A stretch of DNA of 48,919 nucleotides from Candidatus Saccharimonadota bacterium. GTDB lineage: Bacteria > Patescibacteriota > Saccharimonadia > Saccharimonadales > Saccharimonadaceae. This document shows, piece by piece, positions 1 through 48,919 of the stretch. A model generated the notes under the pieces. It saw only the letters and a list, made by a program, of their open reading frames with translations. It had not been told where the DNA came from and searched no databases. A program made the position numbers and the translations under genes. Within the stretch, counting starts at the first letter, position 1, and each line of letters begins with the position of its first letter. Where the stretch lies: assembly GCA_017514665.1 (NCBI GenBank), contig JAFWIX010000006.1:1-48919 (forward strand), read 5' to 3'.

Positions 1-292
1 CGTGAGACAGTTCGGTTTATATCCGGCATGATCGTTAGGAATCTTGAGGAGAGCTGTCTCTAGTACGAGAGGACCGAGATGGACGAACCTCTAGTGTATC
101 GGTTGTGGCCACCTGCTGCATTGCCGAGTAGCTATGTTCGGAAGAGATAAGCGCTGAAAGCATATTAAGCGCGAAGCCCACTCCAAGATAAGGATTCCCC
201 ATGAGATCCCAGAAAGATTATCTGGTTGATAGGTGCAAGGTGGAAGCGTGGTAACACGTGGAGCCAAAGCATACTAATGATCCATTGCCTTT
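1..292 (+). rRNA. rrl: 23S ribosomal RNA, 3' end (partial)
   Basis: The window opens inside the 23S gene. The sarcin-ricin loop AGTACGAGAGGACC is at 62-75, followed by the conserved GGAAGAGATAAGCGCTGAAAG stretch near 140-160 and the final ACTAATGATCCATTGCC near 273-289. The 3' boundary is estimated from alignment by eye with the E. coli end and may be off by a few bases. Everything 5' of domain VI lies outside the window. Confidence 0.95.
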
Positions 293-389
293 TTACGTCT
301 TGTACATAGCTAGCAACCGACGCTCGATTGATGCGTCGCCACTTAAAATCTTTGGTGCTAAATGGACATCAATAGGCTTTCAGGGGCTT
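293..389 (+). other. 23S-5S internal transcribed spacer
   Basis: About 97 bases separate the 23S end from the 5S start. I see no tRNA and no ORF with a ribosome binding site here. It is presumably removed during rRNA processing. Confidence 0.7.
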
Positions 390-498
390 GTTTGGTGCCC
401 ATACCGCTAGGGAAATACCTGTTACCATTCCGAACACAGAAGTCAAGCCTAGTAGGGGCGATTATACTGCTCTGCGGGAAACTAGCAAGGCGCCAAGT
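390..498 (+). rRNA. rrf: 5S ribosomal RNA
   Basis: The conserved 5S core ACCATTCCGAACACAGAAGT is at about 423-442, and the ends pair (TTTGGTGCC near 391-399 with GGCGCCAAG at 489-497). The length of about 109 nt is slightly below the usual 115-120. Ends are set from the terminal helix. It lies in the standard 23S-5S order and is followed at once by a strong terminator. Two small ORFs predicted over it are artefacts. Confidence 0.93.
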
Positions 499-502
499 TA
501 CG

Positions 503-532
503 AAAAATCCACCCTTCACGGGGTGGATTTTT
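503..532 (+). terminator. rrn operon intrinsic terminator
   Basis: A perfect 12-bp stem AAAAATCCACCC / GGGTGGATTTTT with loop TTCACG starts 4 nt after the 5S rRNA. The arms contain the A and T runs, so it could also act on the other strand. Confidence 0.9.
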
Positions 533-540
533 CAATGCAA

Positions 541-565
541 AAACCCCGCTTAAAAAGCGAGGTTT
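541..565 (-). terminator. ahcY intrinsic terminator
   Basis: Read on the minus strand, the stem AAACC-(mismatch)-CGCT with its complement is followed by TTTTT (complement of 539-543). It lies 11 nt beyond the ahcY stop codon, back to back with the rrn terminator. Confidence 0.8.
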
Positions 566-575
566 CTATGGATTG

Positions 576-1841
576 TTAGAATCCATTCTCGAGGTATTTT
601 TTTTGTGCCTCAGTGAGGCTATCTATGGTGATATTTTGTGATTTTAGGGCGATATTTGCCACTTTTTCGTCAATATACTTCGGCACGGAATACACTTCAG
701 GTGGAATGCAATGTTCAAGTGTATCAGGGGCAATCCACTTAGCAATATCAAGCGCACAGAGCAATTGTATGCTAAAACTCATATCCATAATTTCTGCAGC
801 GTGGCCATCGGCAGCTGCCAGATTTACCAAACGCCCTTCAGCTAGCAAATAAACAGTTTCGCCACTGTATTTGAGATGATATGCCTCAATGTTTTGGCGC
901 GCTTGGTAATGTTCCGTAGCGAAAAATTTTAATGCTCCTACATCGATTTCGACGTCAAAATGGCCAGCATTAGCCAAGACTGCTCCGTCCTTCATTACTC
1001 TGAGGTGTTGCCAGATGATTACGTCTCGGCAACCAGTGGCAGTGATAAAAATATCACCAAGTTTAGCCGCTTCGTTCATTGTCATCACTCGAAAACCATC
1101 CATATTAGCTTTCAGAGCTTTGATTGGGTCAATTTCAGTGACGATGACTTTAGCACCAAGACCGCGCAAGCGTTCTGCAATACCACTGCCGCAATCACCA
1201 TAACCCGCCACCACCGCAGTTTTTCCAGCGACAATCAGGTTAGTTGTGCGAAGGATGCCATCCAAGGCAGATTGTCCCGTCCCATAATGATTGTCAAACA
1301 AATGTTTGCAATCTGCATGATTTACATCATACATTGGGAACAACAATCTCCCGCTGTTGGCAAGTCCTTTTAGCCGATGTACGCCGGTAGTGGTTTCTTC
1401 ACAACCGCCAATTAGTCTATCGCCGTATTCACAGCAATCGCCGTGAAGTAATTCCACCAAATCACCACCATCATCAATTATAATTTGTGGATGATGCGAG
1501 AGCGCCTCTTTCAAGAAGCCCCAGTACTCGTCCTCATCACAATCGTGTTTGGCATAAACCGTAACTGATGGGGTTTCACCTAAAGCTGCAGCGACATCGT
1601 CCTGTGTAGACAACGGATTACAACCAGTGGCGTAAACCGTCGCCCCCAATTTAGCTAAAGCTTGTACCAAATAGGCGGTTTTAGCCTCCAGATGTACCGA
1701 AGTCACAATTACATAGCCCTCTAGGGGTTGTGCAGATTGGTACTCCTTTATCAGCTCATTAATAATGGGCATGTGTTTACTAGCCCAATTTATTTTGCGC
1801 TGTCCACTTTCAAGTAATTCCTTATTAATATTTGACATCAT
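576..1841 (-). CDS. ahcY: Adenosylhomocysteinase (SAH hydrolase)
   Basis: Cytosolic enzyme that splits S-adenosylhomocysteine into adenosine and homocysteine, relieving product inhibition of methyltransferases. The 421-residue protein has the substrate-domain motif EETTTGVHRL (149-158) and the NAD-binding loop GYGDCGSG (213-220). The length fits the short bacterial/archaeal form. The C-terminus ends in KKYLENGF rather than the usual Lys...Tyr tail that reaches into the neighbouring subunit. The start is the first of two tandem ATGs, behind a strong GGGAGGTGAA site. It is a single-gene unit with its own promoter and terminator. No methionine-cycle partner is visible in the window. Identification is firm from the motifs and full-length similarity. 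Confidence 0.95.
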   Translation of the reverse strand: MMSNINKELLESGQRKINWASKHMPIINELIKEYQSAQPLEGYVIVTSVHLEAKTAYLVQALAKLGATVYATGCNPLSTQDDVAAALGETPSVTVYAKHDCDEDEYWGFLKEALSHHPQIIIDDGGDLVELLHGDCCEYGDRLIGGCEETTTGVHRLKGLANSGRLLFPMYDVNHADCKHLFDNHYGTGQSALDGILRTTNLIVAGKTAVVAGYGDCGSGIAERLRGLGAKVIVTEIDPIKALKANMDGFRVMTMNEAAKLGDIFITATGCRDVIIWQHLRVMKDGAVLANAGHFDVEIDVGALKFFATEHYQARQNIEAYHLKYSGETVYLLAEGRLVNLAAADGHAAEIMDMSFSIQLLCALDIAKWIAPDTLEHCIPPEVYSVPKYIDEKVANIALKSQNITIDSLTEAQKKYLENGF

Positions 1842-1879
1842 TTCACCTCCCTGTCAAAAAATGTAAAAGTACAAAATAA

Positions 1880-1905
1880 AATCTAGATACCTCGACTCCT
1901 AGATT
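1880..1905 (-). other. 5' hairpin at the start of the ahcY leader
   Basis: The perfect 7-bp inverted repeat AATCTAG (1880-1886) / CTAGATT (1899-1905) with a 12-nt loop sits at the predicted 5' end of the ahcY transcript. In the minus-strand RNA it is followed by a U-rich stretch. It may stabilise the mRNA 5' end or act as a regulatory element. I do not recognise it as a known SAH riboswitch. Confidence 0.45.
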
Positions 1906-1911
1906 AGTCAT

Positions 1912-1917
1912 ATTATA
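1912..1917 (-). promoter_or_regulatory. ahcY -10 box (TGTTATAAT on minus strand)
   Basis: An extended -10 box of the type seen throughout the window. Expected transcription start is near 1905, giving a leader of about 65 nt that begins with the hairpin at 1880-1905. Confidence 0.6.
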
Positions 1918-1946
1918 ACATTTTTTGATGGTTTTGGCGAGATTCA

Positions 1947-1975
1947 TTGACTTTTTGGAGCATCTGTGCTACAAT
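1947..1975 (+). promoter_or_regulatory. nusA promoter (TTGACT-17-TACAAT)
   Basis: -35 TTGACT at 1947-1952, a 17-nt spacer, and extended -10 TGC-TACAAT at 1967-1975. This is one of the few promoters here with a good -35 box. Confidence 0.75.
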
Positions 1976-1993
1976 AAGAGTATACAGATATTG

Positions 1994-2020
1994 GCCGGCC
2001 CGAAGAGGGACGGCGTTTTT
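1994..2020 (+). terminator. Terminator-like hairpin in the nusA leader (possible attenuator)
   Basis: GCCG-G-CCC / GGG-A-CGGC (1994-2001 with 2007-2014), loop GAAGA, is followed by five T residues at 2016-2020. It lies between the predicted transcription start (about 1982) and the nusA ribosome binding site. The following palindrome TTTTTAATTAAAAA (2016-2029) could compete with it or mask the AAGGAG site. Confidence 0.55.
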
Positions 2021-2038
2021 AATTAAAAAGGAGTGTAT

Positions 2039-3169
2039 ATGGAAGGCTTAGACCTCAAACAAATGACCCAAATGGTCAAAATCATCGCCGAAGAGAAAAA
2101 TCTCCCCGAGGAGACAGTTTTAGACATCATTCAAATGGCTATTGCCGCCGCTTGGCGTCGCGATAATGGCGAAAAAGATATGGATGTGCGCGCCGTTCTT
2201 AATATTAATAACGGTACCGCCGAAGTTTTTGTTAGCCGCGAAGTGATCGAAGATGACGTTGCTTTTAACCCTGCTACCGAAATTCCGCTCAAAGAAGCCA
2301 AAAAGCAGAAAAAATCCGCCAAAATTGGTGACAAAATCGAAGAAAAACACCCTGTTGAGAAGTTTGGTCGTGTTGCTGCTCAGACCGCCAAACAAGTTGT
2401 CATCCAACGTCTGCGCGAATCTGAACGCAACGTCGTTTTGGCCGAGTTTGAAGATAAAATCGGTACTGTCATGACCGGCGTAATCACTCGCGTTGAACCA
2501 CGTCTTGTACGCATCGATCTTGGCAAGGCCAACGGCATCATGCCTCGTTCTGAGCAAATCGAGGGCGAATACTACTCCGTCGGTGAGCGTATCAAGGTTT
2601 ATATTAAAGACATTGAACGCAACGATTCCAAGGCCCAACTCTTGCTTTCGCGTGGTAATGCTGAATTCATCGAATATCTTTTCCGCCAAGAAGTGCCCGA
2701 ACTCGAAAACGGCTCAGTGGAAATCCGCAGCATTGCTCGTGAAGCTGGTCGTCGCACCAAGATTGCTGTAATGTCTACCGCGCCCGGCGTTGATCCGGTC
2801 GGCACTTTTGTTGGTGGTCGCGGCATTCGCGTCCAAGCTGTGATGAACGAAATTGGCGATCGCGAAAAAATCGATATCATCAACTGGAGCGATAATGCTT
2901 CTGAGTATATCCGAGAAGCCCTCTCGCCTGCCGAAATCGCCAAAGTTGAGATTAAAGATAAGCAAGCCAAAGTCTCAGTCACTGAAGATCAGCAATCTAT
3001 TGCCATTGGCAAACAAGGCCAAAACGTTCGTCTCGCTTCTAAATTGACTGGCTATGACATTGATATTGAAGTTATCAAATCCGCGCCTAAGAAAAAGAAA
3101 CAAAACGTCGAAGATTCTCTACTTTCGGCTATCGAAGAAGCCTCAGAAGAAGCTACAGAAGAGAAATAA
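2039..3169 (+). CDS. nusA: Transcription termination/antitermination factor NusA
   Basis: Binds RNA polymerase and nascent RNA and modulates pausing, termination and antitermination. Domain order: N-terminal RNAP-binding region (about 1-130), S1 domain (about 137-200, from GTVMTGVITRVEPRLVRIDL), KH1 (about 230-290, GTFVGGRGIRVQAV) and KH2 (about 300-350, QQSIAIGKQGQNVRLASKL), then a short acidic tail. There are no C-terminal acidic repeats as in E. coli, which is normal for compact bacterial NusA. I start at ATG 2039 (376 aa), since AAGGAG at 2028-2032 is 6 nt upstream. A GTG two codons earlier overlaps that site. The usual rimP and infB neighbours are missing here. Its stop abuts the convergent ruvC stop with no gap. 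Confidence 0.95.
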   Translation: MEGLDLKQMTQMVKIIAEEKNLPEETVLDIIQMAIAAAWRRDNGEKDMDVRAVLNINNGTAEVFVSREVIEDDVAFNPATEIPLKEAKKQKKSAKIGDKIEEKHPVEKFGRVAAQTAKQVVIQRLRESERNVVLAEFEDKIGTVMTGVITRVEPRLVRIDLGKANGIMPRSEQIEGEYYSVGERIKVYIKDIERNDSKAQLLLSRGNAEFIEYLFRQEVPELENGSVEIRSIAREAGRRTKIAVMSTAPGVDPVGTFVGGRGIRVQAVMNEIGDREKIDIINWSDNASEYIREALSPAEIAKVEIKDKQAKVSVTEDQQSIAIGKQGQNVRLASKLTGYDIDIEVIKSAPKKKKQNVEDSLLSAIEEASEEATEEK

Positions 3170-3628
3170 TTAGCGTTTCATTAAATCATGGGTGATTGCC
3201 GCGGCCAAAGCGTCCGCGGCATCATCTGGTTTGGGGATATTTTTTAATTTCAAATGCAAACGTACCATTTCTTGCATCTGTTTCTTGTTGGCATTGCCAT
3301 AGCCAGTCAGAGTCTTTTTAATTTCATTGGGTGTATATTCAAAAATCGGCAATTTGTTTTGCTCCGCCACCAAGAGCACTATGCCGCGCGCTTCGGCTAC
3401 CGATATGCCAGTGGTGATATTTTTGCTAAAAAACAATTTTTCTACCGATACCACATCTGGTTTAGTTTCTTTAAAGACTTCGTGCAGGGAATCGTAAAGT
3501 TCTTTCAATCTTCCTGGTAAAGGTGTATTAATCGGCGTCGTCACCACGCCATAATCTAGTAATTTTGTGCCTTCAATCAGTCCAAATCCGCAAATGCCAA
3601 TACCAGGGTCAATGCCTAAGATTTTCAT
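3170..3628 (-). CDS. ruvC: Holliday junction resolvase RuvC
   Basis: Dimeric endonuclease that resolves four-way DNA junctions in homologous recombination, working with RuvAB (ruvA is at 24612). The 152-residue protein has the RNase H-like acidic set: Asp7 (GIDPG), Glu63 (SVEKLFF), Asp136 and Asp139 (KPDDAADAL). The length is close to the usual 160-175. Its ATG overlaps the radA stop by 4 nt (ATGA), so translation is probably coupled to radA and no separate promoter is needed. Pairing of ruvC with radA gives a recombination-repair operon. Confidence 0.94.
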   Translation of the reverse strand: MKILGIDPGIGICGFGLIEGTKLLDYGVVTTPINTPLPGRLKELYDSLHEVFKETKPDVVSVEKLFFSKNITTGISVAEARGIVLLVAEQNKLPIFEYTPNEIKKTLTGYGNANKKQMQEMVRLHLKLKNIPKPDDAADALAAAITHDLMKR

Positions 3629-4983
3629 TTCACATATTTAATTAAAGTTTCGCGCAGGTCTTTGACTGGAGTAATGAAATTGTTTTTGTCAGCATTGGTG
3701 CGGGGCGCAATAGCGTGCTTGAAGCCGAGTTTTTTCGCTTCAGCCACGCGTTGGTCGGCGCGAAACGCCGAGCGTACTTCGCCGCCCAAGCCCACTTCAC
3801 CAAACACTACGTATTCTTCTGATAATTTGCGGCCTGCCGAAGCCGAAGCAATCGCCAAGCACACTGCAAGATCAGCCGCAGAATCATTCAATTTCAATCC
3901 ACCTACTACATTAATAAATACGTCTTTGTCATTTAATTTCAGTTTTGTGCGTCGTTCAATTACTGCAATTAACAGATTTAAGCGATTCAAATCAAATCCA
4001 CTTGCTGTGCGCTTTGGGTAACCAAAATTCGATGGCGTCACCAAGGCTTGAATTTCTACCAAAATCGGCCTCGCTCCTTCTAGGGTAGCCAAAATAATCG
4101 AACCGTCGGTGTTTTGTCTTTCTGCTAGTAATGCGGCTGAAGGATTTTGCACTTCCTTTAGACCTTTGTCGCTCATTTCAAAAATCGCTACTTCATTGGT
4201 ACCACCAAAGCGGTTCTTGACCGCGCGTACTGTCTTAAATCCGCCGTACCTATCGCCTTCAAAATTCAATACCACATCTACCAAGTGCTCTAGCACTTTT
4301 GGTCCTGCCAAAGTGCCTTCTTTGGTCACATGCCCTACAATGACTACCGCAGTATCAGTAGCTTTGGCGGCGCGGATAATCAAATTACCACAATTTGTCA
4401 CCTGTGACACTGTGCCAGGTGCCGAAGTAATTTCGGCGAGCGACAACGTTTGAATAGAGTCCACTATTACGAGATCAAATTCAGCCGATTCAATGGTTTT
4501 GGCGATGTCGTTGCCAGAGGTCGAACTTGCAAAACACAAATTATCCGAATTCGCGCCCAAGCGCTTGGCGCGCAACTTGACCTGCCCAGCTGATTCCTCG
4601 CCCGAAATATATAAAACCTTGCGCGTCTTGGCGATTTCGGCACAAATTTGCATCAGTATCGTCGACTTGCCAATGCCCGGCTGTCCCGACAGTAACGATA
4701 CCGAGCCAAGTAATATCCCGCCACCCAGCACCATGTTCAAATCTTTAAATTCAGTTTTTAAGCGCTCTTTGACGTCGCTTGGTTCAATCTTTTTAATGCT
4801 TTCGTAAGCTAATTTCTTGCCGCTGGCTTGACCCTTGGCAAGCGCGGATTTTTTCTCTGCTTCTGGCATCACCGCTTGCTCCACTAGAGTATTCCACTCG
4901 CCACAATTGCTGCATTTGCCAGCCCATTTTGTAAAGCTCGCTCCACATTGTTGACACACAAATTGCGTTTTGCCTTTTACCAT
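3625..4983 (-). CDS. radA: DNA repair protein RadA (Sms)
   Basis: A RecA-like ATPase that processes recombination intermediates and promotes branch migration. The 452-residue protein has an N-terminal four-cysteine zinc finger (C10, C13, C24, C27), Walker A GQPGIGKST (100-108), the family signature KNRFG in the middle, and a C-terminal Lon-protease-like domain. Full length compared with E. coli RadA (460 aa). It is the first gene of the radA-ruvC operon. A TATAAT box ends exactly 6 nt before the ATG, so the mRNA is predicted to be leaderless. There is no Shine-Dalgarno. Confidence 0.95.
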   Translation of the reverse strand: MVKGKTQFVCQQCGASFTKWAGKCSNCGEWNTLVEQAVMPEAEKKSALAKGQASGKKLAYESIKKIEPSDVKERLKTEFKDLNMVLGGGILLGSVSLLSGQPGIGKSTILMQICAEIAKTRKVLYISGEESAGQVKLRAKRLGANSDNLCFASSTSGNDIAKTIESAEFDLVIVDSIQTLSLAEITSAPGTVSQVTNCGNLIIRAAKATDTAVVIVGHVTKEGTLAGPKVLEHLVDVVLNFEGDRYGGFKTVRAVKNRFGGTNEVAIFEMSDKGLKEVQNPSAALLAERQNTDGSIILATLEGARPILVEIQALVTPSNFGYPKRTASGFDLNRLNLLIAVIERRTKLKLNDKDVFINVVGGLKLNDSAADLAVCLAIASASAGRKLSEEYVVFGEVGLGGEVRSAFRADQRVAEAKKLGFKHAIAPRTNADKNNFITPVKDLRETLIKYVK

Positions 4984-4989
4984 ACTTCC

Positions 4990-4995
4990 ATTATA
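4990..4995 (-). promoter_or_regulatory. radA extended -10 box, leaderless geometry
   Basis: On the minus strand TGA-TATAAT, then 6 nt, then the radA ATG at 4983. Expected +1 is the A of the start codon. Confidence 0.7.
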
Positions 4996-5049
4996 TCACC
5001 TCTAGGCGAGAAGTTTGCAAAGTTATTGCTAAAAGGATTGTAGTTGTGC

Positions 5050-5055
5050 TAAAAT
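5050..5055 (+). promoter_or_regulatory. -10 box of the first FISUMP gene, leaderless geometry
   Basis: TGC-TAAAAT, 6 nt, ATG at 5062. Divergent from the radA promoter, with only 54 nt between the two -10 boxes. Confidence 0.65.
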
Positions 5056-5061
5056 ATAAGC

Positions 5062-6483
5062 ATGAACAAAATCATAGGAACAGGTTCTGTTTTGACAGCA
5101 TTTGTTTTTATGGCACTTTTTTCTAGTGGAGTAGGGGTTTATGCCGATTCTTCTGCCAGCACCGACACTGAAGTTCAGTTAAACGTAGACACAGTCATTA
5201 ACATTTCTACACCAGACACTACTACCATTAACTGTGCTAGTCTTAATACTCTATGTACTGCTAATACTACTATTACTGTCGGTACTAATAATATTACTGG
5301 CTATACTTTGCAGTTAAATGCCACTTCTGGTTATTCTAATAGTCTTACCAATGCTGCTACTAGTGAAACTATTCCTACTTTGAGTGGAGCTTATGCTTCT
5401 GGTTCTTTTCCTACTAACTATTGGGGCTATACTGGTGGTTTAGATAAATCAGGAGAAACTGGTGGGTTAAACTGTTCTGCTAACTATTGTCCTATTCTAG
5501 CTTATCAATCTGATGATTCTAATTACACCCCTAATCATGCTATTAAAGTCACCGATGCTCCAGCTACTGCTTCTAATACTACCATTACCTTTGGTGCTAA
5601 AGCTGATATTACTAAGCCTTCGGGGACTTATACCACTTCTGTGACTTTTACGGCGATAACAAACTATGCTCCGCATTCCATTATTAATGGTATGTATATG
5701 CAAGATATCAACCCAGGAGATTGTGCTGCTACGCCGCTTTATTCAGTCTCTAACACTGCTTATACTGCGGTAGACGCCCGCGACAACGAAGAATACATAA
5801 TAGCCAGGCTCGCAGACGGCAACTGTTGGATGCTAGACAATATGAGGCTAGACCTTACCGACTCCACTGTTCTTAACTCTCTTACTACTGATAATACCAA
5901 CGCAGACTCCGCTTCCCTCACTGGCCTAAAGACTGGCAACCGTTCTGCTGGAAACAGATACGCTAGTAGCGGTTTCGAAATCTGGGATTCTAACCACACC
6001 ACAAACCAATATTATCGAGCCAAAGCTAATGCTGATTACAAGAATACTACTACCACTAGCTATGGTGCTGGCAGTGGCAAAATTGGCGTCTATTACAACT
6101 ACTGTGCCGCCTCGGCCGGTAACTATTGCTATAATTCTGTCGCCGGCATAGATGACACTAGTACTCTCCAGGATGCTCAATATGACATCTGCCCTAAGAA
6201 TTGGCGAATACCTACTTCCACCGCCGATGGAGAATATCAGGCTCTCTATGTTGCTTATTCTTCAAATGCCACTGATTTTAAAACCGCTCTGTCTACGCCG
6301 CTCTCTGGCTACTTCAACAGCGGCTCGGCGAGTAATCAGGGTAGCCGCGGCACCTTCTGGTCTTCTACTTGGGAAGATGCCAATAGTATGAAACACCTCA
6401 CCGTCGGTAGTTTTGTCAGTCCATCCAGTAGTAGCAGTCGTGGATTCGGCTACTCGGTTAGATGTCTAATTCCCAGCACTTAA
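5062..6483 (+). CDS. Secreted FISUMP-domain surface protein (paralogue 1)
   Basis: 473 residues. Signal peptide about 1-28 (hydrophobic core, cleavage likely after VGVYA). Next comes a beta-rich module (about 35-215) with the recurring motifs NNITGYTLQLNAT, YWGYTGGL and ITFGAKADITKPSGTY. The C-terminal part (about 235-473) matches the Fibrobacter succinogenes major paralogous (FISUMP, C-type-lectin-like) domain: LADGNCWMLDNMRL, ICPKNWRIPT, FWSSTWED, YSVRCLIP. There is no C-terminal anchor, so it is either released or held by other means. Paralogues follow at 8503, 9817 and 47855. Function is unknown; surface binding or host contact is an inference. The N-terminal half uses mostly ACT/GCT/TCT codons, unlike neighbouring housekeeping genes. 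Confidence 0.85.
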   Translation: MNKIIGTGSVLTAFVFMALFSSGVGVYADSSASTDTEVQLNVDTVINISTPDTTTINCASLNTLCTANTTITVGTNNITGYTLQLNATSGYSNSLTNAATSETIPTLSGAYASGSFPTNYWGYTGGLDKSGETGGLNCSANYCPILAYQSDDSNYTPNHAIKVTDAPATASNTTITFGAKADITKPSGTYTTSVTFTAITNYAPHSIINGMYMQDINPGDCAATPLYSVSNTAYTAVDARDNEEYIIARLADGNCWMLDNMRLDLTDSTVLNSLTTDNTNADSASLTGLKTGNRSAGNRYASSGFEIWDSNHTTNQYYRAKANADYKNTTTTSYGAGSGKIGVYYNYCAASAGNYCYNSVAGIDDTSTLQDAQYDICPKNWRIPTSTADGEYQALYVAYSSNATDFKTALSTPLSGYFNSGSASNQGSRGTFWSSTWEDANSMKHLTVGSFVSPSSSSSRGFGYSVRCLIPST

Positions 6484-6540
6484 AATTCCCCAATAAATCA
6501 AGTTAGCGTTTGCATCCCACACCCCATAGTACTTTTATGG

Positions 6541-6546
6541 TATAAT
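6541..6546 (+). promoter_or_regulatory. alaS extended -10 box, leaderless geometry
   Basis: TGG-TATAAT, then TACCCT, then the alaS ATG at 6553. No -35 and no ribosome binding site are visible. Confidence 0.7.
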
Positions 6547-6552
6547 TACCCT

Positions 6553-8427
6553 ATGAACGCAAACGAAATTCGTCAAAAATTCTTAGATTTTCAAGTCAAA
6601 AAAGGCCACACGATTATCAAGCCTGCACCGATGGTTTTAACCGATGACCCAACTACGCTGTTTACCGGTTCTGGCATGCAGCCACTTTTGCCGTTTTTGC
6701 TTGGCCAAAAACATAATCAAGGCACGCGCCTTACCGATTCGCAGCCTTGTTTAAGGCTTCAAGACATCGAAGATGTCGGCGATCCGCGCCATACCACCGT
6801 TTTTGAAATGTTAGGTAATTGGTCGTTGGGCGACTATTTTAAAGAAAAACAAATTCGTAACTTTTTTGAATTTCTGACCAAAGAAATTCATCTCGATCCA
6901 CACAAAATTTACGTCACTTGTTTTATTGGTAATGATGAGTATGGCATTCCTAAGGATACTGAATCTGCTAAAATTTGGCAAAAAGTCTTCAAAGAAGTCG
7001 GCATTGATGCTAAAATTGCCGAAATTGGTACTGCCGAGCAGGGAAACAAGCGTGGTATTAAGCCAAGCGAACGCATTTTCTTTTACGATGACCAAGAAAA
7101 CTGGTGGAGCCGCGGCGGTGGCATCGCCGATACGCCTATCGGCGATCCTTGCGGGCCTGATTCCGAAGTTTTTTACGATTTTGGTGAAGACAAGCAAGAC
7201 GTCAACAAATACGGTCCCGCTCACCCCGCAAGTGATGGCGCTCGCTTCATGGAAATCGGCAACCAAGTCTTTATGGAATACCGCCGCAACCCCGATGGCA
7301 CCTTCTCTGAACTTGACCACAAGAACGTCGACTTTGGTGGTGGCCTCGAGCGCATCGCCGCCGCCGCCATCGACAGCTACGATGTTTTTCAAATTTCTTC
7401 CATTCGCCCAATCATCGACAAATTAGAACAGATTTCTGGCAAATCTTACGCAGACAATACCGACGAAATGCGCGTCATCGCCGATCATCTCCGTGGCGCT
7501 TACTTGCTCGCTGCGCAGGGCCTCACGCCGTCCAACAAGCAGCAAGGCTATGCCATGCGCCGCTTGATTCGCCGCGCCATTTTGCGCGCGCTTGATCTTG
7601 GCATTTCGCAAGATTTTCTCGCCGAAACTTTGCCAGTAATTGCTAAGGAGTACGAAAGTTTACCAGATGACATTCTATCACACCGTGCTGACGCGCTCGC
7701 CGTGCTCGAAAAAGAAGAATCCGCCTTTCGTCGCACTCTCAATCGTGGCCTCAAAGAACTAAACAAAATCGCCAAGACAAGCCTAGATGGCTTTGAAATT
7801 TTCAAATTGCAGGATACTTACGGCTTTCCACTGGAACTTTCAGTCGAGGAAGCCTATCGTCGCGGCATCGAACTTTCTCAGAATTGGCGCGATGAATTTG
7901 ACAAGGCTCTGAATGAACAACGCACTCGTAGTCAAACCGCCAGTAAGGGCATGTTTAAGGGCGGCCTCGAAAACCATGACGAGAAAACTATCAAGTATCA
8001 CACCGCCGCCCATCTTTTGCTTGCAGCCCTTCAACAACTGATTGACCCCAAAATCTGCCAAAAAGGCTCTAATATTACTGCCGAGCGCCTACGCTTTGAT
8101 TTTAATCTCGACCACAAAATGACCGACGCAGAAAAACAGGCCGTCGAAGCCAAAGTCAATAAGTGGATTTCGCAAGATCTTCCTGTCACCAAGGCCGAAT
8201 ATGATAAAGATTATGCGCGCAATACCCTCAAAGCTCACGGCGAATTCTGGGACAAATACCCCAACCAACTCACTGTTTACACTATCGGTGACGACAAAAA
8301 TCCTGTCAGCCGCGAAGTTTGTGGCGGCCCTCATATTACCCATACTGGCGAGCTCGGCCATTTTTGTATTAAAAAAGAAGAATCTAGTTCTGCTGGCGTT
8401 CGCCGCATCAAAGCCATTCTCGAGTAA
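6553..8427 (+). CDS. alaS: Alanine--tRNA ligase, short form lacking C-Ala
   Basis: Charges tRNA-Ala with alanine and edits mischarged Ser/Gly. The 624-residue protein has the class II catalytic core at the N-terminus (motif 1 around 20-50; motif 3 FGGGLERIAA near 258) and the tRNA-recognition helices. An editing domain keeps its zinc/active-site residues: H483 and H487 (HTAAH), C590 and H594 (CGGPH). The protein ends right after GVRRIKAILE, so the linker coiled coil and C-terminal C-Ala domain of the 870-880-residue bacterial enzyme are missing. The reading frame is intact and ends cleanly, so this looks like a natural reduction and not a broken gene. It sits between two FISUMP paralogues. 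Confidence 0.95.
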   Translation: MNANEIRQKFLDFQVKKGHTIIKPAPMVLTDDPTTLFTGSGMQPLLPFLLGQKHNQGTRLTDSQPCLRLQDIEDVGDPRHTTVFEMLGNWSLGDYFKEKQIRNFFEFLTKEIHLDPHKIYVTCFIGNDEYGIPKDTESAKIWQKVFKEVGIDAKIAEIGTAEQGNKRGIKPSERIFFYDDQENWWSRGGGIADTPIGDPCGPDSEVFYDFGEDKQDVNKYGPAHPASDGARFMEIGNQVFMEYRRNPDGTFSELDHKNVDFGGGLERIAAAAIDSYDVFQISSIRPIIDKLEQISGKSYADNTDEMRVIADHLRGAYLLAAQGLTPSNKQQGYAMRRLIRRAILRALDLGISQDFLAETLPVIAKEYESLPDDILSHRADALAVLEKEESAFRRTLNRGLKELNKIAKTSLDGFEIFKLQDTYGFPLELSVEEAYRRGIELSQNWRDEFDKALNEQRTRSQTASKGMFKGGLENHDEKTIKYHTAAHLLLAALQQLIDPKICQKGSNITAERLRFDFNLDHKMTDAEKQAVEAKVNKWISQDLPVTKAEYDKDYARNTLKAHGEFWDKYPNQLTVYTIGDDKNPVSREVCGGPHITHTGELGHFCIKKEESSSAGVRRIKAILE

Positions 8428-8440
8428 AATGTTCTAAATT

Positions 8441-8457
8441 GTTGTAAGATTTACAAC
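8441..8457. repeat. Inverted repeat GTTGTAA-GAT-TTACAAC
   Basis: A perfect 7-bp inverted repeat between alaS and the next gene, about 34 nt upstream of the 8491 -10 box. It has no T-run behind it, so it is a weak terminator candidate. A protein-binding operator for the downstream surface genes is possible. Confidence 0.4.
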
Positions 8458-8490
8458 ACCAAAATACTTGTGTTTTCTTTGATGAAGCGT

Positions 8491-8496
8491 TATAAT
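8491..8496 (+). promoter_or_regulatory. -10 box of the second FISUMP gene, fixes its start
   Basis: TATAAT, then AGATTC, then ATG at 8503. The box lies inside the longer reading frame that opens at 8470, which argues that translation begins at 8503. Confidence 0.65.
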
Positions 8497-8502
8497 AGAT
8501 TC

Positions 8503-9801
8503 ATGCGCAAAGTCATCAGTATAACTCCTGTTTTGACACTAGTTGTTTTGACAGGCTTTTTCTTTTCTGGCGGCGTCAACGCTACAGGAGTTAGTTCTGA
8601 CACTGAAGTAATTTTAAACGCAGACTCAATTATCAACATTTCTGCTCCCAATATTGCCACCCTTGAATGTGCGCCGGGAGCTACTGCGGCAACGGCTAAT
8701 TTATGTACCACGCCCATTACTATAGGAGTAGGGACAAACAATCCAGCCGGTTACACTCTACAAATGAACGCCGCTGACCAGTCCTCTAACGCTCTTACCA
8801 ATACTGCTATTTCTCCTGCTGCTACCATCCCCACATTGAACCAAGCATATTCCTCTGCCAATTTCCCCGTAAACTCTTGGGGCTATACTGGCGGATTAAA
8901 CAAATCAGGCGAAGCTGGTGGTTATAATTGCTCTACTAACTATTGTCCGATTCTTGCTTATAGTTCAGATTCTGCTGCATATGCACCAAATCATATCATA
9001 AAGACTACTGACGCTCCAGCTATTCTGTCTAGCACAAATATCATATTTGGCGCCAAAATAGATATTTCTAAACCATCCGGTTCCTATTTAACATCCGTCA
9101 CTTTTACGGCCGTGACCAACTCTATACCAGAAGTTTTATGGATGCAGGAGTTCGATTCTACCGCTTGCTTTAATGCCACTACAGATGAAACTATCGCTCT
9201 AAAGGATTCTCGCAACAACGTAGAGTATACAGCGGCAAAATTAAAAGACGGCAACTGTTGGATGACTCAGAATCTCGCTTTAGGCAGTAGCGTTGCTATA
9301 AACCTCACCGCTGCCGACTCCGATGTTTCGTCTTCTGGCTATACTCTCCCAGCTAGTGATTCTATAAGCGGCACAGACACTGGAGTTCTTGATTATGCAG
9401 GAGAGCATGCGGCAGATCAGGCCAATAACAAATTTGGCAATTATTACACCTGGGGCGTTGCTACTGCTGGTTCTAGCCTCAATACCGCCGATGGCGACGA
9501 TGCAGAATATTCTATTTGCCCCAAAAATTGGCACTTACCAAGCGAAGCTGAATTCGGCGCCTTGATTTCTGCTTACACAGAATTGTCTTCTCCTGATTCC
9601 GCGCTATTTTCTTCGCCACCACTTTCGTTTGTGTTTTCTGGTGAATATGGCGAGTATGGCTCTAGTTGTTTGTGGGGGTCTACAGCTTATGACACCTGGG
9701 GCGCGATTACTTTATTTGCAGGTGAAGAAGATTGGCTTGAGCTTACCCACGACAGTACGAGTCATTACTATTCGGTACGTTGTTTAATTCCAGGTCAATA
9801 G
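8503..9801 (+). CDS. Secreted FISUMP-domain surface protein (paralogue 2)
   Basis: 432 residues from ATG 8503. This start is chosen because a TATAAT box ends 6 nt upstream and because it leaves a clean signal peptide (MRKVISITPVLTLVVLTG..., cleavage near VNATG). The beta-rich module follows (GTNNPAGYTLQMNA, SWGYTGGLNKSGE, IIFGAKIDISKPSGSY). The C-terminal FISUMP domain has LKDGNCWMTQNLAL, ICPKNWHLPSEAEF, LWGSTAYD and YYSVRCLIPG. Probably co-transcribed with the next paralogue 15 nt downstream. Exported; target unknown. It is shorter than paralogues 1 and 3, mainly within the FISUMP region. Confidence 0.85.
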   Translation: MRKVISITPVLTLVVLTGFFFSGGVNATGVSSDTEVILNADSIINISAPNIATLECAPGATAATANLCTTPITIGVGTNNPAGYTLQMNAADQSSNALTNTAISPAATIPTLNQAYSSANFPVNSWGYTGGLNKSGEAGGYNCSTNYCPILAYSSDSAAYAPNHIIKTTDAPAILSSTNIIFGAKIDISKPSGSYLTSVTFTAVTNSIPEVLWMQEFDSTACFNATTDETIALKDSRNNVEYTAAKLKDGNCWMTQNLALGSSVAINLTAADSDVSSSGYTLPASDSISGTDTGVLDYAGEHAADQANNKFGNYYTWGVATAGSSLNTADGDDAEYSICPKNWHLPSEAEFGALISAYTELSSPDSALFSSPPLSFVFSGEYGEYGSSCLWGSTAYDTWGAITLFAGEEDWLELTHDSTSHYYSVRCLIPGQ

Positions 9802-9816
9802 AGGTATGAGAAAGAT

Positions 9817-11238
9817 ATGAAACATTTCATTACACAACACGACAAACAAAGAACCTTCATGTCTGTCGCGATTTTGCTGTTTGCCGCCTTGCCTTTAATG
9901 CTTGTTTTTCCAATAACTATTAGTTCTGCGCACGCCACAGAAGATAGTTCTAATTCCGAAGTAGCTTTAAATGTAGATTCGGTTATTAATATTTCTTCTC
10001 CTTCTTCTGCTGCTTTTGATTGTGCTCCAGGGACTGCTACGATTCCATCTAGTCTATGTACTACTGTTGCCACGATTGGCGTAAGTACTAATAATGCTTC
10101 TGGCTATACTCTACAAATGAGTATCACTCCTGGTTATCCTACAGACCTAACTAATTCCTCTGTTTCTCCCAGCGCTACGCTATCAGCTATAAATCAAGCT
10201 TATGTTCCCGCTAATTTCCCCGCAAACTCGTGGGGCTACACTGGCGGCACTGATCAATCCAGCAAAACCGGTGGTTATAACTGCGTCACCAACTATTGCC
10301 CGGTCTTAGCATATCAAGCTAACGAATCCAACTATTCTCCTAACTACATTATTAAACAAACTGATGCTCCCGCCACCGTATCTAATACGAACATTACTTT
10401 TGGAGCAAAAATAGACATATCTAAGCCTTTTGGTGCTTATTCTACCTCAGTTACCTTTACCGCAGTAGCAAATCACGTTCCTGGGGGAGCACCAATTACT
10501 GATGGCATGAATTTGAAAGACGTAACGAGCGACATGTGTATTGATACTGAACTTTATTCCACCTCTAACACTATATATACGCTCGTAGATTCGCGTAATA
10601 ATATTAATTACACCGTAGCTAAACTTCAAGACGGCAATTGCTGGATGACTCAAAACTTAGCCCTTGGTAGCTCTTCTCCTACAGTTCTCACCCAAGCCGA
10701 TTCTAATGTAGGGCCTAGCGGCTTTACTCTCCCTGCTAGCGTATCCGAGGGTGATTGGGCTGAATCTACTACTGATCCCGAATTCTTTGATTATGCTGGC
10801 AACTATCCGACCCAGCAAGCTACAAATAGATATGGTAATCTCTACAATTGGGCAGCTGCCACCGCTGGCTCTACTAGATCTTCTGGTAACGCAGACTATG
10901 ATATCTGCCCTAAGAACTGGCATCTCCCCACTTTTACTGAATATAGCAACCTTATGAGTGCTTATCCTGCGCTTTCCTCTTACCCATCGCACGCATCTCA
11001 GTTTACTTCGCCCCCTCTGTCGTTAGTATTTGCTGGCCAACACGACCGCTCTGGGCTCATTCATGAAGAAACTTATGGTACTTGGTGGTCATCTACTGCG
11101 GCCGATGCCAGTGAGGCGTGTAATTTTTATATTTATATTCCAGGTGGAGATGTTTCGGATTCAATGGCGAATTTATATTGTTGGGACTTTGGTAAAGATC
11201 TCGGCGTTTCTGTACGTTGCTTAATTCCAGGAACATAA
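9817..11238 (+). CDS. Secreted FISUMP-domain surface protein (paralogue 3)
   Basis: 473 residues with a signal peptide preceded by a charged 14-residue head (MKHFITQHDKQRTF, then a hydrophobic core, cleavage near SSAHA). Met15 is a possible alternative start. The module is the same as in the other paralogues (STNNASGYTLQMSI, SWGYTGGTDQSSK, ITFGAKIDISKPFGAY). The FISUMP domain has LQDGNCWMTQNLALGSS, ICPKNWHLPTFTEY, TWWSSTAAD and VSVRCLIPG. It follows paralogue 2 by 15 nt without a promoter of its own, so the two form an operon, probably the product of a tandem duplication. It is followed by a GC-rich palindrome and a terminator. Confidence 0.85.
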   Translation: MKHFITQHDKQRTFMSVAILLFAALPLMLVFPITISSAHATEDSSNSEVALNVDSVINISSPSSAAFDCAPGTATIPSSLCTTVATIGVSTNNASGYTLQMSITPGYPTDLTNSSVSPSATLSAINQAYVPANFPANSWGYTGGTDQSSKTGGYNCVTNYCPVLAYQANESNYSPNYIIKQTDAPATVSNTNITFGAKIDISKPFGAYSTSVTFTAVANHVPGGAPITDGMNLKDVTSDMCIDTELYSTSNTIYTLVDSRNNINYTVAKLQDGNCWMTQNLALGSSSPTVLTQADSNVGPSGFTLPASVSEGDWAESTTDPEFFDYAGNYPTQQATNRYGNLYNWAAATAGSTRSSGNADYDICPKNWHLPTFTEYSNLMSAYPALSSYPSHASQFTSPPLSLVFAGQHDRSGLIHEETYGTWWSSTAADASEACNFYIYIPGGDVSDSMANLYCWDFGKDLGVSVRCLIPGT

Positions 11239-11247
11239 TTTATTCCA

Positions 11248-11292
11248 CGAATAATGGTGCGGCGCCGGCTTCGCTGGATAGGGCGCCATTCG
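11248..11292. repeat. GC-rich imperfect palindrome
   Basis: CGAAT (11248-11252) + GGCGCC (11261-11266) pair with GGCGCC (11282-11287) + ATTCG (11288-11292), with an 8-nt bulge on the left arm. An inner CCGGC/GCTGG hairpin is also possible. It is much more GC-rich than the surrounding intergenic DNA and just upstream of a terminator. It resembles in style the palindrome inside ychF at 30277-30345. Confidence 0.45.
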
Positions 11293-11300
11293 TTGCCTCA

Positions 11301-11327
11301 AAAAAACCAAAGCAAGCTTTGGTTTTT
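11301..11327. terminator. Bidirectional intrinsic terminator
   Basis: AAAAAACCAAAG / CTTTGGTTTTT stem with loop CAAG. It serves the FISUMP pair on the plus strand and tRNA-Leu(CAG) on the minus strand. Confidence 0.85.
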
Positions 11328-11339
11328 ACTCGGCAATCT

Positions 11340-11426
11340 TGGTGCCCGAGGCAGGACTTGAACCTGTACGTCCGTAAGGACACTAGCACCTGAAGCTAGC
11401 GCGTCTACCAATTCCGCCACTCGGGC
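11340..11426 (-). tRNA. tRNA-Leu (anticodon CAG)
   Basis: Class II tRNA of 87 nt on the minus strand. The acceptor pair is GCCCGAG/CTCGGGC, the T-loop is GGTTCAAGTCC, and there is a long variable arm. The anticodon stem CTAGC/GCTAG holds loop TTCAGGT. The CCA end is encoded. Promoter TGG-TATAAT lies 8 nt upstream. Confidence 0.95.
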
Positions 11427-11434
11427 TCCTCTGT

Positions 11435-11440
11435 ATTATA
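11435..11440 (-). promoter_or_regulatory. tRNA-Leu(CAG) extended -10 box
   Basis: TGG-TATAAT on the minus strand, 8 nt before the mature tRNA 5' end. Divergent from the pgi promoter 14 nt away. Confidence 0.7.
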
Positions 11441-11454
11441 CCATAATTCTATGC

Positions 11455-11460
11455 TATAAT
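11455..11460 (+). promoter_or_regulatory. pgi extended -10 box
   Basis: TGC-TATAAT, 17 nt before the pgi ATG. The short leader carries AAGGAGG, so this gene has a normal leader, unlike the next three. Confidence 0.7.
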
Positions 11461-11477
11461 AAGCCAAAAGGAGGTGT

Positions 11478-12602
11478 ATGATTAAGTTTAGTGAAAAGGT
11501 AAGTTTGAATCAGGTTCGTCTTGATCAAATTTTGTCTGAAATCAAAAACGACCCCATGGGCGGTTGGTATGATTTACCCGAAAATTATGACCATGAAGAA
11601 TTAGAGCAAATCAAGGCCGCGGCTCGCGCAATTAACCAAAATTCCGAATACTTAGTCTGTATCGGCATTGGCGGTTCGTATCTGGGACATCGCGCCCTGA
11701 TTGAAGCTCTAGCCCCCACCAGCCCGACCAAGATTATTTATGCCGGCAATTCACTTAGTGCTCGTGAACTCCAAAAGTCCCTTGACGAAATTAAAGACGC
11801 TGACTTTTCTATCAATGTCATTAGCAAATCTGGCACCACCATCGAGCCAGCCATCGCCTTTAAAGCATTTAAAGAAAAATTAATCGCTAAATACGGTGAA
11901 GCTGAAGCTAGTCAGCGTATCTATGCCACTACCGACGCCAACAAAGGCACGCTTCATGACGAAGCCGTGGCGCAGGATTACACACGTTTTGTCGTTCCAG
12001 ACAATATCGGTGGTCGTTATTCGGTACTTACCGCAGTTGGTCTATTGCCGCTTGCGGTCGCTGGTGTAGATGTGGATGAATTATTAAAAGGCGCTCTAGA
12101 TTTCAAAAACCACCCCGAGCCAGCCTATCAATACGCCTTCAAACGTGACGAATTACGTCGCCAAGCTTACGATACCGAAATTTTGGCCACCTTTGAGCCC
12201 AGTACCGCTTCCTTTAATGAATGGTGGAAACAACTCTTTGGCGAATCTGAAGGCAAAGATGGTCACGGCATCTTTCCGGCCTCGGTAGTTTATTCTACTG
12301 ATTTGCATTCGCTCGGCCAATTTCTTCAAGACGGTCGCCGTAATCTTTTTGAGACTATCCTCAATTTTCCCACCGATGATACCAACGCCAAAATCGTCCA
12401 AGCAGTTGAAATTGCTCACAAAGCCGGCAAAATTCCAGTCTTAAATATATCACCAGACGAATATTCCACTAAAGCTTTTGGTGAATTAATTTATTTCTTT
12501 GAGCTCGCATGCGCTATTTCAGCCAAACTAGACGGTGTCAACCCCTTTGATCAGCCCGGCGTGGAAACTTATAAGGCTGAACTTAAAAAACTTATGCTAT
12601 AA
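11478..12602 (+). CDS. pgi: Glucose-6-phosphate isomerase (short form)
   Basis: Interconverts glucose-6-phosphate and fructose-6-phosphate. The 374-residue protein carries the SIS-fold signatures GIGGSYLGHRAL, VISKSGTTIEPAIAF and PDNIGGRYSVLTAVGLLPLAVAG (in separate blocks). It is shorter than Bacillus-type PGI (about 450), mostly through trimmed ends. AAGGAGG lies 4-10 nt before the ATG. The stop codon overlaps the -10 box of the carbamate kinase gene. It belongs to a forward run with gpmI and galU, giving hexose-phosphate handling and UDP-glucose supply. Confidence 0.94.
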   Translation: MIKFSEKVSLNQVRLDQILSEIKNDPMGGWYDLPENYDHEELEQIKAAARAINQNSEYLVCIGIGGSYLGHRALIEALAPTSPTKIIYAGNSLSARELQKSLDEIKDADFSINVISKSGTTIEPAIAFKAFKEKLIAKYGEAEASQRIYATTDANKGTLHDEAVAQDYTRFVVPDNIGGRYSVLTAVGLLPLAVAGVDVDELLKGALDFKNHPEPAYQYAFKRDELRRQAYDTEILATFEPSTASFNEWWKQLFGESEGKDGHGIFPASVVYSTDLHSLGQFLQDGRRNLFETILNFPTDDTNAKIVQAVEIAHKAGKIPVLNISPDEYSTKAFGELIYFFELACAISAKLDGVNPFDQPGVETYKAELKKLML

Positions 12603-12603
12603 T
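12598..12603 (+). promoter_or_regulatory. Carbamate kinase gene -10 box, leaderless geometry
   Basis: TGC-TATAAT, then TAAAGT, then ATG 12610. The hexamer overlaps the pgi stop codon. Confidence 0.7.
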
Positions 12604-12609
12604 TAAAGT

Positions 12610-13563
12610 ATGAAAAAACGCATTGTCTTAGCACTGGGCGGGAATGCCTTGCAAAAAAACGGCGAAGTCACCGCCGAGGCCCAAAAAGCCGTTGCTATGA
12701 AAGTCGGCGAAACTATCGCCAAAATCTCCGATAAATATGAAATTATCATTACCCACGGTAATGGTCCACAAATTGGTAATATCATGCTTCACGAGGAGAA
12801 AGGCCATTCCGAAGCCGCTCCGGCCATGCCACTCGAAACTGCTGTCGCCATGAGTCAAGGGCAAATCGGTTATTGGCTCACTCAAGCCATCGATAATGCC
12901 TTTATCAAGCAGGGAATCAACAAAAAGACTGCTACTATCGTTACTCAAATCGTGGTTGACAAGAACGACCCTGCCTTTGACGACCCCACCAAGCCCATCG
13001 GACAATTTTACAATGAAAAAACCGCCAAACGCTTAGCTAGGCTTAAAGGCTGGACGGTCAAGGAAGATGCCGGTCGCGGTTGGCGTCGCGTCGTACCTTC
13101 TCCTTTACCCAAAGATATCATTGAGACCGAGCAAATTACTAACTTAGTCAAAGCTGGGATTATTGTCGTCGCGGCTGGCGGCGGCGGTGTGCCAGTTTAT
13201 CGCACCAAAGTTCGTGGCAAACTCAAGGGCGTCGATGCTGTCATCGACAAAGATTTTGCTTCCGAAAAACTCGCCGAACTCACCAATGCCGACATTTTTA
13301 TTTCACTTACTGCCGTGCCCAATGCTTACATCAATTTCGGCAAACCTAATCAGACGGCACTCGGTCTTTTAAGTCCAGAAATCGCCGAAGAATATATCAA
13401 ACAAGGTTATTTTGCTGCTGGTTCTATGTTACCCAAGATGCAGGGCACTACTGATTTTGCTAAATCTGGCAAGGGTCGCATTGGTATTATCACCAATTTT
13501 GCCAAACTTGAAAAAGCACTCGAAGGCAAAACCGGCACAATTATTAAAAAAATTTCAGAATAA
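12610..13563 (+). CDS. arcC: Carbamate kinase
   Basis: Transfers phosphate between carbamoyl phosphate and ADP, yielding ATP, as the last step of the arginine deiminase route. The 317-residue, full-length amino-acid-kinase fold shows LALGGNALQKNGE at the N-terminus, THGNGPQIGN (about 57-66), the glycine-rich VAAGGGGVPVY (about 190-200) and GSMLPKM near the C-terminus. Arginine catabolism is known to support some host-associated Saccharibacteria, but arcA and arcB are not in this window, so the pathway is inferred. The promoter box lies 6 nt upstream of the ATG and there is no Shine-Dalgarno. Confidence 0.93.
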   Translation: MKKRIVLALGGNALQKNGEVTAEAQKAVAMKVGETIAKISDKYEIIITHGNGPQIGNIMLHEEKGHSEAAPAMPLETAVAMSQGQIGYWLTQAIDNAFIKQGINKKTATIVTQIVVDKNDPAFDDPTKPIGQFYNEKTAKRLARLKGWTVKEDAGRGWRRVVPSPLPKDIIETEQITNLVKAGIIVVAAGGGGVPVYRTKVRGKLKGVDAVIDKDFASEKLAELTNADIFISLTAVPNAYINFGKPNQTALGLLSPEIAEEYIKQGYFAAGSMLPKMQGTTDFAKSGKGRIGIITNFAKLEKALEGKTGTIIKKISE

Positions 13564-13579
13564 ATTAAAATACTTATGC

Positions 13580-13585
13580 TATAAT
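13580..13585 (+). promoter_or_regulatory. gpmI -10 box, leaderless geometry
   Basis: TGC-TATAAT, then TGAACT, then ATG 13592. Confidence 0.7.
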
Positions 13586-13591
13586 TGAACT

Positions 13592-15169
13592 ATGGGTAAA
13601 TTTAATTACGAAGGACCAGTCGTACTTGTTGTGATGGATGGTGTAGGGCTCAGTCCCGACCAGACCGGTAATGCCGTATACTATGCTCGCACCTCGTTTC
13701 TAGATTACATAGTCACCAAATATCCTAGCGTCTCGTTACAAGCCGCCGGAGCAGCGGTTGGTGTCGCTCCAGGCCAGATGGGCAATTCCGAAATTGGTCA
13801 TAATGTAATTGGCAGCGGTCAGATTCTCAAGCAAAGCGGTGCTCGTATCCAGGCCGCCATCGATGACGGTACAATTTGGCAATCTGGTGTTTGGTATAAT
13901 GTCGTAGACGTTTTTACTAAGAATCCCAACGCCACTTTGCATTTTGCCGGTATTTTGTCTGATGGCGGTGTTCATAGTGACATTCGTCAGCTCGAAGCCA
14001 TCATCAAAAAAGCTTACGAAGCTGGTGCTCGCAAGATTCGCGTACACGCCTTATTTGATGGCCGCGACGTCGCTCCGCAATCCGAACCCAAATACATCAA
14101 TGCTCTCGAAAGTTTCTTCTCTCAATTTGAAGGTGCTGATTTCAAGATTGCTTCTGGTGCTGGTCGCATGTTTGCAGTTGCTGATCGCTATGAGAGTAAC
14201 TGGAACATGGTCAAAGTCGGTTGGGATATGATGGTTAACGGTAAAGCTACCTATCATTTCTCTTCTGCCAACGAAGCTATTGAATATTTCCGTCGCAAGA
14301 ATCCCAATCTTCAAGATCAAAACATCCCTGCTTTTGTGATTGACGACGCCGAGCATCATCCAGTTGGCACCATTAGCGATGGTGACGCCATGATTTACTT
14401 TGATTTTCGTGCCGATCGTGCTATTGAAATTACCCGCGCCTTTACCGAAGAAGAGTTTACCGCCTTTGATCGCGGCACGCGTCCTGATGTTTTCTTTGTC
14501 GGCATGACCGAATATGACGCCGACAAGCATCTCCCCAAGAACCAGCTAGTACCACCGCTTCATATCGAAAATACCTTAAGTGACCTTATTGGCAGCAAAA
14601 ATATCCCCAGCTTAGCAGTTTCTGAGACTGTCAAGTTTGGCCACATCACCTATTATTTTAATGGCAATAGTTATATGCGCCATTCGCGTGAGGAATTTAT
14701 CGAGGTTTCTTCAGATAAATATCCGTTTGATTCGCGCCCCTGGATGAAAGCTGCCGAAATCACCGATGCTGCCCTCCAACGTTTCAGAACCCACAAGTTT
14801 ATTCGTATTAATTACCCGGGTGGTGATATGATTGGCCATACTGCCAAGATGCAACCTACTATCGTAGCCCTTGAAGCAATTGATATTCAGCTTCAGCGTC
14901 TTGCTGCTGCCGTCGACGCCGCCAAAGGCATGATGATTATCACTGCCGACCATGGCAATGCCGAGCAGCTCATTTCCCCTGATGGACGCCCGCAGACTTC
15001 GCACTCCACCAATCCCGTCCCTTGTATATTTTATGACAATACCGAAAATCGCACCAAGTATCAGTTAACAAATATTTCCAACCCTGGCTTAGCTAATATT
15101 GCCGCTACTGTAGCCACTCTTCTCGACGAGACCCCGCTGGCTATTTGGCAGAAACCGTTAATTTCTTAA
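13592..15169 (+). CDS. gpmI: 2,3-bisphosphoglycerate-independent phosphoglycerate mutase
   Basis: Interconverts 3- and 2-phosphoglycerate in glycolysis through a phosphoserine intermediate and two metal ions. The 525-residue protein is full length. It has Asp16 (VVMDGVGL), the nucleophile Ser66 in GNSEIGH, HALFDGRDVAP, FRADRAIE and the C-terminal metal site ITADHGNAEQ. It belongs to the alkaline-phosphatase superfamily. Own promoter, no ribosome binding site. The identification is clear. Confidence 0.96.
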   Translation: MGKFNYEGPVVLVVMDGVGLSPDQTGNAVYYARTSFLDYIVTKYPSVSLQAAGAAVGVAPGQMGNSEIGHNVIGSGQILKQSGARIQAAIDDGTIWQSGVWYNVVDVFTKNPNATLHFAGILSDGGVHSDIRQLEAIIKKAYEAGARKIRVHALFDGRDVAPQSEPKYINALESFFSQFEGADFKIASGAGRMFAVADRYESNWNMVKVGWDMMVNGKATYHFSSANEAIEYFRRKNPNLQDQNIPAFVIDDAEHHPVGTISDGDAMIYFDFRADRAIEITRAFTEEEFTAFDRGTRPDVFFVGMTEYDADKHLPKNQLVPPLHIENTLSDLIGSKNIPSLAVSETVKFGHITYYFNGNSYMRHSREEFIEVSSDKYPFDSRPWMKAAEITDAALQRFRTHKFIRINYPGGDMIGHTAKMQPTIVALEAIDIQLQRLAAAVDAAKGMMIITADHGNAEQLISPDGRPQTSHSTNPVPCIFYDNTENRTKYQLTNISNPGLANIAATVATLLDETPLAIWQKPLIS

Positions 15170-15200
15170 ATTTTCTACTTGCAAATTATTCGCGCCGTGA

Positions 15201-15206
15201 TATAAT
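15201..15206 (+). promoter_or_regulatory. galU extended -10 box, leaderless geometry
   Basis: TGA-TATAAT, then AACGCT, then ATG 15213. Confidence 0.7.
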
Positions 15207-15212
15207 AACGCT

Positions 15213-16049
15213 ATGATTACGAAAGCTATAATCCCGGTCGCCGGTTGGGGCACCAGGAGATTACCTATAACCAAAGTTATTGAAAAATCCATGCTCCCTG
15301 TGGGGAATCGCCCTTTGGTGGACTATTCCGTGCAGGAGCTAATCGAGGCTGGCGTCACCGATATTTACATGGTGATATCGAACGTTGAGCCTTGCCAAGT
15401 GCGCGAATTTTACAATGAAAACCTCGCACTCAACCAATACCTCATAGATCGCGGCAAAAAGGATCGCCTCGAGCTAGCGCAGACTCTGCCAGAGGGCGTT
15501 ACTATTCACTACACTACCCAAGATCCTGCTGGCAAGTACGGCACTGCTGTTCCAATCGCAATGGTGGTCGAAGAATACAGCATCGACGAACCAGTACTAG
15601 TATTTATGGGCGATGATTTCGTCTGGAATCCAGGTGGCCCTTCCTCGGCACGAAGTTTGATTGAATCTGTCAAAAACGATTCTGATTCAGCTATCCTTGG
15701 CGTTAAAGTTGCGTCTTCTGAAGTTGATAAATACGGTGTGCTCTCTGTAAAAAATGATAATTTGACTGGTATCGTTGAAAAACCCGATACTGAAGATGCA
15801 CCTTCTAATCTAATCAGCGTCAGTAAGTACATCATGTCCCCAGCCTTATTAGACGAAATCGTCAAATACGTTCACGACAACGATTTTGGCCCTCAAGACC
15901 AAGAATACATGGTCACCGATCCAATTGATACCTACATCAAGAATGGTGGTTCCATGCGCGTGGTTGCTACTGACGGTGAGTACCTCGATGGTGGTTCGGT
16001 CGAGGGTTGGCTCCACGCCAACAACGTCGTTTGTGGCTCTAAAAAATAA
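15213..16049 (+). CDS. galU: UTP--glucose-1-phosphate uridylyltransferase
   Basis: Makes UDP-glucose from UTP and glucose-1-phosphate for envelope glycans. The 278-residue nucleotidyltransferase has the signature AGWGTRRLPITKVIEKSMLP at 7-26; the family norm is GxGTRFLPATKxxPKEMLP, so the loop is slightly divergent. Further motifs are FMGDDFVWNPGG and VEKPD. It starts a two-gene unit with the HTH-MurA gene 11 nt downstream, which links UDP-sugar and wall precursor supply. A different sugar-1-phosphate nucleotidyltransferase specificity cannot be excluded. Confidence 0.9.
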   Translation: MITKAIIPVAGWGTRRLPITKVIEKSMLPVGNRPLVDYSVQELIEAGVTDIYMVISNVEPCQVREFYNENLALNQYLIDRGKKDRLELAQTLPEGVTIHYTTQDPAGKYGTAVPIAMVVEEYSIDEPVLVFMGDDFVWNPGGPSSARSLIESVKNDSDSAILGVKVASSEVDKYGVLSVKNDNLTGIVEKPDTEDAPSNLISVSKYIMSPALLDEIVKYVHDNDFGPQDQEYMVTDPIDTYIKNGGSMRVVATDGEYLDGGSVEGWLHANNVVCGSKK

Positions 16050-16060
16050 GGAAAATTCAC

Positions 16061-17617
16061 ATGGCGAAATCTAAAAAATCTAATTATAAGCAAGAAATTG
16101 GCGCAGTCATTGAGCGTATGCGCCTCGAAAAGGGCTGGACCCAGAGTGATCTCGCTGAAGCAGTTGGCTCTTCTCAATCAGCCATTCATCGTATTGAAAA
16201 AGGGAATCAAAACATTTCTCTTGAGATGATTAGCAAGCTTTCCAGAGAGCTTGGTGGCCAGATTCTCTCTATTAATGACTCCATTTCTCAGGGTTATCGC
16301 ATTCGCGGCGGCAAGGAGCTGCACGGTGACATCCATATTAATACTAGCAAAAATGCTGCCGTTGGCTTGCTATGTGCTGCATTGCTTAATGATGGTAAGA
16401 CTGTGTTGCGCCGTCTTGCTCGTATCGAAGAGGTCTTTCGTATTATTGAAGTTTTGGAGTCCATTGGCGTCAAATGCCGCTGGATTAACCGCCGCAAAGA
16501 CCTCGAAATTATATCACCACGCGAATTAAAACTCGAAGACATGGACTTAGAAGCCGCACGCAAAACCCGTTCTATCATCATGTTTTTGGGCCCTCTATTG
16601 CACAAATTCGATAAATTTACTTTACCCTACGCCGGCGGTTGCTCGCTTGGCACTCGCACCGTCGAACCACATCTCAAGGCGTTGAGCTCCTTCGGGCTAA
16701 AAGTTGACGCTACTACTAATAGTGGTTTTTATGAAGCCTCTGTTGATGCCAAAATTTTGCATAGCTCCGAACATAAACGCATCGTTCTCATCGAGCGCGG
16801 CGACACCGTGACTGAAAACACCCTGATGGCTGCTGCGCTTTTCCCGGGCAAAACCACGATTATTGGCGCTTCGCCCAATTACATGGTGCAGGACGTCTGT
16901 TTCTTCTTACAAAAACTTGGCGTCAAAATTCATGGCATTGGTACCACTACGTTAGTTGTGCACGGTCGTGAATCTATCAATGAAGATATCGAATATTCAC
17001 CATCCGAAGATCCTATCGAAACTATGTCATTTATTGCCGCCGGTCTTGCCACTAACTCCGAAATCACTATCAAGCGTGCCCCGATTGAATTTCTCGAAAT
17101 TGAATTAGAAGTTTTGAAAGATATGGGCGCAAAAATCATTCGCACTCCCGAATATTTTTCCAATAATGGCCGTACGCGCTTGGTTGATTTAAAAATCAAA
17201 AAAGCTCCTCTTCATGCTCCCACTGATAAAATTCACTCAATGCCGTTTCCGGGGCTTAATATCGATAACTTGCCGTTCTTCTCAGTTATTGCGGCGGTGG
17301 CCGATGGCGAAACCCTGATTCATGACTGGGTATTTGAAAATCGCGCCATCTACATCACCGAGCTCTCGCGTCTCAATGCCAAGGTAGAACTCTTGGATGC
17401 GCACCGTGTTTACGTTGGTGGTCCGACCAACTGGCGTCCTACCGAAATGGTTTCGCCTCCAGCCCTTCGTCCAGCCGTCGTAGTACTAATTGCAATGCTG
17501 GCTGCTCCTGGCACTTCTATCTTACGTAACACCTATTCTATTAGCCGTGGCTATCAAAACTTTGCCGCTCGCCTCAATCATTTAGGTGCCGATATTTCAC
17601 CACTATCGGGCATCTAA
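16061..17617 (+). CDS. murA: HTH-MurA fusion: UDP-GlcNAc 1-carboxyvinyltransferase
   Basis: First committed step of peptidoglycan synthesis: transfer of enolpyruvate from PEP to UDP-GlcNAc. The 518-residue protein has an XRE-type helix-turn-helix at about 14-66 (IGAVIERMRLEKGWTQSDLA, then SSQSAIHRIEKG), followed by a complete MurA fold from about 79. Active-site residues are Lys97-Asn98 (SKNAA) and the PEP-binding Cys194 in AGGCSLGTRTVEPHL. The ribosome binding site AAGGA is 9 nt upstream of the ATG. The HTH suggests that the enzyme also binds DNA or that it senses wall-precursor state; this is inferred. I believe the fusion recurs in Saccharibacteria, but cannot check that here. Confidence 0.93.
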   Translation: MAKSKKSNYKQEIGAVIERMRLEKGWTQSDLAEAVGSSQSAIHRIEKGNQNISLEMISKLSRELGGQILSINDSISQGYRIRGGKELHGDIHINTSKNAAVGLLCAALLNDGKTVLRRLARIEEVFRIIEVLESIGVKCRWINRRKDLEIISPRELKLEDMDLEAARKTRSIIMFLGPLLHKFDKFTLPYAGGCSLGTRTVEPHLKALSSFGLKVDATTNSGFYEASVDAKILHSSEHKRIVLIERGDTVTENTLMAAALFPGKTTIIGASPNYMVQDVCFFLQKLGVKIHGIGTTTLVVHGRESINEDIEYSPSEDPIETMSFIAAGLATNSEITIKRAPIEFLEIELEVLKDMGAKIIRTPEYFSNNGRTRLVDLKIKKAPLHAPTDKIHSMPFPGLNIDNLPFFSVIAAVADGETLIHDWVFENRAIYITELSRLNAKVELLDAHRVYVGGPTNWRPTEMVSPPALRPAVVVLIAMLAAPGTSILRNTYSISRGYQNFAARLNHLGADISPLSGI

Positions 17618-17618
17618 A

Positions 17619-19616
17619 ATGGATAAAATTTTTGCCGGCCTCAATCCAGCTCAAAAATCAGCAGTCGAGACTCTTTCTGGCCCGCTGTTGATTTTGGCGG
17701 GCGCCGGTTCCGGCAAGACCAAAACCCTCACTCATCGCATTGCCAATTTAATCGCGCACGGTGTGGGTCCACACGAAATTCTCGCCGTTACTTTTACTAA
17801 CAAAGCTGCTGGTGAGATGCGCGAGCGCCTCTGGCATCTTTGCCAAGATATTTTTCCAATTACTCCCACCGACACTGATTCAGATAATTTTGTCAATCCC
17901 GAGCCACCGCGCAGTTTCATGCCTTATATGGGGACCTTTCACAGTTTTTGTGTAAAATTTCTCCGCATTGAATGTGAAGCCGCTCACCTTGATCGCAATT
18001 TTGTGATTTATGATACCGACGACCAACTGACACTCATCAAACGCATTGCCAAAGACCTTGATATTGACCGCAAATCTTTTAAACCCAAATTAGTCCAAAA
18101 CGTCATCAGCAAATGCAAAAACAACGGCCAATCGCCCGCCGATTACGCCGAATCAGCCAAGCATCGCGCCACTTATCTTGAAACCGCGCAAATCTACAAA
18201 CACTACGAACACGAAAAAGCACTCGCTCATGCCCTTGATTTTGACGATTTACTCCTCAAAACCGTTCAAGTTTTATATCACCACGCGAATATTCGTGCCA
18301 AATGGCAACAGAAATTCCAGCATATTTTGATTGACGAATATCAGGACACGAATGCTTTGCAATATCGTCTTATCAAAGCTCTAGTAAATGACCAGCGCAA
18401 CATCTGCGTAGTTGGCGATGATTGGCAGTCGATTTACTCCTGGCGCGGCGCCGATTTTACCAATATTTTAAATTTTGAGAAAGATTTTCCTGGCGCCAAA
18501 GTGATTAAATTAGAGCAAAATTACCGCAACACCAAGAACATTCTTGAGGCTTCGCAAAAAATCATCAAGCATAATACTCAGCGCACCGACAAAGTTCTCT
18601 TTACCGAGGCTGACACCGGTAGCCCCGTTCAAGTCCAGGCCTTGATGGACGAAGCCCACGAGGCCGAATTTGTCGCTAATACAATTCTCAAGATGAGCAG
18701 TCACCACAAATTTTCCGATTTTGCCATCCTTTATCGCACCAACGCCCAATCTTACGCTTTTGAAAAAACCTTTCTCCTCAAGCAGATTCCGTATAAAATC
18801 ATCGGCGGCGTGCGTTTCTACGATCGCAAAGAGGTCAAAGACGTCCTGGCGATTTTGAAATTAATTATTAACTCTGGTGATCGCGTCAGTCTGGAACGCG
18901 TAGTCAAAAACGTGCTTCCGGGTATTGGTGCTACCAGTCTCGAGAAGATTCTCAAATATTTACATGATAATTCTGGTACCGGGTTGGGCGACACTGATTT
19001 GGCGTCACTTCTAGTTCCTAAAGCTCGCGCCGCCCTTACTAAATTAGCTAATTTTTTGGAGTCTCACGACCTCAGTAATTCGCCCAGCCAACTCATTAAA
19101 GAAATCGTCACCTATTTTGAATTTGACAAACTCCTAGACGACGGTACCGACGAAAGCCGCGATCGTATCCATAACCTTGTTGTATTAATCGACAATGCTT
19201 CGGCCTATGGCAGTCTCGAAGATTTTCTGGCCGATGCTTCATTAATGTCTAGTGCTGACGAAGCCACTGGCCCTGACACCGTTACCCTGATGACTCTCCA
19301 TGCCGCTAAGGGGCTTGAATTTCCAGTTGTCTTCATCGTGGGTCTCGAAGAAGGGCTTTTTCCCAGTAGTCGCGCCGAAGAAGAGGGAAATATTGAAGAA
19401 GAACGTCGTCTTGCCTATGTCGGCATGACGCGCGCCATGCAAGATCTCTTTATGACCTATGCTAATTCACGTTTTTCCTTCGGTGGCCGCCAATACAACA
19501 TTCCCTCGCGCTTTCTTAATGAATTAGGATTAGAAAGCGATTTCACCGATAGTACAGAGGACGATTTTGAACGTTTTGATGACCCCTTTCCGCCTGATTT
19601 ACCCGTCTTCGAGTGA
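17619..19616 (+). CDS. UvrD/PcrA-family SF1 DNA helicase
   Basis: ATP-driven 3'-5' DNA helicase for repair and for replication-fork maintenance. The 665-residue protein has motif I LAGAGSGKT near residue 31, motif Ia VTFTNKAAGEMRERL, motif II LIDEYQDTN, motif III GDDWQSIYSWRGAD, TLHAAKGLEFPVVF and motif VI RRLAYVGMTRAM. The chosen start MDKIFAGLNPAQ matches family N-termini. It lies 1 nt after the murA stop, with no Shine-Dalgarno; an upstream extension from 17586 would run back into murA. It lacks most of the C-terminal region that follows motif VI in E. coli UvrD. PcrA versus UvrD cannot be separated by eye. Confidence 0.93.
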   Translation: MDKIFAGLNPAQKSAVETLSGPLLILAGAGSGKTKTLTHRIANLIAHGVGPHEILAVTFTNKAAGEMRERLWHLCQDIFPITPTDTDSDNFVNPEPPRSFMPYMGTFHSFCVKFLRIECEAAHLDRNFVIYDTDDQLTLIKRIAKDLDIDRKSFKPKLVQNVISKCKNNGQSPADYAESAKHRATYLETAQIYKHYEHEKALAHALDFDDLLLKTVQVLYHHANIRAKWQQKFQHILIDEYQDTNALQYRLIKALVNDQRNICVVGDDWQSIYSWRGADFTNILNFEKDFPGAKVIKLEQNYRNTKNILEASQKIIKHNTQRTDKVLFTEADTGSPVQVQALMDEAHEAEFVANTILKMSSHHKFSDFAILYRTNAQSYAFEKTFLLKQIPYKIIGGVRFYDRKEVKDVLAILKLIINSGDRVSLERVVKNVLPGIGATSLEKILKYLHDNSGTGLGDTDLASLLVPKARAALTKLANFLESHDLSNSPSQLIKEIVTYFEFDKLLDDGTDESRDRIHNLVVLIDNASAYGSLEDFLADASLMSSADEATGPDTVTLMTLHAAKGLEFPVVFIVGLEEGLFPSSRAEEEGNIEEERRLAYVGMTRAMQDLFMTYANSRFSFGGRQYNIPSRFLNELGLESDFTDSTEDDFERFDDPFPPDLPVFE

Positions 19617-19637
19617 CCCCTGTTAATGCTCAAGCTA

Positions 19638-19666
19638 TTGATTTTTTAGGCAAAATTTGCTACAAT
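19638..19666 (+). promoter_or_regulatory. Promoter of the Rpf/YabE-like gene (TTGATT-17-TACAAT)
   Basis: -35 TTGATT 19638-19643, 17-nt spacer, TGC-TACAAT at 19658-19666. The box ends 9 nt before the ATG, and a GGAGG motif lies between them, so the leader would be only a few bases long. Confidence 0.65.
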
Positions 19667-19675
19667 TAGGAGGAT

Positions 19676-20728
19676 ATGAAACTCAAAAGTAACCATATCA
19701 CCTCTGTTTTTACAGGCCTCGCGTTAGTTGCTGCGAGTATCTTTTTGTTTTCTTTTAGTAGCACCACCCCAGATACTTTTGCCGAAGATCCCGCTGGCGC
19801 CGTCTATTCAGATAATCACCACGTGATGATCTTCGATAATGCCGAAAAATTATCGGTCAAGACCGATGCTGGTACGGTAGCCGAAGTGCTCGAGCGTGCA
19901 GGTATTGTAATCTCTGAGGCTGATACGGTTGAACCAGGCCTAGATACCACCATTAACTCCGATAATTTTTACATCAATATCTACCGCGCCCATCCCGCTA
20001 TTATTACCGTGGGTACTACTAGTAAGTATGTTATGACTTCTTCTTATGACCCTACTACTGTAGCCGCAGATGCCGGCATTGACGTTTACGATGGCGACAC
20101 TGTCGAGGCAGTCGTTAGCGACAATTTCCTCGAAGCAGGCTCCACTGCCACCTACAAGGTTAATCGCAACGGTGGCCGCACTATTACAGTCGAAGAAGCT
20201 ATCCCGTTCCCCGAAGAAATGGCCTCTGACCCCAATATGGATGCTGGCGAATCCAAAATTACCCAAGTCGGCGAAGATGGTGCCAAAGTTTTGCAATACA
20301 AAGTTAATTTCATTGATGGTGTCGAGGTCTCACGTGAATTAGTTTCCGAAAAAGTTACCAAAGAACCGGTAGCCCGCGTTACCACTCAAGGCACCAAGAC
20401 TACTAGCGCACCTACTACCACTAATACCGCTATTTCTCCTGAACAAGCCCAATGTGCCAACTGGGCTCGCCAAGCTGGTGTTTCTGAGGCCGACCTCAGT
20501 GCCGCCCTCTTCTTGATTTATCACGAATCTGGCTGTCGCGTCGATGCCGCCAACGCCTCTGGCGCTTACGGCATTCCTCAAGCCCTCCCTGGTAGCAAAA
20601 TGGCCTCTGCTGGTGCCGACTGGCGCACCAATCCGGTCACGCAGATTCGTTGGATGGCTGGTTATGTGAGTCGCTACGGTGGTTGGCAAGGCGCCTATAG
20701 CTTCTGGCTCTCGCACCACTGGTATTAA
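19676..20728 (+). CDS. Secreted DUF348-G5-lysozyme-like wall enzyme (RpfB/YabE-like)
   Basis: 350 residues. Signal peptide or anchor about 1-36 (cleavage near TFAED). Two ubiquitin-like DUF348 repeats (about 48-105 and 107-163; each has the DAGTVAEVLERAGI / DPTTVAADAGIDV pattern). A G5 domain (about 165-241, ending in the typical PVARVTTQGTK). A Thr-rich linker. A C-terminal lysozyme-like domain (about 255-350) with Glu284 (IYHESGC) as likely catalytic acid, then SGAYGIPQALPGSKM and a WRTNPVTQIRWM block. The architecture is that of resuscitation-promoting factor RpfB and Bacillus YabE, which cleave peptidoglycan. The next gene is rsmA, as in the rpfB-ksgA and yabE-rnmV-ksgA loci. Confidence 0.87.
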   Translation: MKLKSNHITSVFTGLALVAASIFLFSFSSTTPDTFAEDPAGAVYSDNHHVMIFDNAEKLSVKTDAGTVAEVLERAGIVISEADTVEPGLDTTINSDNFYINIYRAHPAIITVGTTSKYVMTSSYDPTTVAADAGIDVYDGDTVEAVVSDNFLEAGSTATYKVNRNGGRTITVEEAIPFPEEMASDPNMDAGESKITQVGEDGAKVLQYKVNFIDGVEVSRELVSEKVTKEPVARVTTQGTKTTSAPTTTNTAISPEQAQCANWARQAGVSEADLSAALFLIYHESGCRVDAANASGAYGIPQALPGSKMASAGADWRTNPVTQIRWMAGYVSRYGGWQGAYSFWLSHHWY

Positions 20729-20745
20729 ACCGAAAGTTTTAATTA

Positions 20746-21495
20746 ATGAAAAATAAAAAATCCCTCGGTCAGCACTGGTTAAAGAACCGAGTAATTTTGG
20801 ATTATATCGCGGACGAAGCTGTCTCTGACGATACTATTTGTCTAGAAATCGGCCCGGGTCTGGGCACTCTCACGGCGTCGCTTTTGAAGCGTTTCCCTAA
20901 GGTAATCGCAGTTGAATATGATGAAAAATTAGCCGAGAATCTACCCAAATCTTTCCCCGGCACCAATCTAGAGGTGATTAACGCTGATTTTCTCGATTTT
21001 GATCTTTTGAGTATCAAAGACCCTTACGTCGTAGTCGGCAACATCCCCTATTACATCACCTCGCCGATTATCACCAAATTGCTCGCCGCCAAGAATTCCC
21101 CTGTTAAAATCGTTCTCCTCATTCAAAAAGAGGTTGCCGAGCGCATTGCCGCCCCAGTAGGGAAGCACACCTACCTCTCTCTGTTTGTGCAAAATTTCGC
21201 CTCTGTTACGCTAGGCGACGTCATTCCTCGTGCCGAATTTACTCCACCCCCTAAGGTGGATAGTCAAGTCATTATTCTCACTCCTCACACCCCTGTTATC
21301 GACGAAAAAACCCTCAAATTCGCCAAAATTGGCTTCTCTCAGCCCCGCAAAAAGCTGGCCGCTATCTTAGCCGCTTCGCACCATTTAAACAAATCTGAGG
21401 CGCGTGAGGCTCTTAAAAAGGCAAATCTTTCCCCCGATATTCGCCCTGCCGAACTTTCTCACCTAGATTGGCAAAATCTTCAAAAAGTCATATAA
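20746..21495 (+). CDS. rsmA: 16S rRNA dimethyladenosine transferase RsmA (KsgA)
   Basis: Dimethylates the two adjacent adenines in helix 45 of 16S rRNA during 30S assembly. The 249-residue protein has N-terminal GQHWLKN, the SAM-binding EIGPGLGTLT (about 36-45), AVEYDEKLAENL and the catalytic NIPYYITSPI (about 102-111). It is 17 nt downstream of the Rpf-like gene and probably shares its transcript. The start is supported by an A-rich, weakly purine-rich leader. Convergent with the next gene, with a 4-nt gap and no terminator. Confidence 0.95.
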   Translation: MKNKKSLGQHWLKNRVILDYIADEAVSDDTICLEIGPGLGTLTASLLKRFPKVIAVEYDEKLAENLPKSFPGTNLEVINADFLDFDLLSIKDPYVVVGNIPYYITSPIITKLLAAKNSPVKIVLLIQKEVAERIAAPVGKHTYLSLFVQNFASVTLGDVIPRAEFTPPPKVDSQVIILTPHTPVIDEKTLKFAKIGFSQPRKKLAAILAASHHLNKSEAREALKKANLSPDIRPAELSHLDWQNLQKVI

Positions 21496-21499
21496 AAGT

Positions 21500-24037
21500 T
21501 TATTGCGAGCTACAACCAGCAGTTCTACCGTTAGCTACACCGTCACCAAAGGATGAACTGAATTTATAAGTATATCCATCTATACATCGATCTATGTATG
21601 AAATTATATTACCAGCGCTAGACGTGCTCTTATAAACATACACATAATAATTCGCTTTGTAACTGCGGTAGGCGACGTCACCGCCACTCCCATCCTTGTT
21701 AGCTGGATATGCCCATCTCGTGAGCCCTCCTCCCCACTGCATAGTATAAGGTCCAGCTTGGCGTGGTGAGGAATCGGTATTTGCATCTGCCAGAGTGCTG
21801 TGTGCTTGGCCCTTTTTGATTTCGTAATTATTGTTGCCAAAGCTAATCGCAACGGCTTCACCATTAGAATCTCCCGTGAAATACACCGATCCTTTGTTTT
21901 GTTCTACATAGGCCCACGCTGCTGGTTGTCTATTTGGCTGCCCGTCACTGTTGGCCAAATTTTGTGAAGTTACGAGTACTGTTTTAGGGTTCAAGGCCTT
22001 GATAAATTCGTACGTATTAGAAGTCCTAATACCGTGATGCCCAGCTTTTAAGATATCTACCTTACCAATTGCGGAACCGTATTTGTCTTCCACGCCCCAT
22101 TCCCAATCGGCTGCCAAAAAGGCAGTTTTATTACTTGGCGTATGAGTAACTTTCATACCGATTGAATTTAAGTTTTCGCGATATTTATTATAATTGATAC
22201 GCCCAGTCGAAGAATCTCGGTCTATATTAAATAGCTTTATTTTGAAATTCCCAAAAGTAATTCCGTTAGTCTGAATCCCGGCCCGCTCCGTTTCATGATT
22301 ATAAAAATCAACTACGTTTGCGTTGGCTTTATTCATGGCAACAATCTTCTTATTGCAAAAATCCTTTGTAACAGTTGATGGAGTACTGCCGTCATCGCCA
22401 AAAGATTGAGTGGCTTCGCAGCCTCTCATATACACAGTGGTTTTATTATTAATAAAACCTTTTGACACCAAGTAATTTACGCTCCCCATATGATCGCTGT
22501 GTGCGTGTGTGAGTAACACATAATCTAAGCGTTTTATTCCCAGTGAATTCAAATAAGTTTCTATAGTATGTGCATTGGGATTACCAACTTGGCTTTCTGG
22601 CCTCCCGGTATCTACCAGCCAATACTTGCCTTGACTTTTAATCAAAATTGCATCACCAATTGATTCATTATCCGACCCAACGGTGTTTTTTAAGAAATGG
22701 ACACTATCGTCCCTGGTACCAACTTCGACATCATTAGCTACAGTAAAAATGCTATTATTGCTCACCGTGCTGTTATTGACCGTGGGGGTCTGCATGATTC
22801 CTGAAGCGTCTGCAGCCACATTAATTTTTAATTCTTCGCCCAACAAGACCTTAGCGCTTTTTGTGATTTGGCTACTATCGCTGACTCTTGTGATTTTTGC
22901 AACGTTACCATTTGCAAAAGTCAGAATCTTGTGCACGGGATTTGTAGTCGCGTTAAGATATAAGGTTGTAGTGTAATCGCCTAGCGGCATATCACTAGCT
23001 ATTTTAGTGGCAAAATGCACCACTATTGAGTGTCCAATCGGCGAACTCCCCTTAGTTTGGTAGGCAATTTTTCCACTTCCGTGGCCTTCGGGCAGCTTCC
23101 CATAACTAGCCCCGTCAACAGAAAATCCCCAAGTATTATTTGCAAAGTTTTCTATGGTCGTACCATCATTTACCATACTTATATGCGTACCACTTGTGCC
23201 AGTCAAATCTTGATTTGCTGTTGCTATACCTAAAGTATAACCAGTTAAATTATCTGTAATAGTTCTTACTGCAAAAGCCGCTTCTGCAGATTCGCCACGC
23301 CTCACGTAAACATCATAATTTTTTCCGTCGGTTGTTGATATTGTATAAGGATAAGTGAAGCTAACAGCTGAGACGTCTTCGGGTTGCTCGATTTTTGACA
23401 TGGATAACCCTGCTATCGTCAAAACCCCACCAAGTACCGCCATCCCTATGGCAGCTTTTCGCCAGCTAAATAACCTAGACCAGTTATTTTTCTTATCATT
23501 AAATCCTAAACTGCGATATTTATTGCGACCAAACATTAACTTAGCCTTATTTTTTCTCCAAGCAAAAGTGATGGCGCCAAGTATTATCACAAATATTACA
23601 ATTGCCCCAGTTGCAAAGAAGCCGACGCTCAGAGATTTTCCGTCAAACATGCCAGGATCCGTATTTTCGCCCGTATTCGGGGCAATCACACCGCTAGCAG
23701 ATGATTCATCTTCAGAGTTTGACTCGTCTGGTGTCTCCGGTTCAATATCTCTGTCTTCGTCTGGGCCTTCTTCGTCTGGGTCTACGTCAATTGGCTCTGG
23801 TGTATCGTCGTCTATTTCGGGCTCTATGTATTCTTCGGGGTCAGGGTCTAGCGTCGGTGTATCTTGTTCTGGTGTATCAGCTCCAGATTCCAGGACGTGT
23901 ACCGTGATAGTTGCAGTGCCATCAGCCGATGCATTAGTGCCAGCAAACACATTCGTAGAACGAATTCCTAAGAATGCAAAAGCCGCCAGTACGCTCAGCA
24001 GGATCCATTTTTTCGACAAATTAAAGGTAAGAGACAT
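21500..24037 (-). CDS. Two-pass surface protein with ComEC-type metallo-beta-lactamase domain
   Basis: 845 residues. Order: signal peptide (about 1-32); a strand TATITVHVLESGADTP (41-56); an Asp/Glu/Pro-rich stalk (57-115); an APNTG motif (119-123); TM1 (about 136-160) followed by a basic cytoplasmic loop; TM2 (about 194-212); the surface beta module (about 225-366, LTGYTLGIATANQ, NNTWGFSVDG, ASDMPLGDYTTTLYL). Next is a metallo-beta-lactamase domain (about 440-750) with HAHSDH at 511-516, LAADWEWG and KAGHHGIRTSN. It ends with an approximately 85-residue tail. The MBL domain is closest to that of ComEC/Rec2, so an exported phosphodiesterase or nuclease acting on DNA or nucleotides is plausible but unproven. 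The leader has TGC-TATAAT at 24084-24079 (minus). Confidence 0.8.
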   Translation of the reverse strand: MSLTFNLSKKWILLSVLAAFAFLGIRSTNVFAGTNASADGTATITVHVLESGADTPEQDTPTLDPDPEEYIEPEIDDDTPEPIDVDPDEEGPDEDRDIEPETPDESNSEDESSASGVIAPNTGENTDPGMFDGKSLSVGFFATGAIVIFVIILGAITFAWRKNKAKLMFGRNKYRSLGFNDKKNNWSRLFSWRKAAIGMAVLGGVLTIAGLSMSKIEQPEDVSAVSFTYPYTISTTDGKNYDVYVRRGESAEAAFAVRTITDNLTGYTLGIATANQDLTGTSGTHISMVNDGTTIENFANNTWGFSVDGASYGKLPEGHGSGKIAYQTKGSSPIGHSIVVHFATKIASDMPLGDYTTTLYLNATTNPVHKILTFANGNVAKITRVSDSSQITKSAKVLLGEELKINVAADASGIMQTPTVNNSTVSNNSIFTVANDVEVGTRDDSVHFLKNTVGSDNESIGDAILIKSQGKYWLVDTGRPESQVGNPNAHTIETYLNSLGIKRLDYVLLTHAHSDHMGSVNYLVSKGFINNKTTVYMRGCEATQSFGDDGSTPSTVTKDFCNKKIVAMNKANANVVDFYNHETERAGIQTNGITFGNFKIKLFNIDRDSSTGRINYNKYRENLNSIGMKVTHTPSNKTAFLAADWEWGVEDKYGSAIGKVDILKAGHHGIRTSNTYEFIKALNPKTVLVTSQNLANSDGQPNRQPAAWAYVEQNKGSVYFTGDSNGEAVAISFGNNNYEIKKGQAHSTLADANTDSSPRQAGPYTMQWGGGLTRWAYPANKDGSGGDVAYRSYKANYYVYVYKSTSSAGNIISYIDRCIDGYTYKFSSSFGDGVANGRTAGCSSQ

Positions 24038-24078
24038 TTTTTCTTTTTTATTTTGACCTTGTTACAAAATAATAATAC

Positions 24079-24084
24079 ATTATA
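24079..24084 (-). promoter_or_regulatory. -10 box of the MBL surface-protein gene
   Basis: TGC-TATAAT on the minus strand, 41 nt before the ATG at 24037. The leader is purine-rich (AAAAAAGAAAAA) just before the start. Confidence 0.55.
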
Positions 24085-24129
24085 GCAGTGCTTATGTCAA
24101 TAATTTTTACCATACTGGACGATTTTTGA

Positions 24130-24135
24130 TATAAT
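24130..24135 (+). promoter_or_regulatory. -10 box, leaderless geometry, membrane protein gene
   Basis: TGA-TATAAT, then GTACTT, then ATG 24142. Confidence 0.7.
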
Positions 24136-24141
24136 GTACTT

Positions 24142-24591
24142 ATGGTAATTATCGTTACTTTGATTGCGGCTTTTCTGATAGTCTTTGTTATCCGCAAACA
24201 CACTGGTGTTATGCATTTAGCGATGCTTGCCGGCCTTGGTATTTATACGATGTTTCATGAGATAATTACCAATTTTATTTCTCAAACAGCTGGCGATATT
24301 GACTCTGAGTTTGTTAACATGATAATTTACGCTATTCTCGTAGTCGGTTTTCCGTTACTATTATTTCTTAAATCGTCTCGCGGTGGCTTATCTGGTATTT
24401 TACGCCTCGTCGAAGCTGCGATGACGGCTATTGTAGTCGCAGTTTTATTGGCTGAGCCACTTTCGTTTTTCTTTTCGTTTGACTCCATCGCTACCGAAAT
24501 GCACAACCTCATTGTCCAAATTGAACCTCCAGTTTTGCTTGCTAGCATTATCGTGGCCTATCTCGACATCCTACTTTCCCGTCGCCTATAA
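24142..24591 (+). CDS. Small integral membrane protein (unknown)
   Basis: 149 residues with about four or five hydrophobic segments: 1-17, 24-45, 58-76, 88-104 and 128-145. The N-terminus starts straight in a membrane span (MVIIVTLIAAFLIVFVIRK). I do not recognise a family; a distant CvpA-like or membrane-scaffold protein is possible. It is promoted separately and lies just before ruvA. A small membrane gene next to ruv genes may be chance. Confidence 0.7.
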   Translation: MVIIVTLIAAFLIVFVIRKHTGVMHLAMLAGLGIYTMFHEIITNFISQTAGDIDSEFVNMIIYAILVVGFPLLLFLKSSRGGLSGILRLVEAAMTAIVVAVLLAEPLSFFFSFDSIATEMHNLIVQIEPPVLLASIIVAYLDILLSRRL

Positions 24592-24599
24592 AAGCATGC

Positions 24600-24605
24600 T
24601 ATAAT
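24600..24605 (+). promoter_or_regulatory. ruvA extended -10 box, leaderless geometry
   Basis: TGC-TATAAT, then TAACTT, then ATG 24612. Confidence 0.7.
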
Positions 24606-24611
24606 TAACTT

Positions 24612-25181
24612 ATGATAGCTCATTTGAACGGTACAGTCGCTGAAAAATTCGCCAATTCGGTCATTGTTGATGTCAATGGCGTCGGTTACGAAGTTACCGT
24701 TTCGGCCCCCGATTTTGACAAATTAACCCTCGGCGACAAGATCAAACTTTATACTTATCATAATGTCCGCGAAACTGCTGAGGAACTTTATGGTTTTTCT
24801 AGCTTAGCTGCCAAGAAACTCTTTGAATTGTTAATTTCCGTGCAAGGCGTTGGCCCCAAAGCCGCCATTGCTATACTCTCATTGTCCAGCTCTGAAGAAG
24901 TCCGTAACGCCATTGCCAGCGCCGATGCTAGTTTTATTGCCAAGGCCTCTGGTGTAGGCAAAAAATCTGCCGAACGCGTTATCGTGGACCTCAAAGACAA
25001 AGTTGGCATTCCCACCCATTACGGCAACGCTCCTACTACTAATACTATCCAGCCCAATGATGAAGCCCTCGACGCCTTGATTGCTCTTGGTTTTCCACTT
25101 AAGGAAGCCACGGCTGCTTTGGAGAAAATCGATCCCAAATTGCCAGTTGCCGAACGCGTGAAATTAGCCTTGAAAAAATAA
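24612..25181 (+). CDS. ruvA: Holliday junction branch migration protein RuvA
   Basis: Binds four-way junctions and loads RuvB. The 189-residue protein has an N-terminal OB fold (1-62, starting MIAHLNGTVAEK), two helix-hairpin-helix motifs (SVQGVGPKAAIAIL about 77-90; ASGVGKKSAERVI about 112-124) and a C-terminal RuvB-binding domain III (about 140-189). Normal length. ruvB is not next to it; ruvC is 20 kb away with radA, so the ruv genes are dispersed. Confidence 0.95.
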   Translation: MIAHLNGTVAEKFANSVIVDVNGVGYEVTVSAPDFDKLTLGDKIKLYTYHNVRETAEELYGFSSLAAKKLFELLISVQGVGPKAAIAILSLSSSEEVRNAIASADASFIAKASGVGKKSAERVIVDLKDKVGIPTHYGNAPTTNTIQPNDEALDALIALGFPLKEATAALEKIDPKLPVAERVKLALKK

Positions 25182-25192
25182 GTTAACTGTGG

Positions 25193-25198
25193 TAAAAT
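25193..25198 (+). promoter_or_regulatory. rplS -10 box (TGG-TAAAAT)
   Basis: Extended -10 33 nt before the ATG. The leader of about 27 nt carries AAAGG 9 nt upstream of the start, so this is a leadered gene. Confidence 0.6.
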
Positions 25199-25231
25199 GA
25201 CTCTAATTGTCTAATACAAAGGTAAATTTTT

Positions 25232-25762
25232 ATGAGTTTTCAAATTTTAAAGCAAATCGGTGACGCCCAGAAGAAAAAAGCTGTTGTCGACGTCCGTTCC
25301 GGCGACACCGTCAAGGTCACCCAAAAGATCAAAGAAGGCGACAAAGAGCGTTTCCAGGTTTTTGAAGGCGTGGTCATCCGCACTGATCGCAAAAATTCCC
25401 ACACCGCTCGTATCACCGTACGCAAAATCGCTTCCGGTGTTGGTGTAGAGAAATCCTTCTTGATTCATTCACCCCTAGTAGAGAAGATTGTCGTCGTCAA
25501 ACGCGCCAAGGTTCGTCGCAAGAACCTTTCTTACTTGCGTGAGCGTTCTGGTAAATCCGCCCGCTTGGCCAGCAAGAATTTCGATCGTTTAGCTGTCAAT
25601 GACGTCACTGTACCAGAAGAACCCGCCGAAGAGGCTCCCGCCGAGGAAGCTCCTACTGAAGAAAAACCAGTCGAAGAAGCACCCGCCAAAGAAGAAAAGC
25701 CAGCAAAAGAAGAAAAGTCTGAAGCACCAAAAGAAGAAGTGCCCAAAGAAGAATCCAAATAA
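25232..25762 (+). CDS. rplS: 50S ribosomal protein L19 with long charged C-terminal tail
   Basis: Ribosomal protein at the 30S-50S interface. Residues 1-115 are standard L19 (GDTVKVTQKIKEGDKERFQV, FEGVVIR, FLIHSPLVEKIVV, VRRKNLSYLRERSGK). Residues about 128-176 add a low-complexity Pro/Ala/Glu/Lys tail of repeated EEAPAEE/KPAKEEK-type units that ordinary L19 lacks. The tail is in frame and ends cleanly. The stop overlaps the ATG of the RNase HII gene by 1 nt (TAATG), so the two are translationally coupled. L19 next to rnhB is a widely conserved order. Confidence 0.93.
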   Translation: MSFQILKQIGDAQKKKAVVDVRSGDTVKVTQKIKEGDKERFQVFEGVVIRTDRKNSHTARITVRKIASGVGVEKSFLIHSPLVEKIVVVKRAKVRRKNLSYLRERSGKSARLASKNFDRLAVNDVTVPEEPAEEAPAEEAPTEEKPVEEAPAKEEKPAKEEKSEAPKEEVPKEESK

Positions 25763-26688
25763 TGATTCTCGGCATCGATGAAGTTGGACGTGGCCCCTGG
25801 GCGGGGCCACTTGTTATTGGCGCCGTAATCCTAAAAGATTCTACAGTCACTTGGTGTCAAGAACTTACCGATAGTAAAAAACTCACCGCCAAGAAACGTC
25901 AAATTTTGAGTGACAAAATCACCAAAGAAGCCGCTGCTTCAGCGCTCGGCTGGGTATCAAGTAGGGAATTAGACAAATACGGCCTTGCTCAGTCACTCTG
26001 TCTCGCTACCCGTCGCGCTGTCAAACAAATTCTCGCTACTAAAATTCCTTTTGATGAAATCATTATCGACGGTACGATTAATTTTCTTGATGGCACGCCG
26101 CTCGAAGGTCGCGTCACTACTCTCAAAAAAGCCGACTCACTTATCAAAGAAGTTTCCGCTGCCAGCATCATCGCCAAAGTCGCCCGCGACGAATACATGA
26201 TTGATATCGCCACTCAGTATCCCGAGTATGGTTTTGAAAATCATGTTGGCTACGGCACCGCCCAGCACCGCGCCGCTCTTGAGCAATACGGCCCCTGTTC
26301 CGAGCACCGTACGTCCTTTAAACCTATCCAGAAAAACGTTGTAAAAAATACAACAAAAATTGGCAACAAGGCCGAAGACATTGTCGCCGACCACCTTGTA
26401 AACCAGGGTCATCGCATTCTCGCCCGCAATCACAAAACCAAATTCTACGAAATTGACATCATCAGCATCAAGGACAAAGACATTTATTTTACCGAAGTTA
26501 AATATCGCAAATCTTCCTTTCGCGGTACACCGCTTGATCAAATCACTACTAAAAAGCAGCAGCAAATGCGTTTTGCCGCGGAAGCCTTTCTCAAATATCA
26601 ACCATATCTCAAATCTCTGAGTCCCCATCTCGCCGTCGCTGCTGTTTCTGGCCCCGATTTTCACCTTGGCACTTGGTTTGCTATTTAA
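25762..26688 (+). CDS. rnhB: RNase HII fused to YraN (UPF0102) nuclease-like domain
   Basis: RNase HII removes RNA, including single ribonucleotides, from RNA-DNA hybrids. Residues 1-195 are RNase HII: catalytic GIDEVGRG with D6 and E7, LTDSKKLTAKKR, IIDGTINFL and KADSLIKEVSAASIIAKVARD. After a short linker (about 190-205, QKNVVKNTTK) comes a complete YraN domain (about 206-308). It has the endonuclease-like motifs GNKAEDIVADHLVNQG, NHKTKFYEIDIIS and YFTEVKYRKSSFRGTPLDQI. In most bacteria rnhB and yraN are separate neighbours after rplS; here they form one 308-residue protein. YraN function is uncertain (Holliday-junction or repair nuclease suggested). Confidence 0.92.
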   Translation: MILGIDEVGRGPWAGPLVIGAVILKDSTVTWCQELTDSKKLTAKKRQILSDKITKEAAASALGWVSSRELDKYGLAQSLCLATRRAVKQILATKIPFDEIIIDGTINFLDGTPLEGRVTTLKKADSLIKEVSAASIIAKVARDEYMIDIATQYPEYGFENHVGYGTAQHRAALEQYGPCSEHRTSFKPIQKNVVKNTTKIGNKAEDIVADHLVNQGHRILARNHKTKFYEIDIISIKDKDIYFTEVKYRKSSFRGTPLDQITTKKQQQMRFAAEAFLKYQPYLKSLSPHLAVAAVSGPDFHLGTWFAI

Positions 26689-26761
26689 TGCTCCAAAATT
26701 ATCGACAAGATATCGTCATTTTGATAAGATATACTTAAGCATCATCAACAAGGAACAGTTT

Positions 26762-27457
26762 ATGGAATCACAAAATCAATCACCAACACCACCACAAGAC
26801 CGGCCACAAAGTCAACTAATCGTACCAGAACCCGCGACCGAAACTCCGGTTAATCCGGCAACTAATCCAACCCCACCACCAACCCCAAAATGCAAGCATT
26901 TGCCTATAATCATAGTTTTAGCAGTCGTCGCTACTGGCGCTCTTGCTTTTGGCGGACTTGAACTGTCGCAAAATATTTCTTTGAACAAAGAAAATGAAGA
27001 ATTAAGGCTAGCCTCTCAAGAATCAGCAAAAAATAACGCTCAAAAAGAAAAGCAAGAAAGCGAAAAAATATTAGAATACAAATACACTGACGAGGCCACT
27101 CCGCCGACTACGTATAAAATAAAATTAAATTTTGATACTAAAGAACTATATGCCTACGAATATGAAAGCTGTAGTGCCGTTGACTGTGAAGGTAGTGAAT
27201 CGGCAAACACTGTAATATTAACAGATAATGAGATAGAAAAGATCCGAACTATTACAGAAACAGCCGGTTATAACAAAGGACATTTATCGTCTGCACTTTG
27301 CTCCCTAGTACTCGACACAAAGATTTTCACTACGGCGGATGAAGAGGAGGGGTCCTACGAAGCCGAATACGATTTAGATGGCGACGGAACCATCACATAT
27401 CGTGAATTTGGCAATAAATTCCTCAATTCGATTATTGAGGACCTGAACGATAGTTAA
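26762..27457 (+). CDS. Membrane-anchored protein with EF-hand-like calcium loop
   Basis: 231 residues from ATG 26762, chosen because AAGGAACAG lies just upstream; a longer frame from 26666 overlaps the preceding gene. Order: Pro/Gln-rich N-terminal tail (1-43), TM (about 47-68), coiled-coil-like Lys/Glu-rich stretch (about 73-105) and an extracellular domain with three Cys. Near the C-terminus is a textbook EF-hand loop DLDGDGTITYRE at about 204-215 (Asp at 1, 3 and 5, Gly6, Ile8, Glu12). No family recognised. Calcium binding is inferred from the loop alone. Confidence 0.75.
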   Translation: MESQNQSPTPPQDRPQSQLIVPEPATETPVNPATNPTPPPTPKCKHLPIIIVLAVVATGALAFGGLELSQNISLNKENEELRLASQESAKNNAQKEKQESEKILEYKYTDEATPPTTYKIKLNFDTKELYAYEYESCSAVDCEGSESANTVILTDNEIEKIRTITETAGYNKGHLSSALCSLVLDTKIFTTADEEEGSYEAEYDLDGDGTITYREFGNKFLNSIIEDLNDS

Positions 27458-27467
27458 ACGTTCGTGA

Positions 27468-27473
27468 TATAAT
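27468..27473 (+). promoter_or_regulatory. HD-hydrolase gene -10 box, leaderless geometry
   Basis: TGA-TATAAT, then AGACAT, then ATG 27480. Confidence 0.7.
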
Positions 27474-27479
27474 AGACAT

Positions 27480-28199
27480 ATGGACAAATACCGCGACTTC
27501 TTTCATGAATACGTAGCCGGATACGACACGGAATCCGCGTCAATTTGGCGCAAACACGAACACACTATTAGGGTTGCCGATAACTGCAGGGCTCTTGCTG
27601 CGGACCTTAAATTTAACGCTTTCAATACTGATCTCGCCGAGCTAATTGGCCTATTTCACGACATCGGTCGTTTTGAACAATGGCGCGTTTATCAAAGTTT
27701 TTCGGACGACAAAACCATTGATCATGCCGATTTGAGTGTCAAAATTGTCAAAGACAATGGTATTTTGGCCGAACATCCAGATTTTGAGCTCTTTTGCACA
27801 GCAATTTTTTATCACAATAAATTCAAGATTAGCCCCAAAATCACTGATGATCGCGCGCTAACTTTTTGCAAACTTATTCGCGACGCTGACAAACTTGACA
27901 TTATTCGCGAATTCGTCACCGGAGATTTACAATTACCGCAAGACGGTGAGACTTATAGCATCAAGGCTCTCAATGAAATTGCTGCTCACAAACTGCTCAA
28001 CCGCAAAATCCACGTCAATACCAACGACGTCAACTTGACCGCACTCGCGCTTTTTAACGATATTTATTTTGATTACACCAAGCGTTGCATTCGCGAAGAA
28101 TTTCTCATTGAAAAAATCGTCGAACTTTATATTAAGTCCGACCCATCACAAACCAACCTTTTCCGTCAACTCGAAAGGTTTATCAAAGAACAATACTAA
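27480..28199 (+). CDS. HD-domain phosphohydrolase
   Basis: 239 residues. Metal-binding HD motif: HEHTIRVADNC (about 26-36), GLFHDIGRFEQW with H60-D61, YHNKFK (about 115) and the distal RDADKLDII (about 138). This is the HDc superfamily of metal-dependent phosphohydrolases acting on nucleotides or signalling nucleotides; substrate cannot be assigned. It has its own promoter and no Shine-Dalgarno. The stop overlaps the stop of a small convergent gene by 4 nt. Confidence 0.88.
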   Translation: MDKYRDFFHEYVAGYDTESASIWRKHEHTIRVADNCRALAADLKFNAFNTDLAELIGLFHDIGRFEQWRVYQSFSDDKTIDHADLSVKIVKDNGILAEHPDFELFCTAIFYHNKFKISPKITDDRALTFCKLIRDADKLDIIREFVTGDLQLPQDGETYSIKALNEIAAHKLLNRKIHVNTNDVNLTALALFNDIYFDYTKRCIREEFLIEKIVELYIKSDPSQTNLFRQLERFIKEQY

Positions 28200-28369
28200 T
28201 TATTTTGCAAATATTTATTGACGTCTTTTTTATCCATCCAGCCATCACCACGCATCTGCTCGGCATCACCAGAAACATCTTGTATTGCTATCACTGCCAC
28301 TATCGCAATTGCTGCCACTACCATTAAGAAAATCACAACAAACAGTTTATTTTTTGTTTTCTTTTCCAT
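28196..28369 (-). CDS. Small single-pass membrane protein
   Basis: 57 residues starting MEKKTKNKLFVV, then a hydrophobic segment at about 9-30, then an acidic tail. The start at 28369 is chosen because TGT-TATAAT ends 6 nt upstream on the minus strand; a 6-residue longer version starting at 28387 would begin upstream of that box. The C-terminal tail GWMDKKDVNKYLQ could face outside. Function unknown. The promoter geometry shared with known genes is the main argument that it is real. Confidence 0.65.
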   Translation of the reverse strand: MEKKTKNKLFVVIFLMVVAAIAIVAVIAIQDVSGDAEQMRGDGWMDKKDVNKYLQNN

Positions 28370-28375
28370 ATTCCA

Positions 28376-28381
28376 ATTATA
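28376..28381 (-). promoter_or_regulatory. -10 box that fixes the small membrane protein start
   Basis: TGT-TATAAT on the minus strand, then TGGAAT, then ATG 28369. Confidence 0.65.
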
Positions 28382-28406
28382 ACACAATCTTTATCACAGT
28401 GGAGTA

Positions 28407-28434
28407 TTGACTTTTTAAATATTTGTGATATAAT
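28407..28434 (+). promoter_or_regulatory. Promoter of the 28540 gene (TTGACT-16-TATAAT)
   Basis: -35 TTGACT 28407-28412, 16-nt spacer, TGA-TATAAT at 28426-28434. It drives an unusually long leader of about 100 nt. Confidence 0.65.
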
Positions 28435-28441
28435 AAAAAAG

Positions 28442-28463
28442 TTGGGCATCTTGCCTAATTTTT
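28442..28463 (+). terminator. Terminator-like hairpin at the start of the 28540 leader
   Basis: TTGGGCA / TGCCTAA 7-bp stem (one G-T pair) with loop TCT, followed by five T. It begins at the predicted transcription start and precedes 77 nt of further leader, so it may be an attenuator or yield a very short RNA. Confidence 0.5.
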
Positions 28464-28539
28464 AATTGTAAGCACCTTAAGTATTTGGCATTTTGATTAG
28501 TTATTGATACAGTTTTTTCTTTTATTAGGAGGGATTATT

Positions 28540-28968
28540 ATGGAAGATAGAGCTATTGTAAAAAACTGGACGCTAGCGTTTAACGCGTTACATGGCGTCA
28601 AAAACCGGGATGAGTGCGCAATGATGTTAAGCCAATTATTTATGGTTCCTGACGGTAGCAGGATAGAGATGCCGGGGGTGTGTTTTCTCTCTGGCAAAGT
28701 CTCTTGCAAAGATGGCTACGAGGATGGCAACACAATAATGACGTCTTTTATTAAAAGTGTCGAAAAAATCAATGCTGATGACATTTGTTTCACGACAGCA
28801 TCAAACGAGAATAAGTATTACTGTTCTTTTACTGATAGCTGCCCAGAGATGAGACGACTTTTAAAAGATGTAATCAAAGGTAAGACCAAAGAACCCGGTT
28901 TCTACCTGAACAAGGTGCTTTATGATTATAATTTTATAATCAAGCCATCTTGGGCGAAGTACATTTAA
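28540..28968 (+). CDS. Hypothetical cytosolic protein
   Basis: 142 residues from ATG 28540, behind a strong AGGAGGGATTATT site; a longer frame from 28504 would place the ribosome binding site inside the gene. No signal peptide or membrane segment. It contains six cysteines, including MPGVCFLSGKVSCKDG and FTDSCPEM, but no recognisable zinc pattern. No family recognised. It is expressed from a leadered promoter with a terminator-like hairpin and ends in a strong terminator, so it is a stand-alone regulated gene. Confidence 0.7.
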   Translation: MEDRAIVKNWTLAFNALHGVKNRDECAMMLSQLFMVPDGSRIEMPGVCFLSGKVSCKDGYEDGNTIMTSFIKSVEKINADDICFTTASNENKYYCSFTDSCPEMRRLLKDVIKGKTKEPGFYLNKVLYDYNFIIKPSWAKYI

Positions 28969-29217
28969 AGACAAAAGCTCTGGTGACCAGCCGGGGCTTT
29001 TCTCATGGTTGCGTTGTTGTTTGTACGGTGTTTCTGGTTCAGAATGCTTACGCTCTTGTTTGATCCTTTCTCTCGCTTTTGCTTTCTGTAAAGCATGATT
29101 CGTAAAAGCCGCCGTAGATTCGGCTTCGTTGTCCAGCAAGCTCTCCCAGTCATTTTCAAGCTCAGTATCAGCAGTATCTTTATTTAAGTTTGCATTTTTG
29201 ATATTACCGTCAATCAT
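28861..29217 (-). CDS. Hypothetical small charged protein
   Basis: 118 residues, very polar (many Glu, Lys, Asn, Gln), with a likely helical stretch ALQKAKARERIKQERKH. TGA-TATAAT ends exactly 6 nt before the ATG at 29217, matching verified genes in the window; this is the best evidence that it is expressed. The last 35 or so codons run through the terminator and over the end of the convergent gene, so the C-terminus (WLDYKIIIIKHL...) may be fortuitous. No family recognised. Confidence 0.55.
   Translation of the reverse strand: MIDGNIKNANLNKDTADTELENDWESLLDNEAESTAAFTNHALQKAKARERIKQERKHSEPETPYKQQRNHEKSPGWSPELLSLNVLRPRWLDYKIIIIKHLVQVETGFFGLTFDYIF
28973..29001 (+). terminator. Intrinsic terminator of the 28540 gene
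   Basis: AAAAGCTCTGG / CCGGGGCTTTT, 11 bp with two G-T pairs, loop TGACCAG, T residues within the 3' arm. It also lies inside the C-terminal coding region of the convergent minus-strand gene. Confidence 0.75.
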
Positions 29218-29223
29218 AAATAT

Positions 29224-29229
29224 ATTATA
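29224..29229 (-). promoter_or_regulatory. -10 box of the 29217 gene, leaderless geometry
   Basis: TGA-TATAAT on the minus strand, then ATATTT, then ATG 29217. Confidence 0.65.
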
Positions 29230-29264
29230 TCATAAGCGCAATTATTATATCCAGGGGTCATTCA

Positions 29265-29624
29265 TTAAGATTCAAATAGATTTTCGTCCAAAAGTGGAGT
29301 TATTTCGGTCGCTGGCTCCTCGTAAGGGTGCGCTTTTCTTAATGCAGAAATAACGCTCTTAGCTTTATTGATGTCGCAAACGACTTCTAACTTTTCCTCA
29401 TCAACAAAGTTTAATTGATTTTTATCCCCAACGTACGGATTTGCTTTTTCATTTGGCCTAAAAGTCCCTGCCACTTTATATGAATTAGAGCAACAATCAT
29501 AGTCTCCAATTATTCCGGCGCCAGCTTCGCACATAGCGTTTCTTATCTCCGCTATATTTTCGCTTGGCGCCGCTACGCTGATTTTGACTTTCTCGATATT
29601 AATAGTTAATTTTTTATTATTCAT
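29265..29624 (-). CDS. Stand-alone NIF3/YqfO-type CutA-like domain protein
   Basis: 119 residues. It resembles the domain inserted in YqfO-type NIF3 proteins, here encoded alone: ISVAAPSENIAEIRNAMCEA, then GDYDCCSNSYKVAGTFRPNE, NPYVGDKNQL and the typical KAHPYEEPATEI. Such domains have a ferredoxin-like, CutA-related trimeric fold; function is unknown. It starts 6 nt after a TATAAT box and is divergent from ychF. Confidence 0.8.
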   Translation of the reverse strand: MNNKKLTINIEKVKISVAAPSENIAEIRNAMCEAGAGIIGDYDCCSNSYKVAGTFRPNEKANPYVGDKNQLNFVDEEKLEVVCDINKAKSVISALRKAHPYEEPATEITPLLDENLFES

Positions 29625-29630
29625 ATTTAT

Positions 29631-29636
29631 ATTATA
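29631..29636 (-). promoter_or_regulatory. NIF3-domain gene -10 box, leaderless geometry
   Basis: TATAAT on the minus strand, then ATAAAT, then ATG 29624. This one lacks the upstream TG. Confidence 0.6.
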
Positions 29637-29649
29637 TATTAAATTATGC

Positions 29650-29655
29650 TATAAT
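29650..29655 (+). promoter_or_regulatory. ychF extended -10 box
   Basis: TGC-TATAAT, 32 nt before the TTG start at 29688. The leader carries AGAAAGG. Confidence 0.65.
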
Positions 29656-29687
29656 CATACCTATAATAACAGATAGAAAGGTTGGTT

Positions 29688-30752
29688 TTGAACTTAAAGA
29701 TTGGAATCATCGGCTTACCAAATGTAGGGAAATCGACGCTTTTTAATGCGCTGACTAATGCTGGTGCGCTCGCCGCCAACTATCCCTTTGCTACCATTGA
29801 GCCAAACGTCGGTATCGTGCCGGTACCTGACGAACGTCTCGATGTGTTAGCCAAAATGTACGATACCGAAAAAGTTGTTCCAGCCACCGTCGAATTTGTC
29901 GATATCGCCGGACTAGTCGCTGGTGCCAGTAAGGGTGAGGGTCTCGGCAATAAATTCCTCGCTCACATCCGCGAATGTCAAGCCGTTTGCCATGTAGTGC
30001 GCGCTTTCAAAGATGACGACGTGGTACGTGCCGACAACCAAATCGTACAAGACATTATTAAGCAAGCTAAGGATGATATCGATATTATTAATCTCGAACT
30101 TCAACTTGCCGACGAAGAAACCAAGGCCAAGATTGAGGCTAAACGCAAAAAATCCCCTGAAGACGAGCACGTTCCTTACCTCACCGACAAACCCGTCATC
30201 TACATGTTCAACGTCGACGAAGCCGGTCTCACCGACAAGAAATTGCAAGCTGAGCTAAAAAAAGTAGTGAGCGAAAGGGGTGGCGCCGCTTGGGGGGCCC
30301 CCACAAGCGATAGCGCAGTGGGGGAAAATGCGGCGACAGGACCCCGTATTGTACCCGCTATCTTTGTGAACGCTAAGCTTGAAGAAGAAATGTCCGGCAT
30401 GGACAGAGCTGAGCGCAAAGAATTCCTCGAAAGCTACGGCGTTGAACACGATGCACTAGAAGAACTTATTAAAGCCGCCTACCAAACTCTTGGTCTCCAA
30501 TCTTTCCTTACTGCTGGCAAAAAAGAAGTCCGCGCCTGGACCATCAAAAAAGGCGCCACCGCTCCCGAGGCTGCCGGTACCATTCATACCGATTTCGAAC
30601 GTGGCTTCATCGCTGCTCAAGTTTGTAACTACGACGACCTCAAGCGTCTCGGTTCCGAAAGGGCTGTCAAAGAAGCTGGTCTTCTCCGCACCGAAGGCAA
30701 AACCTACGTCATGCAAGAAGGTGATGTTGTTGAATTTAAATTTAATGTCTAA
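29688..30752 (+). CDS. ychF: Ribosome-associated ATPase YchF (OLA1 family), with in-frame palindromic insert
   Basis: Universally conserved TRAFAC P-loop ATPase associated with ribosomes and stress. 354 residues from TTG 29688 (MNLKIGIIGLPNVGKST), 6 nt after AAAGG; a TTG two codons earlier overlaps the spacer. G1 is GLPNVGKST, G3 is DIAGLVAGASKGEGLGN, and the specificity loop NVDE is typical of YchF. A C-terminal TGS domain ends in MQEGDVVEFKFNV. About 23 residues (GGAAWGAPTSDSAV and following) sit between VVSERG and IVPAIFVNAK, where the family has only a few. The DNA of this insert is a GC-rich palindrome (see the repeat entry). Confidence 0.93.
   Translation: MNLKIGIIGLPNVGKSTLFNALTNAGALAANYPFATIEPNVGIVPVPDERLDVLAKMYDTEKVVPATVEFVDIAGLVAGASKGEGLGNKFLAHIRECQAVCHVVRAFKDDDVVRADNQIVQDIIKQAKDDIDIINLELQLADEETKAKIEAKRKKSPEDEHVPYLTDKPVIYMFNVDEAGLTDKKLQAELKKVVSERGGAAWGAPTSDSAVGENAATGPRIVPAIFVNAKLEEEMSGMDRAERKEFLESYGVEHDALEELIKAAYQTLGLQSFLTAGKKEVRAWTIKKGATAPEAAGTIHTDFERGFIAAQVCNYDDLKRLGSERAVKEAGLLRTEGKTYVMQEGDVVEFKFNV
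30277..30345. repeat. GC-rich palindromic element inserted in frame in ychF
   Basis: Three nested inverted pairs: GGGGT (30277-30281) with ACCCC (30341-30345), CGCCGC (30284-30289) with GCGGCG (30330-30335), and CCCCCAC (30298-30304) with GTGGGGG (30318-30324). The length is about 69 bp, a multiple of three, and the frame stays open. Composition is much more GC-rich than the gene around it. It behaves like a Rickettsia-palindromic-element type insertion, though no relation to those is claimed. Confidence 0.7.
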
Positions 30753-30781
30753 TTTAGAATCGCTCTTCATCAAAAAAGTGT

Positions 30782-30787
30782 TATAAT
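30782..30787 (+). promoter_or_regulatory. Rhodanese gene -10 box, leaderless geometry
   Basis: TGT-TATAAT, then AGACTT, then ATG 30794. Confidence 0.7.
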
Positions 30788-30793
30788 AGACTT

Positions 30794-31510
30794 ATGGTAA
30801 ATAAGTCAAAAATTCATTGTAATCAAAATTGTAATGTCACTTTTAAAATTCTCACTGGTATCGTTATCGCGTTAGTGGTGTTTGCGCTGGGGCTTGGTAT
30901 TGGCCAGGTATTCCGCCCAGCTATTAGCCCTCTTCCAGCTGCCGAAGCTGGCACTGGCGAACGTGGCGCCCAATTTGGTGTTGATGCTAATATCAACGAA
31001 GCCACTATCGACAATTATCTTGGTCGCAGCGACAGCGTTTATCGCGACATGCGCATGCTTGAAGACCCAGCCGATTACGCCGCGATTGGTGGCGACTCTT
31101 ATCTCAGCGGCTATGTAGAAGGTTTTGAAGTCGTCTCTTATCCGTATCTCGTTAATGTCACCGGCCTGCCCGAAGCGGTCGGCAAAAGTTACACCGGCCC
31201 CACTCTCTTCACTATCAATAAAGATGGTTCCTACACTGCAAATTACCAAGAATCCATGTCAATCCTCGAAGATTTATTTCCCAAAGATAAAAATATTTTC
31301 TTGATGTGTGGTGGTGCTGGTTACGCCGGCCAGACCAAAGATTTGCTCACCAAGCTCGGTTGGGATGCTAGCAAAATTTACAATGTCGGTGGTTACTGGT
31401 TCTATGAAGGCGAACATAACGTCACGGTCAAAAATGACGACGGCACTTATGCTTTCTGGAAGATTCCGTATCATTCCATTGATTTTGCAACTTTAACTTC
31501 AGTTAAATAA
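30794..31510 (+). CDS. Membrane-anchored extracytoplasmic rhodanese-like protein
   Basis: 238 residues. TM about 18-38, then an exported domain with the rhodanese pattern: VYRDMRMLEDPADYA (about 82-96), a GYVEGFEVVSYPYL region matching the GHIxGAxxip block, and the active-site loop MCGGAGYAGQ with Cys172. The loop is followed by LTKLGWDASKIYNVGGYWFYEG, a standard rhodanese end. The loop lacks the usual final Arg/Lys (CxxGxR), so sulfurtransferase activity is uncertain. It is first of a three-gene run of exported proteins (thioredoxin-like next, HNH nuclease third). Confidence 0.82.
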   Translation: MVNKSKIHCNQNCNVTFKILTGIVIALVVFALGLGIGQVFRPAISPLPAAEAGTGERGAQFGVDANINEATIDNYLGRSDSVYRDMRMLEDPADYAAIGGDSYLSGYVEGFEVVSYPYLVNVTGLPEAVGKSYTGPTLFTINKDGSYTANYQESMSILEDLFPKDKNIFLMCGGAGYAGQTKDLLTKLGWDASKIYNVGGYWFYEGEHNVTVKNDDGTYAFWKIPYHSIDFATLTSVK

Positions 31511-32011
31511 ATGCCCCAAAAAACCGCCAAACGCAAAATTACCAAACGCAAAATTCCCAAACTGCCGATTATTTTAGTGGCGGTATTGGCGTTAATCATA
31601 GCCGCTTTTTGCGTCTGGCAAATTTGCATACCGCATCCTATGCGCATGAGCGAAACCGTTTATGGTAGTAACGAACAAATCGACCTCACCGCCGACGAAT
31701 ATAATCAACTCACTCAAGACAAAGCTTCGTTCATAGTTTTCATTGATCAAACAAATTGCATCACCGCCAACAAACTTCGCGAAATGCTTGGCCATATTGC
31801 CGACGAGCATCAGATTCACATTTACCACATCATGTGGGCTGATATCAGCGACACCAATTTACGTGAAAAAGTTAAATATTATCCCTCAGTCGCCATCATC
31901 CAAAATGGCCAAGTCGTCGATGCGCTCGACGCCAACGCCGATGCTCACACTGCCTATTATAATTCCGAAGCCGACTTAAAAGACTGGCTTTCTCGTTACG
32001 TTGAACTTTAG
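31511..32011 (+). CDS. Membrane-anchored thioredoxin-fold protein with one active-site Cys
   Basis: 166 residues: basic N-terminus, TM about 18-39, then a thioredoxin-like exported domain (about 55-166). FIVFIDQTNCITANKL puts Cys83 at the active-site position, but the second Cys of CxxC is replaced by Ala86. The cis-proline is in YYPSVAII (Pro125), and the C-terminal NGQVVDAL strand fits. With a single Cys it may act in reduction or isomerisation of disulfides, or be a non-redox fold. The ATG follows the rhodanese stop with no gap, so they are one operon. Confidence 0.78.
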   Translation: MPQKTAKRKITKRKIPKLPIILVAVLALIIAAFCVWQICIPHPMRMSETVYGSNEQIDLTADEYNQLTQDKASFIVFIDQTNCITANKLREMLGHIADEHQIHIYHIMWADISDTNLREKVKYYPSVAIIQNGQVVDALDANADAHTAYYNSEADLKDWLSRYVEL

Positions 32012-32023
32012 TTTTTAACATGC

Positions 32024-32029
32024 TATTAT
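32024..32029 (+). promoter_or_regulatory. -10 box of the HNH nuclease gene (7-nt spacing)
   Basis: TGC-TATTAT, then 7 nt, then ATG 32037. This suggests the third gene of the exported cluster can be expressed on its own. Confidence 0.5.
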
Positions 32030-32036
32030 AAATTTA

Positions 32037-32789
32037 ATGGAAGGGAATCAGACTTTTGAAAAAGTGTCGAGGTCTCGGCGCCCTAAATTTCGCTGGCGTC
32101 GCATTTTAGCATTATTAGCTTTGCTGGGCGGCATAGTTTTTTGGTTAATCGAAAATCCTGCTAGTTATGAGCCAGAAACTGTCTATGAAGCGCCAAGCCA
32201 AACAGATTCTGGAGACGCTCCGCTCGCTACCGCCATTCTAGCTCAGCTCGAAGTCAAAGGTCGCGCGCCTAAGACCGGTTATGAGCGCACGCAGTTTTAC
32301 GATGGTTGGCCCAACATGGAAGACGGCTGTAGTCTCCGTCAAAAAATTCTTCGCCGTGATTTTGGGGATAGCGCCAGACTTGATGGTTGCAATGTCGTCA
32401 GCGGCGAATACACTGAGCCATATACCGGCGAGCACCTAATTTTTACTGCGCGTGAACAAATCAGCAAAGGTCTCCAAATTGATCACATTGTAGCCTTGAG
32501 CGACGCTTGGCAGAAAGGCGCCCAAAATCTCGAACAAGCCATTCGCTATCAAATTGCCACTGACCCACTCAATCTTGTAGCCGTCGATAGCTCTGCCAAC
32601 CAAAAGAAATCAGACGGCGATGCCGCCACTTGGCTTCCCAGCAACAAAGCTTTTCGTTGTGAATACGTTGCTCGTCAAGTTTCGGTTAAATACAAATACC
32701 ACCTTTGGGTCACCGAAGCTGAACGTGACGCTATCGACAAAGTGTTACAAAATTGCCCAAATCAACTCGCCGTCGGCGTCAGTCTTTAG
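32037..32789 (+). CDS. Membrane-anchored extracellular HNH nuclease (DUF1524/GmrSD C-terminal type)
   Basis: 250 residues. Basic N-terminus (RRPKFRWRR), TM about 23-38, linker, then an HNH-type nuclease domain. The catalytic motif is LQIDHIVALSDAWQKGA with Asp149-His150, followed by DPLNLVAVDSSANQKKSDGD with Asn179 and Asn188 and then W199. This is the pattern of secreted DUF1524 nucleases. Four cysteines (98, 118, 208, 240) in an exported domain could form disulfides. An outward-facing DNase would suit nucleotide scavenging in an organism without nucleotide synthesis; that role is inferred. Confidence 0.85.
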   Translation: MEGNQTFEKVSRSRRPKFRWRRILALLALLGGIVFWLIENPASYEPETVYEAPSQTDSGDAPLATAILAQLEVKGRAPKTGYERTQFYDGWPNMEDGCSLRQKILRRDFGDSARLDGCNVVSGEYTEPYTGEHLIFTAREQISKGLQIDHIVALSDAWQKGAQNLEQAIRYQIATDPLNLVAVDSSANQKKSDGDAATWLPSNKAFRCEYVARQVSVKYKYHLWVTEAERDAIDKVLQNCPNQLAVGVSL

Positions 32790-32813
32790 TGTGATACAAT
32801 AAGGTTAAGCGTT

Positions 32814-33668
32814 ATGGATATCTGGATCATATTTATAATTATTTATACGATTCTTGTATCATTTTTTGAGACATCTCGCAAAAAGGCTGCCGAAAAAAGC
32901 TCAATTTTTAGCGTGCTTTACCTAGTAACATTGATTGCCCTTATTCTCAGCGTCTTTATTAGTCCAGATTTTTACCAAGCGCCACTTTCTGCCGTAATCA
33001 GTATTGGCGCAAAATCAATCATTGTAGTATTTGCATGGTTTTTTGGGCTTTATGCGCTTTCAAAATTACCAATCAGTACATACTCAATAGTCCATTCATC
33101 TAGGATTGTTTTTGCGGTTATTTTAAGTGTCATTATTTTTAGCGAACCATTGTCTACCGAAAAGATCATCGGCATTATTTTAATCATTGCTGGCATAGTT
33201 TTAGCAAATTACAATCCAAAAGAGAAGAAAAAAAAGAAAAAAGCGTATTCGTATTTACCGATAATTCTTCTTCTTGTAGCATGCGTTTTGACCGCAGTTT
33301 CCGAAATTTTGGACAAGGCTCTCATGAGAGAGCTAAGTGTTGGTCAAATGCAAACTTGGTTTTTGTTCTTCAGTGCCATATATTTTAGAATAATCCTATT
33401 AATCAAAAGAGAAAAAGTAAATTACAAACTCATCACTACTAATTATTGGATTCCTCTATCTTCAGTATTTCTGGTGTCGGCAGATCGATTTCTATTTTAT
33501 GCCAACAAAGATCCTGGCAGCGAAGTTTCAATAATGGTCCTATTCAAGCAGCTATCGGTCATATTACTAATAATCATGGGCAAAATCTTTTTCAAAGAGA
33601 AAAATATCGTTAAGAAACTCCTGTGTTCACTGTTAATCATCGCGGGCGTAGCAGTCCTCTTCATCTAG
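32814..33668 (+). CDS. EamA/DMT-superfamily transporter
   Basis: 284 residues with about ten membrane helices in two halves, separated by a Lys-rich loop (NPKEKKKKKKAYSY) near 135-148. The end of each half has the EamA-type signature (FSEPLSTEKIIGIILIIAGI and FKEKNIVKKLLCSLLIIAGV). Substrate unknown; such proteins export or import small metabolites. The promoter TGA-TACAAT lies upstream. The gene is more AT-rich than its neighbours by eye, which may indicate transfer or simply membrane-protein codon content. Confidence 0.82.
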   Translation: MDIWIIFIIIYTILVSFFETSRKKAAEKSSIFSVLYLVTLIALILSVFISPDFYQAPLSAVISIGAKSIIVVFAWFFGLYALSKLPISTYSIVHSSRIVFAVILSVIIFSEPLSTEKIIGIILIIAGIVLANYNPKEKKKKKKAYSYLPIILLLVACVLTAVSEILDKALMRELSVGQMQTWFLFFSAIYFRIILLIKREKVNYKLITTNYWIPLSSVFLVSADRFLFYANKDPGSEVSIMVLFKQLSVILLIIMGKIFFKEKNIVKKLLCSLLIIAGVAVLFI

Positions 33669-33688
33669 ACAAAACCGATAAAATATGG

Positions 33689-33694
33689 TATAGT
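33689..33694 (+). promoter_or_regulatory. uvrC -10 box, leaderless geometry
   Basis: TGG-TATAGT, then TAAAAA, then ATG 33701. Confidence 0.6.
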
Positions 33695-33700
33695 TAAAAA

Positions 33701-34981
33701 ATGGAACCCCTGAAAGAAAAACTTAAAACTTTACCCGACTCCCCCGGGGTTTATTTCCATAAAAACAAAACCGGTGAAATTATTTATGTTGGCAAAGCCG
33801 CCGTACTCAAAAATCGAGTGCGTCAATATTTTCATCATACTAAAAAGGACCCCAAGACTGCTGCTCTCGTCGCCGAAATTGCCGATACCGATTGGATTGT
33901 TGTCGATACCGAAATGGATGCACTATTTTTAGAATCTGAAATGATCAAACGCTACAAACCCAAATGGAACATTTTGCTCCGTGATGATAAGTCTGTAAGT
34001 TATGTGCGAATTGATCTCAAATCCCAAGTTCCTTATGTTTCCATCACGCGCATTCCGCAAGACGACAAGGCGCGCTATATCGGTCCCTTTTATGGCAAGA
34101 CTGCTATTCAAAAATCACTGAGAATCTTGAGACATATTTTCCCGTATTACGATAAGCCCTATACCGGCAAGAAGACCCTCAATACCGACCTTGGCCTCAC
34201 TCCGGGGATTGAAGTCGCCACCGATAAAGAGCAAGCCGCAAAAGAATACAAGCAAAACCTGCGCAAACTCATCCTCTACCTCGAAGGCGGTCGCCAAAAG
34301 CTTATAAAACAAATCGAAAAGGAAATGAACGTAGCTTCAAAGGCGCAAAATTACGAACTCGCCGCCAAACTCCGCAATCAGCTCCAATCGCTCCAAGCCT
34401 TGCGTAAGAAAATCGTCTTTAGTGACAAAGAATTCTTAGATATTTCTTCCGATCAAGCTCTCAAACAGTTACAGATGTTGTTAAAATCACAACACCCAGC
34501 GCTTACCAAGCCGCCAGTACGCATCGAAGGTTATGACGTTTCGCATCAATCTGGTACCAATGCCGTTGCCAGCATGGTGGTATTTACTAATGGCGTTGCC
34601 GACCGCTCTGAGTATCGTAAATTTAAAATTCGCCAAAAGAACTCTCAGGACGACCTCGCTAGTCTAGAAGAGACCATTACGCGTCGTCTTAAACATTCCG
34701 AGTGGCCTTATCCTGATCTCGTAATTCTTGATGGCGGCATCACCCAAGTCAATACCGTCAAAGACCAGCTTGCCGAGCACAATATCGCCGTCATCGGTCG
34801 CGACAAATCTGGTGACCATAGTCGTTCGGCCGCTGTTAATATTATTCTCGCTGATGGCACGCATCATCCACTCCCAAGCAGCTCGCACATCGCTCGCTTG
34901 ATTGCTCGCATCGACGAGGAAGCCCACCGTTTTGCTATCACTTACCATACTTTGTTGAAACGCAAAAATATGCTAAAATAA
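33701..34981 (+). CDS. uvrC: UvrC excinuclease subunit, minimal form
   Basis: Makes the 3' and 5' incisions in nucleotide excision repair. Residues 1-90 are the GIY-YIG nuclease (PGVYFH, IIYVGKAAVLKNRV with R39, catalytic Glu near 80). A UVR/UvrB-binding helix pair lies at about 203-232. The RNase H-like nuclease starts near 273 (IEGYDVSHQSG with Asp279; VILDGGITQVN with Asp344). It is 426 residues against about 600 usually: there is no C-terminal helix-hairpin-helix pair. The region that normally holds four Fe-S cysteines (about 145-175) has none, and I find no Cys in the whole protein. Confidence 0.93.
   Translation: MEPLKEKLKTLPDSPGVYFHKNKTGEIIYVGKAAVLKNRVRQYFHHTKKDPKTAALVAEIADTDWIVVDTEMDALFLESEMIKRYKPKWNILLRDDKSVSYVRIDLKSQVPYVSITRIPQDDKARYIGPFYGKTAIQKSLRILRHIFPYYDKPYTGKKTLNTDLGLTPGIEVATDKEQAAKEYKQNLRKLILYLEGGRQKLIKQIEKEMNVASKAQNYELAAKLRNQLQSLQALRKKIVFSDKEFLDISSDQALKQLQMLLKSQHPALTKPPVRIEGYDVSHQSGTNAVASMVVFTNGVADRSEYRKFKIRQKNSQDDLASLEETITRRLKHSEWPYPDLVILDGGITQVNTVKDQLAEHNIAVIGRDKSGDHSRSAAVNIILADGTHHPLPSSSHIARLIARIDEEAHRFAITYHTLLKRKNMLK
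34974..34979 (+). promoter_or_regulatory. -10 box of the 34987 gene (7-nt spacing)
   Basis: TGC-TAAAAT overlapping the uvrC stop, then 7 nt, then ATG 34987. Confidence 0.5.
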
Positions 34982-34986
34982 GCTTT

Positions 34987-35355
34987 ATGATTAAAAATCA
35001 AATTTTTGTGTTCATTCTTCGCTGGGCTGTTTCTAGTGCTGGCATGTGGCTTTGTATCACGTTGTTTGGTCATCTCAGCAGTGAATCTACCTTTTGGCTC
35101 TATGTTGTGGCCGGCCTTATCTTTTCATTAGTTAATTCCGTCATCAAACCACTGGCTACTCTGATTTCTCTGCCACTTATCATCCTTTCGCTCGGTATCT
35201 TTGTTCTGATTATCAATATCGCCATGGTCGGCCTGACTATTTGGATTTTGCCAAACGTCGAAATTGGTTTTGGTGGCGCTCTGCTTTCGGCACTCACCAT
35301 GAGCCTGATAAATTACCTTGTCAATTTCCTCGTTCCGGCGTATAATAGGAGTTAG
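34987..35355 (+). CDS. Phage holin family 4 (DUF/PF04020)-like membrane protein
   Basis: 122 residues with four membrane helices: about 7-27, 37-58, 61-84 and 92-116. The SLVNSVIKPLATLISLPLIILSLG-type region (split about 47-70) and the INYLVNFLVPAY end match the widespread small four-helix membrane family sometimes labelled phage holin. No phage genes are nearby, so it is a chromosomal membrane protein of unknown role. secG starts 2 nt after its stop. Confidence 0.75.
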   Translation: MIKNQIFVFILRWAVSSAGMWLCITLFGHLSSESTFWLYVVAGLIFSLVNSVIKPLATLISLPLIILSLGIFVLIINIAMVGLTIWILPNVEIGFGGALLSALTMSLINYLVNFLVPAYNRS

Positions 35356-35356
35356 T

Positions 35357-35584
35357 ATGAATATCGGAGCTATTTTGCAAACAATTATTTTAATCTCGGC
35401 TATTTTGATTGTCGTTTTGATTTTACTACAACAACGTGGCGCCTCACTTGGTGCTGGTTTCGGTGGTAGTGGGGAATTATATACCACTCGTCGCGGTCTT
35501 GATAAATCTCTCTTTGCTACTACTATTGTCTTTTCTGTTATTTTTACCGGTTGTATTATCTGTCTGTTGTTAATTCCATCATAA
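35357..35584 (+). CDS. secG: Preprotein translocase subunit SecG
   Basis: 75 residues from ATG 35357, behind AGGAG (about 35349-35353). A start at 35318 lies inside the previous gene and is rejected. Two TM helices (about 5-25 and 52-72) flank the conserved loop LQQRGASLGAGFGGSGELYTT, with the Gln-rich, Gly-rich SecG signature. Accessory subunit of the SecYEG channel. It probably shares a transcript with the peptide-binding protein 4 nt downstream. Confidence 0.9.
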   Translation: MNIGAILQTIILISAILIVVLILLQQRGASLGAGFGGSGELYTTRRGLDKSLFATTIVFSVIFTGCIICLLLIPS

Positions 35585-35588
35585 TCTT

Positions 35589-37331
35589 ATGTTCAAAAAA
35601 TCAAGTAGGCGTGGGCAAAAATTATCGCAGAAAATTAGTCGTTTTTCGCGCGTCGCTAGCGAGGCCAGTCAGGAGCACATCAAGGAAAATCTCGTTGAAA
35701 AGCTCCCTCATGCGCGCAATGTGCGCTTGTTAATTCTTGAATGGAGCTTACTAATGTCGGTACTGATTTTGCTGGCCATCACGCAAGCTTTCTGGTATTC
35801 CGATTCCAACGCCACCAATTCTTATACTAGTGGCGGCACCTATACCGAGGCTACTATTGGTGAAATTAAATCATTCAATCCTTTATCGGCCACCACCAAT
35901 TCCGAAAGGGTGTTGAGTCGCCTGATGTTTGCTACGCTCACCGCCAATGATTATTCTGGTCATACCGGCGTCGGTTTGGCTGATTCGATTAAGGTTAATG
36001 ACGTCGGCGATGTCTGGACCTTGCACTTGCGCGACAATCTTAAATGGTCAGATGGCGAACCTATTACTAACGACGATGTGATTTTTACGGTTAAATTAAT
36101 TCAAGACGCCAACACCAGCACTTCCTACAGTTCAAATCTCTCCAAGGTTGAGCTAGCAGAAGACGAATCTGGAAATCTCGTCTTTACCTTGCCTACGGCT
36201 TACATCAATTTTGACGCCGCTCTCGAAGTGCCAATTTTGCCAGAACATATCTTAAAAGACACTGATCCTGCCAAAATTTCCGAACACAACTTCAGTACGC
36301 TTAATCCAGTGACTTCCGGTCCCTTCAATTATAATGCTTCGCAAATCATCAACCTTGAAACCGGCGAGCAAATCGTCTATCTCAAGTCTAATCCGTATTA
36401 TTACGGCGACGAACCTTTGATTAGTACTTTTGCGATTCACGCTTTTGCTGACGCCGATTCAGTCGTCAAAGCTCTCAATAATGGCCTAGTCACCGCTACG
36501 GCCGAACTCGGCCCTACCGATCATGCGCAAATCACTTCCAAAAACATCTACGAACGCGAAACCGCCATCAGTAACGGCGTCTATGCCTTTATTAATACTT
36601 CGTCGCATGTTTTGAATAATCGCAGTGTGCGCCAGGCACTTCGCCAGGGCATCAATATGGATGAAATTCGTGAACCACTCGGTGATGAATTGCCGCTTGA
36701 TTACCCCATTTTAGCTTCTCAACATACAGTTTCTAAATATCCCGAAATCCCCAAATACAATTTGGCTGACGCCAAAGACGCCCTAAGCGGCATTGAATTC
36801 GATCGCGATACGCCAATCAGCATTATCACGGTATCTAACGGTTATTTGCCAGCACTTGCCGAGAATTTCAAATCCGCCATCGAAAAATTAGGGCTAAAAG
36901 CCGAAGTAATGGTTTATGATGCTGACCAAGATTTTCTCGCTCAGATTGTCCGTCCGCGCAATTACGACATTTTGCTTTACGAGGTTGAACTTGGCGCCGA
37001 CACCGATCTATTTGCTTATTATCATTCTTCACAAGCTTCGCAAAACGGCCTCAATCTTTCCAATTATCGCAATACTTTGGTAGACAATATCATTCTCTCT
37101 GCTCGCAACACTATGAATCAAGAGCAGCGTGCCAATAAGTATGAAACTTTCTTGAATTATTGGGTAAGTGATGTCCCCGCGATTGGCATTTATCAACCCA
37201 ACATGGCATATTATTTCAATAAAAACACGCGTAGTTTTTCTGAAGACAACCACCTAGTCACCACCTTAGATCGTTTTGAGGACGTCAATTATTGGGGTGC
37301 CATTCCCACCAAACTCAACCGCACTCCCTAA
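35589..37331 (+). CDS. ABC-type peptide-binding protein (SBP family 5), TM-anchored
   Basis: 580 residues. A basic cytoplasmic head (1-45), one TM (about 46-68), then a family 5 extracellular solute-binding domain: GTYTEATIGEIKSFNPL, LRDNLKWSDGEPITNDDVIFTVK (in two parts), SNPYYYGD, NNRSVRQALRQGINMDEI and the C-terminal LSNYRNTLVDNII. It has no lipobox, so it is held by the N-terminal helix. No oppBCDF permease or ATPase genes are adjacent. It may serve a transporter encoded elsewhere or have a chaperone-like role. Placement directly after secG is notable. Confidence 0.88.
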   Translation: MFKKSSRRGQKLSQKISRFSRVASEASQEHIKENLVEKLPHARNVRLLILEWSLLMSVLILLAITQAFWYSDSNATNSYTSGGTYTEATIGEIKSFNPLSATTNSERVLSRLMFATLTANDYSGHTGVGLADSIKVNDVGDVWTLHLRDNLKWSDGEPITNDDVIFTVKLIQDANTSTSYSSNLSKVELAEDESGNLVFTLPTAYINFDAALEVPILPEHILKDTDPAKISEHNFSTLNPVTSGPFNYNASQIINLETGEQIVYLKSNPYYYGDEPLISTFAIHAFADADSVVKALNNGLVTATAELGPTDHAQITSKNIYERETAISNGVYAFINTSSHVLNNRSVRQALRQGINMDEIREPLGDELPLDYPILASQHTVSKYPEIPKYNLADAKDALSGIEFDRDTPISIITVSNGYLPALAENFKSAIEKLGLKAEVMVYDADQDFLAQIVRPRNYDILLYEVELGADTDLFAYYHSSQASQNGLNLSNYRNTLVDNIILSARNTMNQEQRANKYETFLNYWVSDVPAIGIYQPNMAYYFNKNTRSFSEDNHLVTTLDRFEDVNYWGAIPTKLNRTP

Positions 37332-37358
37332 TTTTGCGCGCAAAATTATAAATTATGC

Positions 37359-37364
37359 TATAAT
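37359..37364 (+). promoter_or_regulatory. tRNA-Leu(GAG) extended -10 box
   Basis: TGC-TATAAT, 8 nt before the mature tRNA 5' end, the same spacing as for tRNA-Leu(CAG). Confidence 0.7.
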
Positions 37365-37372
37365 ATATCTGT

Positions 37373-37460
37373 GCACCTGTGGTGGAATTGGTAGACACGC
37401 TACCTTGAGGTGGTAGTGGCCGCTAAGGCTGTGCTAGTTCGAGTCTAGTCAGGTGCACCA
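37373..37460 (+). tRNA. tRNA-Leu (anticodon GAG)
   Basis: Class II tRNA of 88 nt: acceptor GCACCTG/CAGGTGC, anticodon stem CTACC/GGTAG with loop TTGAGGT, long variable arm (GGCCGCTAAGGCT), T-loop AGTTCGAGTCT, encoded CCA. Confidence 0.95.
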
Positions 37461-37541
37461 TTTTGTTCTCAAAAGCCCTTGTGTTTGTCGAAAATCTATG
37501 ATAAGATAGTAAATAGTAAAAGAGTGTAATAGGAGGTATTA

Positions 37542-38534
37542 ATGCTTATAAGAACTATCAAATTTATCCCAGCCATTATGGCTATTTTGCTAGGTGGACT
37601 TTTCTGCTTTTCCTATCCAGCAGCGGCTGAAGGTGAAGAAGGAGGAGGAGAGACCCCTACTCCAGACATCTGGTTGCAGATTTCGCCAGTTAGCAAACGT
37701 GTCAAAATAGCCGCCAGTGAAACTCAAGATGGCGAATTTACTGTTGAGAATATCGGCGCCAAAGATTTTGATTACAAAGTCTATGCCACACCATATTATG
37801 CTACCAGCGGCGAGACTTACGACTGGAACTTTACTATTGAGAATAGTTATACCCAAATTGCTCGCTGGATTACCTTTGCTGACAAAGACGGTAATTATGG
37901 TAAAGAAGCCACGTTTAATATCAAAAAAGGTGAAAAGCAAACTATCAAATATCGCATCACCACTCCAGATAGCATCCCGTCTGGTGGCCAATATGCTGCT
38001 CTGTTTGCTCAATCTCTAGAAGATAACACCACCAAGACCGAGGGCACTGCCGGTATCAAGACCATCTCTCGTGTCGGCATGGTACTTTATGCTAAGGCCG
38101 ATGGCGATACTCGCGATGTAGCCGAGATTTCTAATTACAGCTTTGATAAATTCAAACTCAGCGGTAACCTCAAGGCTACTGCCACCATCAAAAACGACGG
38201 CAACACCGATTTTACCACCAGTGTTAATTACACCGTCAAGACTCTCTTTGGTAAAGAACTTTACACCCTCCCCGAAGGTCAAAAATCTTACATTCTTCTA
38301 CCAGAGACAGAACGTACCATCAACGTAGAATGGGCAGACACACCGTTTATGGGCATCTTCCAGGTTAATTATAAGGTTTCTGCACTTGACCAAGTCAAGG
38401 ATCAGACCAGCATTGTACTCGTATTGCCAATCTTTGTCGGCATTATTGCGCTTTTGCTATTGACAATTATTGTGATTTGGGCTATAATCCTCATTAGGAA
38501 GCGTGGTGAGCGCAAGTCCAGACTCCTAGTCTAG
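37542..38534 (+). CDS. DUF916-like exported protein with C-terminal membrane anchor
   Basis: 330 residues. Signal peptide about 1-29 (cleavage near PAAAEG). An exported immunoglobulin-like first domain starts ISPVSKRVKIAASETQDGEF and includes the GGQYAALFAQ strand, which resembles WxL-associated DUF916 proteins. A second beta domain begins about 200 (LSGNLKATATIKNDGNTDFT). TM about 295-318 ends in RKRGERKSRLLV. AGGAGG lies before the ATG. Next to it is another surface protein (38603). Peptidoglycan or surface-complex binding is inferred from the family; WxL-domain partners are not seen. Confidence 0.75.
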   Translation: MLIRTIKFIPAIMAILLGGLFCFSYPAAAEGEEGGGETPTPDIWLQISPVSKRVKIAASETQDGEFTVENIGAKDFDYKVYATPYYATSGETYDWNFTIENSYTQIARWITFADKDGNYGKEATFNIKKGEKQTIKYRITTPDSIPSGGQYAALFAQSLEDNTTKTEGTAGIKTISRVGMVLYAKADGDTRDVAEISNYSFDKFKLSGNLKATATIKNDGNTDFTTSVNYTVKTLFGKELYTLPEGQKSYILLPETERTINVEWADTPFMGIFQVNYKVSALDQVKDQTSIVLVLPIFVGIIALLLLTIIVIWAIILIRKRGERKSRLLV

Positions 38535-38602
38535 ACGCTGCGAGGCGTTCATTACAACATCCAAACAAACATATCAACATAAAAACAAAGAGAGTGTAGA
38601 GT

Positions 38603-39259
38603 ATGAAAAGACTTACAAAACAAGTTTTAGGCTGTTTGGGCCTAGTCCTTGTGGGCGCAATTACTGTTGTTGCCTACAATTTACCAGCGCCAGCTGCGGC
38701 CGTTAGTGGCAGCACCGTAACAGATACTGTAGTTGTCACGGTATTAGAACACGGTTCGTCTACCCCAGTCTACCCACAAGATGGGGATGTGGTGACTGAC
38801 GACACAATCCATGTCATCACGGATTACGAAGGAGCGAACGAAATACAGTATTATTTATCTTATTATGACGAGGAAACAGGTACTTGGACCGACCCAGTGC
38901 TTGTACACTCTTATTGTCCTACCACCGAGGGTGGTATTTGCCCTCCTACTAATGATGATGAAGCCAATGGTCGACATGATTTTTGGTTAACCTTGCCACA
39001 TGGTCATGGTAAATATACTATCACTACCAAAGTCCTCGGTGGCGATCATACGGTGACCGACGAAAAAAGTATCACGATTACCTATACCGACAAAGATATC
39101 CCAGTACCAGAAACAGGTGGTGATGATATAGATGTTGCCGACACCGGTATCTTTACTAACCTCAACATTGGCCGTGCCGACTTTCTCATTACCGGGTTAA
39201 TCGCCTTCTTTGGTGTAGCTGGATTCTCAACCTATCTAGTGTTACGTCATCGCAAATAG
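38603..39259 (+). CDS. Exported surface protein with C-terminal ADTG-TM-basic tail
   Basis: 218 residues. Signal peptide about 1-33 (cleavage near PAAAV). A strand DTVVVTVLEHGSSTP (41-55), nearly the same as in the MBL protein at 21500. An immunoglobulin-like domain with a Cys pair (105, 113). A C-terminal sorting-like end: PVPETG (167-172), VADTG (178-182), TM (about 193-213) and RHRK. The order resembles a sortase substrate, but the NTG/DTG motif is not LPxTG and no sortase is in the window. Codon-level start is supported by AGAGAG upstream. Confidence 0.75.
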   Translation: MKRLTKQVLGCLGLVLVGAITVVAYNLPAPAAAVSGSTVTDTVVVTVLEHGSSTPVYPQDGDVVTDDTIHVITDYEGANEIQYYLSYYDEETGTWTDPVLVHSYCPTTEGGICPPTNDDEANGRHDFWLTLPHGHGKYTITTKVLGGDHTVTDEKSITITYTDKDIPVPETGGDDIDVADTGIFTNLNIGRADFLITGLIAFFGVAGFSTYLVLRHRK

Positions 39260-39305
39260 ATTACTTTGCCTACATTCTCACCTTGTAAAAGCACCGCTCG
39301 CGTGA

Positions 39306-39311
39306 TATAAT
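39306..39311 (+). promoter_or_regulatory. tRNA-Val extended -10 box
   Basis: TGA-TATAAT 10 nt before the mature tRNA 5' end. Confidence 0.65.
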
Positions 39312-39321
39312 AATTCCACGC

Positions 39322-39398
39322 GGGCGGTTAGCTCAGTTGGCTAGAGCGCGTCTTTGACGTAGACGAGGTCACAGGTTCGACTCCTGTATCGCCCACCA
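39322..39398 (+). tRNA. tRNA-Val (anticodon GAC)
   Basis: 77 nt: acceptor GGGCGGT/ATCGCCC, D-loop AGCTCAGTTGGCTAGAGC, anticodon stem CGTCT/AGACG with loop TTGACGT, T-loop GGTTCGACTCC, encoded CCA. Confidence 0.95.
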
Positions 39399-39399
39399 G

Positions 39400-39422
39400 T
39401 AGCCTTAGAGTGGCTATTTTTT
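39400..39422 (+). terminator. tRNA-Val intrinsic terminator
   Basis: TAGCC / GGCTA stem with 7-nt loop, followed by TTTTTT. Starts 2 nt after the tRNA. Confidence 0.8.
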
Positions 39423-40914
39423 ATAGCAGCGGGGCAATCAACCTCAAAATCGATTGCCACACGCCTTTCCAGAATTTCACGGTGCTTTCTTCGGGGGTGA
39501 TTTCTCGGCTTTTGCTAATGGTATTCAAGAGGTCTTTCTTCACGGCTCCAACTGCTGGCGCATCTTCCATATAGCAGCCGCATTCAAAATGCAAATACAA
39601 GCTGCGGTAATCTAGGTTTATCGTCCCTACGGTGGCGATATGGTCATCCGCCACAAACACTTTAGCGTGCACAAACCCAGGAGTATACTTGTAAACCTTC
39701 ACGCCACTTTTAATCAGTGGTTCTGCGTACGATTCGGTCAGGGTGTAGACAATCTTTTTGTCCGGTATGCCCGGAATGATAATTCTCACATCCACGCCGC
39801 GTTTGGCTGCTAGACTTAGCGCATTAGTCATTTCAGTGTCAATAATCAAATATGGCGTCATGATATACAAATAATCTTCTGCCTGGTTAATAATATTTAA
39901 GTAGACATCTTCACCGGTAACTTCTACATCTAGCGGGGAATCAGCATAGGGTGCCACAAAGCCTTTATCGGTCTTGCGATTTTTGAAATCATATTTAAAA
40001 TTGTTATAATCTTCATCTTCATGACGGGCTGCATTCCACATTGTCAAAAACATCACCGTATAGCTCCACACCGCATCACCCGAAATCTTAATTGCGTTGT
40101 CCTTCCAATGGCCATATTTGCTACCGATATTAATATATTCATCCGCCAAGTTGATACCACCCGTAAACGCCACTTTACCATCTATCACTAAAATCTTGCG
40201 GTGATCGCGATTGTTCATGATGATACCCACAAAAGCATTCAGGCGATTAAAGGGCACACACTTGATGCCTTTTTTTTCTAATTCTTGTGGATACTTTTTG
40301 TCGAGCAACGCAACACAACCAAAGTCATCATACATCAAGCGTACCTCTACGCCCTCCTTGACTTTTTGTTCCAATATCTTTAATATTGAATTCCACATCT
40401 TGCCATGATTAATAATGAAATATTCCAAGAAAATAAACTTTTTGGCCTTTTTTAATTCTTCTAACATCACCGGAAACGCATCGTCGCCTAGTGGGTAGTA
40501 ATTGATATCATTATTACAAGATACCGGATATTTTGAAAAATCACTGATGTATTTCAGGCGCCCGTTATTGCCAAATTTAATCGACTTGTCTTGTGTGAGA
40601 TATTTACTGCTAATTTGCGATTGTCTGGTGATACCCTTCAAAGTCTTGCTGCGCTTCTTGTTTTGCCCCAGCACAATATACAAAAGTGCACCCACCAAAG
40701 GGAACATCAACAAAATAATAATCCACGGCAAATTATAAGAATAGCTTTTGCTCTTTCGTACCAAATGCAGCACGAGTAGCAGCGCACCAATCGTATAGGC
40801 CAGGTCAACGACGATTACATGTTCAGCAAAAAAGAGATTAATCACCACAAACACTGCAATCTGCAAAAGCAAACCAATTACTGCAGCAGCGATTCTCCCA
40901 GCGGCCATTCTCAT
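39421..40914 (-). CDS. Cardiolipin synthase-like phospholipase D
   Basis: 497 residues from ATG 40914. This start is chosen because TGA-TAAAAT lies 7 nt upstream and because the longer frame (to 41010) would overlap the divergent DUF362 gene and its promoter. Two N-terminal TM helices (about 6-30 and 35-52) and a third hydrophobic segment near 65-85 (PLVGALLYIVLG). Then two PLD HxK motifs: DHRKILVIDGKVAFTGGIN and HAKVFVADDHIATVGTINLD. Full-length architecture of bacterial Cls, which joins two phosphatidylglycerols into cardiolipin. The exact substrate in a lipid-scavenging organism is uncertain. Confidence 0.9.
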   Translation of the reverse strand: MRMAAGRIAAAVIGLLLQIAVFVVINLFFAEHVIVVDLAYTIGALLLVLHLVRKSKSYSYNLPWIIILLMFPLVGALLYIVLGQNKKRSKTLKGITRQSQISSKYLTQDKSIKFGNNGRLKYISDFSKYPVSCNNDINYYPLGDDAFPVMLEELKKAKKFIFLEYFIINHGKMWNSILKILEQKVKEGVEVRLMYDDFGCVALLDKKYPQELEKKGIKCVPFNRLNAFVGIIMNNRDHRKILVIDGKVAFTGGINLADEYINIGSKYGHWKDNAIKISGDAVWSYTVMFLTMWNAARHEDEDYNNFKYDFKNRKTDKGFVAPYADSPLDVEVTGEDVYLNIINQAEDYLYIMTPYLIIDTEMTNALSLAAKRGVDVRIIIPGIPDKKIVYTLTESYAEPLIKSGVKVYKYTPGFVHAKVFVADDHIATVGTINLDYRSLYLHFECGCYMEDAPAVGAVKKDLLNTISKSREITPEESTVKFWKGVWQSILRLIAPLL

Positions 40915-40921
40915 ATGACTT

Positions 40922-40927
40922 ATTTTA
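40922..40927 (-). promoter_or_regulatory. -10 box that fixes the cardiolipin synthase start
   Basis: TGA-TAAAAT on the minus strand, then 7 nt, then ATG 40914. Confidence 0.55.
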
Positions 40928-40978
40928 TCATAAAATCCCCTGATGTAGTATAATGAAAATATAAGCAAAAGGAATAAA

Positions 40979-41875
40979 ATGGCAAAAGTATTTTTTACTA
41001 AATCAGTCACACCTGCAGGTTTACAAAAAGTTTACGAAGCGCTAGGTGTTGAGCTAAATGGTAGAGTGGGCGTCAAAGTTTCTACCGGCGAGCAGGGCGC
41101 CAAAGGCTATCTCAAAGCCGATTTGATAGGTCCTTTTGTTAAATCTTTGAACGGTACAATTCTCGAATGTAATACCGCCTATCCAGGCGCTAGGACTAGC
41201 ACCAAGAAGCATTTCAAGGTCGCTGAGGAGCATGGCTTTACTAGTTTTGCGGATGTTGACATTATGGATGCCAAAGACGAGATTAAAATCCCAGTCAATA
41301 AAGGCAAGCATTTAGAGTATGATTTGATTGGTCAAAATTTTGATAATTACGATTCGTATGTTAATCTCGCACACGCCAAGGGGCATATGATGGGCGGCTT
41401 CGGCGCCAATCTCAAAAACCAAAGTATCGGTATCGCGTCGCGCCACGGTAAAGCCTATATCCATTCGGCCGGTAAATCTCGCAGTCCTCTGACGGTCTGG
41501 CATAATCTCCCTAAGCAAATTGATTTTATCGAGAGCATGGCCGAAGCCGCCCTCGCAGTCTCCGACCACATCAAAGCTCAAGGCAAGCAAATCATTTATA
41601 TTTCAGTCATGAATGCGATTTCTACCTCCTGCGATTGTGATAAAAATCAAGACGACCCCGTCATGCCAGATCTTGGCATCATCGCCTCGCTCGACCCGGT
41701 AGCCAACGACCAGGCTTTTATTGATATGGTCTGGCAATTTGCCGCCGACCATCCCAAGCACGAAGGCGTCAAAGCTTTGCAAAAACGCATCGACGACCAA
41801 CTCGGCCGCGAAATCCTCCCCTACGCCGAAGCGATTGGGGTGGGCAGCCGGAAATATGAGTTAGTGAAGATTTAA
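40979..41875 (+). CDS. DUF362-family protein without ferredoxin cysteines
   Basis: 298 residues. Family motifs are GVKVSTGEQGAKGYLKADLI, a TAYPGARTSTKKHFKVAEEHGF block, VNLAHAKGHMMGGFGANLKN and DLGIIASLDPVANDQAFIDM. Larger DUF362 proteins carry a 4Fe-4S ferredoxin insert; here only a small cysteine group (STSCDCDKNQDD) is present, so that insert is missing. Function of the family is unknown; a redox or metal role has been proposed. Leadered promoter (TATAAT 40953-40958) with AAAGGAA before the ATG. Cytosolic. Confidence 0.85.
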   Translation: MAKVFFTKSVTPAGLQKVYEALGVELNGRVGVKVSTGEQGAKGYLKADLIGPFVKSLNGTILECNTAYPGARTSTKKHFKVAEEHGFTSFADVDIMDAKDEIKIPVNKGKHLEYDLIGQNFDNYDSYVNLAHAKGHMMGGFGANLKNQSIGIASRHGKAYIHSAGKSRSPLTVWHNLPKQIDFIESMAEAALAVSDHIKAQGKQIIYISVMNAISTSCDCDKNQDDPVMPDLGIIASLDPVANDQAFIDMVWQFAADHPKHEGVKALQKRIDDQLGREILPYAEAIGVGSRKYELVKI

Positions 41876-41882
41876 TTAATGT

Positions 41883-41888
41883 TATAAT
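41883..41888 (+). promoter_or_regulatory. MazG-like gene -10 box, leaderless geometry
   Basis: TGT-TATAAT, then AGTGAT, then ATG 41895. It drives the MazG plus helicase pair. Confidence 0.7.
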
Positions 41889-41894
41889 AGTGAT

Positions 41895-42209
41895 ATGGAA
41901 GACGTCAAAAGAGCAGTTGTAAAATTCACAAAAGACAGAGACTGGGACCAATTTCATTCACCTGCAAATTTGGCAAAATCTATATCTATCGAATCAGCCG
42001 AATTACTAGAATGTTTTCAATGGGGCGATAATTACGACAAAGAAAAAGTTTGTGAAGAATTAGCCGACGTAGTAAACTATGCGATTTTGTTAGCCGACAA
42101 ACTTGATGTTAATCTTGAAGATATTGTTATGGATAAACTAAAGACAAACTCCAAAAAATATCCTGTCGAAAAATCAAAAGGAACTAGCAAAAAATATACG
42201 GAGCTATAA
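41895..42209 (+). CDS. MazG-like nucleotide pyrophosphohydrolase
   Basis: 104 residues, a single MazG domain of the compact dCTPase/RS21-C6 type. Metal ligands are Glu33 and Glu36 (SIESAELLECFQW) and Glu55 and Asp58 (CEELADVVNYAI). It hydrolyses nucleoside triphosphates (often non-canonical dNTPs) to monophosphate plus pyrophosphate. The helicase-nuclease gene follows after 1 nt, so they are one operon and probably functional partners. Both genes are more AT-rich than the flanks by eye. Confidence 0.87.
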   Translation: MEDVKRAVVKFTKDRDWDQFHSPANLAKSISIESAELLECFQWGDNYDKEKVCEELADVVNYAILLADKLDVNLEDIVMDKLKTNSKKYPVEKSKGTSKKYTEL

Positions 42210-42210
42210 A

Positions 42211-43968
42211 ATGAAAAATATGTCTATCTCAAACGAACTTGAATTTTCTCGCAAAACTGGTGACGAAATTGCTATTCAAAAATATGGCAAAGAATGGCCA
42301 ATCGTGTATATGATTTATAACGACGAAGAAGTTTATGTTGGAGAGACTGTGGACGCTAGCATCCGCATGTTGCAACATTACGCCAATCCAGAAAGACAAA
42401 GATTAAAAAAAGTTCGCATTATTTCCGACGATAGATTTAATAAATCCGTTATTTTAGATTTAGAATCATTTTTAATTTCGCATATTTCTGCCGACAAAAG
42501 ATTTTTAAAGATGCAAAATGGTAACGCTGGACACCAGAAACACAACTATTATCAAAAAGAAATGTACGAAGCTGAGTTCAAAGATGTTTGGAAAAAACTT
42601 TGCAATATAGGTTTAGCCAGAAGAAATTTGCGAGACATAGAAAATAGTAACCTTTTTAAATTTTCACCATATAAATCTTTGACAGATGATCAATTTATCG
42701 TCAGCAGCCAGATAATTACAAGTTTAGCCAAAAGCATAGAGGAAGAAAAAAGAAGCACATATATAGTAAATGGTGGCCCTGGCACCGGGAAAACTGTACT
42801 TGCGATATTTCTGATGAAGCTTTTGGCAACCAAGGTGCAGAAAGACACCAATTTGGAAGACGAAACTTTAATAGAAACATTACAAAAAATCCATGTCCTG
42901 CTTCCAGATTTTAAAATGGGTATTGTTGTGTCGATGTCTAATTTGCGTGCAACTCTACAAAATGTATTTGGCTCAATTAGTGGCCTCTCCAGAAATATGG
43001 TTTATAGTCCAAGCCAAATAGTAAGCTCAAAAGAAGTTTTTGACTTACTAATAGTCGATGAGGCCCACAGGCTAAAAGCTCCTCGTAATATGATGGGTAC
43101 AGAAATGAGAAACATACGCGAAAACAACAAAAAACTCGGAATGGACGAAAATAAAGGAACTCAACTAGATTGGATTATAAGGAAAAGTAAACATCAAATA
43201 TTCTTTTATGACGAATTCCAATCAATAAAAAGAACGGACGTAGATAATAGTAATTTTGAAAAATTAAAAAAGAATGGTGCCAAACAATTAAATCTCGATA
43301 CTCAGGTAAGGTGCGGAAAAGGTGGCCAAAAATACGTCAATTATATTAGAGAAATCTTCAGCGACAATCCGCCCAGAGAGTTTGTTAATTTTAAAGATAA
43401 AGCAAACAAGTTGGACTATGATTTTGCGATATTCGATGACGTTCGTGAAATGACTGATAAAATCATCAGCAAAAATAAAGACAGCGATATTGGTTTATGT
43501 CGAAACATTGCGGGATATAGTTGGCCTTGGAAAACTAAAGGAAAAATTCATCCACACAGCAGACAAGAAACAGATGAATGCATCGAAAGAGGTGAATACG
43601 ATATTGATATAGAAGGTAATAAATATATTTGGAATTCTAAATATAGCAACTGGGTAGCCACAGTAAACTCCGAAAACGAAATAGGATGCATACATACAAT
43701 TCAAGGTTTTGATTTAAATTATGCTGGCGTCATAATTGGAAACGATCTTAAATATGACGAAAAAAATAATAAACTATATATAGATAAAAAATCTTATTAT
43801 GACGTAAATGGAAAAAACAAAACTAGCGACGAAGACCTTCGCCAATATATCCTTAATATATATTCAGTACTATGTACGCGAGGTATTAATGGTACTTATA
43901 TCTATGTCTGCGACGACGGACTCAGAAAATATTTAAAGAAGTTTATCAAAACTTATAACGATTCATAA
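42211..43968 (+). CDS. GIY-YIG nuclease-DUF2075 helicase fusion
   Basis: 585 residues. An N-terminal GIY-YIG-like nuclease (about 30-110): PIVYMIYNDEEVYVGET with R52, H56 and a Glu at 85. A DUF2075/Schlafen-like SF1 helicase core (about 155-580) has Walker A VNGGPGTGKT (186-195), Walker B LLIVDEAHRLKAP, FFYDEFQSI, the arginine region TQVRCGKGG, IHTIQGFDLNYAGVIIG and VLCTRGINGTYIYV. GGAG lies 7 nt before the ATG. Together with MazG it looks like a compact nucleic-acid-processing or defence cassette; such helicases are common in accessory regions. The function is inferred from domains only. Confidence 0.85.
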   Translation: MKNMSISNELEFSRKTGDEIAIQKYGKEWPIVYMIYNDEEVYVGETVDASIRMLQHYANPERQRLKKVRIISDDRFNKSVILDLESFLISHISADKRFLKMQNGNAGHQKHNYYQKEMYEAEFKDVWKKLCNIGLARRNLRDIENSNLFKFSPYKSLTDDQFIVSSQIITSLAKSIEEEKRSTYIVNGGPGTGKTVLAIFLMKLLATKVQKDTNLEDETLIETLQKIHVLLPDFKMGIVVSMSNLRATLQNVFGSISGLSRNMVYSPSQIVSSKEVFDLLIVDEAHRLKAPRNMMGTEMRNIRENNKKLGMDENKGTQLDWIIRKSKHQIFFYDEFQSIKRTDVDNSNFEKLKKNGAKQLNLDTQVRCGKGGQKYVNYIREIFSDNPPREFVNFKDKANKLDYDFAIFDDVREMTDKIISKNKDSDIGLCRNIAGYSWPWKTKGKIHPHSRQETDECIERGEYDIDIEGNKYIWNSKYSNWVATVNSENEIGCIHTIQGFDLNYAGVIIGNDLKYDEKNNKLYIDKKSYYDVNGKNKTSDEDLRQYILNIYSVLCTRGINGTYIYVCDDGLRKYLKKFIKTYNDS

Positions 43969-43987
43969 ATTTAAAGAGGAGGAAATC

Positions 43988-44248
43988 ATGGAAGAAGCTA
44001 AAATCTGTCAAAGCTGTGGCATGCCACTCACATCAGACGACATGCTCAGTACCGAAAAAGATGGCACCATCAACGCCGACTACTGCAAGTGGTGTTATAA
44101 AGATGGCGAATTTGTCGACGACGTCTCGATGGAAGAGTACATCGAAAAATGTTCGCAATTCGGCGAGCAAGCCGGCATGACCAACGAACAAATGAAAGAA
44201 TATTGCACCAAACTTTTCCCCACGCTCAAACGATGGAAAAGTAATTGA
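43988..44248 (+). CDS. Small zinc-ribbon protein (PF12674-like)
   Basis: 86 residues. A zinc ribbon CQSCGMPL (C7, C10) with a YCKWCYKDGEF second knuckle, and in between the typical TEKDGTINADYC segment; then a helical C-terminal part. This matches the 'putative zinc ribbon domain' family of unknown function. Strong AGGAGG site before the ATG. The stop overlaps the ATG of the AlkD-like gene (TGATG), so the two are coupled. Confidence 0.88.
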   Translation: MEEAKICQSCGMPLTSDDMLSTEKDGTINADYCKWCYKDGEFVDDVSMEEYIEKCSQFGEQAGMTNEQMKEYCTKLFPTLKRWKSN

Positions 44249-44931
44249 TGTATTCTGATTTTCGCACCAAACTTATTGCAGCCGCCGACGAGAAATATCG
44301 CGAATTTTCTCAAAAAGGCATTCCTTGCGAGCGGCCGTTTATCGGTGTCCGCATTCCCAAAATTCGTGCGCTGGTCAAGGAAATTCCGCCCCAGCATTTT
44401 GCTGAATTCCTCGACACCGAGCCGATTGCTATCGAAGAGGTAATCGCTCGCGGATTTCTCATCGCTAGGTTGCCTTATGATGAGATGCTCAAAGTTTTTG
44501 ATTCTCAAATCAAACTTCTCGATAATTGGTGCACGGTCGATACTTTTTGCGCCGCGTTGCGTAAGACCGTCAAAGGCCACGAAGCCGATTTTCTTGACCG
44601 TAAAGTCGAGCGACTTCTAAAATCCAAAAACGAATTCACCACCCGCGCTGGTTTAGTCTGCCTGCTAGATTTTTACGTCAAGCCAGATTATTTGAATTTG
44701 ATTTTTGATCGCGTCGAAGTCCTCAAAGATCGCCAAGATTACTACGTTAAAATGGCAATCGCTTGGCTCCTCGCCGAATGTTTCATTAAATTTCCCACCG
44801 CCACCTTCGCCTACTTGCAGATTTCTCATCTCGACAGATGGACTTTTAATAAGACCGTCTCTAAAATCTGCGACTCCTACCGCGTCGACACCGACACCAA
44901 AGAAATCATCAAAAAACTCCGCCGCGCGTGA
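44248..44931 (+). CDS. AlkD-like DNA alkylation repair protein
   Basis: 227 residues from ATG 44248; a TTG one codon earlier is not needed. All-helical HEAT-like repeats of the DNA_alkylation family: PFIGVRIPKIRALVKEI, EEVIARGFLIARL, LLDNWCTVDTFC and DRQDYYVKMAIAWLLAECF. AlkD removes bulky or cationic alkylpurines without base flipping. Catalytic Trp and Asp appear conserved (DNWCTVD), but substrate range is unknown. Translationally coupled to the zinc-ribbon gene. Confidence 0.88.
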   Translation: MYSDFRTKLIAAADEKYREFSQKGIPCERPFIGVRIPKIRALVKEIPPQHFAEFLDTEPIAIEEVIARGFLIARLPYDEMLKVFDSQIKLLDNWCTVDTFCAALRKTVKGHEADFLDRKVERLLKSKNEFTTRAGLVCLLDFYVKPDYLNLIFDRVEVLKDRQDYYVKMAIAWLLAECFIKFPTATFAYLQISHLDRWTFNKTVSKICDSYRVDTDTKEIIKKLRRA

Positions 44932-44960
44932 TATAATTAAGCCATAACCACGGAGGAAAT

Positions 44961-45575
44961 ATGGACAAACTCACCTATCTTGGCCACGCCAGCCTATGTA
45001 TCGAAACTAGCGAGGGTAAAATAATTTACATCGACCCTTACGCTGGCGACGATGCGGATTACGAAAGGCCAGCCGATTTGATTCTCGTCACGCACGACCA
45101 TTACGATCACAACGAAATTTCCAAAGTCAAAAATCGCGCTGCCGATGTTCAAATTATCACCGAAAAGGAAGCGTTAAAAGACGGTGAGCATCAATCATTC
45201 CACTTCGATTTTGCTGACATTGAAGCCGTCGAGGCCGGCTATAATAAATTCCATGACGAGACCAAATGTGTTGGCTATATAATCACTCTGACTAGTGGCG
45301 TCAAACTTTACGTTGCCGGCGACACTACCCTGACCCCACAAATGGACACGCTCGCTGACCGTAACATCGACTACGCATTTTTCCCGATGGAAGGCATCTA
45401 CACCATGACGCCCGAAGTAGCGACTACCGCCGCTCAGAAAGTTCAGGCCAAGCATAACATTCCTTACCATACCGATGCTGAGTCTAACGAAATCAATCAC
45501 ACCACCGTCGATAAATTTACCGCTAACAACAAATTAGTCGTCGAAAAAGGCGAAACTATCACTTTGGAGAAATAA
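44961..45575 (+). CDS. MBL-fold metal-dependent hydrolase (UlaG-like)
   Basis: 204 residues. Metallo-beta-lactamase fold: YLGHASLCIE at the N-terminus, THDHYDHNE metal motif (about 50-58), YVAGDTTLTPQ (about 117-127) and PYHTDAES near the C-terminus. Short, without extra domains. Family members hydrolyse phosphoesters, lactones or nucleotides; the substrate cannot be told. GGAGGAAAT before the ATG, with TGA-TATAAT farther upstream overlapping the end of the AlkD-like gene. Cytosolic. Confidence 0.85.
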   Translation: MDKLTYLGHASLCIETSEGKIIYIDPYAGDDADYERPADLILVTHDHYDHNEISKVKNRAADVQIITEKEALKDGEHQSFHFDFADIEAVEAGYNKFHDETKCVGYIITLTSGVKLYVAGDTTLTPQMDTLADRNIDYAFFPMEGIYTMTPEVATTAAQKVQAKHNIPYHTDAESNEINHTTVDKFTANNKLVVEKGETITLEK

Positions 45576-45608
45576 TGGCCGATATACTCCTCGCCCCAAT
45601 TATCTTCA

Positions 45609-45637
45609 TTGACAGCTCTCCTACAATCTGCTACAAT
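45609..45637 (+). promoter_or_regulatory. Promoter of the DUF285 gene (TTGACA-17-TACAAT)
   Basis: Consensus -35 TTGACA 45609-45614, a 17-nt spacer, TGC-TACAAT at 45629-45637. The strongest full promoter in the window. The leader is about 45 nt with AAAGGA. Confidence 0.75.
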
Positions 45638-45688
45638 ATTAATGTGACAAAAAGCCTATGGCTAAACACAAACAAAGGACACTAATTT

Positions 45689-47815
45689 ATGCAGACAGAT
45701 CTTGTTATTAATGTAAAAGATCCTCACAGTGACAATCCCGTAGTGCCAGAAACAAGCGGAAATAATGCTAGCTCTCCCAATACTGGTTTCTTGACCGTAG
45801 ATGGTGGTTCTAATCACAATAGTACCAGCGCTGATCCATTCTTTCTTCTAGGCGTCCTCGGCATTACCATGTTTATTGCTATGGCCGTTTTTCTAATAGT
45901 TGAAAAAATTAGAAACTCTAAAAATCCTCAAGCTGCAGAAGCAGTAGCTGATCTTGAAAACTCCATTATCGCCAACTTCTCTCAGCATCTTCCTCGTGAT
46001 TTAGCTATTCTAATAGTTAGTGCAGCTGCCTTTTCCTTTGTTGGTCTTAGTTACTCTCACTTTTTCTACGACACAACCGTTAACGCTGAAGAAAGCGTCA
46101 ACAAAACTCATCAAGCTGACGCCCTGTCTATCACCGCCAGCAGCACCAGTAAAATAGATGTAGACTTAGAAGATAGCCCAGTTTTTGCTTATATTAAAGA
46201 CACTATTACCGTAACCTCACCTACTGAAGCTGGCTATACTTTAACTGCTAATATAGTAGGCGACGATAAGGACCTAATTAATATCTCTAACCCAGAAGCT
46301 AGTGATATTAAAATAGCTGGTCTAGATCCTGCTAATACTTCGGCTAGCCCCCTCACTAATAACACTTGGGGCTTAAGTTTAACAGAACCAACTAGCAAAG
46401 ATGATTCTGTCTTCTATGGTCTCCCTACGGGCGAAAGCACTTCCTTCACAATCATTGACAAGAATACCGCCACTGAAGCGGGAGACACCACAGACATCTA
46501 CTACGGCACCTACATCACTCCGGATCTTCTAGCTGGTACTTATTCTGGTGTCGCTATTGAATATACGGCCATAGCTAATGCTCCCGCTACCTTAGATACC
46601 GGTCGTAACATTAACGCCAAGCTAAAATCTTTAGCTGCTGGAACTGCCAAAACCTATACCGATATTGACGAATCTATCAAATCCATCGACGTTCACTTAA
46701 AAACACCTGCTCCTGCCGGTTTTGTTCCGTCTGAAACTAACACCATCTCTTCTTCTGATTCTAAAAAACCAATCTACATTGTCTTTGATAACACCAACGA
46801 TACTGGTATTATGCACTTCTATACCGAAGGGAATCAAATCGTTTTATCTCCAGATTCATCTCACATGTTCTCTGAATTACGCGCTCTTGCCGACCTCTCT
46901 GATATTTCTTCTTGGGATACTTCTAACGTGACGAACATGGACGTCATGTTCAGTTACGCCGGATATTCCGCCGATACTTTCTCTTTTGACCTCTCTTCTT
47001 GGGATACTTCTAACGTGACGAGAATGATTCGTATGTTCAATTACGCCGGATATTCCGCCGATACTTTCTCTTTTGACCTCTCTTCTTGGAACACTTCTAA
47101 AGTGACGCATTTAAGCTACATGTTCTATTATTCCGGTCGTTCCGCCACCACTTGGTCTGTTGGCGATCTCTCTTCCTGGGATACCTCTAATGTGACGAAT
47201 ATGAGCAATATGTTTTCCAACGTTGCTTCTTCCGCCACCACTTGGTCTGTTGGCGATCTCTCTTCTTGGAATACCTCAAAAGTGACGGATATAAGCTTCA
47301 TGTTCTATTATTCCAGTCGTTCCGCCACCACTTGGTCTGTTGGCGATCTCTCTTCCTGGGATACTTCTAAAGTGACAAACATGAGCTATATGTTTTCCGG
47401 CGTCGCCCCTTCCGCTACCACTTTGTCTTTTGATTATCTTTCTTCTTGGAATACTTCTAACGTAACAAACATGAGTTATATGTTCAGTTCTGCCGGTTAC
47501 TCTGCCCCCACCTTTTCTCTTGATCTCTCTTCCTGGGATACTTCTAAAGTGACGAATATGAGTGGCATGTTCTTTTATGCCGGTTCCAACGCCTCCACCT
47601 TTTCTGTTAATCTTTCCTCTTGGGACACTTCTAGCGTGACAAACATGAATAACATGTTCGATTATTCTGGTCGCAACGCTTCCACCTGGTCTGTAGTTAT
47701 TCCCTCAACAAACGGGAATAATATTAACAACACTACCAGTCGTATGTATGGTCAAACCACATCAATCTATGGCGCACCGTTTAGCGGCAAATCTTTCACT
47801 CTAGCGCAGTCATAA
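45689..47815 (+). CDS. BspA-like DUF285 repeat surface protein with internal PNTG/two-TM hairpin
   Basis: 708 residues. Start ATG 45689 behind AAAGGA. There is no signal peptide: residues 1-35 are a short tail (TDLVINVKDP, SSPNTGFLT). TM1 about 50-72 with basic flank, a cytoplasmic loop, TM2 about 105-122. Next is the surface beta module (about 145-298: AGYTLTANIV, NNTWGLSL, YYGTYITPDLLAGTY), a linker, and about nine DUF285 repeats (407-670) of the form SSWDTSNVTNMxxMF. DUF285 repeats are typical of surface adhesins such as BspA and mycoplasma lipoproteins. The N-terminus looks like the truncated end of an anchored protein fused to a second module. Confidence 0.82.
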   Translation: MQTDLVINVKDPHSDNPVVPETSGNNASSPNTGFLTVDGGSNHNSTSADPFFLLGVLGITMFIAMAVFLIVEKIRNSKNPQAAEAVADLENSIIANFSQHLPRDLAILIVSAAAFSFVGLSYSHFFYDTTVNAEESVNKTHQADALSITASSTSKIDVDLEDSPVFAYIKDTITVTSPTEAGYTLTANIVGDDKDLINISNPEASDIKIAGLDPANTSASPLTNNTWGLSLTEPTSKDDSVFYGLPTGESTSFTIIDKNTATEAGDTTDIYYGTYITPDLLAGTYSGVAIEYTAIANAPATLDTGRNINAKLKSLAAGTAKTYTDIDESIKSIDVHLKTPAPAGFVPSETNTISSSDSKKPIYIVFDNTNDTGIMHFYTEGNQIVLSPDSSHMFSELRALADLSDISSWDTSNVTNMDVMFSYAGYSADTFSFDLSSWDTSNVTRMIRMFNYAGYSADTFSFDLSSWNTSKVTHLSYMFYYSGRSATTWSVGDLSSWDTSNVTNMSNMFSNVASSATTWSVGDLSSWNTSKVTDISFMFYYSSRSATTWSVGDLSSWDTSKVTNMSYMFSGVAPSATTLSFDYLSSWNTSNVTNMSYMFSSAGYSAPTFSLDLSSWDTSKVTNMSGMFFYAGSNASTFSVNLSSWDTSSVTNMNNMFDYSGRNASTWSVVIPSTNGNNINNTTSRMYGQTTSIYGAPFSGKSFTLAQS
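46907..47690 (+). repeat. Tandem DUF285 coding repeats (about nine, 87-90 bp units)
   Basis: Each unit starts with TCTTCTTGG-type codons for SSW(D/N)TS and encodes 29-30 residues. The first two units share almost identical DNA over about 80 bp. The units around 47130-47350 share a block encoding SATTWSVGDLSSW almost exactly three times. This indicates recent duplication or gene conversion. Confidence 0.8.
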
Positions 47816-47842
47816 ATATTTGTTAAATAAGCAAAAGCGTGA

Positions 47843-47848
47843 TACAAT
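47843..47848 (+). promoter_or_regulatory. -10 box of the fourth FISUMP gene, leaderless geometry
   Basis: TGA-TACAAT, then AGATAC, then ATG 47855. Confidence 0.65.
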
Positions 47849-47854
47849 AGATAC

Positions 47855-48919
47855 ATGAAAAAGGTCATAACCATCTCTACTACTGCATTGGCTATATTGT
47901 CAATGTTTTTTATCTCTCTTAGTTTTATTAATAATAACTCAGCTTATGCCGATTCTTCTGCCAGCACAGATACTGAAGTAGCTTTGAATGTAGATAGTGT
48001 CATAAACATTTCTGCTCCAACTACTGCTACTATTAACTGTACTCCTGGAGCTACAGCAGCTGCTGCTCAGCTTTGTACTACTACCGCTACAGTAGGTGTA
48101 GGTACCAATAATATTACTGGCTATACTCTACAAATGAACGCTACAAACGGTTCTCCTACAGCCCTAACTAATTCTGCTGCTTCTCCTGCTGCTACTATTC
48201 CTACACTTTCCCAAGCTTATAGTTCATCAAACTTTCCTATTAACTCTTGGGGCTACACAGGTGGCTTAGATAAATCAGAAGAAACTGGTGGTTATGATTG
48301 TTCTACTAACTACTGTCCTATCCTAGCTTATAATTCAGACTCTTCATCTTATGCTCCTAATCATATCATCAACCAAACCGATGCTCCATCTACCACTTCA
48401 AACACTGATATTACCTTTGGTGCTAAAGTAGATATCAGCAAACCTTCTGGTACTTACTCTACATCAGTTACATTTACTGCAATTACTAACTATGTCCCTC
48501 ATCCCATCACTAATGGTATGAGCATGACAGATATAGATGCTAATACTTGTTCAGATACACCACTTGAAACCACTTATACTGTAGTAGACCCAAGAGACAA
48601 TAAATCCTATGCTGTAGCTAAACTAGCCGATGGTAACTGTTGGATGCAAGATAACCTTGCTCTAGACTTAGTTGCTTCTGAAAACAACATCACTTCATCA
48701 AACACTAATGCTTCAGATACTTACCTCAACTACTTAAAAGGAAATAGCACTGGTACCACTTCAGACCAATATCCCACCGCTGGAGTAGCTTACTGGACTA
48801 GTAGTTATAGTTACTCTGCTCCTCTTATTGCTATTAAAAACGCCAATGACGATACTTGGAACCCAGACACTGTGGCTTCCACTACTTATGGTAATGGTAG
48901 CGGCAAAATCGGTATCTAC
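47855..48919 (+). CDS. Secreted FISUMP-domain surface protein (paralogue 4, 3' end outside window)
   Basis: 355 codons to the window edge without a stop. Signal peptide MKKVITISTTALAILSMFFI..., cleavage near NSAYA. The module matches paralogue 1 closely, also at DNA level: NNITGYTLQMNAT, SWGYTGGLDKSEE, ITFGAKVDISKPSGTY. The FISUMP domain begins with LADGNCWMQDNLALD and reaches GSGKIGIY, which matches the same stretch of paralogue 1 at about 6076-6092. The rest lies downstream. Confidence 0.85.
   Translation, partial: MKKVITISTTALAILSMFFISLSFINNNSAYADSSASTDTEVALNVDSVINISAPTTATINCTPGATAAAAQLCTTTATVGVGTNNITGYTLQMNATNGSPTALTNSAASPAATIPTLSQAYSSSNFPINSWGYTGGLDKSEETGGYDCSTNYCPILAYNSDSSSYAPNHIINQTDAPSTTSNTDITFGAKVDISKPSGTYSTSVTFTAITNYVPHPITNGMSMTDIDANTCSDTPLETTYTVVDPRDNKSYAVAKLADGNCWMQDNLALDLVASENNITSSNTNASDTYLNYLKGNSTGTTSDQYPTAGVAYWTSSYSYSAPLIAIKNANDDTWNPDTVASTTYGNGSGKIGIY

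Follow-up and report, generated by a model that had tools for sequence, protein, structure and literature searches.

Three consecutive genes for exported proteins in a Saccharibacterium raise the question of whether their products work together. An earlier note on this locus had suggested that they may form one surface machine that degrades DNA, in which genes 1 and 2 would fold or gate a possibly disulfide-bearing nuclease, gene 3. We analysed the locus within the window, that is, the whole stretch of 48,919 nucleotides, which is contig 2 of a 670-kb genome.

Layout of the locus

Gene 1 (30794-31510, 238 aa) encodes an exported, membrane-anchored protein with a rhodanese fold, gene 2 (31511-32011, 166 aa) an exported, membrane-anchored protein with a thioredoxin fold, and gene 3 (32037-32789, 250 aa) an exported, predicted GmrSD_C/DUF1524 HNH nuclease. 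All three open reading frames (ORFs) lie on the forward strand. When each whole protein was scanned with 19-residue Kyte-Doolittle windows, those with a mean of at least 1.6 started at residues 12-27 in gene 1, 13-26 in gene 2 and 20-24 in gene 3. These positions are at the N-terminus only, and thus each protein has a single N-terminal membrane stretch, as had been described before; the AlphaFold model of gene 1 shows a helix at residues 13-39.

The start of gene 2 directly abuts the stop of gene 1, so the two genes are probably carried on one transcript, and a gap of 25 bp separates genes 2 and 3. A perfect TATAAT, a -10-like element of a leaderless-type promoter (30782..30787, forward strand), ends 6 nt before the start codon of gene 1. 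TATTAT, a -10-like element with one mismatch (32024..32029, forward strand), ends 7 nt before gene 3 and is possibly a promoter of its own; about 6% of random positions carry a -10 element with one mismatch or better, and this element alone is weak evidence. Of the 43 ORFs in the window with at least 100 aa, 11 have a perfect TATAAT 4-10 nt upstream, located exactly 6 nt upstream in these, compared with 0.5% of random positions for the 4-10 nt range. The transcripts of the window Saccharibacterium therefore look leaderless or nearly so. Further along the contig, a UvrC of 426 aa (33701-34981) is short for this protein; its GIY-YIG, UVR and RNase H parts were found, and the C-terminal helix-hairpin-helix part that UvrC normally carries was not detected.

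Genes 1 and 2 form a pair

We compared 88 gene 1 loci, consisting of the window, 7 genomes and the best 80 of 330 relatives, a few of them near-identical. A thioredoxin partner lies beside gene 1 in 80 of these loci, is fused to it in one ORF in 6 and is absent in 2. Genes 1 and 2 (30794-32011) are a true pair, and in this respect the idea of a linked unit with redox or sulfur folds stands for the first two genes of the trio. The partners in L078 and L137 were found by six-frame search. The partnerless loci are L052 and L115, and the L052 genome carries a partner on another contig.

Within the family, gene 1 is present in 8 of 121 genomes, belonging to two genera, and a profile search across the phylum found it in 5 of 379 genomes, from the same two genera. 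Gene 2 is present in the same 8 family genomes, and one further match is weak. The best 80 of the 330 gene 1 relatives obtained by genome scan are titled Saccharibacteria, Bacilli, Erysipelotrichaceae, 'Tenericutes' and a few others, and the titled sources among these 80 are animal gut or rumen. The nearest of them, 86% identical, is a Candidatus Saccharibacteria sequence from goat jejunum (L065). A phage or plasmid origin of gene 1 was rejected, as it had no tblastn match in phage and plasmid collections and no relative among viral contigs.

In Bacilli, the presence of the partner follows the active-site loop of the rhodanese. A profile match to gene 1 was found in 34 of 296 genomes of the class, sampled around one Bacilli member, and 30 loci were fetched, with 4 genomes of weak match left out. 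The strong matches have a Tyr loop, and a partner is in the locus in 13 of 13 (upstream in L167, fused in L162), whereas the weaker matches have an Arg loop, read by script in 16 proteins and by eye in L184, and a partner in 0 of 17. The two counts set one clade against others and are thus not independent events.

The two members of the pair differ in conservation: gene 1 has a median pair identity of 64% and gene 2 one of 30%. Between the two members, distances are correlated (Mantel rho 0.41, 73 non-redundant pairs; 0 of 2000 permutations as high), a correlation that is not specific to interaction since shared descent alone can produce it. Apparently, genes 1 and 2 represent an undescribed pair of cell-surface sulfur/thiol proteins common to gut Saccharibacteria and gut Bacilli. 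An open-licence literature search, judged by titles and abstract starts, gave no description of this pair, and the terms thioredoxin and rhodanese do not occur in the main text of a paper on Saccharibacteria genetics (PMC10633639).

Gene 1 has a rhodanese fold with Tyr in place of the loop Arg

The AlphaFold model of gene 1 (pLDDT 93.5) comprises a single membrane helix and one domain, about 190 residues in size. Its VIA-align list is almost entirely made up of rhodanese structures (best Z 10.0, rmsd 3.1, 113 aligned), and its best Foldseek E is only 0.011; the model thus predicts a rhodanese alpha/beta fold. The window gene 1 has no match to PF00581, and hence none at the gathering score, 1 of 8 relatives matches at E 0.14, and PDB sequence searches with gene 1, alone or as a profile, gave no credible match. 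The profile of a 68-row gene 1 alignment finds PF00581-positive Bacilli proteins, linking gene 1 to the PF00581 rhodaneses. This alignment (A3) keeps 68 of 81 possible rows, 6 fused proteins and 7 near-identical rows having been dropped; alignment A4 contains 81 chosen rows.

The active-site loop, Cys172-Gly-Gly-Ala-Gly-Tyr177, is encoded at 31307..31324 on the forward strand. The earlier note had read it as CGGAGYA without the last Arg, and indeed Tyr stands at the Arg place. Cys172, Gly173, Gly174, Gly176 and Tyr177 are invariant in the 68-row alignment. Across all 88 loci, the loop has the Cys that is catalytic in the rhodanese superfamily and follows the pattern CGG[AG]GY (CGGGGYA in 64, CGGGGYS in 17, CGGAGYA in 7), with Tyr where ordinary rhodaneses have Arg. 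Specifically, Arg at loop position 6 (CxxxxR), which marks thiosulfate-type rhodaneses, is replaced by Tyr in 88 of 88, and gene 1 lacks the two rhodanese domains of MPST. The missing Arg does not in itself mean an inactive site, since the loop of human MPST, CGSGVT, is also without Arg (PMC10135228).

Gene 2 is a thioredoxin-fold protein with a lone loop Cys

Gene 2 scores below the cut-off of PF00085 (E 0.0016, 18.8 bits, gathering score 23.5). Its alignment profile (A2) matches PDB thioredoxins with a best E of 4e-4, and the homologous C-terminal domain of the fusion L116 aligns to thioredoxins (best Z 13.4, rmsd 2.0, 100 aligned). Used alone against PDB sequences, gene 2 retrieves only cyclodipeptide synthases, and weakly (E 0.05), so the thioredoxin assignment rests on the profile and on the fold of the homologous fusion domain. 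The cis-proline of thioredoxins corresponds to Pro125 (codon 31883..31885, forward strand), which is invariant in A2 and Pro in 84 of 84 partners.

As had been noticed earlier, the thioredoxin loop of gene 2 has a single Cys, reading CITA where thioredoxin has CGPC. This residue, Cys83 (codon 31757..31759, forward strand), occupies the nucleophile position and is kept in 84 of 84 partner proteins examined. The resolving position is Ser in 35, Thr in 21, Ala in 13, Cys in 5 and other residues in 10, and a CxxC active site is accordingly found in 5 of the 84 partners and not in window gene 2. Because the resolving Cys is absent, a normal thioredoxin cycle is impossible in most partners, including that of the window, and we infer that a lone-Cys gene 2 can carry a persulfide or mixed disulfide and cannot cycle like thioredoxin. 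Of the 84 partners, 24 have a length of about 260-320 aa, which leaves room for a second thioredoxin domain, and a strict pattern identifies a second motif, W-x-CxxC, in 22 of the 24.

The pair can be read in other ways. Single-Cys thioredoxin folds (CxxS/CxxA) hold mixed disulfides, and genes 1 and 2 may act on surface proteins outside the cytoplasm, as a disulfide isomerase or a mixed-disulfide trap in which Cys83 attacks wrong disulfides and gene 1 resolves them with no involvement of sulfane sulfur. Gene 2 weakly resembles the model for the PedC/BrcD disulfide isomerase, at E 0.003 and well under the model cut-off; this resemblance and the thioredoxin and reductase-like neighbours in one group of genomes point the same way. 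However, an isomerase or trap gives no reason for a constant rhodanese-fold partner with an invariant persulfide-type loop, and we regard it as possible, if somewhat unlikely. Alternatively, both domains might be non-catalytic, the rhodanese and thioredoxin folds having been reused as a surface binding or sensing pair, and both proteins could be ligand-binding relics of enzymes. The loss of the loop Arg, the loss of the resolving Cys in most partners and, for sensing, an XRE-type regulator with conserved outer Cys just upstream in 17 loci would suit such a role. Against it, the nucleophile-position Cys of both proteins is invariant across two phyla even though gene 2 otherwise has a median identity of about 30%. 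The invariant cysteines disfavour relics, and a purely binding or sensing pair seems to us quite improbable.

Gene 3 is not a conserved part of the pair

Gene 3 matches PF07510 above the gathering score of 23 (E 3.6e-16, 59.7 bits) and has the HNH residues, with D149, H150 and N188 present in 38 of 38 aligned rows. The earlier description of a DUF1524 nuclease with four Cys is thus accurate, and these residues (Cys 98, 118, 208 and 240) are likewise present in 38 of 38 rows. The rows comprise the window and 37 loci, four of them repeating a genome, and were chosen without a Cys-requiring motif filter. A Pfam scan of gene 3 found only PF07510 and HNH_4; the N-terminal DUF262 domain, by which GmrSD restriction enzymes are defined, is absent. 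A PDB sequence search with gene 3 gave no credible match, and a literature search for Saccharibacteria and secreted HNH endonucleases found no paper.

Several observations favour the three-part machine that the earlier note had proposed: the three genes adjoin in the window, the four nuclease Cys are invariant, and in 8 loci from 7 other Saccharibacteria genomes a same-strand nuclease gene immediately precedes gene 1, with a gap of -23 to 77 bp. A local link between nuclease and pair therefore exists in part of Saccharibacteria, but neither order nor presence is conserved. The gene order differs within the genus, and in the closest relative, L065, a 421-aa ORF intervenes between gene 2 and a downstream nuclease. 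The nuclease occurs in 108 of 121 family genomes (54 of 61 genera), compared with 8 for gene 1, and at E<=0.001 it was detected in 0 of the 18 Bacillota genomes carrying the pair. Co-occurrence of the trio in relatives had been named beforehand as the test of the proposal, and it fails for the nuclease. In addition, gene 3 has its own, imperfect -10-like element. On distribution and gene order, we rejected the nuclease as a part of the module, and a joint DNA-degrading machine is highly improbable.

All four nuclease Cys are kept in 26 of 26 aligned genomes without a detected gene 1, indicating that their role, whatever it is, needs no pair. Gene 3 is probably an ordinary exported nuclease, its activity being predicted from sequence. 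This result cautions against reading a machine into neighbouring genes.

In 5 of 8 longer nuclease loci (L057-L064, from genomes in which the pair is absent or elsewhere), a neighbour of cluster c6 lies beside the nuclease. The translated c6 member, from L062, is an M1-type aminopeptidase, with the motif HELSHQWFGN read by eye. We rejected a ComEC-linked DNA-uptake enzyme as the identity of the nuclease because this usual neighbour, judged by the L062 member, is an aminopeptidase. An exported-looking protein of 845 aa is, however, encoded in the window at 21500-24037 on the reverse strand, about 8 kb from the nuclease; the metallo-beta-lactamase part at its C-terminus is similar to the C-terminal domain of ComEC/Rec2, with a score below cut-off.

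Neighbouring genes and electron donors

In 6 loci, of which five are titled Saccharibacteria and one only 'bacterium', the pair follows a thioredoxin gene and a thioredoxin-reductase-like gene of the same strand; in L070 and L105 these are 7 bp from it. The thioredoxins of these two loci pass the NCBIfam cut-off, and the reductase-like proteins, at 334.5 and 337.1, fall short of theirs (343.45). This neighbourhood is confined to one related group of genomes. Among the pair genomes searched, none of 12 on the Saccharibacteria side has a DsbD/CcdA-type donor that passes the family cut-off (G104 and G476 gave weak matches below it), and 3 of 6 from Bacillota have one. In total, 25 genomes were searched and only 3, all Bacillota, exceeded the cut-off; DsbD/CcdA was therefore rejected as the electron source.

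Immediately before the pair, 17 loci have a same-strand gene for an XRE-type regulator with one membrane stretch, recognised by eye (L080, L083, L091, L096, L098, L099, L109, L111, L113, L118, L119, L121, L123, L124, L131, L135 and L139). Four Cys are present in the outer part of the regulator at all 17 loci, and 16 of the 17 have a fifth; several of the rows are near-identical. The regulator is possibly a redox or sulfur sensor acting across the membrane.

Likely transfer between gut Bacilli and Saccharibacteria

The window gene 1 is 62 to 67% identical to its 7 same-family relatives and 58 to 68% identical to Bacillota rows. For YchF, a universal GTPase, identity within the genus reaches 84 to 86%, the matches in G001 and G062 being in two pieces, compared with 51 to 52% for the two full-length Bacillota matches and 49 to 64%, in pieces, for most others. 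The contrast between gene 1 and YchF is tempered by the faster divergence of exported proteins, as seen for the nuclease, whose identity within the genus is 56 to 67%. In a quick tree, some rows titled Saccharibacteria are nested within Bacilli branches; 32 of its 83 inner branches have support under 80, and binning errors may account for some of the nested rows. The patchy distribution and the tree nesting suggest gene transfer between gut Bacilli and Saccharibacteria, and the pair would thus mark likely gene exchange between phyla sharing the gut.

A possible persulfide/thiol relay

The folds, the membrane anchoring by sequence, the invariant single cysteines, the pairing and the fusion are observed; the persulfide chemistry, with its direction and substrate, and the nuclease activity are what we infer. 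We propose, giving the idea an even chance of being right, that genes 1 and 2 constitute a persulfide/thiol relay that is anchored in the membrane and works at the outer face of the cell. Gene 1 would take sulfane sulfur, or otherwise oxidise Cys172, outside the membrane, and the replacement of the loop Arg by Tyr points to a donor different from thiosulfate, which is an anion. Gene 2 would then take over the sulfur or a mixed disulfide from gene 1 through its single Cys83, and in Bacilli partners with a second, CxxC thioredoxin domain, that domain would complete the reduction. The nuclease next door would act independently as an ordinary exported DNase.

The relay is modelled on MPST, whose persulfide is passed to thioredoxin, likely its best acceptor (PMC10135228). 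It is supported by a pair that is adjacent or fused in 86 of 88 loci, with the gene 1 loop kept in 88 of 88 and the gene 2 Cys in 84 of 84 despite 30% identity, and by the partner counts of Tyr-loop (13/13) and Arg-loop (0/17) rhodaneses in Bacilli. The W-x-CxxC motif of the long partners and the thioredoxin and reductase-like genes upstream in 6 loci argue for it as well. The absence of a resolving Cys from most partners and of a DsbD/CcdA donor from the 12 Saccharibacteria-side genomes weakens it.

If the persulfide relay exists, Saccharibacteria and gut Bacilli with small genomes would carry out thiol/sulfur chemistry at their outer face, and this chemistry is directly testable; the naturally fused form, of about 360 aa, is a ready-made protein for structure determination and a transfer assay. 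A broader version, which we consider unlikely, is that the pair is a self-contained surface sulfane-sulfur relay, a protein family of its own that has repeatedly passed between Bacilli and Saccharibacteria of the gut. Were this true, epibionts, and perhaps their neighbours, would have in common a means of dealing with extracellular persulfides or hydrogen sulfide.

Comparison with known systems

Gene 3 resembles exported GmrSD_C/DUF1524 HNH nucleases, with PF07510 above cut-off and the HNH residues present, and unlike GmrSD restriction enzymes, as they are defined, it has no DUF262 part. The PF07510 family also has matches in the control genome of Corynebacterium glutamicum.

For the pair, TsoB (NF045694), a rhodanese/DsbD fusion-like selenoprotein, is similar, by its name, in joining a rhodanese to thiol-redox parts. 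It differs in being a selenoprotein with a DsbD-like part, whereas genes 1 and 2 each have a single membrane stretch. NF045694 did not match genes 1 and 2 in the NCBIfam search, and the name TsoB also occurs in PMC13188914.

The lipoprotein-like rhodaneses of Bacilli (L168-L184) have N-terminal export signals, judged by eye, as does gene 1, and can be aligned with it (IFLMCGSGTRAGY against IFLMCGGGGYAGM); PF00581 was found in the two that were tested. Unlike gene 1, they keep the loop Arg, as in CGSGTR, and none of the 17 fetched has a partner within about 1.5 kb. In the lipoprotein-like rhodanese L171 and similar Bacilli proteins (L172-L177), one or two Arg-loop domains precede FMN_bind-like repeats, a likeness that in L171, the protein examined for it, is weak and below cut-off. 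Such proteins possibly take part in extracellular flavin electron transfer.

A close parallel to the proposed relay is MPST/TSTD1 with thioredoxin. According to PMC10135228, these systems, like the pair, have a rhodanese-fold Cys in a loop of small residues, and MPST shares with gene 1 a loop without Arg (CGSGVT and CGGAGY, respectively). MPST has two rhodanese domains, whereas gene 1 is single-domain, exported and membrane-anchored. In contrast to the acceptor of MPST/TSTD1, the thioredoxin partner described here is dedicated, gene-paired and mostly single-Cys.
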